Below are positions 1-44,812 of a DNA stretch of 44,812 nucleotides, in pieces. Below the pieces are notes generated by a model. The model saw only the letters and a program-made list of their open reading frames with translations. It searched no databases and was not told the origin of the DNA. Positions within the stretch are counted from its first letter, which is position 1. Each line of letters opens with the position of its first letter. The position numbers and the translations under genes are program-made. Origin of the DNA: Parasporobacterium sp. (GTDB lineage: Bacteria; Bacillota; Clostridia; Lachnospirales; Lachnospiraceae); the NCBI GenBank assembly GCA_017510065.1, contig JAFWOB010000074.1, forward strand, positions 1-44,812. The letters are read 5' to 3'.

Positions 1-15
1 CAGTTTCTGTTTCAT
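1..15 (-). CDS. Possible 5' end of a gene following mrdA (partial)
   Basis: An ATG on the minus strand at 15-13 opens a frame reading M-K-Q-K-L that runs off the left edge. It lies nine bases after the mrdA stop codon, the spacing expected of a next operon gene. In many Clostridia minC follows mrdA, but five residues cannot identify it, and there is no strong Shine-Dalgarno in front. The call rests on position only. Confidence 0.25.
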
Positions 16-23
16 ATTTTCGG

Positions 24-2876
24 TTAGTCGGTTACACCCTTCAGTTCGATCTCATAAGCTCCGGAAGAAAGGATATCATTGATCGTTGTAGTTCCATAAT
101 AGTATTCCAGGCAGTTTTTCGCTGTTTCTGCTGCATAGGTGGAAGAGCCGCCGTTTCTGATGGTGCAGGCAAATGCAATCTTCGGAGAATTAAACGGGGA
201 AAAGCCGATAAAATTGGAATGGTTTGAACGGTAAATACTTTCCTGGGCTGTTCCGGTTTTTCCGGCAAGCTCAACATTAGTGTCAGCAAACACATCTGCA
301 ACGGAGCCTTCCGTTACAACACCCAGCATTCCGAGATGGATTGCATTCCATGCGCCTGGCACAAGTTCTACTTCATTGGTCAGTTCACTGTTTACAGTGA
401 GAATTGATTTCCCTGCTTTATTCTCTACTCTGCTGATCAGGCTCAGCTGATAGTTCTTTCCCTTATTTGCAAGACAGTTTGCATATCTTGCGAGCTGTAC
501 CGTTGAAAAACCGGAAGTTCCCTGTCCGATGGCTGTACGAATGGAGTCTGTAGATGAAAAACGAGGCGTATTTTCTTCGATCTCTACTCCTGATTTTACA
601 TTCAATCCCATATCAGTCGCATACTGTTCCAGGATGTCAAGACCCTGGAGGCTGGTATAATTGTCGTCTACCATACTCAGTCCGTATCCGACAGAATAGA
701 AGAAATAGTTACAGGAAACGGACAATGCTTCCGTTACGTTTACATAACCGTGGGAATCAGGATAGATCCAGCATCTTGGCGACGGGGTGATCTCTTCAAA
801 GATTCCGTTATCAAAAATAAAAGTATCCAGCGTGATCACCTGCTCGTTCAGACCGGCAGCAGCCGTGACCGGCTTGAAGGTGGATCCGGGTGCTGTCAGC
901 GCCTGGGTAGCTCTGTTGTAAAGAGGTGCTGAGTCATCTGTGTTCAATTCGTACCAGTAATCAGGGTCAATGGAGCCTGACAGTTTATTATTGTCATACG
1001 AAGGATAGGAAACCAGCGCAAGTACTTTCCCGGTAGCGGTATCCGTTACAACGATCGATGCGGAACAGGGATCCAGGGCAACCATAGCAGGCGTGATAAC
1101 CAGATCACTGATCTGTCTTATGATAAATTGATACGGCGACAACTGACCGGACTGCAGCTGCTGTCTGCAGGGATCCTCTTCCGGAAGTTTATTCTGGTCA
1201 TAAAGCAGCATGCAGATATCATAGGGGTCGATCTCCCCGCTGTATACCATGTAATAATAGATCCGCTCCTGGAAATCGATATTGTCTGTGAGACTGTCCA
1301 TCAGCTTATCCAGAAGTGCGGTATAGATCTCTTCTGAAGTCGCGTACCGTTTGGAAGCATCCAGCTGTGTAACATCAATCCAGTTTTCGGAAATCGCATG
1401 GATCAGGAATTCCCGAAGAGAGGTTTCTTCTGCTGCAAATGCCAGATAAACGGGATCGGAGGTGTCCATGATATTTTTATCCAAAACGCCGATCCTGCCC
1501 AGAAGATTATAAGCAAAATACATATAATCATTGAATTCTTCCGTCAGTTCTCCGGTAGGAAGAGGCTGTATGCTGACCAACTGGGACCGGAGTTCCTGGG
1601 AAACGGATTTTTCACGTGCCAGGAACGTTGAATAAATGCTCCTTTCCCGATAAGTCGCTTTTGGATTGGAGAAATCCAGCGGTTCTACCACATTGGTCAG
1701 CAGCTGGTAATAGACATCATTTGCCGGAATATAGACGATCTCGTCGTTTCCTTCATTGACATAGTTCCAGTCCACGATCCTGGCCACTAACAGTCCGGCT
1801 ATCTCTCTTTCCAGGATCTCATAAAATGCGATCTGCAGATCCGTATCCAGTGTCAGATACAGATCGTTGCCGCTTCCGGACCTGGTGGAATCGATTACCT
1901 GAAGAACACTTCCCTTACTGTCCACAAAAACAGTTTCCGTACCTCTGGTCCCTTTCAGATAACCGTCATAGGATGCTTCGATACCTGTTTTTCCTACAAT
2001 ATCACCCGGAAGATACTGGATCCCCTGCTCATTGTACTGCAGACTGTCCAGCTCTGTTTCGGAAACATAGCCTGTATACCCCAGGATATTTCCATAATAA
2101 ATGCCGTAATCATAGATCCGTTTATAGGTCTCCTTGATATCAACGCCGGTAAGTTCCGACTTGTGCTCCATAATCGCTGCTTTCGTGGATTCGTTGACAT
2201 CGGAGGCAATGACTGTGGAAATGTATTTCTGATAGGAATTCAGGGATAAAGCATAACGCACCGTACAGATCTTGATCCTCTGCTCCAGTGTATAATCATC
2301 CGAACTGATATCGAATCTCCGTTTGGAACACATGTAATCGATGATCTGTTGTGCGGAATACTTGTCATATCCTTTGTTATAGATCTCCGAGGATCGAAGA
2401 CCGAAAACATTGCACAGGAAAGTAATCATCGGCGTAACCGGATCTGACTTAAAGGCAGCCTGCCCGTCCCGGTACTCAATATTGAAATTCTGGATCAGAG
2501 AATCCCCGTTGGACTCGATCAGCTCGATCGTCCTGTAAATGATCCGGTTAATCGTCTTTCCTTTTGTATCTGAACTTTTGATCTCATCCGTCATAACAAC
2601 CGAATAGCCCATTTCATTATGAGCCAGGAGCTGTCCCTTGGAATCATAGATATTGCCCCTTGCGCCTTCGGAATAAACGATCTTTTTGGCTTTCTGCGTA
2701 AAATTCTCCTGGTAATAATCTGCTTTGATAATCTGAAGATAGAAGAGTCTTGCTAGGATAATACAGAACAGCACAACAAAGACCGTTCCAAGAAGAAGGA
2801 CCCTTGAAGTAATGATTTTTATGAAAAAGTCTCTGACGACTTCTATGATAAATCTGATCTTACGTTTCAGTTTCAT
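24..2876 (-). CDS. mrdA: Penicillin-binding protein 2, elongation-specific D,D-transpeptidase
   Basis: Class B PBP that cross-links peptidoglycan during side-wall growth, working with the MreBCD elongasome. One N-terminal membrane anchor lies at about residues 25-48, followed by a dimerisation domain. The transpeptidase domain carries all three active-site motifs: S665-T-F-K668, S721-C-N723 and K873-T-G875. At 950 residues it is far longer than the usual 600-700. A mostly helical insertion of roughly 230 residues (about 360-600) separates the LTLDTDLQ strand from the start of the catalytic domain (IVVTDTATGKVLAL). I believe such insertions occur in other Lachnospiraceae PBP2 proteins. It is last of radC-mreB-mreC-mreD-mrdA, two bases after mreD, and co-transcription is likely. 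Confidence 0.95.
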   Translation of the reverse strand: MKLKRKIRFIIEVVRDFFIKIITSRVLLLGTVFVVLFCIILARLFYLQIIKADYYQENFTQKAKKIVYSEGARGNIYDSKGQLLAHNEMGYSVVMTDEIKSSDTKGKTINRIIYRTIELIESNGDSLIQNFNIEYRDGQAAFKSDPVTPMITFLCNVFGLRSSEIYNKGYDKYSAQQIIDYMCSKRRFDISSDDYTLEQRIKICTVRYALSLNSYQKYISTVIASDVNESTKAAIMEHKSELTGVDIKETYKRIYDYGIYYGNILGYTGYVSETELDSLQYNEQGIQYLPGDIVGKTGIEASYDGYLKGTRGTETVFVDSKGSVLQVIDSTRSGSGNDLYLTLDTDLQIAFYEILEREIAGLLVARIVDWNYVNEGNDEIVYIPANDVYYQLLTNVVEPLDFSNPKATYRERSIYSTFLAREKSVSQELRSQLVSIQPLPTGELTEEFNDYMYFAYNLLGRIGVLDKNIMDTSDPVYLAFAAEETSLREFLIHAISENWIDVTQLDASKRYATSEEIYTALLDKLMDSLTDNIDFQERIYYYMVYSGEIDPYDICMLLYDQNKLPEEDPCRQQLQSGQLSPYQFIIRQISDLVITPAMVALDPCSASIVVTDTATGKVLALVSYPSYDNNKLSGSIDPDYWYELNTDDSAPLYNRATQALTAPGSTFKPVTAAAGLNEQVITLDTFIFDNGIFEEITPSPRCWIYPDSHGYVNVTEALSVSCNYFFYSVGYGLSMVDDNYTSLQGLDILEQYATDMGLNVKSGVEIEENTPRFSSTDSIRTAIGQGTSGFSTVQLARYANCLANKGKNYQLSLISRVENKAGKSILTVNSELTNEVELVPGAWNAIHLGMLGVVTEGSVADVFADTNVELAGKTGTAQESIYRSNHSNFIGFSPFNSPKIAFACTIRNGGSSTYAAETAKNCLEYYYGTTTINDILSSGAYEIELKGVTD

Positions 2877-2878
2877 GG

Positions 2879-3394
2879 TTACTGTTCAGGAACCTCTTTC
2901 AGTCTGGTGATCAGCAGGGAGATAGGTTTATACAGGATCACTCCGGCAATAAAAGTAAGGAGAAATTCCGGAAGCATAATATGCAGCAGATAATATCCGA
3001 AATCAAATTTGGCTTTTAACACATACCAGACAACAAAATATACAATGCAGTAAAACAGATCGCTGAGGATCAGCAGGATCGGCGGGACATACAGATCGTC
3101 TGAATAAAAGAAAGAGTCCCACACTCCGCTGATGAATCCGATGATCAGCAGGATCAGAGCATGATATCCGATCACATCGCAGAAAAAGACATCCAGCATG
3201 AGTCCTCCCATCATACCGGTAATCATGCCGACAATCTTGCTTCCTGCATAGCCATAGATAAATGTCATGACAAGAACCAGGTTCGGAGCGCTTCGAAGAA
3301 ACGGAAGCCTGCTGAAAACGGTACTCTGCAGAACAAAAGCAAGGATCAGAAGTACTGCGGCAATTATGAAATTACGGATTCTGTATAATGACAT
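2879..3394 (-). CDS. mreD: Rod shape-determining protein MreD
   Basis: Small polytopic membrane protein of 171 residues, nearly all hydrophobic, with about five membrane segments. It has the family's N-terminal pattern of a short basic start followed by a long hydrophobic helix and polar residues (SAPNLVLV). MreD bridges MreC and the PBP2/RodA machinery. Its ATG shares one base with the mreC stop codon (TAATG), so it is translationally coupled. Sequence conservation in this family is low, and the identification relies on length, topology and its place between mreC and mrdA. Confidence 0.9.
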   Translation of the reverse strand: MSLYRIRNFIIAAVLLILAFVLQSTVFSRLPFLRSAPNLVLVMTFIYGYAGSKIVGMITGMMGGLMLDVFFCDVIGYHALILLIIGFISGVWDSFFYSDDLYVPPILLILSDLFYCIVYFVVWYVLKAKFDFGYYLLHIMLPEFLLTFIAGVILYKPISLLITRLKEVPEQ

Positions 3395-4548
3395 TAATCT
3401 GACGTTTCCTTTAATTTCGTAATGATCAACACTTCCTGAAGATCTGCAAAATCCACGACCGGCTTGATATGTCCAGACTGGGTAAGATCATTGGCATCTA
3501 ACTGATAATCCACAACATATCCGATCAGGATCCCCGGCAAATAGGTGGAACTGACATGGCTTGTGATCAGGGCGGAATTCAGGGAGATCATGACATCAGC
3601 ACTGACATCGGTAAATTCCAGGAGATTCTGCTCCATCAAAGTCAGGGAGCCCTTCAGCATACACAGTTCCGAAGTGTCTTCGAACTGGGAACTGACATAG
3701 CTTTCATCATCGATGATCGACCGGACAGTGGAATAATTCGGTCCGGCGTCGATCACGATCCCTACCAGACCGCCGGAAGCGATCACATTCATGTCTTTCA
3801 GGATGCCCTGATTCGTTCCTTTGTCTATCGTGAAAGTAGAAAACCATTTGTTGGAATCTTTGGCAATGACATGAGCCGCCACCATATCATATTCGGTATA
3901 CTGCTCACTGATCTGAAACAGTTCCTGCAGACGATTCAGTTCCAGTTCTTTCTGCCGCAGGGAGGTAACTGTCATGGTCAGGTTTTCTACCTGCTCCTTA
4001 AGCTTTTTGTTATCCTCTTCCAGTTGTGCCAGGGTCTTCCCTGCTTCAATCCTGTCTGAAAGCCACAGGCCAATGGAATTGATCCCCTTCTGGATCGGTA
4101 CAACAACAATAGAAGCCGCATCACGGAACGGCGCACGGAATCTTTCGTTGACTCCGGAAAGAATGATCAGAACAAGACAGATCCCTCCCAAAACCCATAA
4201 AAGATGTTTGGGATTGATATGCCGCACTGCTCTTTCATCTCTTGGTTTTCTGTGATGTTTGACATATTTGACAAATCTGTTGACAGTCTCAGATCCTCTT
4301 TCCTGAAGCGTTTTGGGGGCATCCGCATCCCGAAGACGCGGCTTATCCTGCCCTTTTTTAACAAATTCCGTGTATTTTTCGGAAGCAGAACGATTCTCTG
4401 AGATCTTTTTGCGCTGCCTCTGGATATAATGCAGGGTCTTGGAATTCCTGATATTGACCAGGGATTCCTTGAAAGCGTCTGCTGCCATATTCAGATTATC
4501 TTTATTGATCTTTGGTGTTGAACTCTGATTTTTTTTGAAAGTCGGCAT
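3394..4548 (-). CDS. mreC: Cell shape-determining protein MreC with long N-terminal extension
   Basis: Bitopic elongasome protein of 384 residues. A hydrophobic segment at about 112-130 (LLWVLGGICLVLIILSGV) is followed by a coiled coil at about 165-210, then the extracytoplasmic beta-barrel region with typical MreC phrases such as DKGTNQGI and GGLVGIV. MreC usually starts almost directly with the membrane helix. Here about 110 charged, Lys/Arg-rich residues precede it and would lie in the cytoplasm. The start is set by the one-base overlap with the mreB stop codon. The extension could contact MreB or regulators, which is inference. Confidence 0.92.
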   Translation of the reverse strand: MPTFKKNQSSTPKINKDNLNMAADAFKESLVNIRNSKTLHYIQRQRKKISENRSASEKYTEFVKKGQDKPRLRDADAPKTLQERGSETVNRFVKYVKHHRKPRDERAVRHINPKHLLWVLGGICLVLIILSGVNERFRAPFRDAASIVVVPIQKGINSIGLWLSDRIEAGKTLAQLEEDNKKLKEQVENLTMTVTSLRQKELELNRLQELFQISEQYTEYDMVAAHVIAKDSNKWFSTFTIDKGTNQGILKDMNVIASGGLVGIVIDAGPNYSTVRSIIDDESYVSSQFEDTSELCMLKGSLTLMEQNLLEFTDVSADVMISLNSALITSHVSSTYLPGILIGYVVDYQLDANDLTQSGHIKPVVDFADLQEVLIITKLKETSD

Positions 4549-5570
4549 CAGTTATACTCTTTCTCCTGCGGAACATAACGTAATGAGTTGTATTTTGAAC
4601 TGCCCAGTATCGTAGTCACTCCCCTTATGGTACTGTTTCCCGGATCTTTCAGAAGCTTTACCCTGATCCCGGTCTCTTTCGCAAACAGTGCGCCGATATT
4701 GACCATGGAAGCAGATCCTCCCTGCAAATAGATACCGTTTTCGATTATATCTGCTGCAAGTTCCGGTGGCGTCTTTTCAAGCGTATTCCTGACAAGGTCG
4801 ATCAAAGGCATAACTGCTTCTTTTACTGCAGCGTTCACGATATCGGAAGAGATCACGGTCCTGACGGGGAGTCCTGTTGACATGACTCTGGCAAATATCT
4901 GCATCTCCTTATGCTCCGGGGTTTCCCCCATATCTGCAAGACGGATCTTCAGCTGTTCCGCTGTTTTCATTCCGATCAACTTCTGCTCGGACTGTCGGAC
5001 AGCATTAACGATCGCTTCATCAAAACGCCTCCCGGCAATCTTGACTTTATGATTGATCACGATGCTTCCCAGAGAGATCACGGTGATATCCGTGGTATCA
5101 GCTCCGATATTGACAAGAAAATTGCCTTTCGGACTCTTAATATCGATCCCGCATCCCACTGCATCGGCAACACTTTTCTCCACCATATAAATGGATCTTG
5201 CCTTTAGCCTGGAGTTTGCTACCAGTTCGTGAAAAGCTCTTTTTTCCACCTCTGTGGTATCTGTCGGAACAGAGATCAGAAAATTCCCGCCTTTCAGGAT
5301 CTTTCCCCGGTTGATCTTCTTGAAAATATATTCCAGGATCATCTGCATCTTGTCGATCTCCGAGATCACGCTGTCCTGGACCGGGAAGGATACTTCAACA
5401 TTTTCAGGTGCCCGTTCATACATTTCAAATGCTTCATCACAGTATCCGATCACGATCTTCCTGTCCTTCACCGCGATCACATTTTTCTCGGAAATATAAG
5501 TGCCGGAACTCAGGGCAGAAAGCCTGATATTCCAGGTGCCGATATCCAGTCCGTATTTTTCATCACTCAT
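4548..5570 (-). CDS. mreB: MreB-like bacterial actin (divergent)
   Basis: Actin/Hsp70-fold ATPase of 340 residues, the length usual for MreB, positioned directly before mreC and mreD. The N-terminal nucleotide-binding segment reads GLDIGTWNIRL where typical MreB has DLGTANT. The second phosphate loop reads GADTTDITVISLGSIV where typical MreB has GGGTTE. The C-terminal adenosine-contact region is present (LQGGSASM). These changes make it a divergent MreB or Mbl paralogue, but the operon supports a shape function. It overlaps the radC end by eight bases. Confidence 0.88.
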   Translation of the reverse strand: MSDEKYGLDIGTWNIRLSALSSGTYISEKNVIAVKDRKIVIGYCDEAFEMYERAPENVEVSFPVQDSVISEIDKMQMILEYIFKKINRGKILKGGNFLISVPTDTTEVEKRAFHELVANSRLKARSIYMVEKSVADAVGCGIDIKSPKGNFLVNIGADTTDITVISLGSIVINHKVKIAGRRFDEAIVNAVRQSEQKLIGMKTAEQLKIRLADMGETPEHKEMQIFARVMSTGLPVRTVISSDIVNAAVKEAVMPLIDLVRNTLEKTPPELAADIIENGIYLQGGSASMVNIGALFAKETGIRVKLLKDPGNSTIRGVTTILGSSKYNSLRYVPQEKEYN

Positions 5571-6264
5571 TGAAGTACCCGCTTTCTTTATAGCTGTAAT
5601 ATCTGTTGTCGCCGATAATGATATGGTCCAGCAGCTGTATCCCCATCAGGCATCCGATATCCCGGATATTCTCTGTCATCTGTGTATCTGCCAGGCTCGG
5701 GTGAGGGTTCCCGGAAGGATGGTTATGCAGCAGTATGATCTGGACGGCCTCATAACGGAGTGCTTCTATAAACACTTCTCTCGGAGATATCAGGGAAGTG
5801 TTTACGGTTCCCGTGGAAATGATCGTTTCCCTGATCAGCTCACAGGCAGAATTCAGCAACAAAAGAACAACCGTCTCCTTTTTTCGGTGGCGAAGTTGTT
5901 CCATATAGTATTCTGCTACTTTTTCCGGATGATCAAACACCAGATGATGTCTGGCCTGACTCTGAGCTATTCTTAAAGAGATCTCCGCGATCGCTTTGAT
6001 CTGTAATGCCTTTACTTTTCCGATCCCTCGTATCCTGAGCAGTTCATGATACTCATATTGAAAGATATTCAGGAGCGATATATGATCATCCCCGTTAAGG
6101 GAAAGAATATTTCTGGCCAGGTCTACAGAATGGTATTCCGTACTCCCTGTTCTTAAAATAATAGCAAGGAGCTCTGCATCAGACAAAGCTCCGGGCCCAT
6201 AATTTAAAAACTTCTCATCCGGTCTGTATTCCGGGTGTAATTCTTTTGTTTTGATCCTCTGCAT
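5563..6264 (-). CDS. radC: RadC-family JAB1/MPN domain protein
   Basis: A 233-residue protein with an N-terminal helix-hairpin-helix region (LLRIRGIGKVKALQIKAIAE) and a C-terminal JAMM metalloprotease-fold domain. The zinc-binding motif HNHPSGNPHPSLAD is intact (HxHPSG...S..D). The true biochemical role of RadC proteins is unsettled, and direct involvement in repair has been doubted. It is first in an operon with mreBCD-mrdA, a common linkage in Firmicutes. A good ribosome binding site (AAAGGAG) precedes the ATG. Confidence 0.94.
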   Translation of the reverse strand: MQRIKTKELHPEYRPDEKFLNYGPGALSDAELLAIILRTGSTEYHSVDLARNILSLNGDDHISLLNIFQYEYHELLRIRGIGKVKALQIKAIAEISLRIAQSQARHHLVFDHPEKVAEYYMEQLRHRKKETVVLLLLNSACELIRETIISTGTVNTSLISPREVFIEALRYEAVQIILLHNHPSGNPHPSLADTQMTENIRDIGCLMGIQLLDHIIIGDNRYYSYKESGYFNE

Positions 6265-6323
6265 AGGAAACTCCTTTGTTCTGCCGTATATTCGGAGTAC
6301 TTCTGCAGATTCCAGACAGAATC

Positions 6324-6351
6324 ATTTTAGCATATCTTAATCAAATTACAA
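6324..6351 (-). promoter_or_regulatory. Sigma-A type promoter of the radC-mreBCD-mrdA operon
   Basis: Reading the minus strand, TTGTAA (6351-6346) and TAAAAT (6329-6324) are separated by 16 bases, matching the vegetative consensus at 4/6 and 5/6. The site fills the 92-base gap between the PLP enzyme gene and radC, one of the few gaps in this run, leaving a leader of about 55 bases. Confidence 0.6.
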
Positions 6352-6356
6352 CGGCA

Positions 6357-7613
6357 TTATGAAAGATTCCCGCATATGCTGTCTGCAGCTTTCATGAGGG
6401 CATATTTGCCATGTTCATAGGTCAGACCGCCCTGGAAGAACACCGTATAAGGCTCCCTTAAGGGACCGTCTGCAGACAGTTCAATGGAAGAGCCGGAGAT
6501 AAATGCTCCGCTTGCCATGATCACGCTGTCGGAATAACCGGGCATATCATATCCTTCCGGGATTACATAGCTGTCCACATAGGATGCTCCCTGTATTGCT
6601 CCGCAGAACTTTCTTACCAGATCAGGATCTCTCAAAGTCAGAGCCTCCACAATGCAATGATGTGCTTCTCCAAAAGCCGGGGAAGCGCAAAAGCCAAGTT
6701 TTTCAAACAGAAACGATGCAAATACAGCAGATTTCAATGCATTGGCTGTTACAGAAGGCGCAAGGGAAAGCCCCTGATAAAACTGTTTCAGGACGCCAAG
6801 GGAGCCACCGACTTCCTTTCCAAGTCCGGGAGCCGTCAGACGATTGGCGCATCGTTCGATCAGATCCGCTCTTCCGACAATATATCCTCCGATCGGCGCC
6901 AGTCCTCCTCCCGGGTTTTTGATCAGCGATCCGACACATAGATCCGCTCCATGATCCGTCGGCTCCGTAAGAGATGTGAATTCCCCGTAACAGTTGTCAA
7001 CAAAAGCGATCATATCCGGTTTGATGCTCTTTGCAAAACGAATCACTTCTCCGATCGCTTCCGGTGAAAGAGACTTTCTAGACGCATATCCTTTAGACCT
7101 CTGAATATAAATGATCCTGGTCTTTTCATTGATCAGAGAACGAATGCGGGGCAGATCAAAATATTCTCCATCTATGAGATCGGAAATGGCATAAGTGACT
7201 CCGATTTCGGAAAGAGAACCCGGTGCAGGCGTAATGCCGATGGATTTTTCCAGGCTGTCATACGGTTTTCCCGTAAGGAACAGGATCTGATCACCCGGAA
7301 GAAGCAAAGAACTAAGGCCAAGATACAGAGCATGTGTTCCGCACGAGATCTGAGGTCTTACCAGCGCATCCTCCGTATGAAAAATATCTGCATAAACACG
7401 TTCCAGCTTTTCTCTTCCAAGTTCGTTATAACCGTAACCGGAGCTTGCAAAGAAATCCGATTCAGAAACCCTGTTGTCAATAAAACTCCGAAGCACTTTA
7501 TATTGATTGGCTTCGGAAACGGCTTCGATCTCCCGAAAAACCGGAAGGCACTGCTGCTCAGCTTCAGCAGCAGTCTTTTGAATCTTTTCACTGATATCAG
7601 GATAATGGTACAA
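6357..7613 (-). CDS. Methionine gamma-lyase family PLP enzyme (YnbB/'aluminium resistance' family)
   Basis: Fold-type I PLP-dependent protein of 418 residues, full length for the family once called aluminium resistance protein. The expected Schiff-base lysine is K232 in GSLIKNPGGG, with the PLP-ring aspartate at D206 (FVDNCYGEF). The family is usually annotated as a Cys/Met-metabolism lyase, but the physiological substrate is not established. Its start overlaps the miaA end by 17 bases. An miaA-ynbB linkage is common in Clostridia. Confidence 0.88.
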   Translation of the reverse strand: MYHYPDISEKIQKTAAEAEQQCLPVFREIEAVSEANQYKVLRSFIDNRVSESDFFASSGYGYNELGREKLERVYADIFHTEDALVRPQISCGTHALYLGLSSLLLPGDQILFLTGKPYDSLEKSIGITPAPGSLSEIGVTYAISDLIDGEYFDLPRIRSLINEKTRIIYIQRSKGYASRKSLSPEAIGEVIRFAKSIKPDMIAFVDNCYGEFTSLTEPTDHGADLCVGSLIKNPGGGLAPIGGYIVGRADLIERCANRLTAPGLGKEVGGSLGVLKQFYQGLSLAPSVTANALKSAVFASFLFEKLGFCASPAFGEAHHCIVEALTLRDPDLVRKFCGAIQGASYVDSYVIPEGYDMPGYSDSVIMASGAFISGSSIELSADGPLREPYTVFFQGGLTYEHGKYALMKAADSICGNLS

Positions 7614-8550
7614 TGTTTTTCTCCTTTAATAAATCAATCATTTTGGCAAGCATCTCCTCTTCCGAAAGATACTCTTCGTAATTCATCCATATGACATCCT
7701 TTTCCCGTCTGAACCAGGTAAGCTGTCTTTTCGCAAAATGCCTTGTGCTTTTTTTGATCAGGTCGACGGCTTCCTCATAGGTCAGTTCATTGTTCAGATA
7801 TCTGATAATCTCTTTATAGCCAAGCCCCTGCATGGCAAGACTGTCAGGCGATACGCCGCGTTCCAGAAGGGATCTGACCTCCTGTACAAGTCCCTGCTGC
7901 AGCATGATGTCCACCCGCTGGTTGATCCTGTCATAGATCACATCCCGGTCACGATTCAAAACAAAATATGCTGCATTGAAAGCCGGGTGTCTCAAGCGCT
8001 GCTGTTCATTGTGAAGAGAGATACGCTGACCGGTCTCTTTAAAGTATTCCAGGGCACGGATCGTTCTTTTGATATTATTGGCATGGATCTGCCCGGCAGC
8101 CTCCGGATCCGCTTCTTCCAGAAGATGATGCAGTGCCTGAGGTCCCTGTTCCTTTGCAAATTGCTCTAATTCACGTCTGTATGACGTATCGGTTTCGGAA
8201 CTGGTAAACTCTATATCATAAAGGACCGACTGAATATAAAAACCGGTTCCTCCGGTTATGATCGGAATCTTTCCCTTTGCGTGGATACTGCGGATATAGG
8301 AACTTGCCCTTTTTTGAAATTCAAAGACATTGAATTCCTCATCCGGTTCCAGTTCATCGATCAGATAATGCGGAACGCCTTGCATTTCTTCTTTACTGAT
8401 CTTGGCAGTCCCGATATCAAACCCCTTATAAACCTGCATGGAATCAGCGCTGATAATTTCACCGCCGATCTTTTGGGCAAGATGGATGGAAAGATCGGTC
8501 TTGCCGACAGCAGTGGCACCGGACAGGATAATTAATGGTGGCTTCTTCAT
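7597..8550 (-). CDS. miaA: tRNA dimethylallyltransferase
   Basis: Transfers the dimethylallyl group to N6 of A37 in tRNAs reading UNN codons, giving i6A, the substrate of MiaB. An N-terminal P-loop (GATAVGKT) and the motif ISADSMQVYKGFDIGTAK are present, and the C-terminal region has the FAKRQLTWFR segment. The ATG at 8550 was chosen because it overlaps the mutL stop codon as ATGA. A 24-residue upstream extension is possible but would run into mutL and lacks family similarity. The product is 317 residues, normal for MiaA. Confidence 0.96.
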   Translation of the reverse strand: MKKPPLIILSGATAVGKTDLSIHLAQKIGGEIISADSMQVYKGFDIGTAKISKEEMQGVPHYLIDELEPDEEFNVFEFQKRASSYIRSIHAKGKIPIITGGTGFYIQSVLYDIEFTSSETDTSYRRELEQFAKEQGPQALHHLLEEADPEAAGQIHANNIKRTIRALEYFKETGQRISLHNEQQRLRHPAFNAAYFVLNRDRDVIYDRINQRVDIMLQQGLVQEVRSLLERGVSPDSLAMQGLGYKEIIRYLNNELTYEEAVDLIKKSTRHFAKRQLTWFRREKDVIWMNYEEYLSEEEMLAKMIDLLKEKNIVPLS

Positions 8551-10379
8551 AGGATTCTTTTGAACTTTTTCTCCAGTTCGTATTTGGACATAGATACGAT
8601 CGTAGGCCGTCCATGAGGACAATTATATGGATTGTCCAGTGTCATCAGCTCATCGATCAAAGCCTGAGCCTGCTGTACAGAAAGGATATTTCCTCCCTTA
8701 ACGGCTGCCTTACAGGCTGCCGTCGCGATCCTGTCTGTCAGGATCTGTGGTGCGGCTCCGGAAGAGACGTCAGAAAGATCATCCAGCATTTGCGTGAACC
8801 AAAGTTTTTGATCAAGGCTGAAAAGGTCAGCCGGTACAGCGCTGAGCGCATATTCGCTGCCGCCGAAATGTTCTGCTTCAAAACCGATATGTCGGAATTC
8901 TTCTGCATAACGTTTCAGGGTTTCCTCTTCCCTGGAAGACAACGTCAGGATCACAGAGGGAAACAGTTTCTGCGAGTAATGACGTTCTTCCTGAAGCCTT
9001 TTGACGATCCGTTCATAAAGAACTTTCTCATGAGCAGCATGCTGGTCAATGATATACATCTGTTCATTGTATTCTACGATCCAGTACGTATCGAATACTT
9101 CTCCGACGATCCTGTGAGATGGTTTGGCGGCTTCTGACACAAAGGGAATCTCTTCCCAGGTCTGCTGCTTCATACTTTCCTGAGAAGGTACATTGTCAGG
9201 AAGGATCCGTTCTCTTTCGGGAGCGTATTCTGTCTCTTCCCGGAAAACGGGATAATCTGACATCTCTTTCCGTTTAATGATCTCAAAAGGTTCCGGGATA
9301 TAGACTTTTTCTTTCGGCCTGTTTTCAGACAGTTCTTCAGCGCTTCCTTCCCTGGTTTCCTGCTTGCCGATGGAAATATCAGGGATGCTTTCCCTTCTGA
9401 TAATCCGTTTTCTGATGATATCATAAATGGAACGAAAGACAGATTCACTGTCGAAAAAGCGAATTTCCATCTTTGAAGGATGAACATTAACATCGATCAG
9501 TTCCGGTTCGATCACAATATTCAGAACGGCAAAAGGAAAAGTTCCTTTCATCTGATAGCCTGCATAGGCTTCTTCCAGGGCTTTCTGGATAATCCTGTCG
9601 CCTACATACCTGCCATTCACAAAGAAAAACTCAAAACTACGGTTTCCTCTCGCAATCTGCGGTTTCCCGATAAAACCGGTAACGGAAAGATTATCATCCC
9701 GGTCGTCCACATCCAGCAGATTTGCCGTAATGTCTCTTCCGAATATGGCGTAAATAGCATCTTTCAGGGACCCGTTTCCGGATGTGGAAAGCCTTACCGA
9801 CCCGTTGCTGGTAAACTTAAAGGAAATGTCAGGGCGGGACATGGCAATGCGCTGAACAATATCTGTAATATAGCCTGCTTCTGTCTGCGGAGATTTCAGA
9901 AATTTCAAACGGGCCGGAGTGTTATAAAACAGATCTCTTACAATCACCGTCGTTCCGTTAGGAAGCGCAGCATCTTCCAGGGACTGCTCTTTGCCGCCGT
10001 TGATCCTGTAGATCACTCCTGTCAAATCATTTTCTGTTTTCGTGCAGAGCTGCGTTTTTGAAACAGCTGCAATGGAAGACAAAGCTTCTCCGCGAAATCC
10101 CAGTGTATGGATAAATGAGATATCGGATGCATCTGTGATCTTGCTGGTGGAATGCCGGAGAAATGCCAGACTGATCTGATCTCTTCTGATCCCGGAACCG
10201 TTATCCGTGATTCGGATCAGTTCCAGGCCGCCGTTGCGGATCTCTATGGAAATGGCATCTGCGCCGGCGTCAATAGAGTTTTCCACAAGTTCCTTCACGA
10301 TCGATGCCGGTCTGTCCACAACTTCCCCGGCCGCGATCTTATCAATTGTATTCTGATCCAGCAGTTTTATTTCATTCAT
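8547..10379 (-). CDS. mutL: DNA mismatch repair protein MutL (endonuclease type)
   Basis: GHKL ATPase that couples MutS mismatch recognition to strand incision. The N-terminal ATPase has the family signature (KELVENSIDAGA, TLGFRGEALSSI). The C-terminal dimerisation domain carries the metal-binding nicking motif starting at D445 (DQHAAHEKVLYE) and the CPHGRP segment. The nick is therefore probably made by MutL itself, as in organisms lacking MutH. At 610 residues it is of normal length. It sits in mutS-maf-mutL-miaA with overlaps of only a few bases. Confidence 0.97.
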   Translation of the reverse strand: MNEIKLLDQNTIDKIAAGEVVDRPASIVKELVENSIDAGADAISIEIRNGGLELIRITDNGSGIRRDQISLAFLRHSTSKITDASDISFIHTLGFRGEALSSIAAVSKTQLCTKTENDLTGVIYRINGGKEQSLEDAALPNGTTVIVRDLFYNTPARLKFLKSPQTEAGYITDIVQRIAMSRPDISFKFTSNGSVRLSTSGNGSLKDAIYAIFGRDITANLLDVDDRDDNLSVTGFIGKPQIARGNRSFEFFFVNGRYVGDRIIQKALEEAYAGYQMKGTFPFAVLNIVIEPELIDVNVHPSKMEIRFFDSESVFRSIYDIIRKRIIRRESIPDISIGKQETREGSAEELSENRPKEKVYIPEPFEIIKRKEMSDYPVFREETEYAPERERILPDNVPSQESMKQQTWEEIPFVSEAAKPSHRIVGEVFDTYWIVEYNEQMYIIDQHAAHEKVLYERIVKRLQEERHYSQKLFPSVILTLSSREEETLKRYAEEFRHIGFEAEHFGGSEYALSAVPADLFSLDQKLWFTQMLDDLSDVSSGAAPQILTDRIATAACKAAVKGGNILSVQQAQALIDELMTLDNPYNCPHGRPTIVSMSKYELEKKFKRIL

Positions 10380-10380
10380 A

Positions 10381-10938
10381 TCAAAGGAATTCCTTCAGGA
10401 CCTGCATCAGATGTGCCAGCGGCAGGCCAACTACATTTAAATAATCTCCGTTGATACGTTTTACCAGGATTGCACCCCTTCCCTGGATTCCGTATGCTCC
10501 GGCTTTATCCATGGGTTCTCCTGTCCTGATATAAGCATCGATCTCTTCTTCGTTCAGAGGATAAAACTCTACTTCTGTCGCTTCATAAAAAGACCGGGTG
10601 TCTTGTGTATCGCAATCAAGGACCGTTACGCCCGTATATACTGTGTGTACTCTTCCGGACAGCTGCCGCAGCATACAGCGGGCGTCTTCTTCGTTCGACG
10701 GTTTTCCGAGAATCCCATCCAGAAAAACAACGGTATCCGCGCCGATCACGACGGCATGATCCAGCAAAGCTCCTGCTGCCTGTGCTTTACGCCGCGACAG
10801 CTCCATGACATATTCTTCCGGCGCCTTTTCAGGGATGGATTCTTCGCAGTCCGGGGATACAACGGTAAACTCAAACCCGGATAACTGCATGATCTCTCTT
10901 CTTCTCGGAGAGGTTGAGGCAAGGATCAATCGTTTCAT
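10381..10938 (-). CDS. maf: Maf-type nucleoside triphosphate pyrophosphatase
   Basis: A 185-residue Maf/Ham1-fold enzyme expected to hydrolyse non-canonical or excess nucleoside triphosphates (dTTP/UTP type). The N-terminal signature LILASTSPRRREIM and the catalytic region VIGADTVVFLDG are intact. The ATG overlaps the mutS stop codon as ATGA, and mutL follows one base after its own stop codon. The position inside the mismatch repair operon fits a nucleotide-pool or genome-integrity role. Confidence 0.93.
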   Translation of the reverse strand: MKRLILASTSPRRREIMQLSGFEFTVVSPDCEESIPEKAPEEYVMELSRRKAQAAGALLDHAVVIGADTVVFLDGILGKPSNEEDARCMLRQLSGRVHTVYTGVTVLDCDTQDTRSFYEATEVEFYPLNEEEIDAYIRTGEPMDKAGAYGIQGRGAILVKRINGDYLNVVGLPLAHLMQVLKEFL

Positions 10939-13547
10939 AATAAAGACTTTAATTCATATAATATATTAATTGCTTCCAGCGGAGTCAGTTTATCCGGCTC
11001 TATTCCTTTCAGTTTACGATGCACGATATCATCTGCTGTCGTCAATACAAACTGTCCGGTTTTATCCTGCACACCGGTATCCGCTTTTGGTGCACGTATC
11101 CTCTCGGAAGGTGAAGAACCGGCAATATCCGCTTCCGTCAGCTGGATCACGATCTCTTTGGCACGATCAATGATCTCATCCGGAACGCCTGCCAGACGTG
11201 CAACCTGAATGCCATAACTTTTATCAGCCCCACCCCGCTTGATCTTACGGAGGAAAATGATATCTTCTCCCTGTTCCATCACGCTGATACAGTAATTTTT
11301 AACGCCTCCGATCCTTCCCTCCAGCTCAGTCAGTTCATGATAATGAGTGGAAAAGAATGTCTTGGCTCCGCATTTTGTCCGGTCTGCGATATACTCCACA
11401 ACGACCCAGGCAATGCTCATACCATCATAAGTACTTGTGCCTCTGCCGATTTCATCCAGGATGATGAGGGAGTCTGAAGTGGCATTTCGCAGAATGTTTG
11501 CTACTTCGGTCATCTCGACCATAAAGGTGCTTTGTCCGCTGGCAAGATCATCCGATGCGCCGACTCTCGTAAAGATTCGGTCACAAGTACAGATATCAGC
11601 AGCGGAAGCCGGGACAAAGCTGCCGATGGCTGCCATCAGAACGATCAGCGCCAGCTGTCTCATATAGGTAGACTTGCCTGCCATGTTAGGTCCTGTAATG
11701 ATACTGACCCGGTTGTCGCTGCGGTCGGAATAAGCGTCGTTCGGGATGAACCTGCCCTCTTCCATCATCATTTCCACAACCGGATGACGGCCATCCGTTA
11801 TAGAGATCGTTCCGGACATATTGATGGAAGGACGGACATATTTGTTGTGTTCCGCAACATAGGCAAGGGAACAGAACGTATCGATCCCTGATACTGCATG
11901 AGCAGTACGATGGATCCTTTCCAGCTGTCCCGCGATCTGTTCCCTGATATCATTGAACAGATCATATTCATAAGAAAACAGCTTTTCCTCCGCCCCCAGG
12001 ATCATATCTTCCAGTTCTTTCAGTTCCTGCGTGATATAACGTTCCGCATTCACCAGCGTCTGTTTGCGTATATATCGTTCCGGCACTTTATCCCTGAAAG
12101 AATTGGTGACTTCAATATAATAACCGAATACTTTATTGTAACGGATCTTGAGTCCCTTGATGTCTGTTTCACTTCGCTCTTTTTCCTCAAGCTTGGAAAG
12201 CCAGTTCTTTCCTTCGATCTTGGAATCCCTTAATTTATCTATCCGTTCGGAATACCCCTGCTTGATGATCCCGCCTTCTTTGATGGTGATCGGTGCGTCT
12301 TCACTGATCGATTCATCGATCAGATGATACAGGTCCTCCAGCGGATCCAGTTCCTCACAGATCTCTTTCAGCAGCGGAGAAGTAAAATTATGCAAAAGCT
12401 GTTTGATAAACGGGAGCATTTCCAGTGAATTTTTGAAAGCGATCAGATCCCTCGGATTGGCAGAACGATAAGAGATCCTGGCCAAAAGACGTTCCAGGTC
12501 ATAAACAGGATTCAGATATTCCCTGATCTCATCCCGGTCAATGAGGCTGCCGTTCAATTCCTGCACCGCGTCAAGTCTTTTTTCGATCTGTGCGGCATCC
12601 ACCAGCGGCTGTTCCAGAAAAGAACGCAGCATCCGGGCTCCCATGGCAGTTTTTGTCTTGTCCAGGACCCACAGAAGAGAGCCCCTTTTGCTCTTCTCCC
12701 GCATCGTCTCAGTCAGCTCCAGGTTTCTTCTGGTAGCATGATCGATACTCATGTATCTGCCGGCGTGATAGGTCGTGATCCTATTCAGAAACTCCAGGCT
12801 GGTCTTCTGTGTCTCGTATAAGTATTTCAGGAGCGCTCCGGTACAGGGTACCGAACCCGGAATATCCTTCAGCCCCAGGCCCGCAATATCCAGCACATGG
12901 AAATGCTTTTTGATCAGTTCCAGACAGCTGTCATTTTCAAAATATGGATCCGAAAGCGTGTAACAGGTAATCCCAAGCTTATCCCGCAGATAATCAAAGT
13001 CTACCGGCGTCATGAGAAAAGCCTGGTTTGAAATGATCTCCGCCACCGGAAATTTATTGATCTCATCGAACAGATGCTCCGGACTGTCTATATGTGTTGT
13101 CTGAAAATCTCCGGTTGTGATATCAACAAAAGAAAGGGTAAAGGAATCTTCTGCATAGTATACACACATCAGATAGTTATTCTTTGTCTCGTCCAATGCC
13201 AGAGAGTTAATATTGGTACCGGGTGTAACGATCCGGATCACTTCTCTTTTGACGATTCCTTTTGCCAGTTTCGGATCTTCCATCTGCTCGGCAATGGCAA
13301 CTTTATAGCCTTTGGAAACCAGTCTGTTCAGATAGGTATCCACCGCATGAAACGGCACGCCGCACATGGGAGCTCTTTCCTCCAGGCCGCAGTCTTTGCC
13401 GGTCAGAGTGATCTCCAGCTCCCTGGATGCGATCTTGGCATCCTCAAAGAACATTTCATAGAAATCCCCTAACCTGTAGAACAGGATACAGTCATTATAT
13501 TGTTTCTTTGTCTCCAGATACTGAGACATCATGGGCGAGAGTGCCAT
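10935..13547 (-). CDS. mutS: DNA mismatch repair protein MutS
   Basis: Recognises base mismatches and loops, then recruits MutL. The N-terminal mismatch-binding domain contains the Phe-x-Glu wedge (GDFYEMFFED). The ABC-type ATPase domain has Walker A (GPNMAGKST, near residue 620), Walker B (LIILDEIGRGTSTYDG) and the FSTHYHEL switch. The 870-residue length is standard. The ATG at 13547 has an AAAGGA site ten bases upstream and lies inside the miaB end, giving a 53-base overlap, so translation is probably coupled. Confidence 0.98.
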   Translation of the reverse strand: MALSPMMSQYLETKKQYNDCILFYRLGDFYEMFFEDAKIASRELEITLTGKDCGLEERAPMCGVPFHAVDTYLNRLVSKGYKVAIAEQMEDPKLAKGIVKREVIRIVTPGTNINSLALDETKNNYLMCVYYAEDSFTLSFVDITTGDFQTTHIDSPEHLFDEINKFPVAEIISNQAFLMTPVDFDYLRDKLGITCYTLSDPYFENDSCLELIKKHFHVLDIAGLGLKDIPGSVPCTGALLKYLYETQKTSLEFLNRITTYHAGRYMSIDHATRRNLELTETMREKSKRGSLLWVLDKTKTAMGARMLRSFLEQPLVDAAQIEKRLDAVQELNGSLIDRDEIREYLNPVYDLERLLARISYRSANPRDLIAFKNSLEMLPFIKQLLHNFTSPLLKEICEELDPLEDLYHLIDESISEDAPITIKEGGIIKQGYSERIDKLRDSKIEGKNWLSKLEEKERSETDIKGLKIRYNKVFGYYIEVTNSFRDKVPERYIRKQTLVNAERYITQELKELEDMILGAEEKLFSYEYDLFNDIREQIAGQLERIHRTAHAVSGIDTFCSLAYVAEHNKYVRPSINMSGTISITDGRHPVVEMMMEEGRFIPNDAYSDRSDNRVSIITGPNMAGKSTYMRQLALIVLMAAIGSFVPASAADICTCDRIFTRVGASDDLASGQSTFMVEMTEVANILRNATSDSLIILDEIGRGTSTYDGMSIAWVVVEYIADRTKCGAKTFFSTHYHELTELEGRIGGVKNYCISVMEQGEDIIFLRKIKRGGADKSYGIQVARLAGVPDEIIDRAKEIVIQLTEADIAGSSPSERIRAPKADTGVQDKTGQFVLTTADDIVHRKLKGIEPDKLTPLEAINILYELKSLL

Positions 13548-14955
13548 AATAATAAAATCCTTTTGCTTCCACTAATGTAACATCGACGATCTGACCGATC
13601 AGTTCCGGATCTGCTTTAAAGTGTACAACGCTGTTATTGGAAAGCCGGCCGGACAGAAGGGCGGGATCTTTCGCATTGATTTCTTCCGCAAGCACCGGCA
13701 TGGTCCGTCCCTTAAATCGGACGGTCTGTTCCCTGGAGATTTCCGTAACTCTGTTCAAAAGCCTTTTGAACCTGTCATCTACGATTTCCCGGGGAACCTG
13801 GTTCGGCATGGATGCTGCCTTTGTACCGGAACGTTTGGAATAGATAAACGTAAACGCACTGTCAAAGCGTACCTTTTCTACCACATCCATGGTCTCCAGA
13901 AAATCCTCTTCTGTTTCTCCGGGGAAACCAACAATGATGTCGGTGGTGATCGAAACATCGGGGATCCGTTCCCTTATCTTTGCAGCCAGATCCAGATACG
14001 CCTGCTTGTCATACCGCCTGTTCATTTCTTTCAGGATCCTGCTGCTCCCGGATTGCAGAGGAAGGTGTATATGACGGCATATGGACGGAGTCTGCTTGAT
14101 CACTTCGATCAGTTCATCGGAAAGATCTTTGGGATGAGATGTCATGAAGCGGACTCTTTTGATTCCTTCTGTTTCTGCGACCTGTTTTAACAGTTCCGGA
14201 AATGTGATGTCTGCCTGATAGGAATTTACGTTTTGGCCGAGCAGCATGATCTCAATGACACCCTCTGACGCCAGATTCCTTACTTCCCTCAGAATGTCTT
14301 CCGGCGTCCTGCTCCTCTCTCTACCCCTCACATAAGGAACAATACAGTAACTGCAGAAATTATTGCAGCCATACATGATGTTTACGCCTGACTTGAAGGA
14401 ATATTTTCTGGCAGAAGGAAGGTTTTCAACGATCCGGTCCGCTCCTTCCAGGATCTCCGTCTGGTTCTGCTGTTCTGCAAGATACCGAAACAGCAGTTCC
14501 GCAAGTTTATAGATATTATGGGTTCCGAAAATGATATTGACATGAGGATACTTCTCATTGATCGTCTGAACAACCTGTTTTTCCTGCATCATGCAGCCGC
14601 AGACGGCAATGATCATATCTCTGTTCTGCTTTTTGATCCCTTTCAGCGAACCTAAACGTCCATAAAACCGGATGTTGGCATTTTCACGGACGGTACAGGT
14701 ATTGAACAGTACAAAATCGGCATTTTCAGAATCAGTCTCCCGGTATCCGATATCCGTGAGGATCCTGGCCAGTTTTTCAGAATCCTTGGCATTCATCTGG
14801 CAGCCGAAGGTATTGACATGGAATGTCAGTTCCCGGTTCCGCTCTTTTGCCATGCAGGAAAGGATCTTTGCACATTCCTCTTTAAAAAAAGCCTGTCTAT
14901 CAGGTTCTTCAGACGGTGCTTCCGCTATGATATTTTCAATCAGATCTTTATCCAT
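13495..14955 (-). CDS. miaB: tRNA-2-methylthio-N6-dimethylallyladenosine synthase
   Basis: Radical-SAM methylthiotransferase that converts i6A37 to ms2i6A37 in tRNA, downstream of MiaA, which is encoded in the same run. The N-terminal domain has three cluster-ligand cysteines (NTFGCQMN, NTCTVRE, CGCMMQE). The radical-SAM CxxxCxxC is in YGCNNFCSYCIVPYVRGRE. A TRAM domain closes the protein. It has 486 residues, with a 40-residue N-terminal extension rich in acidic residues. It is a paralogue of RimO at 23310-24647. Confidence 0.97.
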   Translation of the reverse strand: MDKDLIENIIAEAPSEEPDRQAFFKEECAKILSCMAKERNRELTFHVNTFGCQMNAKDSEKLARILTDIGYRETDSENADFVLFNTCTVRENANIRFYGRLGSLKGIKKQNRDMIIAVCGCMMQEKQVVQTINEKYPHVNIIFGTHNIYKLAELLFRYLAEQQNQTEILEGADRIVENLPSARKYSFKSGVNIMYGCNNFCSYCIVPYVRGRERSRTPEDILREVRNLASEGVIEIMLLGQNVNSYQADITFPELLKQVAETEGIKRVRFMTSHPKDLSDELIEVIKQTPSICRHIHLPLQSGSSRILKEMNRRYDKQAYLDLAAKIRERIPDVSITTDIIVGFPGETEEDFLETMDVVEKVRFDSAFTFIYSKRSGTKAASMPNQVPREIVDDRFKRLLNRVTEISREQTVRFKGRTMPVLAEEINAKDPALLSGRLSNNSVVHFKADPELIGQIVDVTLVEAKGFYYYGTLAHDVSVSGDKETI

Positions 14956-14970
14956 AATCTATCTTTAAGT

Positions 14971-16119
14971 TCAGCAGTAAATATAACAGTTTTCCTCTGT
15001 CAGGCAGAGGCAGCAGTAATCTTTCTCTTCATCCGCAACGCGCTTCATGCCCGGATAGGAATAAATATGCAGTCTCGGCCGTTTCTGGAAGGATTCCAGC
15101 AGAAACAGTCCCCCGGACTGCGCCAGGAAACGTTCCTCGTAGAACCAGATATCGGCCTCCGCATTTTTCAGGTTAATAAAAGTAATATCGTCACCGTTCT
15201 GCCTGCGCACATAGGGAATATTGTTCACTACATGGGTAATGTACAGGTCCTCCGGATCAAAGGAAGCGATGGAATACTCTGTCCGTTCCTCCGTTTCGTT
15301 ATGAAAAAAGACACATTTCGTGATCTTTCGTTCTGCATCTATAATCGTAAAATGCGTATAGTCTCCGTCTACAAAAGGTTTTGTAATATGTCTGTCCAGA
15401 TAGGCCGATTCGATCATAGGCATATCCACGATCTCTTTCTCCAGTGTGATATCAGCAATGAATTTGGCGACGGTTGTCAGATAAATACTTTCGATAAAGG
15501 ACTCGCTTTTACTTCCGGTATCCAGCCTGCTGTCTTCAATATAGGAATAGCCGGTCTTTACCAGGATCTTTTTTTCGGAAACCGGGATGACGGTATTGAT
15601 GCCGTTATTGATAAAATTGGCTTCCGAAACAGCTGTTTCCGTCCCTGAATCCAGATTGTATAACGTCAGGGAAAACTCTATATTTCCCATCATATTCTGG
15701 GAAACGCTCCTGTGAAGAATCTCTGTCTGCATCAGAATGGTGGAGTCGCTTAGGATAAACAGTTTCATCCTCTTGTCTTCGTTCAGCAGGTCTCTGTTCT
15801 TGATAAAGGAACAGATCATGACAGATTTATGCTCTTTCGTGGAATAGCGGAATATGGAAATGTTCAGTTTGCTGTTTTCCGTCACATCACAGGCAGCAAA
15901 ATAAACATCCCCGCAGTTCCAGATGCAGTTGATGATCTCGATAAACCGGATTTTCGAAATATCGGGTTCTATCTCAGAGATGGTGTTCTCTTTCGGATCA
16001 AAGATCTGCATGGAAATCAGGTCCGTACGTTCAGGAACAGCATAGTATTCAATGATATACTGTCCTGCTGTTACTGCCTTGATTAAATTGTCGTGATTGC
16101 TGATCAAAGTGACATTCAT
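14971..16119 (-). CDS. Uncharacterised 382-residue protein
   Basis: I do not recognise a family. The protein has no signal peptide and no membrane helix. It is dominated by short beta-strand-like segments alternating with polar loops, which would suit a beta-propeller or beta-sandwich, although no repeat is clear. It ends in a cysteine-rich tail (YCCLCLTEENCYIYC). It sits alone between a flavoprotein and miaB with its own promoter-like sequence. The ATG at 16119 has no Shine-Dalgarno and lies nine bases after a -10 box. The full-length frame is consistent with a real gene. Confidence 0.75.
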   Translation of the reverse strand: MNVTLISNHDNLIKAVTAGQYIIEYYAVPERTDLISMQIFDPKENTISEIEPDISKIRFIEIINCIWNCGDVYFAACDVTENSKLNISIFRYSTKEHKSVMICSFIKNRDLLNEDKRMKLFILSDSTILMQTEILHRSVSQNMMGNIEFSLTLYNLDSGTETAVSEANFINNGINTVIPVSEKKILVKTGYSYIEDSRLDTGSKSESFIESIYLTTVAKFIADITLEKEIVDMPMIESAYLDRHITKPFVDGDYTHFTIIDAERKITKCVFFHNETEERTEYSIASFDPEDLYITHVVNNIPYVRRQNGDDITFINLKNAEADIWFYEERFLAQSGGLFLLESFQKRPRLHIYSYPGMKRVADEEKDYCCLCLTEENCYIYC

Positions 16120-16128
16120 AACTTGAAA

Positions 16129-16157
16129 ACTATACCATAATGCATTCTGAAATACAA
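16129..16157 (-). promoter_or_regulatory. Promoter of the 382-residue protein gene, possibly leaderless
   Basis: On the minus strand TTGTAT (16157-16152) and TATAGT (16134-16129) are 17 bases apart. Only nine bases separate the -10 box from the ATG at 16119, so initiation at the usual distance would start the mRNA two or three bases before the ATG. No Shine-Dalgarno is present. Confidence 0.55.
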
Positions 16158-16158
16158 A

Positions 16159-17739
16159 TCAGCCAGGACAAAACCGGCTGCAGAGAGATTCAAATACCTT
16201 GATCCCGTCAACAGCTGCGCTGGTGATCCCGCCTGCGTATCCGGCACCTTCGCCTGCCGGATATACTCCATTTATACAGGACTGCAGCTGATCGTCCCGC
16301 AATATTCTAACCGGAGAAGAGGTCCTGCTCTCTACCGCGGAAAGAAGGACATCCGGATCATCGAATCCTTCGATCTGCCCCGCAAAATAATGGATCGCTT
16401 CTGAAATATCAAGGCAGATTTCTTCCGGCAGCACGCGGCGGATGTCAGCCATGACCGTTTCACCCTTGTGCACAGGCGATATCTTCCCAAAGGATTCCGA
16501 CACTCTGCCCAGCTCAAAGTCTTCCAGCCGCTGGCTGATGATCTTTCCCTTTCCTGCCTGATAAGCTTTTTTTTCAAGCATCCTCTGGAATGCAATATTC
16601 TCTTTGGGATCGTCGGACGGGTTTACGGCTACTACAATGGCAGAATTGGCGTTGTCCGAGTCCCTTTTGGAATAACTCATCCCGTTGATGCACAGCATTC
16701 CATGTTCCGAAGAAGAATTGACGACATATCCACCGGGACACATACAGAAAGAATAAACGCTGTTTCCCCTACTGCTGTGATAGGTCAGTTTATAATCTGC
16801 AGGGGGAAGCAGCCCGCCCATATCCTGCCCATATCTTGCCTGATCGATCTCAGCCTGAAGATGTTCTGCGCGGACCCCCACTGCAAAAGGCTTGGCACTG
16901 ATACTGAGAGGTGATCGATCGATCAGGTACTCAAAGGTATCCCGGGCAGAATGACCGATTGCCAGGACTGCTGTTTCTGCCGGAATGAACTCGCCGTCAT
17001 TTACCAGGATTCCAGTCAAAGTGTCTTTTTCTATGCAGAATTCCCGGAAGACCGTTCGATATCTGAAATCGCCTCCCAGTTCCAGGATCCGTTCCCGCAT
17101 ACCGGATACAATGCGCATCAGAACGTCTGTGCCGACATGAGGTTTATTGATATATGTGATCTCTTCAGGTGCACCGTACTTTACAAACGTCCGGAGAACC
17201 AGGCCGATCCTGCCGGAAGTATCATTGATGCCGGTATTCAGTTTGCCGTCGGAGAAAGTTCCCGCTCCGCCTTCCCCGAACTGTACATTGCTCTCGGGAT
17301 CCAGCTTATTCGTTTCCCAGAAATGCTGCACGGTAAGAAACCTCTTCTCCACCGGGTCGCCTCTTTCGATCACAACAGGCCGGAATCCTTTTTCCGCAAG
17401 AAAATAGGCGCAGAACAGTCCGGCAGGTCCGCTTCCGATCACCAGCGGGCGTTCTTTCATCACTGCCTTTCCATATTCGGGGAAATGATAACTGCGGTCA
17501 GGTGCTTCCGTGATCTTCGGGTTCCTGCAGTGCTTCAGGTATTCTTTTTCACGGGAAATGCTGCAGTCGACCGTATAGCTGTACCGAATATTGTTTCTGT
17601 CCCTTGCATCCAGGGATTTTCTGGCGATCATAAAAGCAAGAAGCCTTGTATCTGAAATACGAAGCTTCTTTAAGATCGCTGCTCTCAGGTCCGCAGCACT
17701 GTGATCGATTGACAGATGCAGCTGTGATATCCGTACCAT
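16159..17739 (-). CDS. FAD-dependent oxidoreductase (COG2509-type)
   Basis: A 526-residue flavoprotein. About 95 N-terminal residues resemble the ferredoxin-like domain usual for this family, followed by the Rossmann dinucleotide motif VIGSGPAGLFCAYFLAEKG. Further FAD-contact segments are FGEGGAGTFSDGKLNTG and a C-terminal GEGAGYAGGITSAAVDG. These proteins are widespread in Clostridia and their substrate is unknown. The gene follows the HI0933-type flavoprotein gene after three bases, so two flavoproteins are made from one message. Confidence 0.88.
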   Translation of the reverse strand: MVRISQLHLSIDHSAADLRAAILKKLRISDTRLLAFMIARKSLDARDRNNIRYSYTVDCSISREKEYLKHCRNPKITEAPDRSYHFPEYGKAVMKERPLVIGSGPAGLFCAYFLAEKGFRPVVIERGDPVEKRFLTVQHFWETNKLDPESNVQFGEGGAGTFSDGKLNTGINDTSGRIGLVLRTFVKYGAPEEITYINKPHVGTDVLMRIVSGMRERILELGGDFRYRTVFREFCIEKDTLTGILVNDGEFIPAETAVLAIGHSARDTFEYLIDRSPLSISAKPFAVGVRAEHLQAEIDQARYGQDMGGLLPPADYKLTYHSSRGNSVYSFCMCPGGYVVNSSSEHGMLCINGMSYSKRDSDNANSAIVVAVNPSDDPKENIAFQRMLEKKAYQAGKGKIISQRLEDFELGRVSESFGKISPVHKGETVMADIRRVLPEEICLDISEAIHYFAGQIEGFDDPDVLLSAVESRTSSPVRILRDDQLQSCINGVYPAGEGAGYAGGITSAAVDGIKVFESLCSRFCPG

Positions 17740-17742
17740 ACT

Positions 17743-19011
17743 CTATAATCTCAGGGACTGACGTGCCTGAAGGGTCTTTCCGCAGATAGAAGCGGTGCTG
17801 AATGCCCACTGCAGATTATATCCACCGCAGATACCGTTTACATCGATGATCTCCCCGGTAAAAAACAGGCCTTTGACAAGTTTGGATTCCATGGTAAGAG
17901 GATCGATCTCATCAGTGCAGATCCCGCCTGCTGTTGTCTGAGCGTTTTCAAACGGCATCAGTTCATAGGGATGCACCTGGAACAGTTTGATCGCTCTTGC
18001 CAGAGCAAGGCACATGGAATCGGGGTCATTTGCGCTGCCTGCAGCTGAAAAGCGGCGTATCACAGCATTAATGACATTCTGGTTCAGGATCCCGGCCAGC
18101 ATACGCTGTGCCGGCTTGTCATGCCTTTTTTTAGAGGGGATCAGTTTATAATTACGATAAAGAAGGTTTACCAGTTCGTAAAGAGCAATCTCCGGCATAA
18201 GATCCACAGTGATTACAGGGGTTTCTCCGATGGCCAGCATATAACCAATGATCGAGGAGATCTGAAATGCGGGAATACCGGATATTCCATAATCTGTAAA
18301 CTGAATATTGCCATGAACGCTGATCTCTTTTCCCTGTGCCTTGAAAGACAGTCTGCCGTCCGTCCGTGTACCCTTCAGGTAACGGAAGATCTGGTCATTA
18401 CAGCGGATGCCGCAAAGAGCCGGAGTAGGATCGATCAGATGATGTCCGAAACTCTGCGCCATTTTGTATCCGCTCCCGTCGTTTCCAGTGGAAGCTCCGG
18501 AAAGCCCGCCTGTAGCCAGCACAAGATTAAGGCATTCATAGCGCGAATCAACAACAAATTCATGGTCTTTCTTCTTGGTGATACTGCGGACATCATGATT
18601 TACGACTACATCGATCCCCAGATCTTCACAGCGGTTTTTCAATACTTCCTGTACTGAAACCGCCTGTTCGGAACGAGGATAGATATACCCGTTTTTATCG
18701 GTACATAAAAGACCGTTTTCAGCGAAAAAATTAACCGTATCATGGCAGTCAAACTGCGAGATCACCTGCTGATAAAACAGCGGATCACCTGATGTCATAT
18801 AGGGGATCAGACCTTCCGGATTGCTGTCAAACAGATCGACGCTGGCATTGACATTGGTCAGATTACATCTGCCGTTTCCAGTGGACAGGATCTTTTTTCC
18901 GGGAACGCTGTTGTGGTCAAGGACCAGAACGGTATTAATTTCTGTTTTGGATTGAATGGCGGTGCATAAACCAGATGCACCGCCACCAATAATGATAATA
19001 TCATAAAACAT
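17743..19011 (-). CDS. HI0933/BaiN-family flavoprotein
   Basis: FAD protein of 422 residues. The N-terminal Rossmann motif is IIIIGGGASGLCTAIQ, followed by the family signature GKKILSTGNGRCNLTN and a C-terminal ICGGYNLQWAFSTASICG. One characterised relative, BaiN, reduces bile-acid intermediates, but most members are of unknown function and this context gives no hint. The ATG at 19011 was chosen because the Rossmann strand begins there and it lies eight bases after the preceding stop codon. A 32-residue upstream extension would overlap the EF-G-like gene. Confidence 0.88.
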   Translation of the reverse strand: MFYDIIIIGGGASGLCTAIQSKTEINTVLVLDHNSVPGKKILSTGNGRCNLTNVNASVDLFDSNPEGLIPYMTSGDPLFYQQVISQFDCHDTVNFFAENGLLCTDKNGYIYPRSEQAVSVQEVLKNRCEDLGIDVVVNHDVRSITKKKDHEFVVDSRYECLNLVLATGGLSGASTGNDGSGYKMAQSFGHHLIDPTPALCGIRCNDQIFRYLKGTRTDGRLSFKAQGKEISVHGNIQFTDYGISGIPAFQISSIIGYMLAIGETPVITVDLMPEIALYELVNLLYRNYKLIPSKKRHDKPAQRMLAGILNQNVINAVIRRFSAAGSANDPDSMCLALARAIKLFQVHPYELMPFENAQTTAGGICTDEIDPLTMESKLVKGLFFTGEIIDVNGICGGYNLQWAFSTASICGKTLQARQSLRL

Positions 19012-19018
19012 ATTTGGA

Positions 19019-21106
19019 TTATTCTTCGTCTTTCGACTGTCTTGCAGCAACTTCTTTCTGCTGTACATCCGCCGGAGCCTGCTCATAGCGGGAGAATTCA
19101 TAAGCAAAGTTGCCGAAACCGCCTGTCATGGAGCGAAGATCCGTGTTATAGCCGTATAATTCGGACATCGGGATATCCGCTTCGATCACAGTCTTTCCGA
19201 GTTCACCCGGATTCATGCCAAGCACACGTCCTCTTCTCTTGTTCAGATCGCCCATGACATCACCGGTGAATTCGTTCGGAACCGTAACTTTCAGGGATAC
19301 GATCGGCTCAAGAAGGATAGGACCTGCATCCATGAAGCCTTTCTTGAACGCGATGGTTGCTGCCATCTTAAAGGACATTTCGTTGGAGTCTACCGGATGA
19401 TAGGAACCATCGATCAGTGTTGCCTTAACGCCGACAACAGGATAGCTGGCCAGAGGTCCTTTCTGGACACATTCCTGGATACCTTTTTCTACTGCCGGGA
19501 AGAAGTTCTTCGGAACAGATCCGCCGAAGATCTTTTCTTCGAATACATAAGGTGTTTCCAGATCCCCTGAAGGTTCGAAGATCATCTTGACATGACCATA
19601 CTGTCCGTGGCCGCCGGACTGCTTTTTATGCTTTCCTTCGACTTCGGCTGTCTTTCTGATCGTCTCACGGAACGGGAACGCAGGTTTGTCGAGTACGATG
19701 TCGACTTTGTATTTTTCCTTCATCTTTGAAGCTACCACGTCAAGCTGCTGATCGCCGATACCATAAAGAAGAGCCTGCTTGTTTTCTTCGTCTGCAACCA
19801 CTTTGAGTGTCTTGTCCTCTGCGCAGAGTTTGGAAAGAGCCTGGGAAATCTTATCTTCTTCGCCTTTATTGGCAGCATAGTATTTCTTGTAGGTATACGG
19901 TGTGGAATAAACGAACTGGTCAAGGATCACAGGGGCTTCTTTCCTGGAAAGAGTATCGCCTGTCTTGGCAAGTTCCAGTTTACCGATTGCGCCGATATCA
20001 CCCGGCTGGAGTTCCTTGATCTCTTCTACATTTTTGCCTCTCATGATGTAGAGTTTCGCGATCTTTTCAGACTGATCTGTTTCCGCATTGAAGAGGAGGT
20101 CATCGGATTTCAGGACACCGGAGTAAACCTTAACCAGAGAATATTTACCGATGAACGGGTCGATGATAGTCTTGAATACATAAGCTGCCAGCGGAGCGTT
20201 CGGATCGCAGCTGCACTTGAATTCAGCATCGGTCTTAGCATCTTTTCCGGACTTCATGGTCGGGGAATTGGCAGGATTCGGGAAGTAGCTCTTGATCGCT
20301 GTCATGAGAGAAGTTGCACCGAAATTCTTTACAGAAGACCCCAGGAATACGGGAACACAGTCACCGTCCTTCACGGCATCATGAAGAGCTGTCATGATCT
20401 CCTCATCAGTGAACTCTTCTCCGCCGAAGTATTTCTCCATCAGTTCTTCAGAAGTTTCGGCAACGCTTTCCATAACGCCTTCCCGTACGCTTTCCGCATC
20501 AGCTTTCAGCGCATCCGGGACCGCAATCTCGGTGCATTTCCCATCCGGTTTGTAGGTATAGGCCTTCTGTGCGATTACGTCCACATAACCCTTCAGTTCA
20601 CTGCCCTCTTTGATCGGGAGCTGGAACGGAGCGATCTTGACGCCGAATCTTTCATGAAGGTCCGAAGTGATCTTCTGATAATCGGCATTGGCATCGTCCA
20701 TGCCGGATACGTAAATAAATCTGGGGACTTTGAATTTTTCACAGAATTCCCAGGACTTGGCAGCGCCTACTTCAATACCGGATTTTGCGTTCAGAACGAT
20801 AACAGCAGCGTCGCAGACACTGAGTGCTTCTTCGGTCGCACCGATAAAATCGAAGTATCCCGGAGTATCCAGAACATTTATCTTGATTCCATCATATTCG
20901 ATCGGAATGATCGTAGAGTTGATGGAAAATTTTCTCTTGATCTCTTCTTTATCAAAATCGGAAATTGTGTTTCCGTCTGTGATATTGCCCATTCTGCTGA
21001 TAATGCCGGTCGAATAAGCCATGGATTCCGCCAATGTGGATTTGCCGGATCCGCCGTGTCCCATGAGGATGACGTTTCTGATATCACCAGTCTTATAAAC
21101 ATTCAT
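19019..21106 (-). CDS. EF-G-like translational GTPase with altered G-motifs
   Basis: A 695-residue protein with the full EF-G domain order. The P-loop is G16-H-G-G-S-G-K-S23 and G3 is D80-T-P-G83, both sound. The G4 position that confers guanine specificity reads S134-G-M-D137 instead of NKxD, and the switch I RGITI segment is replaced (KFSINSTI). The C-terminal EF-G domains IV and V are recognisable (GHGQYGHVKM, RRGRVLGM). It therefore belongs to the EF-G-like or FusA2 group and is not the main elongation factor. A GGAGG site nine bases before the ATG is strong. Confidence 0.9.
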   Translation of the reverse strand: MNVYKTGDIRNVILMGHGGSGKSTLAESMAYSTGIISRMGNITDGNTISDFDKEEIKRKFSINSTIIPIEYDGIKINVLDTPGYFDFIGATEEALSVCDAAVIVLNAKSGIEVGAAKSWEFCEKFKVPRFIYVSGMDDANADYQKITSDLHERFGVKIAPFQLPIKEGSELKGYVDVIAQKAYTYKPDGKCTEIAVPDALKADAESVREGVMESVAETSEELMEKYFGGEEFTDEEIMTALHDAVKDGDCVPVFLGSSVKNFGATSLMTAIKSYFPNPANSPTMKSGKDAKTDAEFKCSCDPNAPLAAYVFKTIIDPFIGKYSLVKVYSGVLKSDDLLFNAETDQSEKIAKLYIMRGKNVEEIKELQPGDIGAIGKLELAKTGDTLSRKEAPVILDQFVYSTPYTYKKYYAANKGEEDKISQALSKLCAEDKTLKVVADEENKQALLYGIGDQQLDVVASKMKEKYKVDIVLDKPAFPFRETIRKTAEVEGKHKKQSGGHGQYGHVKMIFEPSGDLETPYVFEEKIFGGSVPKNFFPAVEKGIQECVQKGPLASYPVVGVKATLIDGSYHPVDSNEMSFKMAATIAFKKGFMDAGPILLEPIVSLKVTVPNEFTGDVMGDLNKRRGRVLGMNPGELGKTVIEADIPMSELYGYNTDLRSMTGGFGNFAYEFSRYEQAPADVQQKEVAARQSKDEE

Positions 21107-21188
21107 AAAAAAATACCTCCAAAATAATATTAATATTCAGAACCATGCGGATACAGATAAAGCAGTAATCCTAAACATACATGTGTAA

Positions 21189-21217
21189 AGTTTACTAAAA
21201 ATATGCGCTCTTTTCAA
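21189..21217 (-). promoter_or_regulatory. Candidate promoter for the EF-G-like gene
   Basis: On the minus strand TTGAAA (21217-21212) and TAAACT (21194-21189) are 17 bases apart, matching consensus at 5/6 and 4/6. It lies in the divergent gap shared with recA and would give a leader of about 75 bases. No other good pair was seen in this gap on this strand. Confidence 0.45.
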
Positions 21218-21239
21218 GATAAACATTTAGGAGTGTCTA

Positions 21240-21268
21240 TTGACAAACCATACAAAATAAGATAACAT
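21240..21268 (+). promoter_or_regulatory. recA promoter
   Basis: A perfect -35 box TTGACA (21240-21245), a 17-base spacer and a weaker -10 TAACAT (21263-21268) place the transcription start near 21275, inside the LexA box that follows. This arrangement is typical of SOS-repressed promoters. Confidence 0.7.
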
Positions 21269-21273
21269 GAAAC

Positions 21274-21287
21274 CGAACATTAGTTCG
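21274..21287 (+). promoter_or_regulatory. LexA (SOS) box of recA
   Basis: CGAACATTAGTTCG is a perfect inverted repeat (CGAAC-4-GTTCG) matching the Gram-positive LexA operator. It overlaps the predicted recA transcription start, so bound LexA would block initiation. No second copy of this full motif was noticed in other intergenic regions of the window. Confidence 0.9.
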
Positions 21288-21309
21288 TGTCTGGTTGAAG
21301 GAGAGAAAT

Positions 21310-22428
21310 ATGGATACTAACGAAAAAAGAAAAGCACTGGATGCCGCGATTTCCAAGATCGAGAAAGATTACGGCAAGGGATCTGTCATGAAGCTCGGAG
21401 ACAAGAGCGCCATGGATATCGAGACGATCCCGACCGGATCGATCAGTCTTGACAAAGCCCTCGGAGTCGGCGGCATACCGAAGGGCCGCATTATCGAGAT
21501 CTATGGACCCGAAGCAAGCGGCAAGACAACACTGGCACTCCATATCGTTGCGGAAGTCCAGAAGACCGGTGGGATCGCCGGATTTATCGATGCCGAGCAC
21601 GCCCTGGATCCGAAATATGCAAGGGATATCGGCGTTGATGTGGACAATCTTTATATTTCCCAGCCCGATTACGGTGAGCAGGGTCTTGAGATCTGCGAGA
21701 CGATGGTTCGTTCAGGCGCCATCGACATTATTGTTGTAGACTCAGTTGCCGCTCTAGTACCAAAGCACGAGATCGAAGGTGAGATGGGTGAAGCGACTGT
21801 CGGCGCCCAGGCAAGGCTGATGAGCCAGGCACTCAGGAAACTGACTGCTGTCGCCAACAAGACAGGATGTTCTATTATCTTTATCAATCAGCTGCGTGAA
21901 AAGATCGGCGTTTTCTATGGGCCGTCAGAAACTACGACAGGCGGTCGTGCCCTGAAGTTCTATGCTTCTGTCAGGATCGATATCCGAAGGATCGAATCCC
22001 TGAAGCAGGCAGGCGATGTAATCGGCAACCGTGTCAGAGCCAAAGTCGTAAAGAACAAAGTGGCTCCGCCCTTCCGCGAGGCAGAATTCGATATTATTTT
22101 CGGAGAAGGAATCTCCGCTGTCGGTGATATCCTTGATCAGGCTGTCGAATTCAATATCATCAACAAGTCCGGTGCCTGGTATTCCTATAATGGAGAAAAG
22201 ATCGGACAGGGACGTGAAAATGCAAAGAATTATCTGAAGAATAATCCTGAATTCTTTGCGCGGGTACAGGCTATGGTCCGCGACAAGCTTGGCTTTAACG
22301 GCGAAGACCTCAATGACGGGCTTGTTTTTGATAATCCTCCGAAAGACCCTGCTGTTTCAGAAACGGATGATATCCTGGCTTCCTACGGTCTGGCCGATCA
22401 GAACCCGGACGACCTGGATCTTGACTGA
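21310..22428 (+). CDS. recA: Recombinase RecA
   Basis: Strand-exchange ATPase and LexA coprotease of 372 residues. Walker A is G66-PEASGKT-T73. The family block MSQALRKLT and the L2-loop region INQLREKIG are present, and the acidic C-terminal tail ends DDLDLD. The ATG at 21310 was chosen over an in-frame TTG at 21295 because a GAAGGAG site ends about seven bases before it and the protein then starts at the usual MDTNEK. It is the only plus-strand gene between the two minus-strand runs. Confidence 0.98.
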
Positions 22429-22452
22429 CCTGTTCTTGCTTTAAAGTATAAA

Positions 22453-22498
22453 ACCTCTCTGAATGTATAAAACCTAAACTTTCAGAGAGGTATTTTTT
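22453..22498 (+). terminator. Rho-independent terminator of recA
   Basis: An 11-base-pair perfect stem (ACCTCTCTGAA at 22453-22463 with TTCAGAGAGGT at 22481-22491) has a 17-base loop and is followed by ATTTTTT. It begins 25 bases after the recA stop codon. Confidence 0.85.
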
Positions 22499-22560
22499 AT
22501 ATATTTGATTCTGATTTTGGATGCTAACTTCTCTATTTACCGATATTTTTTTATTGGACG

Positions 22561-22588
22561 CTCCAAAAGAATAGAAACTGAACTTTCC
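22561..22588 (+). repeat. Degenerate half-copy of the 13-base-loop palindrome family
   Basis: GAATAGAAACTGA at 22569-22581 matches the loop of the larger palindromes in this window at 12 of 13 positions. The left flank CTCCAAAA resembles the arm at 38216-38290, while the right flank ACTTTCC resembles the arms at 22639 and 38307. The flanks no longer pair, so this looks like a decayed or recombinant remnant. Confidence 0.55.
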
Positions 22589-22597
22589 AACAGGTAT

Positions 22598-22754
22598 CGT
22601 TTTCCATGAAAGATATGTGTATTCATTCATAGTTTAACAAGAAGAATAAAAATATCCGTCGGAAAGTGAATTGAAACTGAACTTTCTGACGGATATTTTT
22701 ATTCTTCTTATTTAAGTTTTATGAAGAAACCTCACATATCTTTCATAGAAAACG
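22598..22754. repeat. Large nested palindrome at the pgsA 3' end
   Basis: The inner arms 22639-22667 and 22681-22709 pair over 29 bases with a single G-T wobble around the loop GAATTGAAACTGA. Outer arms 22598-22619 and 22733-22754 pair at 21 of 22 positions, and the right outer arm is the last codons and stop of pgsA. Both strands are T-rich after the stem, so it could terminate transcription from recA and pgsA. With the recA terminator it fills the 303-base convergent gap, where I see no gene. Confidence 0.8.
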
Positions 22755-23304
22755 CATCTTTATTTTTGATCACATAATCAACAAACGACACGATTGTCAT
22801 CAGCAGTGCCAGATACATAAGAATGATCCGGAAAATCTCGACCCCTTTGCAGAATCCCGGCGCAGAAGCTCCGAAATAAAAAGGAAGGTTCAGAGTTGTC
22901 AGAATAATAAAAGCCATCTGTGTCACGGTTTTGAATTTACCGAGTTTAGAGGCAGCAACGACAACGCCCTTTCCGGAACAAACCAGTCTCAATCCACTGA
23001 TTGCGATCTCTCTTGCCGTAATGATGATACAGATCCACGCCGGCATAAAACCGAGCTGTACAAAACAGATCATGGCAGACAACACAAGCAGTTTATCAGC
23101 CAGCGGATCAGCGAATTTACCGAAATCTGAGACCAGATGGTATTTCCTTGCCAGTTTTCCATCCAGCATATCCGTCAGGGATGCGATAACAAATATCAGT
23201 GTTGCGATACAAAAATGATATTTCGATATATCGACAAGAAGAAATAAAATATAAACAGGGACCAGGATGATCCGCAGAATTGTCAGTTTATTAGCGATAT
23301 TCAT
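22732..23304 (-). CDS. pgsA: CDP-diacylglycerol-glycerol-3-phosphate 3-phosphatidyltransferase
   Basis: Integral membrane enzyme that makes phosphatidylglycerol phosphate, the first committed step to phosphatidylglycerol and cardiolipin. The CDP-alcohol phosphotransferase motif is complete (DMLDGKLAR followed by G and two spaced Asp in DFGKFADPLAD). The 190-residue length with about five membrane segments is standard. It is last in yicC-gmk-rpoZ-rimO-pgsA. Its final codons form one arm of the palindrome at 22598-22754. Confidence 0.95.
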   Translation of the reverse strand: MNIANKLTILRIILVPVYILFLLVDISKYHFCIATLIFVIASLTDMLDGKLARKYHLVSDFGKFADPLADKLLVLSAMICFVQLGFMPAWICIIITAREIAISGLRLVCSGKGVVVAASKLGKFKTVTQMAFIILTTLNLPFYFGASAPGFCKGVEIFRIILMYLALLMTIVSFVDYVIKNKDAFSMKDM

Positions 23305-23309
23305 AAAAG

Positions 23310-24647
23310 TCAGTCCTCAACAATTTCCCCATAAAAATCATAATCGCTGACATTCGTGACCAGACAGTTCAGATGATCACCACTCATTAACTGTCTGTCT
23401 GAGCGGAAGAAAAAGGCACCGTCCACATCAGGAGCATCCATATAAGTTCTGCCGACGTAAACATCTTCGTCCGGGAGATATCCATCCACTACCACGTCGA
23501 AAACCTTACCAATGTGACCAGTCAGATTTTCGTAGGAAATCAGTTCCTGGATCGACATTAGTTCATCTTTTCTGGCAGATTTGATCTCTTCATCAATCTG
23601 ATCCGGGAATTTGGCTGCAGGAGTACCCTCTTCACAGGAATAAGTGAAAACACCAAGTCTTTCAAAACGCATCTCCTGTACAAATTCTTTCAGAATCCGA
23701 TGATCTTCTTCTGTTTCTCCTGGAAAACCGGTGATCAGTGAAGTACGAAGCGCAATCCCGGGAATCCTGCTGCGGATCAGACGTATCTTATTGACGAGAT
23801 CATCATGATTTGTCCTTCTTCCCATTCTACGAAGGATCGGATCAGAAGCGTGCTGAATCGGCATGTCAATATAGTTGCAGATTTTAGGCTCATCCGCTAT
23901 GACATCCAGCAGTTCTTCCGTTATATCTTCCGGATAGCAGTAAAGCAGACGGATCCAGCGAAAACCGTCGATCCGGCACAATTTCCGAAGCAGCTCCGGC
24001 AGCATGTCCCTGCCATAGAGATCCTTTCCGTAGATACTTGTTTCCTGCGCCACAATGATCAGTTCTGTCACATTGCTGTCAGCAAGAAATTCCGCCTCTT
24101 CCAACAGCTCCTCCATTGGAAAGCTTCTGTAGGGACCTCTGATATACGGAATAATGCAGTATGTGCATCGTTTAGAACATCCTTCCGCAATTTTCAGGAA
24201 TTCATAGTGACCCGGAGTCGTAACAACTCTGTCCCGAAGTCCCTGCTTTTTGGAAAAATCCCGTACCTGTGAAAGATTCGGACAGTTTTCTTTTTCCGAA
24301 ATATGTTCGCTGATAAGATCCAGGATCTCGCCCAGATCAGCTGTACCGATATAGCCGTCCACTTCAGGAAACTGCACAAGAATCTCATCCCGGTAGCGTT
24401 CAGACAGACATCCAGTCACAAAGAGATATTTGCAGTTTCCAATCTCTTTGTATTCTGCCATTTCCAGGATGGTATCAATAGACTCGGTTTTTGCGTCATC
24501 AATAAAGCAGCAGGTATTTACAATGATGATATCTGCTTCATACTCATCATCCGTGTAAGAAAAACCTGCAGCACGAAGCAGCCCGAGCATTTTCTCGGAA
24601 TCCACTCTGTTTTTATCACAGCCGAGCGATATCAGATTGATCTTCAT
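23310..24647 (-). CDS. rimO: Ribosomal protein S12 methylthiotransferase RimO
   Basis: Radical-SAM enzyme that methylthiolates an aspartate of ribosomal protein S12. The N-terminal domain begins INLISLGCDKNRVDSE and has the cluster cysteines in NTCCFIDDAK and TGCLSERY. The radical-SAM motif is GCSKRCTYCIIPYIRG, and a TRAM domain closes the 445-residue protein. RimO is told from MiaB by the SLGCDKN start and the FIDDAK segment. The start overlaps the rpoZ end by four bases. Confidence 0.96.
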   Translation of the reverse strand: MKINLISLGCDKNRVDSEKMLGLLRAAGFSYTDDEYEADIIIVNTCCFIDDAKTESIDTILEMAEYKEIGNCKYLFVTGCLSERYRDEILVQFPEVDGYIGTADLGEILDLISEHISEKENCPNLSQVRDFSKKQGLRDRVVTTPGHYEFLKIAEGCSKRCTYCIIPYIRGPYRSFPMEELLEEAEFLADSNVTELIIVAQETSIYGKDLYGRDMLPELLRKLCRIDGFRWIRLLYCYPEDITEELLDVIADEPKICNYIDMPIQHASDPILRRMGRRTNHDDLVNKIRLIRSRIPGIALRTSLITGFPGETEEDHRILKEFVQEMRFERLGVFTYSCEEGTPAAKFPDQIDEEIKSARKDELMSIQELISYENLTGHIGKVFDVVVDGYLPDEDVYVGRTYMDAPDVDGAFFFRSDRQLMSGDHLNCLVTNVSDYDFYGEIVED

Positions 24648-24883
24648 TTTTTTGTGTCGGAAGGCTCGATCTTAACCTTCTGGGAATAGATCTCTTCAAT
24701 AGCAGTAGAAAGAGGTTTGAATTCCTTGGAAGCGACCAGCGGTTCTGCTCCGTCCACAAGCTGACGCGCTCTTTTGGAAGCAGCCATTACGATTGAGTAC
24801 CTGCTCTGAACGACCGGTTCTTCTCCGTCTTCTACATCGCTGTTAACTGCGTCCATAAGATCTGAATAAGATGGATGTAACAT
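24644..24883 (-). CDS. rpoZ: RNA polymerase omega subunit
   Basis: A 79-residue protein with the omega core (SRYSIVMAASKRARQL) that aids assembly of the RNA polymerase beta' subunit. The C-terminal segment KPLSTAIEEI is also typical. It lies between gmk and rimO, the standard Firmicutes linkage. The gap to gmk is a single base. Confidence 0.93.
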   Translation of the reverse strand: MLHPSYSDLMDAVNSDVEDGEEPVVQSRYSIVMAASKRARQLVDGAEPLVASKEFKPLSTAIEEIYSQKVKIEPSDTKK

Positions 24884-24884
24884 A

Positions 24885-25469
24885 TTATATCTCTCCCATT
24901 AATTTGTTTTTTTCATACGAAACAATATTATGCAATATTTCTACTGATTTTTCAACATCAACGTTGATGATCGTATAGTCATATTGTTCTGCGATCTTAA
25001 TTTCTTCTTCCGCTTTTTTCAGCCTCATGATGATCTGTTCTTCCGTTTCTGTTCCGCGTAAGACCAGACGGTTTTTAAGTTCTTCCAGATCAGGAGGCAT
25101 AATAAAGATCTTCAGAACATTGGGAATCTTGCTGCTGACCTGAAAACCTCCCTGATAGTCGATCTCCAGGATCACATTAATCCCTTCTTCCAGTTTTTCC
25201 TCTACCCATTTGCGGGGAGTGCCGTAATAATTGTCAACATATCTGGCATGTTCCAGCAAAAGATCAGCGGCGATCATTTCTTCAAATTCTTCTATCGTTT
25301 TGAAGAAATATTCAACCCCATCCTGTTCATTTCCCCGCGGCTCTCTGGAAGTCGCTGAAATAGATAATGCATATTCATCCGGGTATTTTTTCAGCAAGGC
25401 GTTGCAGATCGTTCCTTTACCGGCACCTGAAGGCCCGCTGACAACGAGAAGAAATCCTGTTTTATTCAA
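24885..25469 (-). CDS. gmk: Guanylate kinase
   Basis: Phosphorylates GMP to GDP. The P-loop GPSGAGKGT is at residues 10-18, the GMP-binding segment (SATSREPRGNEQDGVEYFF) follows, and the LID region contains RLKKAEEEI. The 194-residue length is typical. It overlaps yicC by eight bases. Confidence 0.97.
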   Translation of the reverse strand: MNKTGFLLVVSGPSGAGKGTICNALLKKYPDEYALSISATSREPRGNEQDGVEYFFKTIEEFEEMIAADLLLEHARYVDNYYGTPRKWVEEKLEEGINVILEIDYQGGFQVSSKIPNVLKIFIMPPDLEELKNRLVLRGTETEEQIIMRLKKAEEEIKIAEQYDYTIINVDVEKSVEILHNIVSYEKNKLMGEI

Positions 25470-26340
25470 TGTTCTGCACCTGCTCTCTTATTTTCTCTAT
25501 ACAGGTCTTTAATTCGATACCACAGTTTGTTACATCAATGTTGCTGGATTTGGAAAGGATCGTATTGGACTCTCTGTTCATCTCCTGGGCGAGAAAATCT
25601 AAATTTCTTCCGACTTCTCCTCCTTTTGTCAAAATGTCTCTCATGTTCCTGATGTGTGTTTTCAGGCGAACCAGTTCCTCATCGATCGCTGTCTTGTCGG
25701 AAAAAATCGTTACCTCTGCTGCTATCCGGCCTTCATCAATGCTGCTGCTTTCCAGAAACTCTTTGACACGTTCTTCCAGTCTGGATTTATACTCGGAAAT
25801 GATCATAGGCATCATACTTTCGATATAATCGGCAAGTCTTTGCATATCATCCAGTTTTTCCAGAATATTAATCCGAAGAGCTGCTCCTTCTTTCAAGCGG
25901 GATTCTTTGAAAGAGGTAAAAGCGTCCGCAAGTACTTTGTTCAATTTATTCCATAAGGCATCTTCATCCGTATCCTGTTCCTCCAGAACGAGAACTTCCG
26001 GACACCTGGCTATCACAGAGGTACGGATATCATCCGCAATTCCGAATTTCTCTGTTATCTGACGGTAATACTTCAAATATTCCGAGGCGAGTGTTTCGTT
26101 AAAACGAAGAGACTTCTGAGATTCACTTAAATCTTCATAGGTAATATAAAGATCGATCTTTCCACGGGATGCATAACTCTTCAGAAGAGTACGTATATTC
26201 CCTTCAAAGATATTGAATTTTCTAGGCATCTTGAGATTCAGGTCGAGATATTTGGAATTCACGGATTTCATCTCAACGGTCAACTTAATCGTGTCATCAG
26301 CCCATTCACTTCTGCCAAAACCTGTCATACTGCTTATCAT
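25462..26340 (-). CDS. yicC: YicC/YloC-family endoribonuclease
   Basis: A 292-residue protein opening with the family signature MISSMTGFGRSE and ending in the conserved block GRNLDFLAQEMNRESNTILSKS. Family members are metal-dependent endoribonucleases. The cellular targets here are unknown. It heads the yicC-gmk-rpoZ cluster common in Firmicutes, although the small remA gene often found between yicC and gmk is absent. Confidence 0.93.
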   Translation of the reverse strand: MISSMTGFGRSEWADDTIKLTVEMKSVNSKYLDLNLKMPRKFNIFEGNIRTLLKSYASRGKIDLYITYEDLSESQKSLRFNETLASEYLKYYRQITEKFGIADDIRTSVIARCPEVLVLEEQDTDEDALWNKLNKVLADAFTSFKESRLKEGAALRINILEKLDDMQRLADYIESMMPMIISEYKSRLEERVKEFLESSSIDEGRIAAEVTIFSDKTAIDEELVRLKTHIRNMRDILTKGGEVGRNLDFLAQEMNRESNTILSKSSNIDVTNCGIELKTCIEKIREQVQNIE

Positions 26341-26361
26341 GATAATCTTCCTTTTAATTGA

Positions 26362-27870
26362 TCAATATCCGAAGTAATAATCGAATATCTGTTTACTGAG
26401 ATACACTCCAGTCATACCTGCTGTTTCCATATTTTCTACTATAACACATACTGCAAGTTTTTGCTCATTATTTTCTGCCCAACCGACAAACCAGGAATGA
26501 TCATAGTCTCCGGTAAATTCATTTTCCTTCTGTGCGGTCCCCGTTTTTCCGTATGCCTGGAAATTACCAGGATAAACGGTCTGAGCGGTACCGTCAGTCA
26601 CAACACTGCGCAGATATGATTTCAGTAATTGTGCTTCAGTTTCGGAAAACAGTCTGGTATAAACTTGCGGACGAAACTGCTTTGTGATCTCCCCGTAAGG
26701 ATTCAGAACCGCCTTCGCAAGATGCGGAACCATACATACTCCATCGTTGGCGATAGCACTGACTACCATGGCAAGATGCATTGGAGTCATCTGTGTATTT
26801 CCCTGTCCGATGGCAGTTGCCATAATATCAAATTCGGAATCATCAGCCGAAAGAGAAAAAACACTTGCCTTTGATGGGATATCTACCGGCAGATCCCGTC
26901 CAAACAGCAGTTTTTCGTTTACTGAACGAAAATGTTCCAGATCCAGATGAGAGCCAATGGTTCCAAATGCACAGTTGCACGAATTTGCAAAAGCCGCTGA
27001 CAGATCTTCATGACCATGAGCACCGTTGTAACATGATATCGTGGTATCCCCTACCGCCATGATCCCTTTGCAGTCAAAGGAAAACCGGTTTACCTCATCC
27101 GGATGTTCCAGCCAGTAATCATATAGTGTAAACAGCTTAAAAGTAGAACCCGGAGTATAAAGTCCCTGTGTTGCTCTGTTCAGAAGGACACTGTCCGTAA
27201 GATCCGCATATTCATTTTCAGAATGATCCTCCACAAGATAATCCCATATTTCCGAAATATCATTTGGATCAAAATCCGGTTTTGACACCATGGCATAGAT
27301 TTCACCGGTATCGGGATTCATACAGATAACTGCACCGTAATTATTACCGAGCAGCTGATAAATGTAGTTCTGAAGACCGGCATTCAGGGTGCTTTGAAGT
27401 GTATCTCCCGTATTTTTTATATGATGAAATTCATTGGAGATCTTCTCAAATAAACCCAGATGAGAGGTCAGAAGATAATAATTATAGGACGCTTCCAAGC
27501 CAGCCATGCCATTGCTGTCAAAGCCAACAACGTGAGCAAATACATTTCCGTAAGGATAAACCCGGATCTCATTTCCATTTTGATCCAGTTCAGAATACGC
27601 CAGAGCAGATCCGTCCTGTGCAATGATACTTCCCCGGAGAACAGATTTCTTCAGGACATCAGATCTTCTGTTATAGCTGTTGTTGATGACAGAACCTGAT
27701 TGAAAAGAAAGAAAATAACACAGATATATGATCAATGCAGAAAACAGGACAGCGAAAAAGGCAAAGACTTTCATGATGTCTTTATTGATGATCCTGCCCT
27801 TATTGATCTTTTTTCTGACCCTGTTGATCTTTTTCAGGTTTCTGTCACTTATTGTTTTCATGGATGTCAT
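26362..27870 (-). CDS. Class B penicillin-binding protein (FtsI/PbpA-like)
   Basis: A 502-residue D,D-transpeptidase. A basic cytoplasmic tail of about 30 residues and one membrane helix (about 32-52) lead into a short dimerisation domain and the catalytic domain. All three motifs are present: GSTFK, SCN and KTGTAQ. The adjacent upstream gene encodes an FtsW/RodA glycosyltransferase, with a 26-base overlap, so the two probably form a SEDS-PBP pair. Whether it serves division, elongation or sporulation cannot be told. ATGs at 27870 and 27861 are both possible starts, and neither has a clear Shine-Dalgarno. Confidence 0.93.
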   Translation of the reverse strand: MTSMKTISDRNLKKINRVRKKINKGRIINKDIMKVFAFFAVLFSALIIYLCYFLSFQSGSVINNSYNRRSDVLKKSVLRGSIIAQDGSALAYSELDQNGNEIRVYPYGNVFAHVVGFDSNGMAGLEASYNYYLLTSHLGLFEKISNEFHHIKNTGDTLQSTLNAGLQNYIYQLLGNNYGAVICMNPDTGEIYAMVSKPDFDPNDISEIWDYLVEDHSENEYADLTDSVLLNRATQGLYTPGSTFKLFTLYDYWLEHPDEVNRFSFDCKGIMAVGDTTISCYNGAHGHEDLSAAFANSCNCAFGTIGSHLDLEHFRSVNEKLLFGRDLPVDIPSKASVFSLSADDSEFDIMATAIGQGNTQMTPMHLAMVVSAIANDGVCMVPHLAKAVLNPYGEITKQFRPQVYTRLFSETEAQLLKSYLRSVVTDGTAQTVYPGNFQAYGKTGTAQKENEFTGDYDHSWFVGWAENNEQKLAVCVIVENMETAGMTGVYLSKQIFDYYFGY

Positions 27871-29404
27871 TTATGTCATAAAAGAAAACTCTGTTTTCTA
27901 CTGGTTCTCTTTTACTGTTATCATTGTCATCATATTCTTCATCATAGAAATCTTCGTCATCTTCGTATTCATCGTCATATTCGTCATTCTCGTCATATTC
28001 ATCATTCCCCGGTTCTTTCAGATCTTCATAACCATCAAATTCAGAAAGTGATACGCCAGCCGCAATCATCCTTCTCTCCTGTGCCACATCTGATTCTGAG
28101 ATTACATACAGGGCCTGTACAATGCCAAGTGTGATCAGGGAAGCCAACATGGAACTTCCACCGCTTGAAACAAACGGCAGGGTTACGCCTGTAAGGGGAA
28201 TAAACTTCATTGCTCCACCAATCGTAAGAAAGACCTGAACCGCATAAGATACGCCGAGACCGAAAGCAAGGAGTTTATAGAATGTCATAGACACCCTGAT
28301 GGAAACACGGAAGATCATCAACGTAAAACATAAACAAAGAAGGATCATGAATATGGCAAAGATCCCTCCCAATTCTTCTGCAATGGCAGAAATAACCATA
28401 TCCTTGGAAACCAGCGGAATACTTGAAGGATTGCCCATAAAAAGTCCCGATCCAAACCATCCGCCCGTTCCGATGGCAAACAAAGACTGTGCGATCTGAT
28501 AGCCTTTTCCGTTAATGTCAGACCAAGGATCAAGCCAGGCTGAAACCCGGATCCTGACATGGTTGAACAGATGATAAGCCGCCACAGCGGCAGCAGCAAA
28601 AGCTGCTGTACCGATCGCAATATAGATGAATCTCCTGGTAGCTGCATAAAGCATCATCAGATAGATCACAAACAATATAAAAGCAGATCCAAGGTCATTG
28701 CATAATACCTGGATCCCTACATGAATGGCAGCACAGACTGCCGTAATCACAACATATTTGAAAGAGGTTGACTTGTGAAATGCCCCGGCAACAAACAGAA
28801 CAAATAAGATCTTAACAAATTCCAGCGGCTGAAAGGAAAAAGGACCCACTTCCAGAGACAGTCTTGCTCCTCTGGAAACCGTAGAAAGTATCAGCACCAG
28901 CATCAAAAGGCCCATGCCCATGATACAGTAAACCCATGTAAGACTTCTTAAAAACTTTGCACGTTTGCAGAAAAAACAGATGATCAGAAACAGAACGGTT
29001 CCCACAAGAATGATCACGAACTGTTTTAAAGAATTTTCAAATGACAGCCTGGTCTGGATAATGAACCCGACAGTCAGAAACATGCACATAACATGATTGA
29101 TCCCCTGATTCAGCCTGACAAAACGCGGGATCAGCATTGTCATGACCAGAAGATACGCCAGCTGTGCTATATAAAATGCGATCAGATACCAGATATTGAT
29201 ATCAGAATCTCCGTTCAGGACATGAAGGGCGATCACAAAAAAAGCCACTGCATGGATCGCGATCATCAATGACCTCTGTACTGTATATGTCTGCTGTTTC
29301 ATCTCTTCCGGTACATCTCTCTGCACACGGAAAGAAATGATCACAAACAGTCCAAAACAGATCATGATCAGATATTTGGAAATCGTATAGACAATATCAA
29401 TCAT
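27845..29404 (-). CDS. FtsW/RodA/SpoVE-family lipid II polymerase (SEDS)
   Basis: Polytopic membrane protein of 519 residues with the SEDS features: about ten membrane helices, a large outer loop, the segment LEVGPFSFQPLEFVKILFVLF and a C-terminal GVTLPFVSSGGSSM. SEDS proteins polymerise lipid II into glycan strands with a cognate class B PBP, encoded immediately downstream. The C terminus carries an unusual cytoplasmic tail of about 35 residues made largely of Asp, Glu and Tyr. The gene overlaps the ruvB end by eight bases. Confidence 0.94.
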   Translation of the reverse strand: MIDIVYTISKYLIMICFGLFVIISFRVQRDVPEEMKQQTYTVQRSLMIAIHAVAFFVIALHVLNGDSDINIWYLIAFYIAQLAYLLVMTMLIPRFVRLNQGINHVMCMFLTVGFIIQTRLSFENSLKQFVIILVGTVLFLIICFFCKRAKFLRSLTWVYCIMGMGLLMLVLILSTVSRGARLSLEVGPFSFQPLEFVKILFVLFVAGAFHKSTSFKYVVITAVCAAIHVGIQVLCNDLGSAFILFVIYLMMLYAATRRFIYIAIGTAAFAAAAVAAYHLFNHVRIRVSAWLDPWSDINGKGYQIAQSLFAIGTGGWFGSGLFMGNPSSIPLVSKDMVISAIAEELGGIFAIFMILLCLCFTLMIFRVSIRVSMTFYKLLAFGLGVSYAVQVFLTIGGAMKFIPLTGVTLPFVSSGGSSMLASLITLGIVQALYVISESDVAQERRMIAAGVSLSEFDGYEDLKEPGNDEYDENDEYDDEYEDDEDFYDEEYDDNDNSKREPVENRVFFYDINDIHENNK

Positions 29405-30395
29405 TTTGAATGCCTAAATGACGGTATGCCAGATCAGTAGCCATGCGGCCTCTCGGAGTGCGGTTAATAAAGCCGCATTTTACCAGGTAAGGTTCATAAA
29501 CGTCTTCAATCGTACCGGGATCTTCCCCGATCGATGCGGATAAGGTATCCAGTCCAACCGGGCCGCCCATAAATTTACCGATCATAGTCGTAAGGATCAG
29601 CCTGTCTGTCTGATCAAGACCTTTTCGGTCAATATCAAGCAGGGACAGTGCTTCGTGTACGATCGGTCCGGTAATATATCCGTCATATTTCACCTGGGCA
29701 TAATCTCTGACCCTGCGAAGGATACGGTTTGCGATCCTGGGAGTTCCTCTGGAACAGTTCCCGATCTCCAGTGCTCCACCGGGGTCAATGCCAGCATTCA
29801 GCTTTGCAGCAGAATTCGTTACGATCTGCGCCAGTTCTTCCGGTTCGTAAAACTCCATGCGATGAACGATACCAAATCTGTCCCTTAGCGGTGCGGAAAG
29901 AAGTCCTGCTCTGGTTGTGGCGCCGATCAGAGTAAACGGATCGACATGGATCCTTCTGACGATCGTCTGTTCACCATTTTCGATAACAGCATCAAAAGCA
30001 AAGTCTTCCATGACAGAATACAATGCTTCTTCTACCGGTTTGCTGAGGCGGTGGATTTCATCCACAAACAATACCCCGCCTGTCGGAAGCTGCTTGATGA
30101 TCGCCAGGATCTCCCCCGGATATTCGATGGCAGGACCTGAAACGATCTTCATGCTGCGGTGCATTTCATTGGCGATAATGCCTGCAAGCGTTGTTTTTCC
30201 AAGACCGGGAGGACCGTAAAGCAGAACATGATCAATCGGTTCAGAGCGTTCATTCGCAGCCTGAATATAGATCTTCAGATTATCCTTGATCTTTCTCTGC
30301 CCGATATAGCTGTCAAAATCCTGGGGACGCAGATTGTTTTCACTTTCCCGTTCCTCAGGGGCGATATTTGTATTGATCGTAAGTTCCCTGGCCAT
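29397..30395 (-). CDS. ruvB: Holliday junction branch migration ATPase RuvB
   Basis: AAA+ motor of 332 residues. The N-terminal LRPQDFDSYIGQ, Walker A GPPGLGKTT and Walker B LFVDEIHRL are all present, with the C-terminal winged helix (GFINRTPRGRMAT). It works with RuvA, encoded seven bases upstream. No ruvC is visible in this window. Confidence 0.98.
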   Translation of the reverse strand: MARELTINTNIAPEERESENNLRPQDFDSYIGQRKIKDNLKIYIQAANERSEPIDHVLLYGPPGLGKTTLAGIIANEMHRSMKIVSGPAIEYPGEILAIIKQLPTGGVLFVDEIHRLSKPVEEALYSVMEDFAFDAVIENGEQTIVRRIHVDPFTLIGATTRAGLLSAPLRDRFGIVHRMEFYEPEELAQIVTNSAAKLNAGIDPGGALEIGNCSRGTPRIANRILRRVRDYAQVKYDGYITGPIVHEALSLLDIDRKGLDQTDRLILTTMIGKFMGGPVGLDTLSASIGEDPGTIEDVYEPYLVKCGFINRTPRGRMATDLAYRHLGIQND

Positions 30396-30402
30396 AAATC
30401 AC

Positions 30403-30990
30403 CTAAAAGTTCAGATTCTTAAAAATGGAATCAATGATCAGATCCACGTCGGCATCATCAGGAAGCTCTGCTTTTGATAAAGCATTCATGCACTGTGTTC
30501 TTGAGATACCTGTGGACTGTGCGAACAGGACCGCCATTTCCAGATTACTGTTCTGCAGTTTCCCGGAAGAAATACCAGCAGCCGGCAATTCATTTTTAAA
30601 CTTGCCTTTGAGATCAACCACCAGTTTCTGGGCTGTTTTCAGTCCGATTCCTTTTGCGCTGGATATGAGTTTGGCATCTCCGGAAGCGATCGCCATTTTT
30701 AATTCTTCAGAAGAAATGGAAGACAGTATCTGCAAGGCTCCTTTAGGACCTACTCCGCTTACAGTGATCAGCTGCTTGAACATCCGAAGGTCTTCCATTC
30801 CCAGGAATCCGTACAGCGACAGATCGTCTTCCTTTACTGCAAGATGGGTATAAATTGTAACTTCCATGCCCTCGGTCAGCCGGAAAAGGGCCGTTGAGGG
30901 CATGGAAATCTGAAATCCCATATGATTGCATTCCAGGATTACAAAGGTGTCGCCGATATAAGAAATACTGCCTTTGATAAAGCTGATCAT
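30403..30990 (-). CDS. ruvA: Holliday junction DNA-binding subunit RuvA
   Basis: Tetrameric junction-binding protein of 195 residues: N-terminal OB fold (ISFIKGSISYIGDTFVIL), two helix-hairpin-helix motifs (SGVGPKGALQIL and KGIGLKTAQKLVVDL) and a C-terminal RuvB-binding helical domain. It follows tpiA after six bases, linking recombination genes to the glycolytic pair. Confidence 0.97.
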   Translation of the reverse strand: MISFIKGSISYIGDTFVILECNHMGFQISMPSTALFRLTEGMEVTIYTHLAVKEDDLSLYGFLGMEDLRMFKQLITVSGVGPKGALQILSSISSEELKMAIASGDAKLISSAKGIGLKTAQKLVVDLKGKFKNELPAAGISSGKLQNSNLEMAVLFAQSTGISRTQCMNALSKAELPDDADVDLIIDSIFKNLNF

Positions 30991-30996
30991 TTCGGA

Positions 30997-31746
30997 TTAT
31001 TTATTGTAATGAACAATCCGTCCGAAATCTGCCTTCAGGCTGGCTCCACCGACAAGACCACCGTCGATGTCATCCATGCTGAACAGTTCGTTTGCAGAGT
31101 CTCCTGTGACAGAGCCGCCGTACAGGATACGGATCTTATCTGCGGTCTCCTGATCATACAGCTCACAAATGGTCTCACGGATAAATCTGCAGACTTCTTC
31201 AGCCTGTTCCTTTGTTGCAACTTTACCGGTTCCGATTGCCCAGATAGGTTCATAGGCGATGATCGTCTGTGCGGCGTTTTCTTTGCACACTCCCGCGAAG
31301 GCGCCTTTGATCTGGCCTTTGATCCACTCCAGAGTAATACCTGCTTCTCTCTGCTCCAGCGTTTCACCGCAGCAAACGATCGGGATCAGCTCAGTTTCAA
31401 ATGCTTTCAGGATCTTTTTGTTCACGGTCTCATCTGTCTCAGCAAAATACTGTCTGCGCTCTGAATGTCCGATAATAACATACTCCACACCGGATTCATA
31501 AAGCATTTTGGCAGAGATTTCTCCGGTAAATGCTCCTTTGTCTTCAAAATGCATGTTCTGTGCGCCGACGGAAATCCGGCTTCCCTTAAGAAGCTCGATC
31601 GCCACAGGGATATCGATAAACGGTACGCAGAAGATGACATCCACTTCATCACTGTCCACCAGCGGAAGCAGTTCCTGGATCAGGGCTTTTGCTTCCTGCG
31701 GGGTTTTGTTCATTTTCCAGTTTCCGGCTGCTATTTTTCTTCTCAT
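30997..31746 (-). CDS. tpiA: Triose-phosphate isomerase
   Basis: A 249-residue TIM barrel interconverting dihydroxyacetone phosphate and glyceraldehyde 3-phosphate. The N-terminal lysine motif AGNWKMNK, the catalytic His in IIGHSERR, the glutamate in [11 protein letters not shown] and the phosphate-binding [21 protein letters not shown] are all present. It lies 27 bases after pgk. Confidence 0.98.
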
Positions 31747-31773
31747 TTTATAAACTCCTCTTAATGTATTTGA

Positions 31774-32970
31774 TTATTCTTTTTCATTGATTACGGCTAC
31801 TCCGGGAAGTTCTTTTCCTTCCAGGAATTCGAGGGAAGCACCGCCGCCGGTGGAGATATGAGTCATCTTATCTCCATAACCAAGCTGGTTGACTGCTGCT
31901 GCGCTGTCACCTCCGCCGATCACGGTTGTGGCATCCAGCTGTGCAAGGCATGCTGCGATTGCCTCAGTTCCCTTTGCAAAGTTTGATGTTTCAAACACGC
32001 CCATGGGACCGTTCCAGATTACAGTCTTGCATTCTTTCAGAGCGTCTTCGAACAGCTGAATAGACTTCGGTCCGATATCAAGGCCCATCTTATCATCCGG
32101 AATGCAGTTTACATCCGCTGCCTCACAGGGAACATCATTGGAAATTTCAGAAGCAATGATGCAGTCAACAGGAAGGAGAAGCTTTACGCCTTTCTCTTTC
32201 GCCTTGGTGACCATGTTCAGTGCGTAATCCAGATAATCTTCTTCCACAAGAGATTTTCCGATCTTACCACCCTGCGCTTTAACAAAGGTATAAGCCATTC
32301 CTCCTCCGATCAGAAGAATGTCAACTTTTTCCAGAAGGTTATCAATCACGGAAATCTTGGATGAAACCTTGGATCCGCCGAGAACAGCAGCGAAAGGACG
32401 AGCAGGATTCTCTACGGTGTTGCCGAGGAAATTGATCTCTTTTTCCATCAGGTATCCGACAGCAGATTCTTTCAGGAAAGCCGTAACGCCTGCTGTAGAA
32501 GCATGTGCTCTGTGTGCTGTTCCAAAGGCATCGTTAACATAAATGTCTGCAAGGGAGGCCAGATCTCTGGAAAGATCTTCTCCGTTTTTCTCTTCTTCCG
32601 GACGGAATCTGGTGTTTTCCAGCAGTACCACATCGCCGTCATTCATTGCCGCAACAGCTGCCCTTGCGTTTTCACCTACAACTTCATTATCTTTGGCAAA
32701 AACAACCTGCTTTCCCAGAAGTTCAGAAAGTCTTTCCGCTACAGGGGCAAGAGACAGTTCTTCTTTTACCTGACCCTTGGGTTTTCCCATATGGGAGCAC
32801 AGGATTACTCTTCCGCCATCATTCATCAGTTTCCTGATCGTTGGAAGAGCTGCTGTGATACGGGTATCATCTGTGATCTTTCCGTCAATGACCGGAACAT
32901 TAAAATCACATCTGAGCAGAACTTTTTTTCCTTTTACATTCAGATCATCAATTGTTTTTTTGTTCAGCAT
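31774..32970 (-). CDS. pgk: Phosphoglycerate kinase
   Basis: A 398-residue glycolytic kinase making ATP from 1,3-bisphosphoglycerate. The N-terminal signature [10 protein letters not shown], the substrate segment [10 protein letters not shown] and the C-terminal nucleotide-binding GGGDSAAAV are present. It precedes tpiA in the same direction, and glyceraldehyde-3-phosphate dehydrogenase is not adjacent. Confidence 0.98.
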
Positions 32971-33002
32971 ATACGTATCCTCTCTATAAAATTATTTGTC
33001 TG

Positions 33003-33872
33003 TTATGATTGTTGTATGTCTTCTTGCTGTTCCCGAAAGACCCGTACATTCAGGTCAACCCACATGTCACATCCGTCAACGAGTCCTTCACTGGAATACT
33101 GCCACATGTTGACAGGAAGATCCGTGGAGAGCACATCTGCATACTGTGCGATCCAGATATCATACTGTTTGATCTTATCAAAGAGAAGCTTACTGTGGAA
33201 CCACTGATCATTGGCATATATGCCGCCTCTCAGTCCCTGTTCTTCTACTGTCTTGCAGAAAGCAAGGGCGATCTTAGTATAATCCTGTGCATTCAGGCCA
33301 TCTGTCCGTGCGGTATCATAAACCGGTTCCAGATCAATGTATACCGGCATCTCTAAAGTATATCCTTTACACATATCAAGGACATATTGTGCTTCTTCGA
33401 CTGCTTCTTCTTCACTGACTGCCTGGGAAACAAAATAGGCACCGATACGAAGTCCTGCAGCTTTCGCACCTTTCAGATATTCGGGCAGACGATTGTCCGG
33501 AACGAATTTACCGGTCTCATATCCGCGGTAACCGGCACGGAGGATCACAAACGAGATACCGGAAGCTTTCAGCTTCTTAAAATCCACATCCTCAACCCAT
33601 TCCGAAATATCGATCCCGAATTCGTTCTGATATCCTTCCCTGTCATAATACTTAAAGCCCTGTTCTGATTCGTTCCAGTAATCCCCCTCAAGATACTCGA
33701 CGGTATTTCTGACAGGAGGGCCGGAACGTCTGATCGAACAGGAGATCACTATGAGTGCAATGATCACACAGAGCAGGAAAACGCCCACGGCTGCGGACAG
33801 GAACCTGTGATGCCGAATATAGCTTCGGACTTCCCGAAGGCTTTTTAATAATCTGCCTGGATCCTTTTTCAT
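33003..33872 (-). CDS. Membrane-anchored GH25 lysozyme-like muramidase
   Basis: A 289-residue protein with a basic cytoplasmic start, a membrane helix at about residues 25-47 and an extracellular GH25 domain. The GH25 catalytic elements are visible: FGIDISEWVEDVDFKKLK, FVILRAGYRGYETGKF and the Asp-x-Glu pair in YIDLEP. It would cut the glycan backbone of peptidoglycan, probably for wall remodelling, staying tethered because the signal has no clear cleavage site. It is first of the run leading to pgk. The ATG at 33872 has no Shine-Dalgarno and lies nine bases after a perfect -10 box. Confidence 0.9.
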   Translation of the reverse strand: MKKDPGRLLKSLREVRSYIRHHRFLSAAVGVFLLCVIIALIVISCSIRRSGPPVRNTVEYLEGDYWNESEQGFKYYDREGYQNEFGIDISEWVEDVDFKKLKASGISFVILRAGYRGYETGKFVPDNRLPEYLKGAKAAGLRIGAYFVSQAVSEEEAVEEAQYVLDMCKGYTLEMPVYIDLEPVYDTARTDGLNAQDYTKIALAFCKTVEEQGLRGGIYANDQWFHSKLLFDKIKQYDIWIAQYADVLSTDLPVNMWQYSSEGLVDGCDMWVDLNVRVFREQQEDIQQS

Positions 33873-33881
33873 ACAGGTTGT

Positions 33882-33909
33882 ATTATATCACGTAAAACGA
33901 TTTTCACAA
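33882..33909 (-). promoter_or_regulatory. Promoter of the lysozyme-pgk-tpiA-ruvAB run, possibly leaderless
   Basis: On the minus strand TTGTGA (33909-33904), a 16-base spacer and a perfect TATAAT (33887-33882). Nine bases separate the -10 box from the ATG at 33872, so transcription from the expected position would begin two or three bases before the start codon. Confidence 0.7.
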
Positions 33910-33912
33910 CTG

Positions 33913-33942
33913 AAAAAGGGACTGAACTATACGTTCAGTCCC
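33913..33942 (-). terminator. Rho-independent terminator of the catabolic minus-strand operon
   Basis: Minus-strand hairpin with a 10-base-pair perfect stem (33942-33933 with 33927-33918), a five-base loop and a following TTTTT (33917-33913). It lies 29 bases after the iron-sulfur subunit stop codon and separates the catabolic operon from the lysozyme promoter. Confidence 0.9.
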
Positions 33943-33970
33943 GTTGATTATTGAGAAAAACTGCACAATA

Positions 33971-34825
33971 TCATGCCTTTTTCAGTACAACCTGACCAAG
34001 ATCTTTCGCCTGATCCAGTACGATCCTGGCTACCTGCGGTTTATATCCTTCATAAGAACAGGTAATCTCGTATTCTGCTCCTTTTGTCAGGAATTTGAAT
34101 TCGAAATCTCCGAAAAAGTCAGTAGCAGTCTCCCTTGTTTCTCCTGTTGCGACATTTTTAATCGCAACCTTTGCTCCTTCGCAGCAGTCATCCTTCTTAT
34201 CTTCAAGAAGAACTTCGCCTGCGACAAATACCTGAGGCAGTTCCTTATAAAGGATCCTCGGTTTTGTACCTTCTTCCGGTCTGTATGGACCAAACTGTTC
34301 CATGCCGCCTCTTTCTTCGATAAACTTAGAGATCGGGCTGTTTGGATCATCCAGATCACCAAAGAAAATTGCCTGGGTCGGACAGCTCTCTACGCAGCGT
34401 GTGGTCTTTTCTCCATTGTCCAGCATATGAGCACACATTGTACATTTTTGCGCAACCTGAGCCTGTTCATTCCAGTAAATAACGCCGTATGGACATTTGT
34501 CGACAAGTTCTTTGCAGCCCTTTGCCTTAACAGGATCAATGATCACAATGCCGTCTTCTCTCTTATATACAGCCCCTTCCGGTGCTCCTTCCGCACATTT
34601 CGGGTTCTCGCAGTGCTGGCACATAACCGGAATGTAATCCATTTTAATTTTCCAGTTTTCACCCTGCTCGATTTCCTTCAGTGTCAGCCAGGTCTGCCCC
34701 ATCATAGGTGTTTGAACAGAGGTCGGAAGATGATCATTCAGACAGTATTCATCTTTACAGGCGATCCAGCAAGAACCGCATCCATCACAGCGGCTGACAT
34801 CAACAGCGATCGAATATCTTGCCAT
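33971..34825 (-). CDS. Iron-sulfur small subunit of a transhydroxylase-type molybdoenzyme
   Basis: A 284-residue electron-transfer subunit. The ferredoxin part has C13/C16/C19/C23, C69/C72/C77, C104/C111, C128/C131 and C144/C148. In four-cluster relatives such as DmsB, cysteines also stand at the equivalents of 81, 101 and 107; here these are Ala81, Ala101 and Leu107, so one [4Fe-4S] cluster is missing. The C-terminal part (about 200-284) looks like a beta-barrel domain (AKVAIKNVATGETRETATD). Three clusters plus such a domain are what I recall of the pyrogallol transhydroxylase small subunit. No Tat signal is present, so it is cytoplasmic. It starts one base after the large subunit stop codon. 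Confidence 0.85.
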   Translation of the reverse strand: MARYSIAVDVSRCDGCGSCWIACKDEYCLNDHLPTSVQTPMMGQTWLTLKEIEQGENWKIKMDYIPVMCQHCENPKCAEGAPEGAVYKREDGIVIIDPVKAKGCKELVDKCPYGVIYWNEQAQVAQKCTMCAHMLDNGEKTTRCVESCPTQAIFFGDLDDPNSPISKFIEERGGMEQFGPYRPEEGTKPRILYKELPQVFVAGEVLLEDKKDDCCEGAKVAIKNVATGETRETATDFFGDFEFKFLTKGAEYEITCSYEGYKPQVARIVLDQAKDLGQVVLKKA

Positions 34826-34826
34826 A

Positions 34827-37352
34827 TTAGCACTCTCCTTCCCATTTCCTGATCTCGATCAGACATGAATTCGGTGTCATACCAGGTGCATTCTTGGACA
34901 GAAGTGTACCTGCGGTCAGTAAATTGACACAACCTCCCCTGTCTACACTGTCTGCTTTTCCTGGCTCCAGCGGATCATACTTTGCGGTACATCCGTAGCT
35001 GTGGATCGTTCCGGCAGGAACTCGGGCGGTTACGCTGACACAGCAGATTACGCGGCCTCTGTCATTGTAAAGTTCTGCAAGGTCGCCGTCTTTCAGTCCT
35101 CTTGCCTTGGCATCTTCTTCGTTGATCCTGACGATCCAGTACGGATAACCATTTTTCATGATTCGGTGCATCGGAATCTCATCCAGCCAGCTCTCATGTT
35201 TGTCATAATGCGTATGGAATGAAAACCTCGGATGCGGAGAAATCATCTGCAGCGGATATTTATACCACATTTCACTCTTATAACCTTCCCATGAGGGGAT
35301 AAAATGAGGTACCGGAGGACGTTCCTTATCATCAGGAAGATTTTCTTTCAGAGACTGTGCTTCAAACTCGATCAGGCCCGTATAAGTACCCAGTTTTTCC
35401 GGATGCCCGTTTTTACGCGGAATGTTGCCCGGATCAGGCGTATCTGCCTCCCGCTCTTCGTAGAACCACCTCATGGACGGCGTGGACTTGCGGTCTTCCG
35501 GACACGGAACAATATAATAACCTTTCCGGTTAAACTCTTCCCAGGTGATATCGCCGTCTTTTGCGATCTCAGAAGATTCAAAGAACAGTCTCGCCCAGTC
35601 GTCTTCTGTGTTGCCTTCCGTAAACTCTTCTTCACGGCCGAGATATGCAGCGATCAGCCGCAGGATCTCATAATCGGATTTGGATTCACCCAGAGGTTCA
35701 ATCGCTTTCTGCTGACGGACGATCACACGCCAGTTATTGCCGATATGCGCCATTGTCGTGTAACCACCGCAGGTTGCCCATTCTCCCAGGTCATTGCGTT
35801 CGAAATTGGTACATGCCGGAAGGATAATGTCTGCCATATTGGTCTCGCTGGAGAACCAGCAGTCCTGGTTTACAACACATTCCAGTTCCGGACTTTGATA
35901 CATTTTAACCCATTTTGAAGTGTCAGACATGGTTCCCATGAAGGATCCGCCATACCGATAGAACATATGGACCTTTGTCTCCATCGGATAATTGTTTTCC
36001 GTGAACTGCTGCTCCAGAGTCGCTCCGCAGAAGCCTTCTCCGCGGAACCAGTCATGCCCTGTTAGGATCGCATCCGGAAGAGTCAGACGGAACAGTCGCT
36101 GCTTCGTTGGATTGGAGAAGCAGATCTTGTTCTTCGCCACGTCGGAGCGTCCCATCTGTCCTGCCGGTTCTGCATATCCCGGGAACCATTTATAGCTGGC
36201 AGGAGCGCCCATCGTTGTACCCCAGATAGATACGCCGGGTTTTCCGTAACCCTGCATTGCCTGCAGAAGGACCATCATTCTCGCCCACTCTGTACCGTAA
36301 GCAGTACGGCAGGCGCTTCCCTGGCCGCCCCTGCACCCGGATGACAGGCAAGTTCTTTTCTTCGCCCATTCGCGGGCAAGTGCACGGATCTTTCTTGCCG
36401 GGATACCGGATTCTTCTTCTGCCCATTCCGGTGTCTTCGGGAAATCTTCATCACCCAGGATATAATCACGGAATTTCTCAAAGCCTACAGTTCTTCTTGC
36501 AATATATTTTTTGTCGTAGGTTTCTTCAGTGATCCAGACGTAAGCAATCGCCATGGCCAGAGCTGTATCAGAACCCGGTCTCGGCGGAAGCCATGTACCG
36601 TCCATAACAGCGTTGGTATAGTTATACAGCGGGTCGATAAAGACACATTTTACGCCTTTTTCCTTCAGCCATACTCTCCAGATGTGGGATTCCTGTCCGG
36701 AATAGGTTCCTCTGGTAGAGTCAGGATCATTCGACCAGAACACGATCATTTCCGTATTCTGCAGAGCATCTTCCAGCAGATCGAACTGCTCCGGCATACC
36801 CAGTCTCCAATGGAATCCGTAAGTATGGGTAGCTCCCCAATGCCAGCCTTCCCAGGAATCCGGATTGTCATAGATCGGCGTATAATGCAGCATGTGCATA
36901 AACCTGTGATAAGGCCCTAATTTATAACCTACAATACCCCAGTTGTGATGTGATGAAGTCATGCCGGTCAGTGCTGCTTCACCATAGGTGTTCTGTACTC
37001 TCTGGATCTCGGATCCGACAAGCTTTACAGCTTCTTCCCAGGATATTCTTTCATATCCTGAAATTCCGCGGTTTTCCGGATGACGATCTCCGTTCGGATC
37101 CCAGTCAACACGTTTCATGGGATACAGGATCCTGTCTTCTGAATAGACTCGGTTTCTCTCTCCGTGAACAGGTGGTGAAAGGCGGAATGCCTTAGGAGGA
37201 GAGTATAATTTTCCATCGCTTCCCTTGATCACCCATGGCTTCGGGAAGTCTTCTTCCGGGACCTGAAGCGGACGCACCCTTGTGATCCTTCCGTCTTCTA
37301 CATAGACAGAAACGGGACCGCCGCCGGTCATATTCGCATATACTTTTTCCAC
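34827..37352 (-). CDS. Molybdopterin large subunit, pyrogallol-phloroglucinol transhydroxylase-like
   Basis: An 841-residue DMSO-reductase-family catalytic subunit. It has no N-terminal [4Fe-4S] cysteine motif and no Tat signal, both as in transhydroxylase. From memory, the Pelobacter enzyme has Mo ligand Ser175 flanked by Asp174 and Trp176, with His144, Tyr152 and Arg153 nearby. Here D165-S166-W167, H135 and Y143 sit at the same offset of nine, while Arg153 is Lys144. The predicted reaction moves a hydroxyl group on a trihydroxybenzene without net redox. The GTG start at 37352 is supported by a GGAG site seven bases upstream. A different aromatic hydroxylase or dehydroxylase substrate remains possible. 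Confidence 0.85.
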   Translation of the reverse strand: MEKVYANMTGGGPVSVYVEDGRITRVRPLQVPEEDFPKPWVIKGSDGKLYSPPKAFRLSPPVHGERNRVYSEDRILYPMKRVDWDPNGDRHPENRGISGYERISWEEAVKLVGSEIQRVQNTYGEAALTGMTSSHHNWGIVGYKLGPYHRFMHMLHYTPIYDNPDSWEGWHWGATHTYGFHWRLGMPEQFDLLEDALQNTEMIVFWSNDPDSTRGTYSGQESHIWRVWLKEKGVKCVFIDPLYNYTNAVMDGTWLPPRPGSDTALAMAIAYVWITEETYDKKYIARRTVGFEKFRDYILGDEDFPKTPEWAEEESGIPARKIRALAREWAKKRTCLSSGCRGGQGSACRTAYGTEWARMMVLLQAMQGYGKPGVSIWGTTMGAPASYKWFPGYAEPAGQMGRSDVAKNKICFSNPTKQRLFRLTLPDAILTGHDWFRGEGFCGATLEQQFTENNYPMETKVHMFYRYGGSFMGTMSDTSKWVKMYQSPELECVVNQDCWFSSETNMADIILPACTNFERNDLGEWATCGGYTTMAHIGNNWRVIVRQQKAIEPLGESKSDYEILRLIAAYLGREEEFTEGNTEDDWARLFFESSEIAKDGDITWEEFNRKGYYIVPCPEDRKSTPSMRWFYEEREADTPDPGNIPRKNGHPEKLGTYTGLIEFEAQSLKENLPDDKERPPVPHFIPSWEGYKSEMWYKYPLQMISPHPRFSFHTHYDKHESWLDEIPMHRIMKNGYPYWIVRINEEDAKARGLKDGDLAELYNDRGRVICCVSVTARVPAGTIHSYGCTAKYDPLEPGKADSVDRGGCVNLLTAGTLLSKNAPGMTPNSCLIEIRKWEGEC

Positions 37353-37403
37353 TTTTCTTCTCCTTTTATATAATGTTTTTATTTACCCCAGATAACAGGC
37401 AGA

Positions 37404-38186
37404 TCAGCCAACGCAGGTAAGTCCTCCGTCCGGATACAGGATATTGCCTGTCATAAAATCAGATGCATGGCTTGCCAGGAAGATCGCAGTTCCGACAACA
37501 TCTTCCGGTGTTGCGTATTTGCGCATAGGAAGAGCTGCAGCGAGAGAATCAAGATATGCCTGTCCGCCACGCTGTTCGATCACAGGTGCCATCATTGGGG
37601 TCATAGTGACTGTCGGGCCAAATGCGTTTACAGTAATGCCGTGCGGTCCGAATTCACTTGCAAACTGTTTGGTCAGCATATCAACAGCGCCCTTTGTGGA
37701 GCAATATCCTACATTACCAGGAGTCTTGGTAGCAATTTTGGATCTGACAGAGGATACATTGACGATCTTGCCATATCCGTTCTTGATCATATACTGTCCG
37801 AAATGCTTACATGCCAGCATCATACCGACGACATTCACATCCAGCATCTGACGGAAAATATCTACCGGGAACTCTTCTGCCGGGAATTTCTTGTTCAGTC
37901 CCTGTGAATTTACAAGGATCTCAACCGTTCCCATTTCTTCATTTGCCTTTTTAGCAAGTTCAGCCATACTCTCTTCGTCAGTTGCATCAACAGTATAATA
38001 CATTACATCCAGACCGGTCTCTTCTTTGATCTGAGCAACTGCTTTCTTTAATGATTCTTCATTTCTGCTGGCGATGGCAACTTTTGCGCCTGCCTGTGCA
38101 AGGCCCTGTGCAACTGCCTGGCCGATTCCGCCGGCACCGCCGATCACTACAGCATTTTTACCTTCCAATGAAAACATATCCAACAT
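37404..38186 (-). CDS. Short-chain dehydrogenase/reductase, candidate phloroglucinol reductase
   Basis: Classical SDR of 260 residues. The cofactor loop GGAGGIG is at 16-22, NSQG at 93-96 replaces NNAG, and the catalytic residues are N117, S145 or S146, Y161 and K165. Arg41 at the end of the second strand (ASRNE) suggests NADPH. Phloroglucinol reductases of anaerobes are NADPH-dependent SDRs, and the molybdoenzyme gene directly downstream would supply phloroglucinol, so I infer that role. SDR substrate specificity cannot be read from motifs. A GGAGG site lies nine bases before the ATG. It is separated from the upstream gene by 228 bases containing two palindromes. Confidence 0.8.
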   Translation of the reverse strand: MLDMFSLEGKNAVVIGGAGGIGQAVAQGLAQAGAKVAIASRNEESLKKAVAQIKEETGLDVMYYTVDATDEESMAELAKKANEEMGTVEILVNSQGLNKKFPAEEFPVDIFRQMLDVNVVGMMLACKHFGQYMIKNGYGKIVNVSSVRSKIATKTPGNVGYCSTKGAVDMLTKQFASEFGPHGITVNAFGPTVTMTPMMAPVIEQRGGQAYLDSLAAALPMRKYATPEDVVGTAIFLASHASDFMTGNILYPDGGLTCVG

Positions 38187-38215
38187 GATTATTTACCTCC
38201 AATATTAACTATACC

Positions 38216-38290
38216 AGGATCTGTGCATAAAGGACTCTCCAAAAGTTCAGATTCTATTCACTTTTGGAGAATCCTTTATGCACAGATCCT
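38216..38290. repeat. Palindrome with variant 13-base loop upstream of the SDR gene
   Basis: Arms 38216-38246 and 38260-38290 pair over 31 bases with one mismatch. Read on the minus strand the loop is GAATAGAATCTGA, matching the GAATTGAAACTGA loop of the other copies at 11 of 13 positions. The arm next to the loop again ends in AAAGT/ACTTT. Its inner end lies 30 bases before the SDR start codon, so in the transcript it would form a large hairpin in the SDR leader. Confidence 0.8.
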
Positions 38291-38306
38291 CCCACACTTT
38301 ATGTTA

Positions 38307-38425
38307 CCGGAAAATAATGATCGGATAGTCTGTTTATATCGGATGTTCTGTCGGAAAGTGAATTGAAACTGAACTTTCCGGCAGGATCATCCGATATAAC
38401 AGACTTTTTGAATATTATTTTCCGG
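38307..38425. repeat. Large imperfect palindrome at the cyclase gene 3' end
   Basis: The core arms around the loop GAATTGAAACTGA (38360-38372) span 38327-38359 and 38373-38405 with a few mismatches. Outer arms 38307-38318 and 38414-38425 pair perfectly over 12 bases. The right outer arm is the last codons and stop of the cyclase gene, and the left arm is an inverted copy of it. The loop and adjoining AAAGT/ACTTT are identical to the copy at 22598-22754. It may terminate or protect the cyclase message. Confidence 0.78.
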
Positions 38426-39215
38426 TTTCGAAACGGAACGACTGGTCCGGATCGGTGATTGCAAGTACCCTTACGCCGGAACCTTCTCCGTTTTTGAATC
38501 TCCACGGGAAGGAAGCAAAGAAGCATCTCTTTCCTGTAATGCGGTCAAGAGGACCTCCCTCTCCTTCGTCATCTCCGATGTTTTCAACGCCCGGGATTCC
38601 TCCTTTTACCATCAGGAATTTATGGGCGGGCTCCCACAGCGGGAAATCCACTTTCGGATCATGTCCGTATTCTTCCGTGTATTCATCGATCAGGTCCGGT
38701 CTGGTGGGTCCTAAACCAAGGTCAACCAGTTTAGTAGCGATCGGATGATCATTGGCCTGGCATCCGTAGCCGACCATCTTTACTTTTTTCTCTACAAACC
38801 AATCTGCTGCTTCTTTGTTGGCACCGCATCCGTAAGCAAAATAATCATCGGAATCACTCCAGATATGATGCTGATGCGTATTAACAATAACGATATCGCC
38901 TTCACGAATCTCCGGCTTTGCATTTTCAAGATCTTCCGGAGTGATCACGCCCCACTTTCCTTTCGGTACATCGATGCAGACGCCTGTACCGAAGAATCTC
39001 CAGAGGGGATACTGTGTAATATCCGGTGTGCATTCTGTAACATGAAGCGGAGCATCCATATGTGTTCCTCTGTGCATGATGCCTTCCCACTGGATATTGT
39101 ACATATTGTCGTTGGCATGGAAACGGATGACTTCCATCTTCAGATTACATCCTGAAGGCCACTGCGGCATAAACGGTTCAAATGTATGTGTGATATCAAA
39201 TATCTGTACTCCCAT
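38415..39215 (-). CDS. Cyclase-family metal-dependent hydrolase, intact site
   Basis: A 266-residue protein of the cyclase/kynurenine formamidase superfamily. The metal signature HxGTHxDxPxH is complete at H48-H58 with D54, and the distal ligands fit H198 and E211 (HKFLMVKGGIPGVENI). Family members hydrolyse C-N, lactone or C-C bonds. In this context the best guess is hydrolytic opening of the dihydrophloroglucinol ring, a cyclic 1,3-diketone, to a hydroxy-oxohexanoate. This is inferred from neighbours. Its start is 24 bases after the paralogue stop codon with an AAGGAGG site. Confidence 0.85.
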   Translation of the reverse strand: MGVQIFDITHTFEPFMPQWPSGCNLKMEVIRFHANDNMYNIQWEGIMHRGTHMDAPLHVTECTPDITQYPLWRFFGTGVCIDVPKGKWGVITPEDLENAKPEIREGDIVIVNTHQHHIWSDSDDYFAYGCGANKEAADWFVEKKVKMVGYGCQANDHPIATKLVDLGLGPTRPDLIDEYTEEYGHDPKVDFPLWEPAHKFLMVKGGIPGVENIGDDEGEGGPLDRITGKRCFFASFPWRFKNGEGSGVRVLAITDPDQSFRFETGK

Positions 39216-39239
39216 TAAGTTTGCCTCCTTTCTGCAATC

Positions 39240-40112
39240 TTAAATGCCTTTATCGATCCTGACTTCGCCGCTCGGATCGAATATCGCTACAAAACGGACC
39301 GGGCATGCGTCTCCGCGATGGATCTTCCATGGAGTCGCAATCATGGTCGCACGTTTACCTGTGATCTCATCCACATCTCCGGACATCTGTGCTACAACAG
39401 GAATGCCTGCTGCTGCAAGCGCCTTTGCAACCGGATAGAATCCAGGATAATCTTCCAGGGCATTGCGGCCTGTCTTTTCCTCATAGATCGGAACGAGTCT
39501 CTTCATGAAGGGGCCCGGCATGCCTTTATGAGGGGTCAGATTGGTTGCGCAGGGGCAATCGATATATGGTGTATCGATCGCAACAAATTTAGGATTCTTT
39601 GAGATCAGATATTCGGCTGCATCCAGGGTCAGTCCCGGAGCTTCTCCGAAGTATTCCATAGAATCAGAATATTTGTGATGCCACCCGGTATTGATCGCGA
39701 CGATATCCCCGTCTTTGATCTCACCGGCTTTTTTCAGATCTTCTGCCGTGATCTTATCCCAGTTGGATTTGTTCCTGAGATCAAGAATGATACCGTTTCC
39801 GAAATAGCGGGCAGGATCCAGGGTTTCCAGATCCTCTGTGCGTGCTTTCATATGGATCGGAGCGATCATATGAGTTCCTGTATGGAAATTGGTACGCACT
39901 TTAAAGGCCTGAACACCGAACTGTGCGTGTTTGACACCATGATCAAAGATCACGTCTGCATCTCCGGGATAGGAAGGTACACCGGTCCCCCACTCGTGAC
40001 TGAGTTCATAGAATACCAGCCCGCTGTAAGGGTCTGTAACAGGACCGACATAAGGATCTTCCAGGGGAGAAGTGTTTTTGAACTGCTCAAGAACGTCAAA
40101 AGGTGATGACAT
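39240..40112 (-). CDS. Cyclase-family protein with degenerate metal site
   Basis: A 290-residue paralogue of the adjacent cyclase protein and first gene of the minus-strand operon. The signature region reads H77-T-G-T-H-M-I-A-P-I-H87: the metal-bridging Asp is Ile83. The distal His and Glu of the family align with Ala229 and Ala241. It keeps H77, H81 and H87, so it may bind one metal, use another mechanism, or act as a structural partner of the intact paralogue. The frame is complete, with an AGGAGG site, so it is not a decaying gene. Its role in the pathway is unknown. Confidence 0.82.
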   Translation of the reverse strand: MSSPFDVLEQFKNTSPLEDPYVGPVTDPYSGLVFYELSHEWGTGVPSYPGDADVIFDHGVKHAQFGVQAFKVRTNFHTGTHMIAPIHMKARTEDLETLDPARYFGNGIILDLRNKSNWDKITAEDLKKAGEIKDGDIVAINTGWHHKYSDSMEYFGEAPGLTLDAAEYLISKNPKFVAIDTPYIDCPCATNLTPHKGMPGPFMKRLVPIYEEKTGRNALEDYPGFYPVAKALAAAGIPVVAQMSGDVDEITGKRATMIATPWKIHRGDACPVRFVAIFDPSGEVRIDKGI

Positions 40113-40236
40113 ATCAGATTCCTCCTCTTACTTTATAAAAAACAAAATGTTAACAGTTTCATACCGTGTATATATTTTACCATTTTCTTCCCCTTTTTCT
40201 CTTCGGATTATTTATACAATATTAAAAAAACTCTTT

Positions 40237-40244
40237 GTGCATTT
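40237..40244 (+). promoter_or_regulatory. TTGTRCAW motif copy in the divergent control region
   Basis: TTGTGCAT, one of seven occurrences of TTGTRCAW in the short intergenic regions of the catabolic locus. The 224-base divergent region (40113-40336) also holds A/T-rich -10-like sequences for the cyclase operon, but I could not assign a convincing -35/-10 pair on the minus strand. Confidence 0.35.
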
Positions 40245-40291
40245 CTTCTTAATATTTTTTAAAAATTGAGAAGATAATTCAAAAAACCTGT

Positions 40292-40302
40292 TATAATATA
40301 AT
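40292..40302 (+). promoter_or_regulatory. -10 region of the PucR-type regulator gene
   Basis: Two overlapping perfect TATAAT hexamers (40292-40297 and 40297-40302) lie 35-45 bases before the regulator start codon. The nearest -35-like hexamer, TTGAGA at 40266-40271, is 20 or 25 bases away, which is long, so activation by a regulator is plausible. A TTGTACAA motif overlaps the second hexamer by one base. Confidence 0.5.
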
Positions 40303-40309
40303 TGTACAA
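40302..40309 (+). promoter_or_regulatory. Candidate operator TTGTACAA at the regulator gene promoter
   Basis: A perfect 8-base palindrome directly downstream of the -10 hexamers, a position suited to autoregulation. The same palindrome recurs in front of the CoA-transferase gene and the permease gene. Confidence 0.45.
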
Positions 40310-40336
40310 AAATTACGAATAAGGACTGATTTTAAT

Positions 40337-41563
40337 ATGGATATCAGATCGGACAGATTAAAAACCTTTCAAAACCGGCTTCTAGCCTGCATGTCATCCA
40401 ACGGGTCCATACAGGATCTTCTGGATATTGCCCACGAAGTGTTTCTCAGACCTATGTTTATCAAGGGAGACGGCAATATGATCTATGCCATAACCCGTTC
40501 TTACAGCAATGATGTACATCCTTCCTGGTCTTCTTTTATCAGGAATGTGGATACCAAGGCAGTAGAGTTTGAATCCGTCCGTACTGTCAGCGAAGATCCG
40601 GAATTTGTCCAGGCTTTTTCCCAGAAGGAATGCACAGTCCTTCGGTCTCCATTCTACGGCGGAATGGTACTCCATGCCAATGTCTGGCTGGAAGAAAAAA
40701 GAGTCTGTGAAGTTGTTGTACTGGAAAACGGTTCCCCTTTCTCAGAGGAAGAAAAAGAACTGATGGATATGTTTTCCGGATTTCTAGGGCTTCATGTTTC
40801 TATAAACAAGGAACGTTATCTGGCCGGATCAGATCCCATCACCACTTTTACATCTCTTTTGGATCACCGTCCCATAGCTCCGCTGGAATTGATCAGTATC
40901 AACAATCAGACCGGCTGGAACGCAGATGATGAATTTGCCGTGGTGACAGCAGATACGCCGGCCAAAAACGATACGCCGCTGCTTGCAGTCTTTCGGGATA
41001 AAATAAAAGCCGCCATTCCCATGAGCGTAACTTTTATTTATAAGAATAAAGTTGTTTCGATCGTTAATCTGTCCCGCTCCGGTGGTTACCAGGCGGTCAG
41101 CAGGACCATCAGCAAACAGATTTCCTCAGAATCACTTTGCTGCGGGATCAGTTTTGAATTCACCGGTATAGAAAAAACGCCGGAGTACTATAATCTTGCT
41201 CTTCTGGCTTGCTCCATTGCTGACAGACTGGATAAAAAATTCCTGGATATGTATAGTGCTGCGCATATACGTATTTCAGAAAGGATCCATTCCATAAACG
41301 ATCTGCAGGATTTGATTCATCCGGACCTTATCAGGCTGGATCATCTGGACCCGCAAAGAACATCCCATTACCTGAAAACACTTTATGCCTATCTTCTGTG
41401 CGGTGGGAATTATACTGATACAGCCAATTATCTCGGCCTGCACCGGAACAGCCTGATCTACAGGATGAACCGTATTCAGGGGATTATCAAAACCGACCTG
41501 AATGATGTCCATAATCGACATTTCCTGCTAATCTCCTACCTTCTGATGGGAATCAGTTTCTGA
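40337..41563 (+). CDS. PucR/CdaR-type transcriptional regulator
   Basis: A 408-residue regulator. The C-terminal 60 residues form the PucR-type helix-turn-helix (GGNYTDTANYLGLHRNSLIYRMNRIQ). The N-terminal two thirds carry a probable GAF or PAS-like sensor (about 25-160) and a GGDEF-like middle region typical of this family. It is divergent from the cyclase operon and precedes the CoA-transferase gene, so it is the obvious candidate to sense the aromatic substrate or an intermediate. PucR-type proteins are usually activators. Confidence 0.87.
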   Translation: MDIRSDRLKTFQNRLLACMSSNGSIQDLLDIAHEVFLRPMFIKGDGNMIYAITRSYSNDVHPSWSSFIRNVDTKAVEFESVRTVSEDPEFVQAFSQKECTVLRSPFYGGMVLHANVWLEEKRVCEVVVLENGSPFSEEEKELMDMFSGFLGLHVSINKERYLAGSDPITTFTSLLDHRPIAPLELISINNQTGWNADDEFAVVTADTPAKNDTPLLAVFRDKIKAAIPMSVTFIYKNKVVSIVNLSRSGGYQAVSRTISKQISSESLCCGISFEFTGIEKTPEYYNLALLACSIADRLDKKFLDMYSAAHIRISERIHSINDLQDLIHPDLIRLDHLDPQRTSHYLKTLYAYLLCGGNYTDTANYLGLHRNSLIYRMNRIQGIIKTDLNDVHNRHFLLISYLLMGISF

Positions 41564-41582
41564 TCAGGCAAATTCGTCAGTT

Positions 41583-41592
41583 TTTGTACAAA
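41583..41592 (+). promoter_or_regulatory. Candidate operator upstream of the CoA-transferase gene
   Basis: TTTGTACAAA, a perfect 10-base palindrome, lies 20 bases after the regulator stop codon and 99 bases before the CoA-transferase start codon. It contains the TTGTACAA core seen in the regulator and permease control regions. Confidence 0.45.
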
Positions 41593-41691
41593 GATCATAT
41601 CCGCTTTTCAGTAGATTCCAACGAAGTGGGATTTACCACGTGACAATCACAGGGAGATACGTTACAGTAGCAATACAGGAGGTATAAAACC

Positions 41692-43173
41692 ATGTTTGAA
41701 AACAGGATCGGTATAGAAGAACTTAACAGCAAGGTTATGAGTGCGCAGGCAGCAGCTGAAATGATACTGCCGGGCATGACAGTAGGATGTTCCGGATTTA
41801 CAACAGCCGGATTCCCCAAGGAAGTCCCTATGGCGATCGCGCAGCTTAGAAAAGCAAATAACCTGACCTTGATCACTCCCGCTTCCACCGGTGTGGAACT
41901 GGATGGCGCTCTGGCAAAAGCCGGTCTTATCGCCAGAAGGTATTCTTTCCAATCTAATGCGGATATGCGAAAATCGATCAACAAAGGAGAAATCGCTTTT
42001 TCAGATCTGCACTTGAGCCAGGTTCCCAAATACATTGATTCCGGTTTTTTGGGAACTATGGATTTTGCCATCGTAGAATGCTGTGCGATTACGAAAGACT
42101 GCGGAATTGTACCGATGGCTTCTCTCGGTGCGTCCAACAGCCTGATCAGGTGTGCCAGGAAGGTAATCCTGGAGATCAACACAACCTGCCCGGAGTCAAT
42201 CCTCGGAATGCATGATGTATATGATGCTCCTTACGGAAGCACTATCCCGATCAATCATCCGGGTGACAGGATCGGAACTCCGGTGATCCCATGTACACCT
42301 GATAAGATTGCAGCCATCGTATTTACCGACAAGATCGGCAGTACACCGTCCTTTAAGGCACCGGATGCTGTATCTTCTGCGATTGCTCAGAATATTATCA
42401 AGATCTTCAAGCAGGAAGTCCAGGAGGGACGTCTTCCAGAAAACCTGGCTCCTCTTCAGTCCGGTGTCGGAGCTGTTGGCAATGCAGTATTTGCAGGATT
42501 GAAAGATGCGGGATTCCGTCATCTTACCATGTATACGGAAGTTGTGCAGGATTCTTCTCTGCAGCTGGTGAAGGATGGAATCCTTGACATGTGTTCTACT
42601 ACTTCTCTTTCTTTGTCCGAAAACGGACTCCAGGAGCTGTATGGCAATATGGATTTCTATAAAGAACATGTAGTGATACGTCCGCAGGACGTCAGCAATC
42701 ATCCGGAGCCCATTAAAAGACTGGGTGTGATCGCTATCAACACTGCTGCAGAGATCGATATTTACGGAAATGTCAATTCCACCCATGCAACCGGTTCGAG
42801 CATTATCAACGGCATCGGAGGAAGCGGTGATTTTTCCAGAAATTCCAGGCTGTCCATTTTTATGACGCCATCCACCGGAAAAGGCGGCAATCTTTCACGG
42901 ATCGTGCCAATGGTCACTCATGTGGATAACTGCGAGCATGATGTCAATATCGTTGTCACTGAATACGGTATCGCTGACCTGAGAGGCACTTCCCCGAAAG
43001 AACGTGTCGAAAAGATCATCGAAAACTGTGCTCATCCGGATTACAGGCCAATGCTCCGGGCATATTATGAGCGCGCTCTTAAAAATGCTTCTGGTATGCA
43101 CACCCCGCATGATCTGGAAACCTGTTTTGAAATGCATACAAGATTTTTGAAGACAGGATCCATGAAACCCTGA
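41692..43173 (+). CDS. Acetyl-CoA hydrolase/CoA-transferase family protein (Cat1/AarC type)
   Basis: A 493-residue CoA-transferase related to succinyl-CoA:acetate and 4-hydroxybutyrate CoA-transferases. The family's glycine-rich segment GVGAVGNAVFAGL precedes the catalytic Glu283 in YTEVVQDSS, which forms the glutamyl-CoA thioester. The C-terminal GSGDFSRNSRLSIF and EYGIADLRG segments are also typical. In the proposed pathway it could move CoA onto acetoacetate, acetate or butyrate; the actual pair is not determinable. An AGGAGG site is nine bases before the ATG. Confidence 0.88.
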   Translation: MFENRIGIEELNSKVMSAQAAAEMILPGMTVGCSGFTTAGFPKEVPMAIAQLRKANNLTLITPASTGVELDGALAKAGLIARRYSFQSNADMRKSINKGEIAFSDLHLSQVPKYIDSGFLGTMDFAIVECCAITKDCGIVPMASLGASNSLIRCARKVILEINTTCPESILGMHDVYDAPYGSTIPINHPGDRIGTPVIPCTPDKIAAIVFTDKIGSTPSFKAPDAVSSAIAQNIIKIFKQEVQEGRLPENLAPLQSGVGAVGNAVFAGLKDAGFRHLTMYTEVVQDSSLQLVKDGILDMCSTTSLSLSENGLQELYGNMDFYKEHVVIRPQDVSNHPEPIKRLGVIAINTAAEIDIYGNVNSTHATGSSIINGIGGSGDFSRNSRLSIFMTPSTGKGGNLSRIVPMVTHVDNCEHDVNIVVTEYGIADLRGTSPKERVEKIIENCAHPDYRPMLRAYYERALKNASGMHTPHDLETCFEMHTRFLKTGSMKP

Positions 43174-43208
43174 AAATTATTGTGCAACATTTATAAAAAA
43201 TGTTGATC

Positions 43209-43222
43209 CTAAAACGTTTTCA
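43209..43222 (+). promoter_or_regulatory. Candidate catabolite-repression (cre) site
   Basis: CTAAAACGTTTTCA matches the CcpA cre consensus TGWAANCGNTNWCA at 12 of 14 positions, with both mismatches at the left end, and contains a perfect AAAACGTTTT palindrome. It lies about 100 bases before the permease start codon. Carbon-source control of an aromatic catabolic locus would be expected. Confidence 0.4.
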
Positions 43223-43224
43223 TA

Positions 43225-43251
43225 TTGTGCATTGTACATAATTTTGTACAA
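43225..43251 (+). promoter_or_regulatory. Cluster of TTGTRCAW motifs upstream of the permease gene
   Basis: Three copies are packed together: TTGTGCAT (43225-43232), TTGTACAT (43232-43239) and TTGTACAA (43244-43251). A further copy, TTGTGCAA, lies at 43180-43187 just after the CoA-transferase stop codon. Tandem spacing of about 7 and 12 bases suggests cooperative binding of one protein. Confidence 0.45.
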
Positions 43252-43258
43252 CATATTT

Positions 43259-43310
43259 CCTCCCGTTGCGGTAAAATAAAGCCGAGTAAAATATTTTACT
43301 AAACGGGAGG
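43259..43310 (+). promoter_or_regulatory. Leader hairpin burying the permease ribosome binding site
   Basis: CCTCCCGTT (43259-43267) is perfectly complementary to AACGGGAGG (43302-43310), which contains the Shine-Dalgarno of the permease gene. One G-U and one further A-U pair can extend the stem. Inside the loop, 43285-43300 is a perfect 16-base palindrome (AGTAAAATATTTTACT). The structure would block ribosome access unless opened, so translational control is plausible. Confidence 0.5.
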
Positions 43311-43317
43311 GATTATT

Positions 43318-44697
43318 ATGTTTAAGAAAATTACCAACGGCTGCGTGCGGGTAATAAACAGATGGCTTCCGGATCCGTTCCTTTTCGCGGTTATCCTGAG
43401 TATCATCGTTTATATCTTCGCAATGATAGCCACAGGAATGGGTCCTTTGAAGATCCTGAACGCCTGGGGCGGCGGCGGCGGATTCTGGAATCTGTTGGCA
43501 TTCTCCATGCAGATGGCCTGCGTTCTGGTATTCGGTTCTGCTATGGCTTCTTCAAAACCCATCAAGAGCCTGCTTCGTAAGATTGCCGGACTCGCGCACA
43601 ATAACTTCCAGGCTATCTTCGTCACGGCGTTTATCTCCACGATCTGCTGCTGGCTTAACTGGGGCTTTGGTCTGATCGTCGGTGCCCTTCTTGCAAAAGA
43701 AGTCGTAAGAAGAGTTCCTTCTGTTGACTATCCTCTGCTGATCGCATCCGCTTATTCCGGATTCGTGATCTGGCATGCCGGTCTTTCCGGATCGATCCCG
43801 CTGGCTCTGAACTCCGGTTATACGATTTTTGCCGGGACAGAACGGGAAATGACATTCAATGCTTCCACCAATCTTACGATCTTCCATCCGATGAACCTGA
43901 TCATGTGCGGTTTCATCCTGATCGTAATGCCCTTTGTACTCTATGCTATGCATCCGCATAAAGACAAAGTCATCACCGTGGATCCCGCTATTCTTCAGGA
44001 CGAAGCTGAAAGAGTTCATCCGAAGGCTACTCCGGCAGACAAGATGGAACAGTCCCGTATTCTCTGGATCATCCTGGTTGTCGGCGGATTCCTTTTCATC
44101 ATTTTCAACTTCATCTGGAAAGGGCAGGAAGGCAAGAGTGTTGCGGCTTCCCTCGACCTGAACACAGTTAACTTCATCTTCCTGTTCCTTGGTATCTTGT
44201 TCCACGGCAGCTTGAGAAGTTACATTGATGCGATCGAAGAAGCAGTCAAAGGTGCCGGCGGTATTATCCTGCAGTTCCCATTCTATGCAGGTATCATGGG
44301 TATGATGACCGTTGCCAATGCAGAAGGTGTTTCTCTGGCAAGCGTCATCTCCAATTTCTTTGTCAGCATTTCCACCCCGGTTACATTCCCGCTTCTCACA
44401 TTCCTGAGCGCAGGTATCGTAAACTTCTTCGTACCTTCAGGCGGTGGACAGTGGGCTGTTCAGGGACCGATCGTTATGCCGGCTGCAGCTACCATGGGTA
44501 TCGACCCCGGCCGTGCTGCTATGGCTATTGCATGGGGCGATCAGTGGACCAACATGATCCAGCCGTTCTGGGCTCTGCCCGCACTTGGTGTTGCCAAATT
44601 ATCAGCCCGTGATATCATGGGATATCTCGTGATCATTCTGGTATTCACCGGACTTGTTGCATGCCTTGGCTTCCTGGCCTGGGCCGCATTCTTCTAA
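43318..44697 (+). CDS. AtoE-type short-chain fatty acid permease
   Basis: A 459-residue polytopic membrane protein with about eleven hydrophobic segments, matching the AtoE short-chain fatty acid transporter family (start KITNGCVRVINRWLPDPFLFAV; core GLSGSIPLALNS; C-terminal FFVPSGGGQWAVQGP). It probably exchanges or exports acetate, butyrate or acetoacetate made by the pathway, or imports an acid substrate. It follows the CoA-transferase gene by 144 bases with its own control signals. A strong GGGAGG site lies close to the ATG, inside the leader hairpin. Confidence 0.9.
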   Translation: MFKKITNGCVRVINRWLPDPFLFAVILSIIVYIFAMIATGMGPLKILNAWGGGGGFWNLLAFSMQMACVLVFGSAMASSKPIKSLLRKIAGLAHNNFQAIFVTAFISTICCWLNWGFGLIVGALLAKEVVRRVPSVDYPLLIASAYSGFVIWHAGLSGSIPLALNSGYTIFAGTEREMTFNASTNLTIFHPMNLIMCGFILIVMPFVLYAMHPHKDKVITVDPAILQDEAERVHPKATPADKMEQSRILWIILVVGGFLFIIFNFIWKGQEGKSVAASLDLNTVNFIFLFLGILFHGSLRSYIDAIEEAVKGAGGIILQFPFYAGIMGMMTVANAEGVSLASVISNFFVSISTPVTFPLLTFLSAGIVNFFVPSGGGQWAVQGPIVMPAAATMGIDPGRAAMAIAWGDQWTNMIQPFWALPALGVAKLSARDIMGYLVIILVFTGLVACLGFLAWAAFF

Positions 44698-44724
44698 AAA
44701 CTGAATATTGCGTAATATGTATTG

Positions 44725-44759
44725 CAGAAGGCTTCCGAACCGGAAGCCTTCTGTTTTTT
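44725..44759 (+). terminator. Rho-independent terminator after the permease gene
   Basis: A perfect 13-base-pair stem (44725-44737 with 44741-44753) with a three-base loop is followed by TTTTTTC. It begins 27 bases after the permease stop codon and ends the plus-strand arm. Confidence 0.95.
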
Positions 44760-44762
44760 CAG

Positions 44763-44812
44763 TTTGCGCGCCATGGGCGCGCTCTAACGGGTGAAAGTCC
44801 CGAGTACGCGTA
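44763..44812 (+). mobile_element. Probable 5' end of a group II intron (cut by window edge)
   Basis: Directly after the terminator U-tract the sequence becomes GC-rich: a GCGCGCC/GGCGCGC hairpin (44766-44782), then CGGGTGAAAGTCCCG (44788-44802), a stem-loop I associate with domain I of bacterial group II introns. Group IIC introns are known to insert just downstream of Rho-independent terminators, which is exactly this position. The 5' end GTTTG departs from the usual GUGYG. No reverse transcriptase is visible because the window ends. Confidence 0.5.

Follow-up and report, generated by a model that had tools for sequence, protein, structure and literature searches.

A conserved tandem cyclase pair, one member with a degenerate putative metal site, in a candidate trihydroxybenzene degradation locus of Parasporobacterium sp.

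Anaerobic ring opening of trihydroxybenzenes is the committed step that carries tannin and flavonoid carbon to short-chain acids in the rumen, the gut and waterlogged soil. A locus in a draft genome of the gut bacterium Parasporobacterium sp. (3.47 Mb in 242 contigs; 90.2% complete, 2.6% contaminated) raises the question of how two adjoining cyclase-family hydrolases would accomplish this step, and on which substrate. The window, that is, the whole stretch of DNA analysed, is contig C23 of this genome, 44,812 bases long. The nearest named relative that was found (L054) belongs to a Parasporobacterium MAG from goat jejunum, probably a congener because it shares 89.4% DNA identity over 7.9 kb. 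All eight genes of the locus are open and intact reading frames, and their family assignments hold on domain models. Read along the minus strand, the locus begins with CYCB and CYCA, continues after a 228-base gap with SDR, THa and THb, and closes with a terminator-like hairpin; the genes for a PucR-type regulator, a CoA-transferase and a permease lie on the opposite, plus strand. The hairpin (33918..33942, minus strand) has a stem of 10 pairs with TTTTT after it and lies shortly past the Fe-S subunit gene. It may end the operon; over the whole region, terminator-like sites are about as frequent as chance predicts (9 found, 8.3 expected). The gap between SDR and CYCA (38187..38414) holds two long palindromes within the operon, which are kin to a dispersed repeat; they fold at -100.4 kcal/mol (z -12.6), and their short core has matches on 9 other contigs of the same genome. 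An Rfam search returned zero matches, and promoter scans of the region gave no signal above chance.

A point of reference is the phloroglucinol pathway of Clostridium scatologenes, for which the accessible part of PMC10470551 describes CsPGR, CsDPGC, CsTfD and CsTAL; DPGC stands for dihydrophloroglucinol cyclohydrolase and PGR for phloroglucinol reductase. Cyclases with the two residues named there for CsDPGC, Trp20 and Tyr22, are called W20/Y22-type below, a class defined by these residues and not by comparison with the CsDPGC sequence itself. We consider it probable, with appreciable room for doubt, that the locus encodes the first half of an anaerobic pathway that ferments trihydroxybenzenes, leading from pyrogallol and phloroglucinol to acetyl-CoA. 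From gene content, homology, conserved linkage and the residue losses in CYCB, we infer its reactions and substrates, the partnership of CYCA and CYCB and the regulation as follows. By transferring a hydroxyl group, THa-THb would make phloroglucinol out of a trihydroxybenzene, most likely pyrogallol, and the SDR would reduce this phloroglucinol to dihydrophloroglucinol. The ring would then be opened hydrolytically by CYCA to give 3-hydroxy-5-oxohexanoate, CYCB serving as a partner that is non-catalytic or needed for structure. The dehydrogenase TfD, encoded on contig C69 of the same genome, would oxidise this product to triacetate, and the lyase TAL from the same contig would cleave triacetate with acetyl-CoA to acetoacetate and acetoacetyl-CoA. 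Finally, the CoA-transferase encoded at 41692 would activate acetoacetate and thiolase would yield acetyl-CoA, with PucR probably controlling the operon. The originally predicted order of Mo enzyme, SDR, cyclase and CoA steps is supported by homology and by neighbourhoods in other phyla, with the amendment that TfD and TAL lie outside the locus.

The Mo subunit, THa (34827..37352, minus strand), contains PF21423 AhtL-like_1st, a family named after pyrogallol hydroxytransferase, together with Molybdopterin and Molydop_binding domains. It matches PDB 4v4c chain A with 847 bits over residues 6-840, the next match being DMSO reductase at 245 bits. The Fe-S subunit, THb (33971..34825, minus strand; Fer4_11 and a C-terminal CarboxypepD_reg domain), matches 4v4c chain B with 204 bits over residues 1-279, against 141 bits for the next best. 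THa keeps the residues aligned with 4v4c H144, D174, S175, Y404 and Y560, of which we take H144, D174, Y404 and Y560 to be the catalytic His, Asp, Tyr and Tyr of transhydroxylase. The two-subunit make-up is also present, with a Ser-type Mo subunit and an Fe-S subunit bearing an extra C-terminal domain; Ser is the Mo ligand in transhydroxylase-type MopB enzymes according to the accessible part of PMC10100899. To collect related loci, named genomes were scanned once with the aligned Mo subunits of the window and of contig C49, discussed below, and 374 relatives were obtained. Among the best 80 of these (L054-L133), 76 stretches encode a small-subunit homologue of at least 40% identity.

The transhydroxylase tree covers 50 of 124 sequences, those that were short or 80% or more alike having been left out. 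In it, the Pelobacter enzyme and others form clade I (12 rows, support 100/100). THa belongs to its sister, clade II (30 rows, 100/98), with members from Bacillota, Propionivibrio, Desulfobacterota, Actinomycetota and others. The prediction of a pyrogallol transhydroxylase therefore stands as far as kinship with 4v4c and the conserved catalytic residues are concerned, and is weakened in that THa falls outside the clade of the characterised Pelobacter enzyme, so that the Mo subunit can be said in part to group with another subfamily. A search of 395 genomes gave 12 that match 4v4c at 1e-150 or better, with a best identity of 65% and no Pelobacter acidigallici genome among them. Eight relatives are plasmid-borne, and the three inspected have FAH and VOC genes near by, but none annotated as cyclase-family. 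Neighbouring Mo enzymes received no curated model name above cut-off.

Because THa lies in a clade sister to that of the characterised enzyme, pyrogallol can only be presumed as its substrate, and, judged from these sequences, the transhydroxylation substrate appears to be the pathway step most in doubt. We regard as unlikely, though deserving of some weight, that clade II enzymes act on another hydroxybenzene (for example hydroxyhydroquinone or a tetrahydroxybenzene) and feed phloroglucinol to the same SDR and ring opener, in which case the clade I transhydroxylase relative on contig C22 of this genome would be the pyrogallol enzyme. The two clades are well separated, the genome holds one transhydroxylase of each, and they differ at three positions where THa has K153, D171 and Q354 and 4v4c has R, H and W. 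Both the sister-clade position and Gln in place of Trp at 354 would count against a pyrogallol enzyme. In addition, a Pelobacter-clade transhydroxylase sits beside a W20/Y22-type DPGC locus in L183, and Pelobacter massiliensis reportedly converts hydroxyhydroquinone to phloroglucinol by sequential transhydroxylation. However, both clades keep the catalytic residues, which argues against such a difference in substrate.

The enzymes proposed to act on the ring product itself are CYCA (38415..39215, minus strand) and CYCB (39240..40112, minus strand), both of family PF04199. In the cyclase tree, built from 73 of 155 sequences after rows with 85% or more likeness had been removed, a 42-row DPGC clade (99/91) holds both proteins, apart from the other 31 rows; several long branches lie elsewhere in this tree, and its bootstrap is not fully settled. 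This clade comprises 9 CYCA and 15 CYCB rows, 8 rows of W20/Y22-type DPGCs with one relative, 8 of C49-type DPGCs, and two cyclases from Mycobacterium and Novosphingobium clusters. CYCA and CYCB form separate clades within it, each with 100/100 support. We compared distinct sequences of at least 240 aa at CYCA positions 48, 52, 54, 58, 156, 157, 195 and 198, which are read as putative metal ligands because of the family motif. The set is H H D H D H E H in 16/16 CYCA sequences, and W20/Y22-type DPGCs share it in 14/14, while C49-type DPGCs deviate at 157, with Ser or Ala in 15/15. CYCB lacks the equivalents of both D54 (N in 15, I in 1 and C in 1 of 17) and E195 (N in 13 and Y in 4 of 17), and the window copy is further altered, with Cys at 157 and Ala at 198 where CYCA has H157 and H198. 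A looser motif count agrees, the Asp being missing in 18/18 CYCB and kept in 16/16 CYCA and 29/29 DPGC-type proteins. This makes CYCA, with its full putative metal set, the probable catalytic cyclohydrolase and CYCB its metal-site-degenerate partner. CYCB orthologues are 50-68% identical to the window copy, so the gene is not visibly decaying. At the CsDPGC Trp20 and Tyr22 equivalents, CYCA has Trp and Ser (Ser in 16/16) and CYCB has Tyr or Met at the first and Gly at the second. The original reading of two cyclases thus holds for family and clade; rather than two equivalent enzymes, they are one conserved tandem in which CYCB has lost putative metal ligands.

The SDR (37404..38186, minus strand; PF13561 adh_short_C2) would supply this ring opener. 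Of 63 SDRs, 36 entered the tree once rows with 80% or more likeness had been removed. Here the window protein belongs to a clade of 27 rows (97/94) that stem from loci encoding a transhydroxylase, cyclase, TfD or TAL; SDRs adjoining W20/Y22-type DPGCs are among them. Outside the clade are four other SDRs of the same genome and five from related loci. In line with the original prediction, the SDR groups with SDRs of phloroglucinol-type loci; since the rows were mostly picked from ring-cleavage loci, this placement shows kinship and not exclusivity. SDRs of pair loci and of C49-type DPGC loci are intermixed in the tree, which suggests that both kinds of ring opener may receive the same dihydro compound. 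The window SDR keeps YxxxK and has SRN as its cofactor loop. The cofactor motif of phloroglucinol reductase is TR(S/N) in the accessible part of PMC10470551, and SDRs beside W20/Y22-type DPGCs, with TGR, SGR or TAR, are also off this motif; the one on contig C102 is about 31% identical to the window SDR. The SRN loop and the Ser of CYCA in place of Tyr22 would both count against enzymes of the published type.

The pairing of the two cyclases is strongly conserved. CYCB adjoins CYCA in 15/15 places where the contig continues (the window, 8 of the best 80 loci, L164-L168 and the Rhizobium plasmid stretch L189), and in three more cases (L098, L101 and L150) CYCB is cut off by the end of the contig. 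The pair occurs in Bacillota, Desulfobacterota and Pseudomonadota. Among the best 80 of the 374 loci, CYCB is found in 10, a DPGC-type gene in 12 and both in none. As only 26 of the 80 stretches reach 22.4 kb, the absence of a neighbour is often uninformative; 34 of the 80 show no scored feature, 27 of these being shorter than 15 kb. A PF04199 search covered 17 genomes, 10 of them picked because CYCB had already been seen. Of the other seven, five carry the pair elsewhere in the genome (those of L059, L061, L075, L085 and L099), that of L067 has CYCB at a contig end, and that of L087 has no pair among its fetched loci and a DPGC-like gene beside its transhydroxylase. At least 4 of the 17 genomes (G295, G309, G310 and G311, those of L055, L059, L061 and L067) have a C49-type DPGC in one locus and the pair, or CYCB, in another, so that DPGC can be said to be replaced within loci but not within whole genomes. 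Among 391 Clostridia genomes, one matches CYCB at 1e-40, the window's own. In the Propionivibrio dicarboxylicus DSM 5885 genome, the only two PF04199 matches are the pair.

Neighbourhoods of the pair bear on the downstream steps. Contig C69 carries an MFS-TAL-TfD-thiolase run with native-like composition (r 0.969 with the window), and its TAL, TfD and thiolase are 69, 78 and 69% identical to their counterparts in L239, the extended L055 stretch of a Lachnospiraceae MAG. L239 encodes a divergent PucR, CYCB-CYCA-SDR-TAL-TfD-thiolase-CoA-transferase and also a transhydroxylase. A single contig of P. dicarboxylicus DSM 5885 carries a TRAP transporter, THa-THb and TfD-SDR-thiolase-CYCB-CYCA-TAL, and L062 and L063 hold TfD, SDR, transhydroxylase, thiolase, CtfAB, TAL, CYCB and CYCA together. 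TfD and TAL lie near the pair in L239, L062, L063 and L166 and on the same contig in L240. Eight pair genomes were examined, and 5 of them have TfD and TAL next to the pair or elsewhere on its contig; TAL homologues (1e-40) are likewise found in 5 of the 8. The three Desulfobacterota among the eight have no TAL match at 1e-40, and their loci encode an ADP-forming acyl-CoA synthetase, an enoyl-CoA hydratase family protein, an OB-fold protein and a thiolase instead, which means that the product of ring opening may differ between hosts. In L164, L165, L167 and L168 the pair has no TfD or TAL near by, the sole TfD-like gene of L164 being 29% identical and about 7 kb off, and the Rhizobium plasmid stretch has TfD and no TAL. 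Together with the Desulfobacterota, these loci indicate that there may be more than one downstream route.

The plus-strand genes had been proposed as members of the same locus, which the neighbourhoods support for PucR and the CoA-transferase, both recurring in L239, and not for the permease. The PucR-type regulator (40337..41563; HTH_30) is divergent from the operon, and a 34% identical homologue is divergent at the same place in L239; among the best 80 related stretches, PucR occurs only in L055. The acetyl/succinyl-CoA:acid CoA-transferase (41692..43173; AcetylCoA_hydro, with TIGR03458 and NF053853 over cut-off) has a 48% homologue closing the L239 run, and elsewhere in the best 80 stretches only 25-26% matches, in L100 and L104; activation of acetoacetate is a possible role. 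The short-chain fatty acid (SCFA) permease (43318..44697; PF02667 SCFA_trans, 519 bits) has no homologue in the best 80 related stretches at E 1e-10 and a 30% homologue beside a DPGC gene in L026, which weakly supports a place in the pathway.

The apparently new feature is the proposed ring opener, made of two tandem cyclases of which one is degenerate. We tentatively propose, at a little under even chances, that CYCB and CYCA together make up a two-component ring-opening hydrolase not recognised before, with a paralogue whose metal site has been lost as an obligate partner, and that it stands in for the single DPGC in transhydroxylase-linked polyphenol loci across Bacillota, Desulfobacterota and Pseudomonadota, possibly for a trihydroxybenzene other than pyrogallol. 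The literature searched, consisting of titles and abstracts with subscription journals mostly outside, yielded no description of a two-gene cyclohydrolase. The pair could instead be two hydrolases for successive steps, for example ring opening and then hydrolytic cleavage of a diketo acid, with CYCB working through an altered metal site. This arrangement would agree with the fully supported clade of each protein, with the conservation of CYCB, with the lack of TfD and TAL in the window operon itself and with the three pair genomes that have no TAL match. Nevertheless, we judge it improbable, given that CYCB lacks two acidic ligands throughout and both His equivalents in the window copy, and that most of the pair genomes examined have TfD and TAL near the pair or on its contig.

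If CYCB-CYCA is the ring opener of the window locus, this locus is still not the sole route in the genome, which also has a DPGC-type locus on contig C102. The cyclase there has Trp and Tyr at positions 20 and 22, as in the published DPGC type, with an SDR, a TfD-like gene, a thiolase and CtfAB beside it and no TAL within the stretch read. In its class-level relatives (L182-L188), SDR, W20/Y22-type DPGC, TfD, TAL, thiolase and CtfAB occur together in 5/7; L187 has the full DPGC set with TfD at 31%, and the L188 contig ends beside DPGC. Tetranucleotide correlation with the window is 0.93-0.97 for C102 (r 0.934), C22 and C69. The window as a plain published phloroglucinol locus was rejected, as the C102 locus fits better, and the need for two ring-cleavage sets in one genome (the window and C102/C22) counts against the pathway proposed here. 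A full set of transhydroxylase, SDR, W-P-F cyclase, TfD and TAL is also found on contig C49; it was not taken as the genome's own pathway, given its GC content of 55.3% and tetranucleotide correlation of 0.51 with the window. C49 is probably a binning contaminant and may alternatively derive from horizontal transfer; its sequences were kept as alignment and tree rows and BLAST seeds. An unrelated substrate, with the Mo enzyme a relative of S- or N-oxide reductases and the SDR a sugar-acid dehydrogenase, is highly improbable: the best curated SDR matches are gluconate 5-dehydrogenases and the Mo subunit matches the bisC and dmsA families, all below cut-off, and against this stand the far higher score of 4v4c over DMSO reductase and linkage to cyclase, TfD and TAL across several phyla.

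Should CYCB-CYCA prove to be a second type of ring-opening enzyme, surveys of genomes for DPGC alone would overlook degraders, sulfate reducers included. In anoxic soil fed with condensed tannin, the Sporomusales MAGs CTSoil_80-82 were dominant in the late metaproteomes together with a Holophaga MAG (PMC8084988, accessible part). Matched by MAG name, CTSoil_80, 81 and 82 carry a clade II transhydroxylase (L061, L059 and L060, respectively), and CTSoil_80 and CTSoil_81, the two examined, also carry the CYCB-CYCA pair.

Compared with known systems, both subunits align over almost their full length with the Pelobacter acidigallici transhydroxylase (4v4c, 4v4d and 4v4e), and the match takes in the extra domain at the C-terminus of the small subunit; THa is about 50% identical over aligned columns and lies in the sister clade. 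Resorcinol hydroxylase of Azoarcus (RhL), likened here by description only, belongs to the same Ser-ligand MopB group and is a Ser-ligated, cytoplasmic enzyme acting on phenols (PMC10100899, accessible part). Among PF04199 proteins with structures, isatin hydrolase and kynurenine formamidase share the fold family, and CYCA has the HxxTHxD motif; the match is weak, at most 37 bits, and the formamidase-like cyclases of the sampled genomes lie outside the DPGC clade. The set described in the accessible part of PMC10470551 for C. scatologenes (SDR, cyclase-family hydrolase, TfD, TAL, thiolase, CoA-transferase and transporter) has homologues over the window and C69 together. In contrast to that pathway, PGR, DPGC, TfD and TAL are not co-located here, TfD and TAL being on C69, a transhydroxylase is added, and the CYCB-CYCA pair replaces the single DPGC.

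The gap between the cyclase gene CYCA and the SDR gene in the minus-strand operon (window 38187-38414) contains two long, near-perfect palindromes (z -12.6). Because their short core is also present on nine other contigs of the same genome, and because the related contig from a goat jejunum Parasporobacterium MAG (L054) stops close to the edge of this gap, the palindromes look like a dispersed palindromic repeat. Such a repeat could lead to attenuation of the operon.

Two further contigs binned with this draft genome carry transhydroxylase-type genes. Contig C22 (L015 9947-13156) encodes a clade I relative with an N-terminal extension in a 1069-aa frame, and, judged by reading their translations, the neighboring genes seem to code for electron transfer proteins of the Hdr and sulfite-reductase types. 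Contig C49 (L014) holds a complete transhydroxylase-thiolase-SDR-DPGC-TfD-TAL-CtfAB-symporter locus, where DPGC is dihydrophloroglucinol cyclohydrolase. The composition of C49 is foreign to the genome with which it was binned, and the contig is likely contamination. The genome of L059 is another case of two ring-opening sets in one genome, as it holds a CYCB-CYCA pair in addition to a C49-type DPGC (53%) that has a thiolase on one side and a homologue of the transhydroxylase small subunit on the other (L141). On a plasmid of Rhizobium sp. ACO-34A, CYCB-CYCA-SDR-TfD is followed by a gene annotated as fumarylacetoacetase (L189 9977-14656), and the transhydroxylase is absent from this stretch. 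This locus is possibly a version of the pathway that uses a different C-C hydrolase.

Additional Mo or Mo/W enzymes are encoded at loci of the best 80 of 374 Mo-subunit relatives. Upstream of the C49-type transhydroxylase, a Ser-type Mo enzyme of ~915 aa adjoins the locus in L074, L077, L078, L083, and L125; it shares 33-35% identity with the window Mo subunit THa and is without an equivalent of Tyr404 (4v4c numbering). Upstream of the clade II transhydroxylase lies a conserved Mo/W enzyme of ~749 aa (L062 7356-9605; also L058, L059, L061, L063, L073, and L099), whose nearest solved relative is acetylene hydratase (327 bits).
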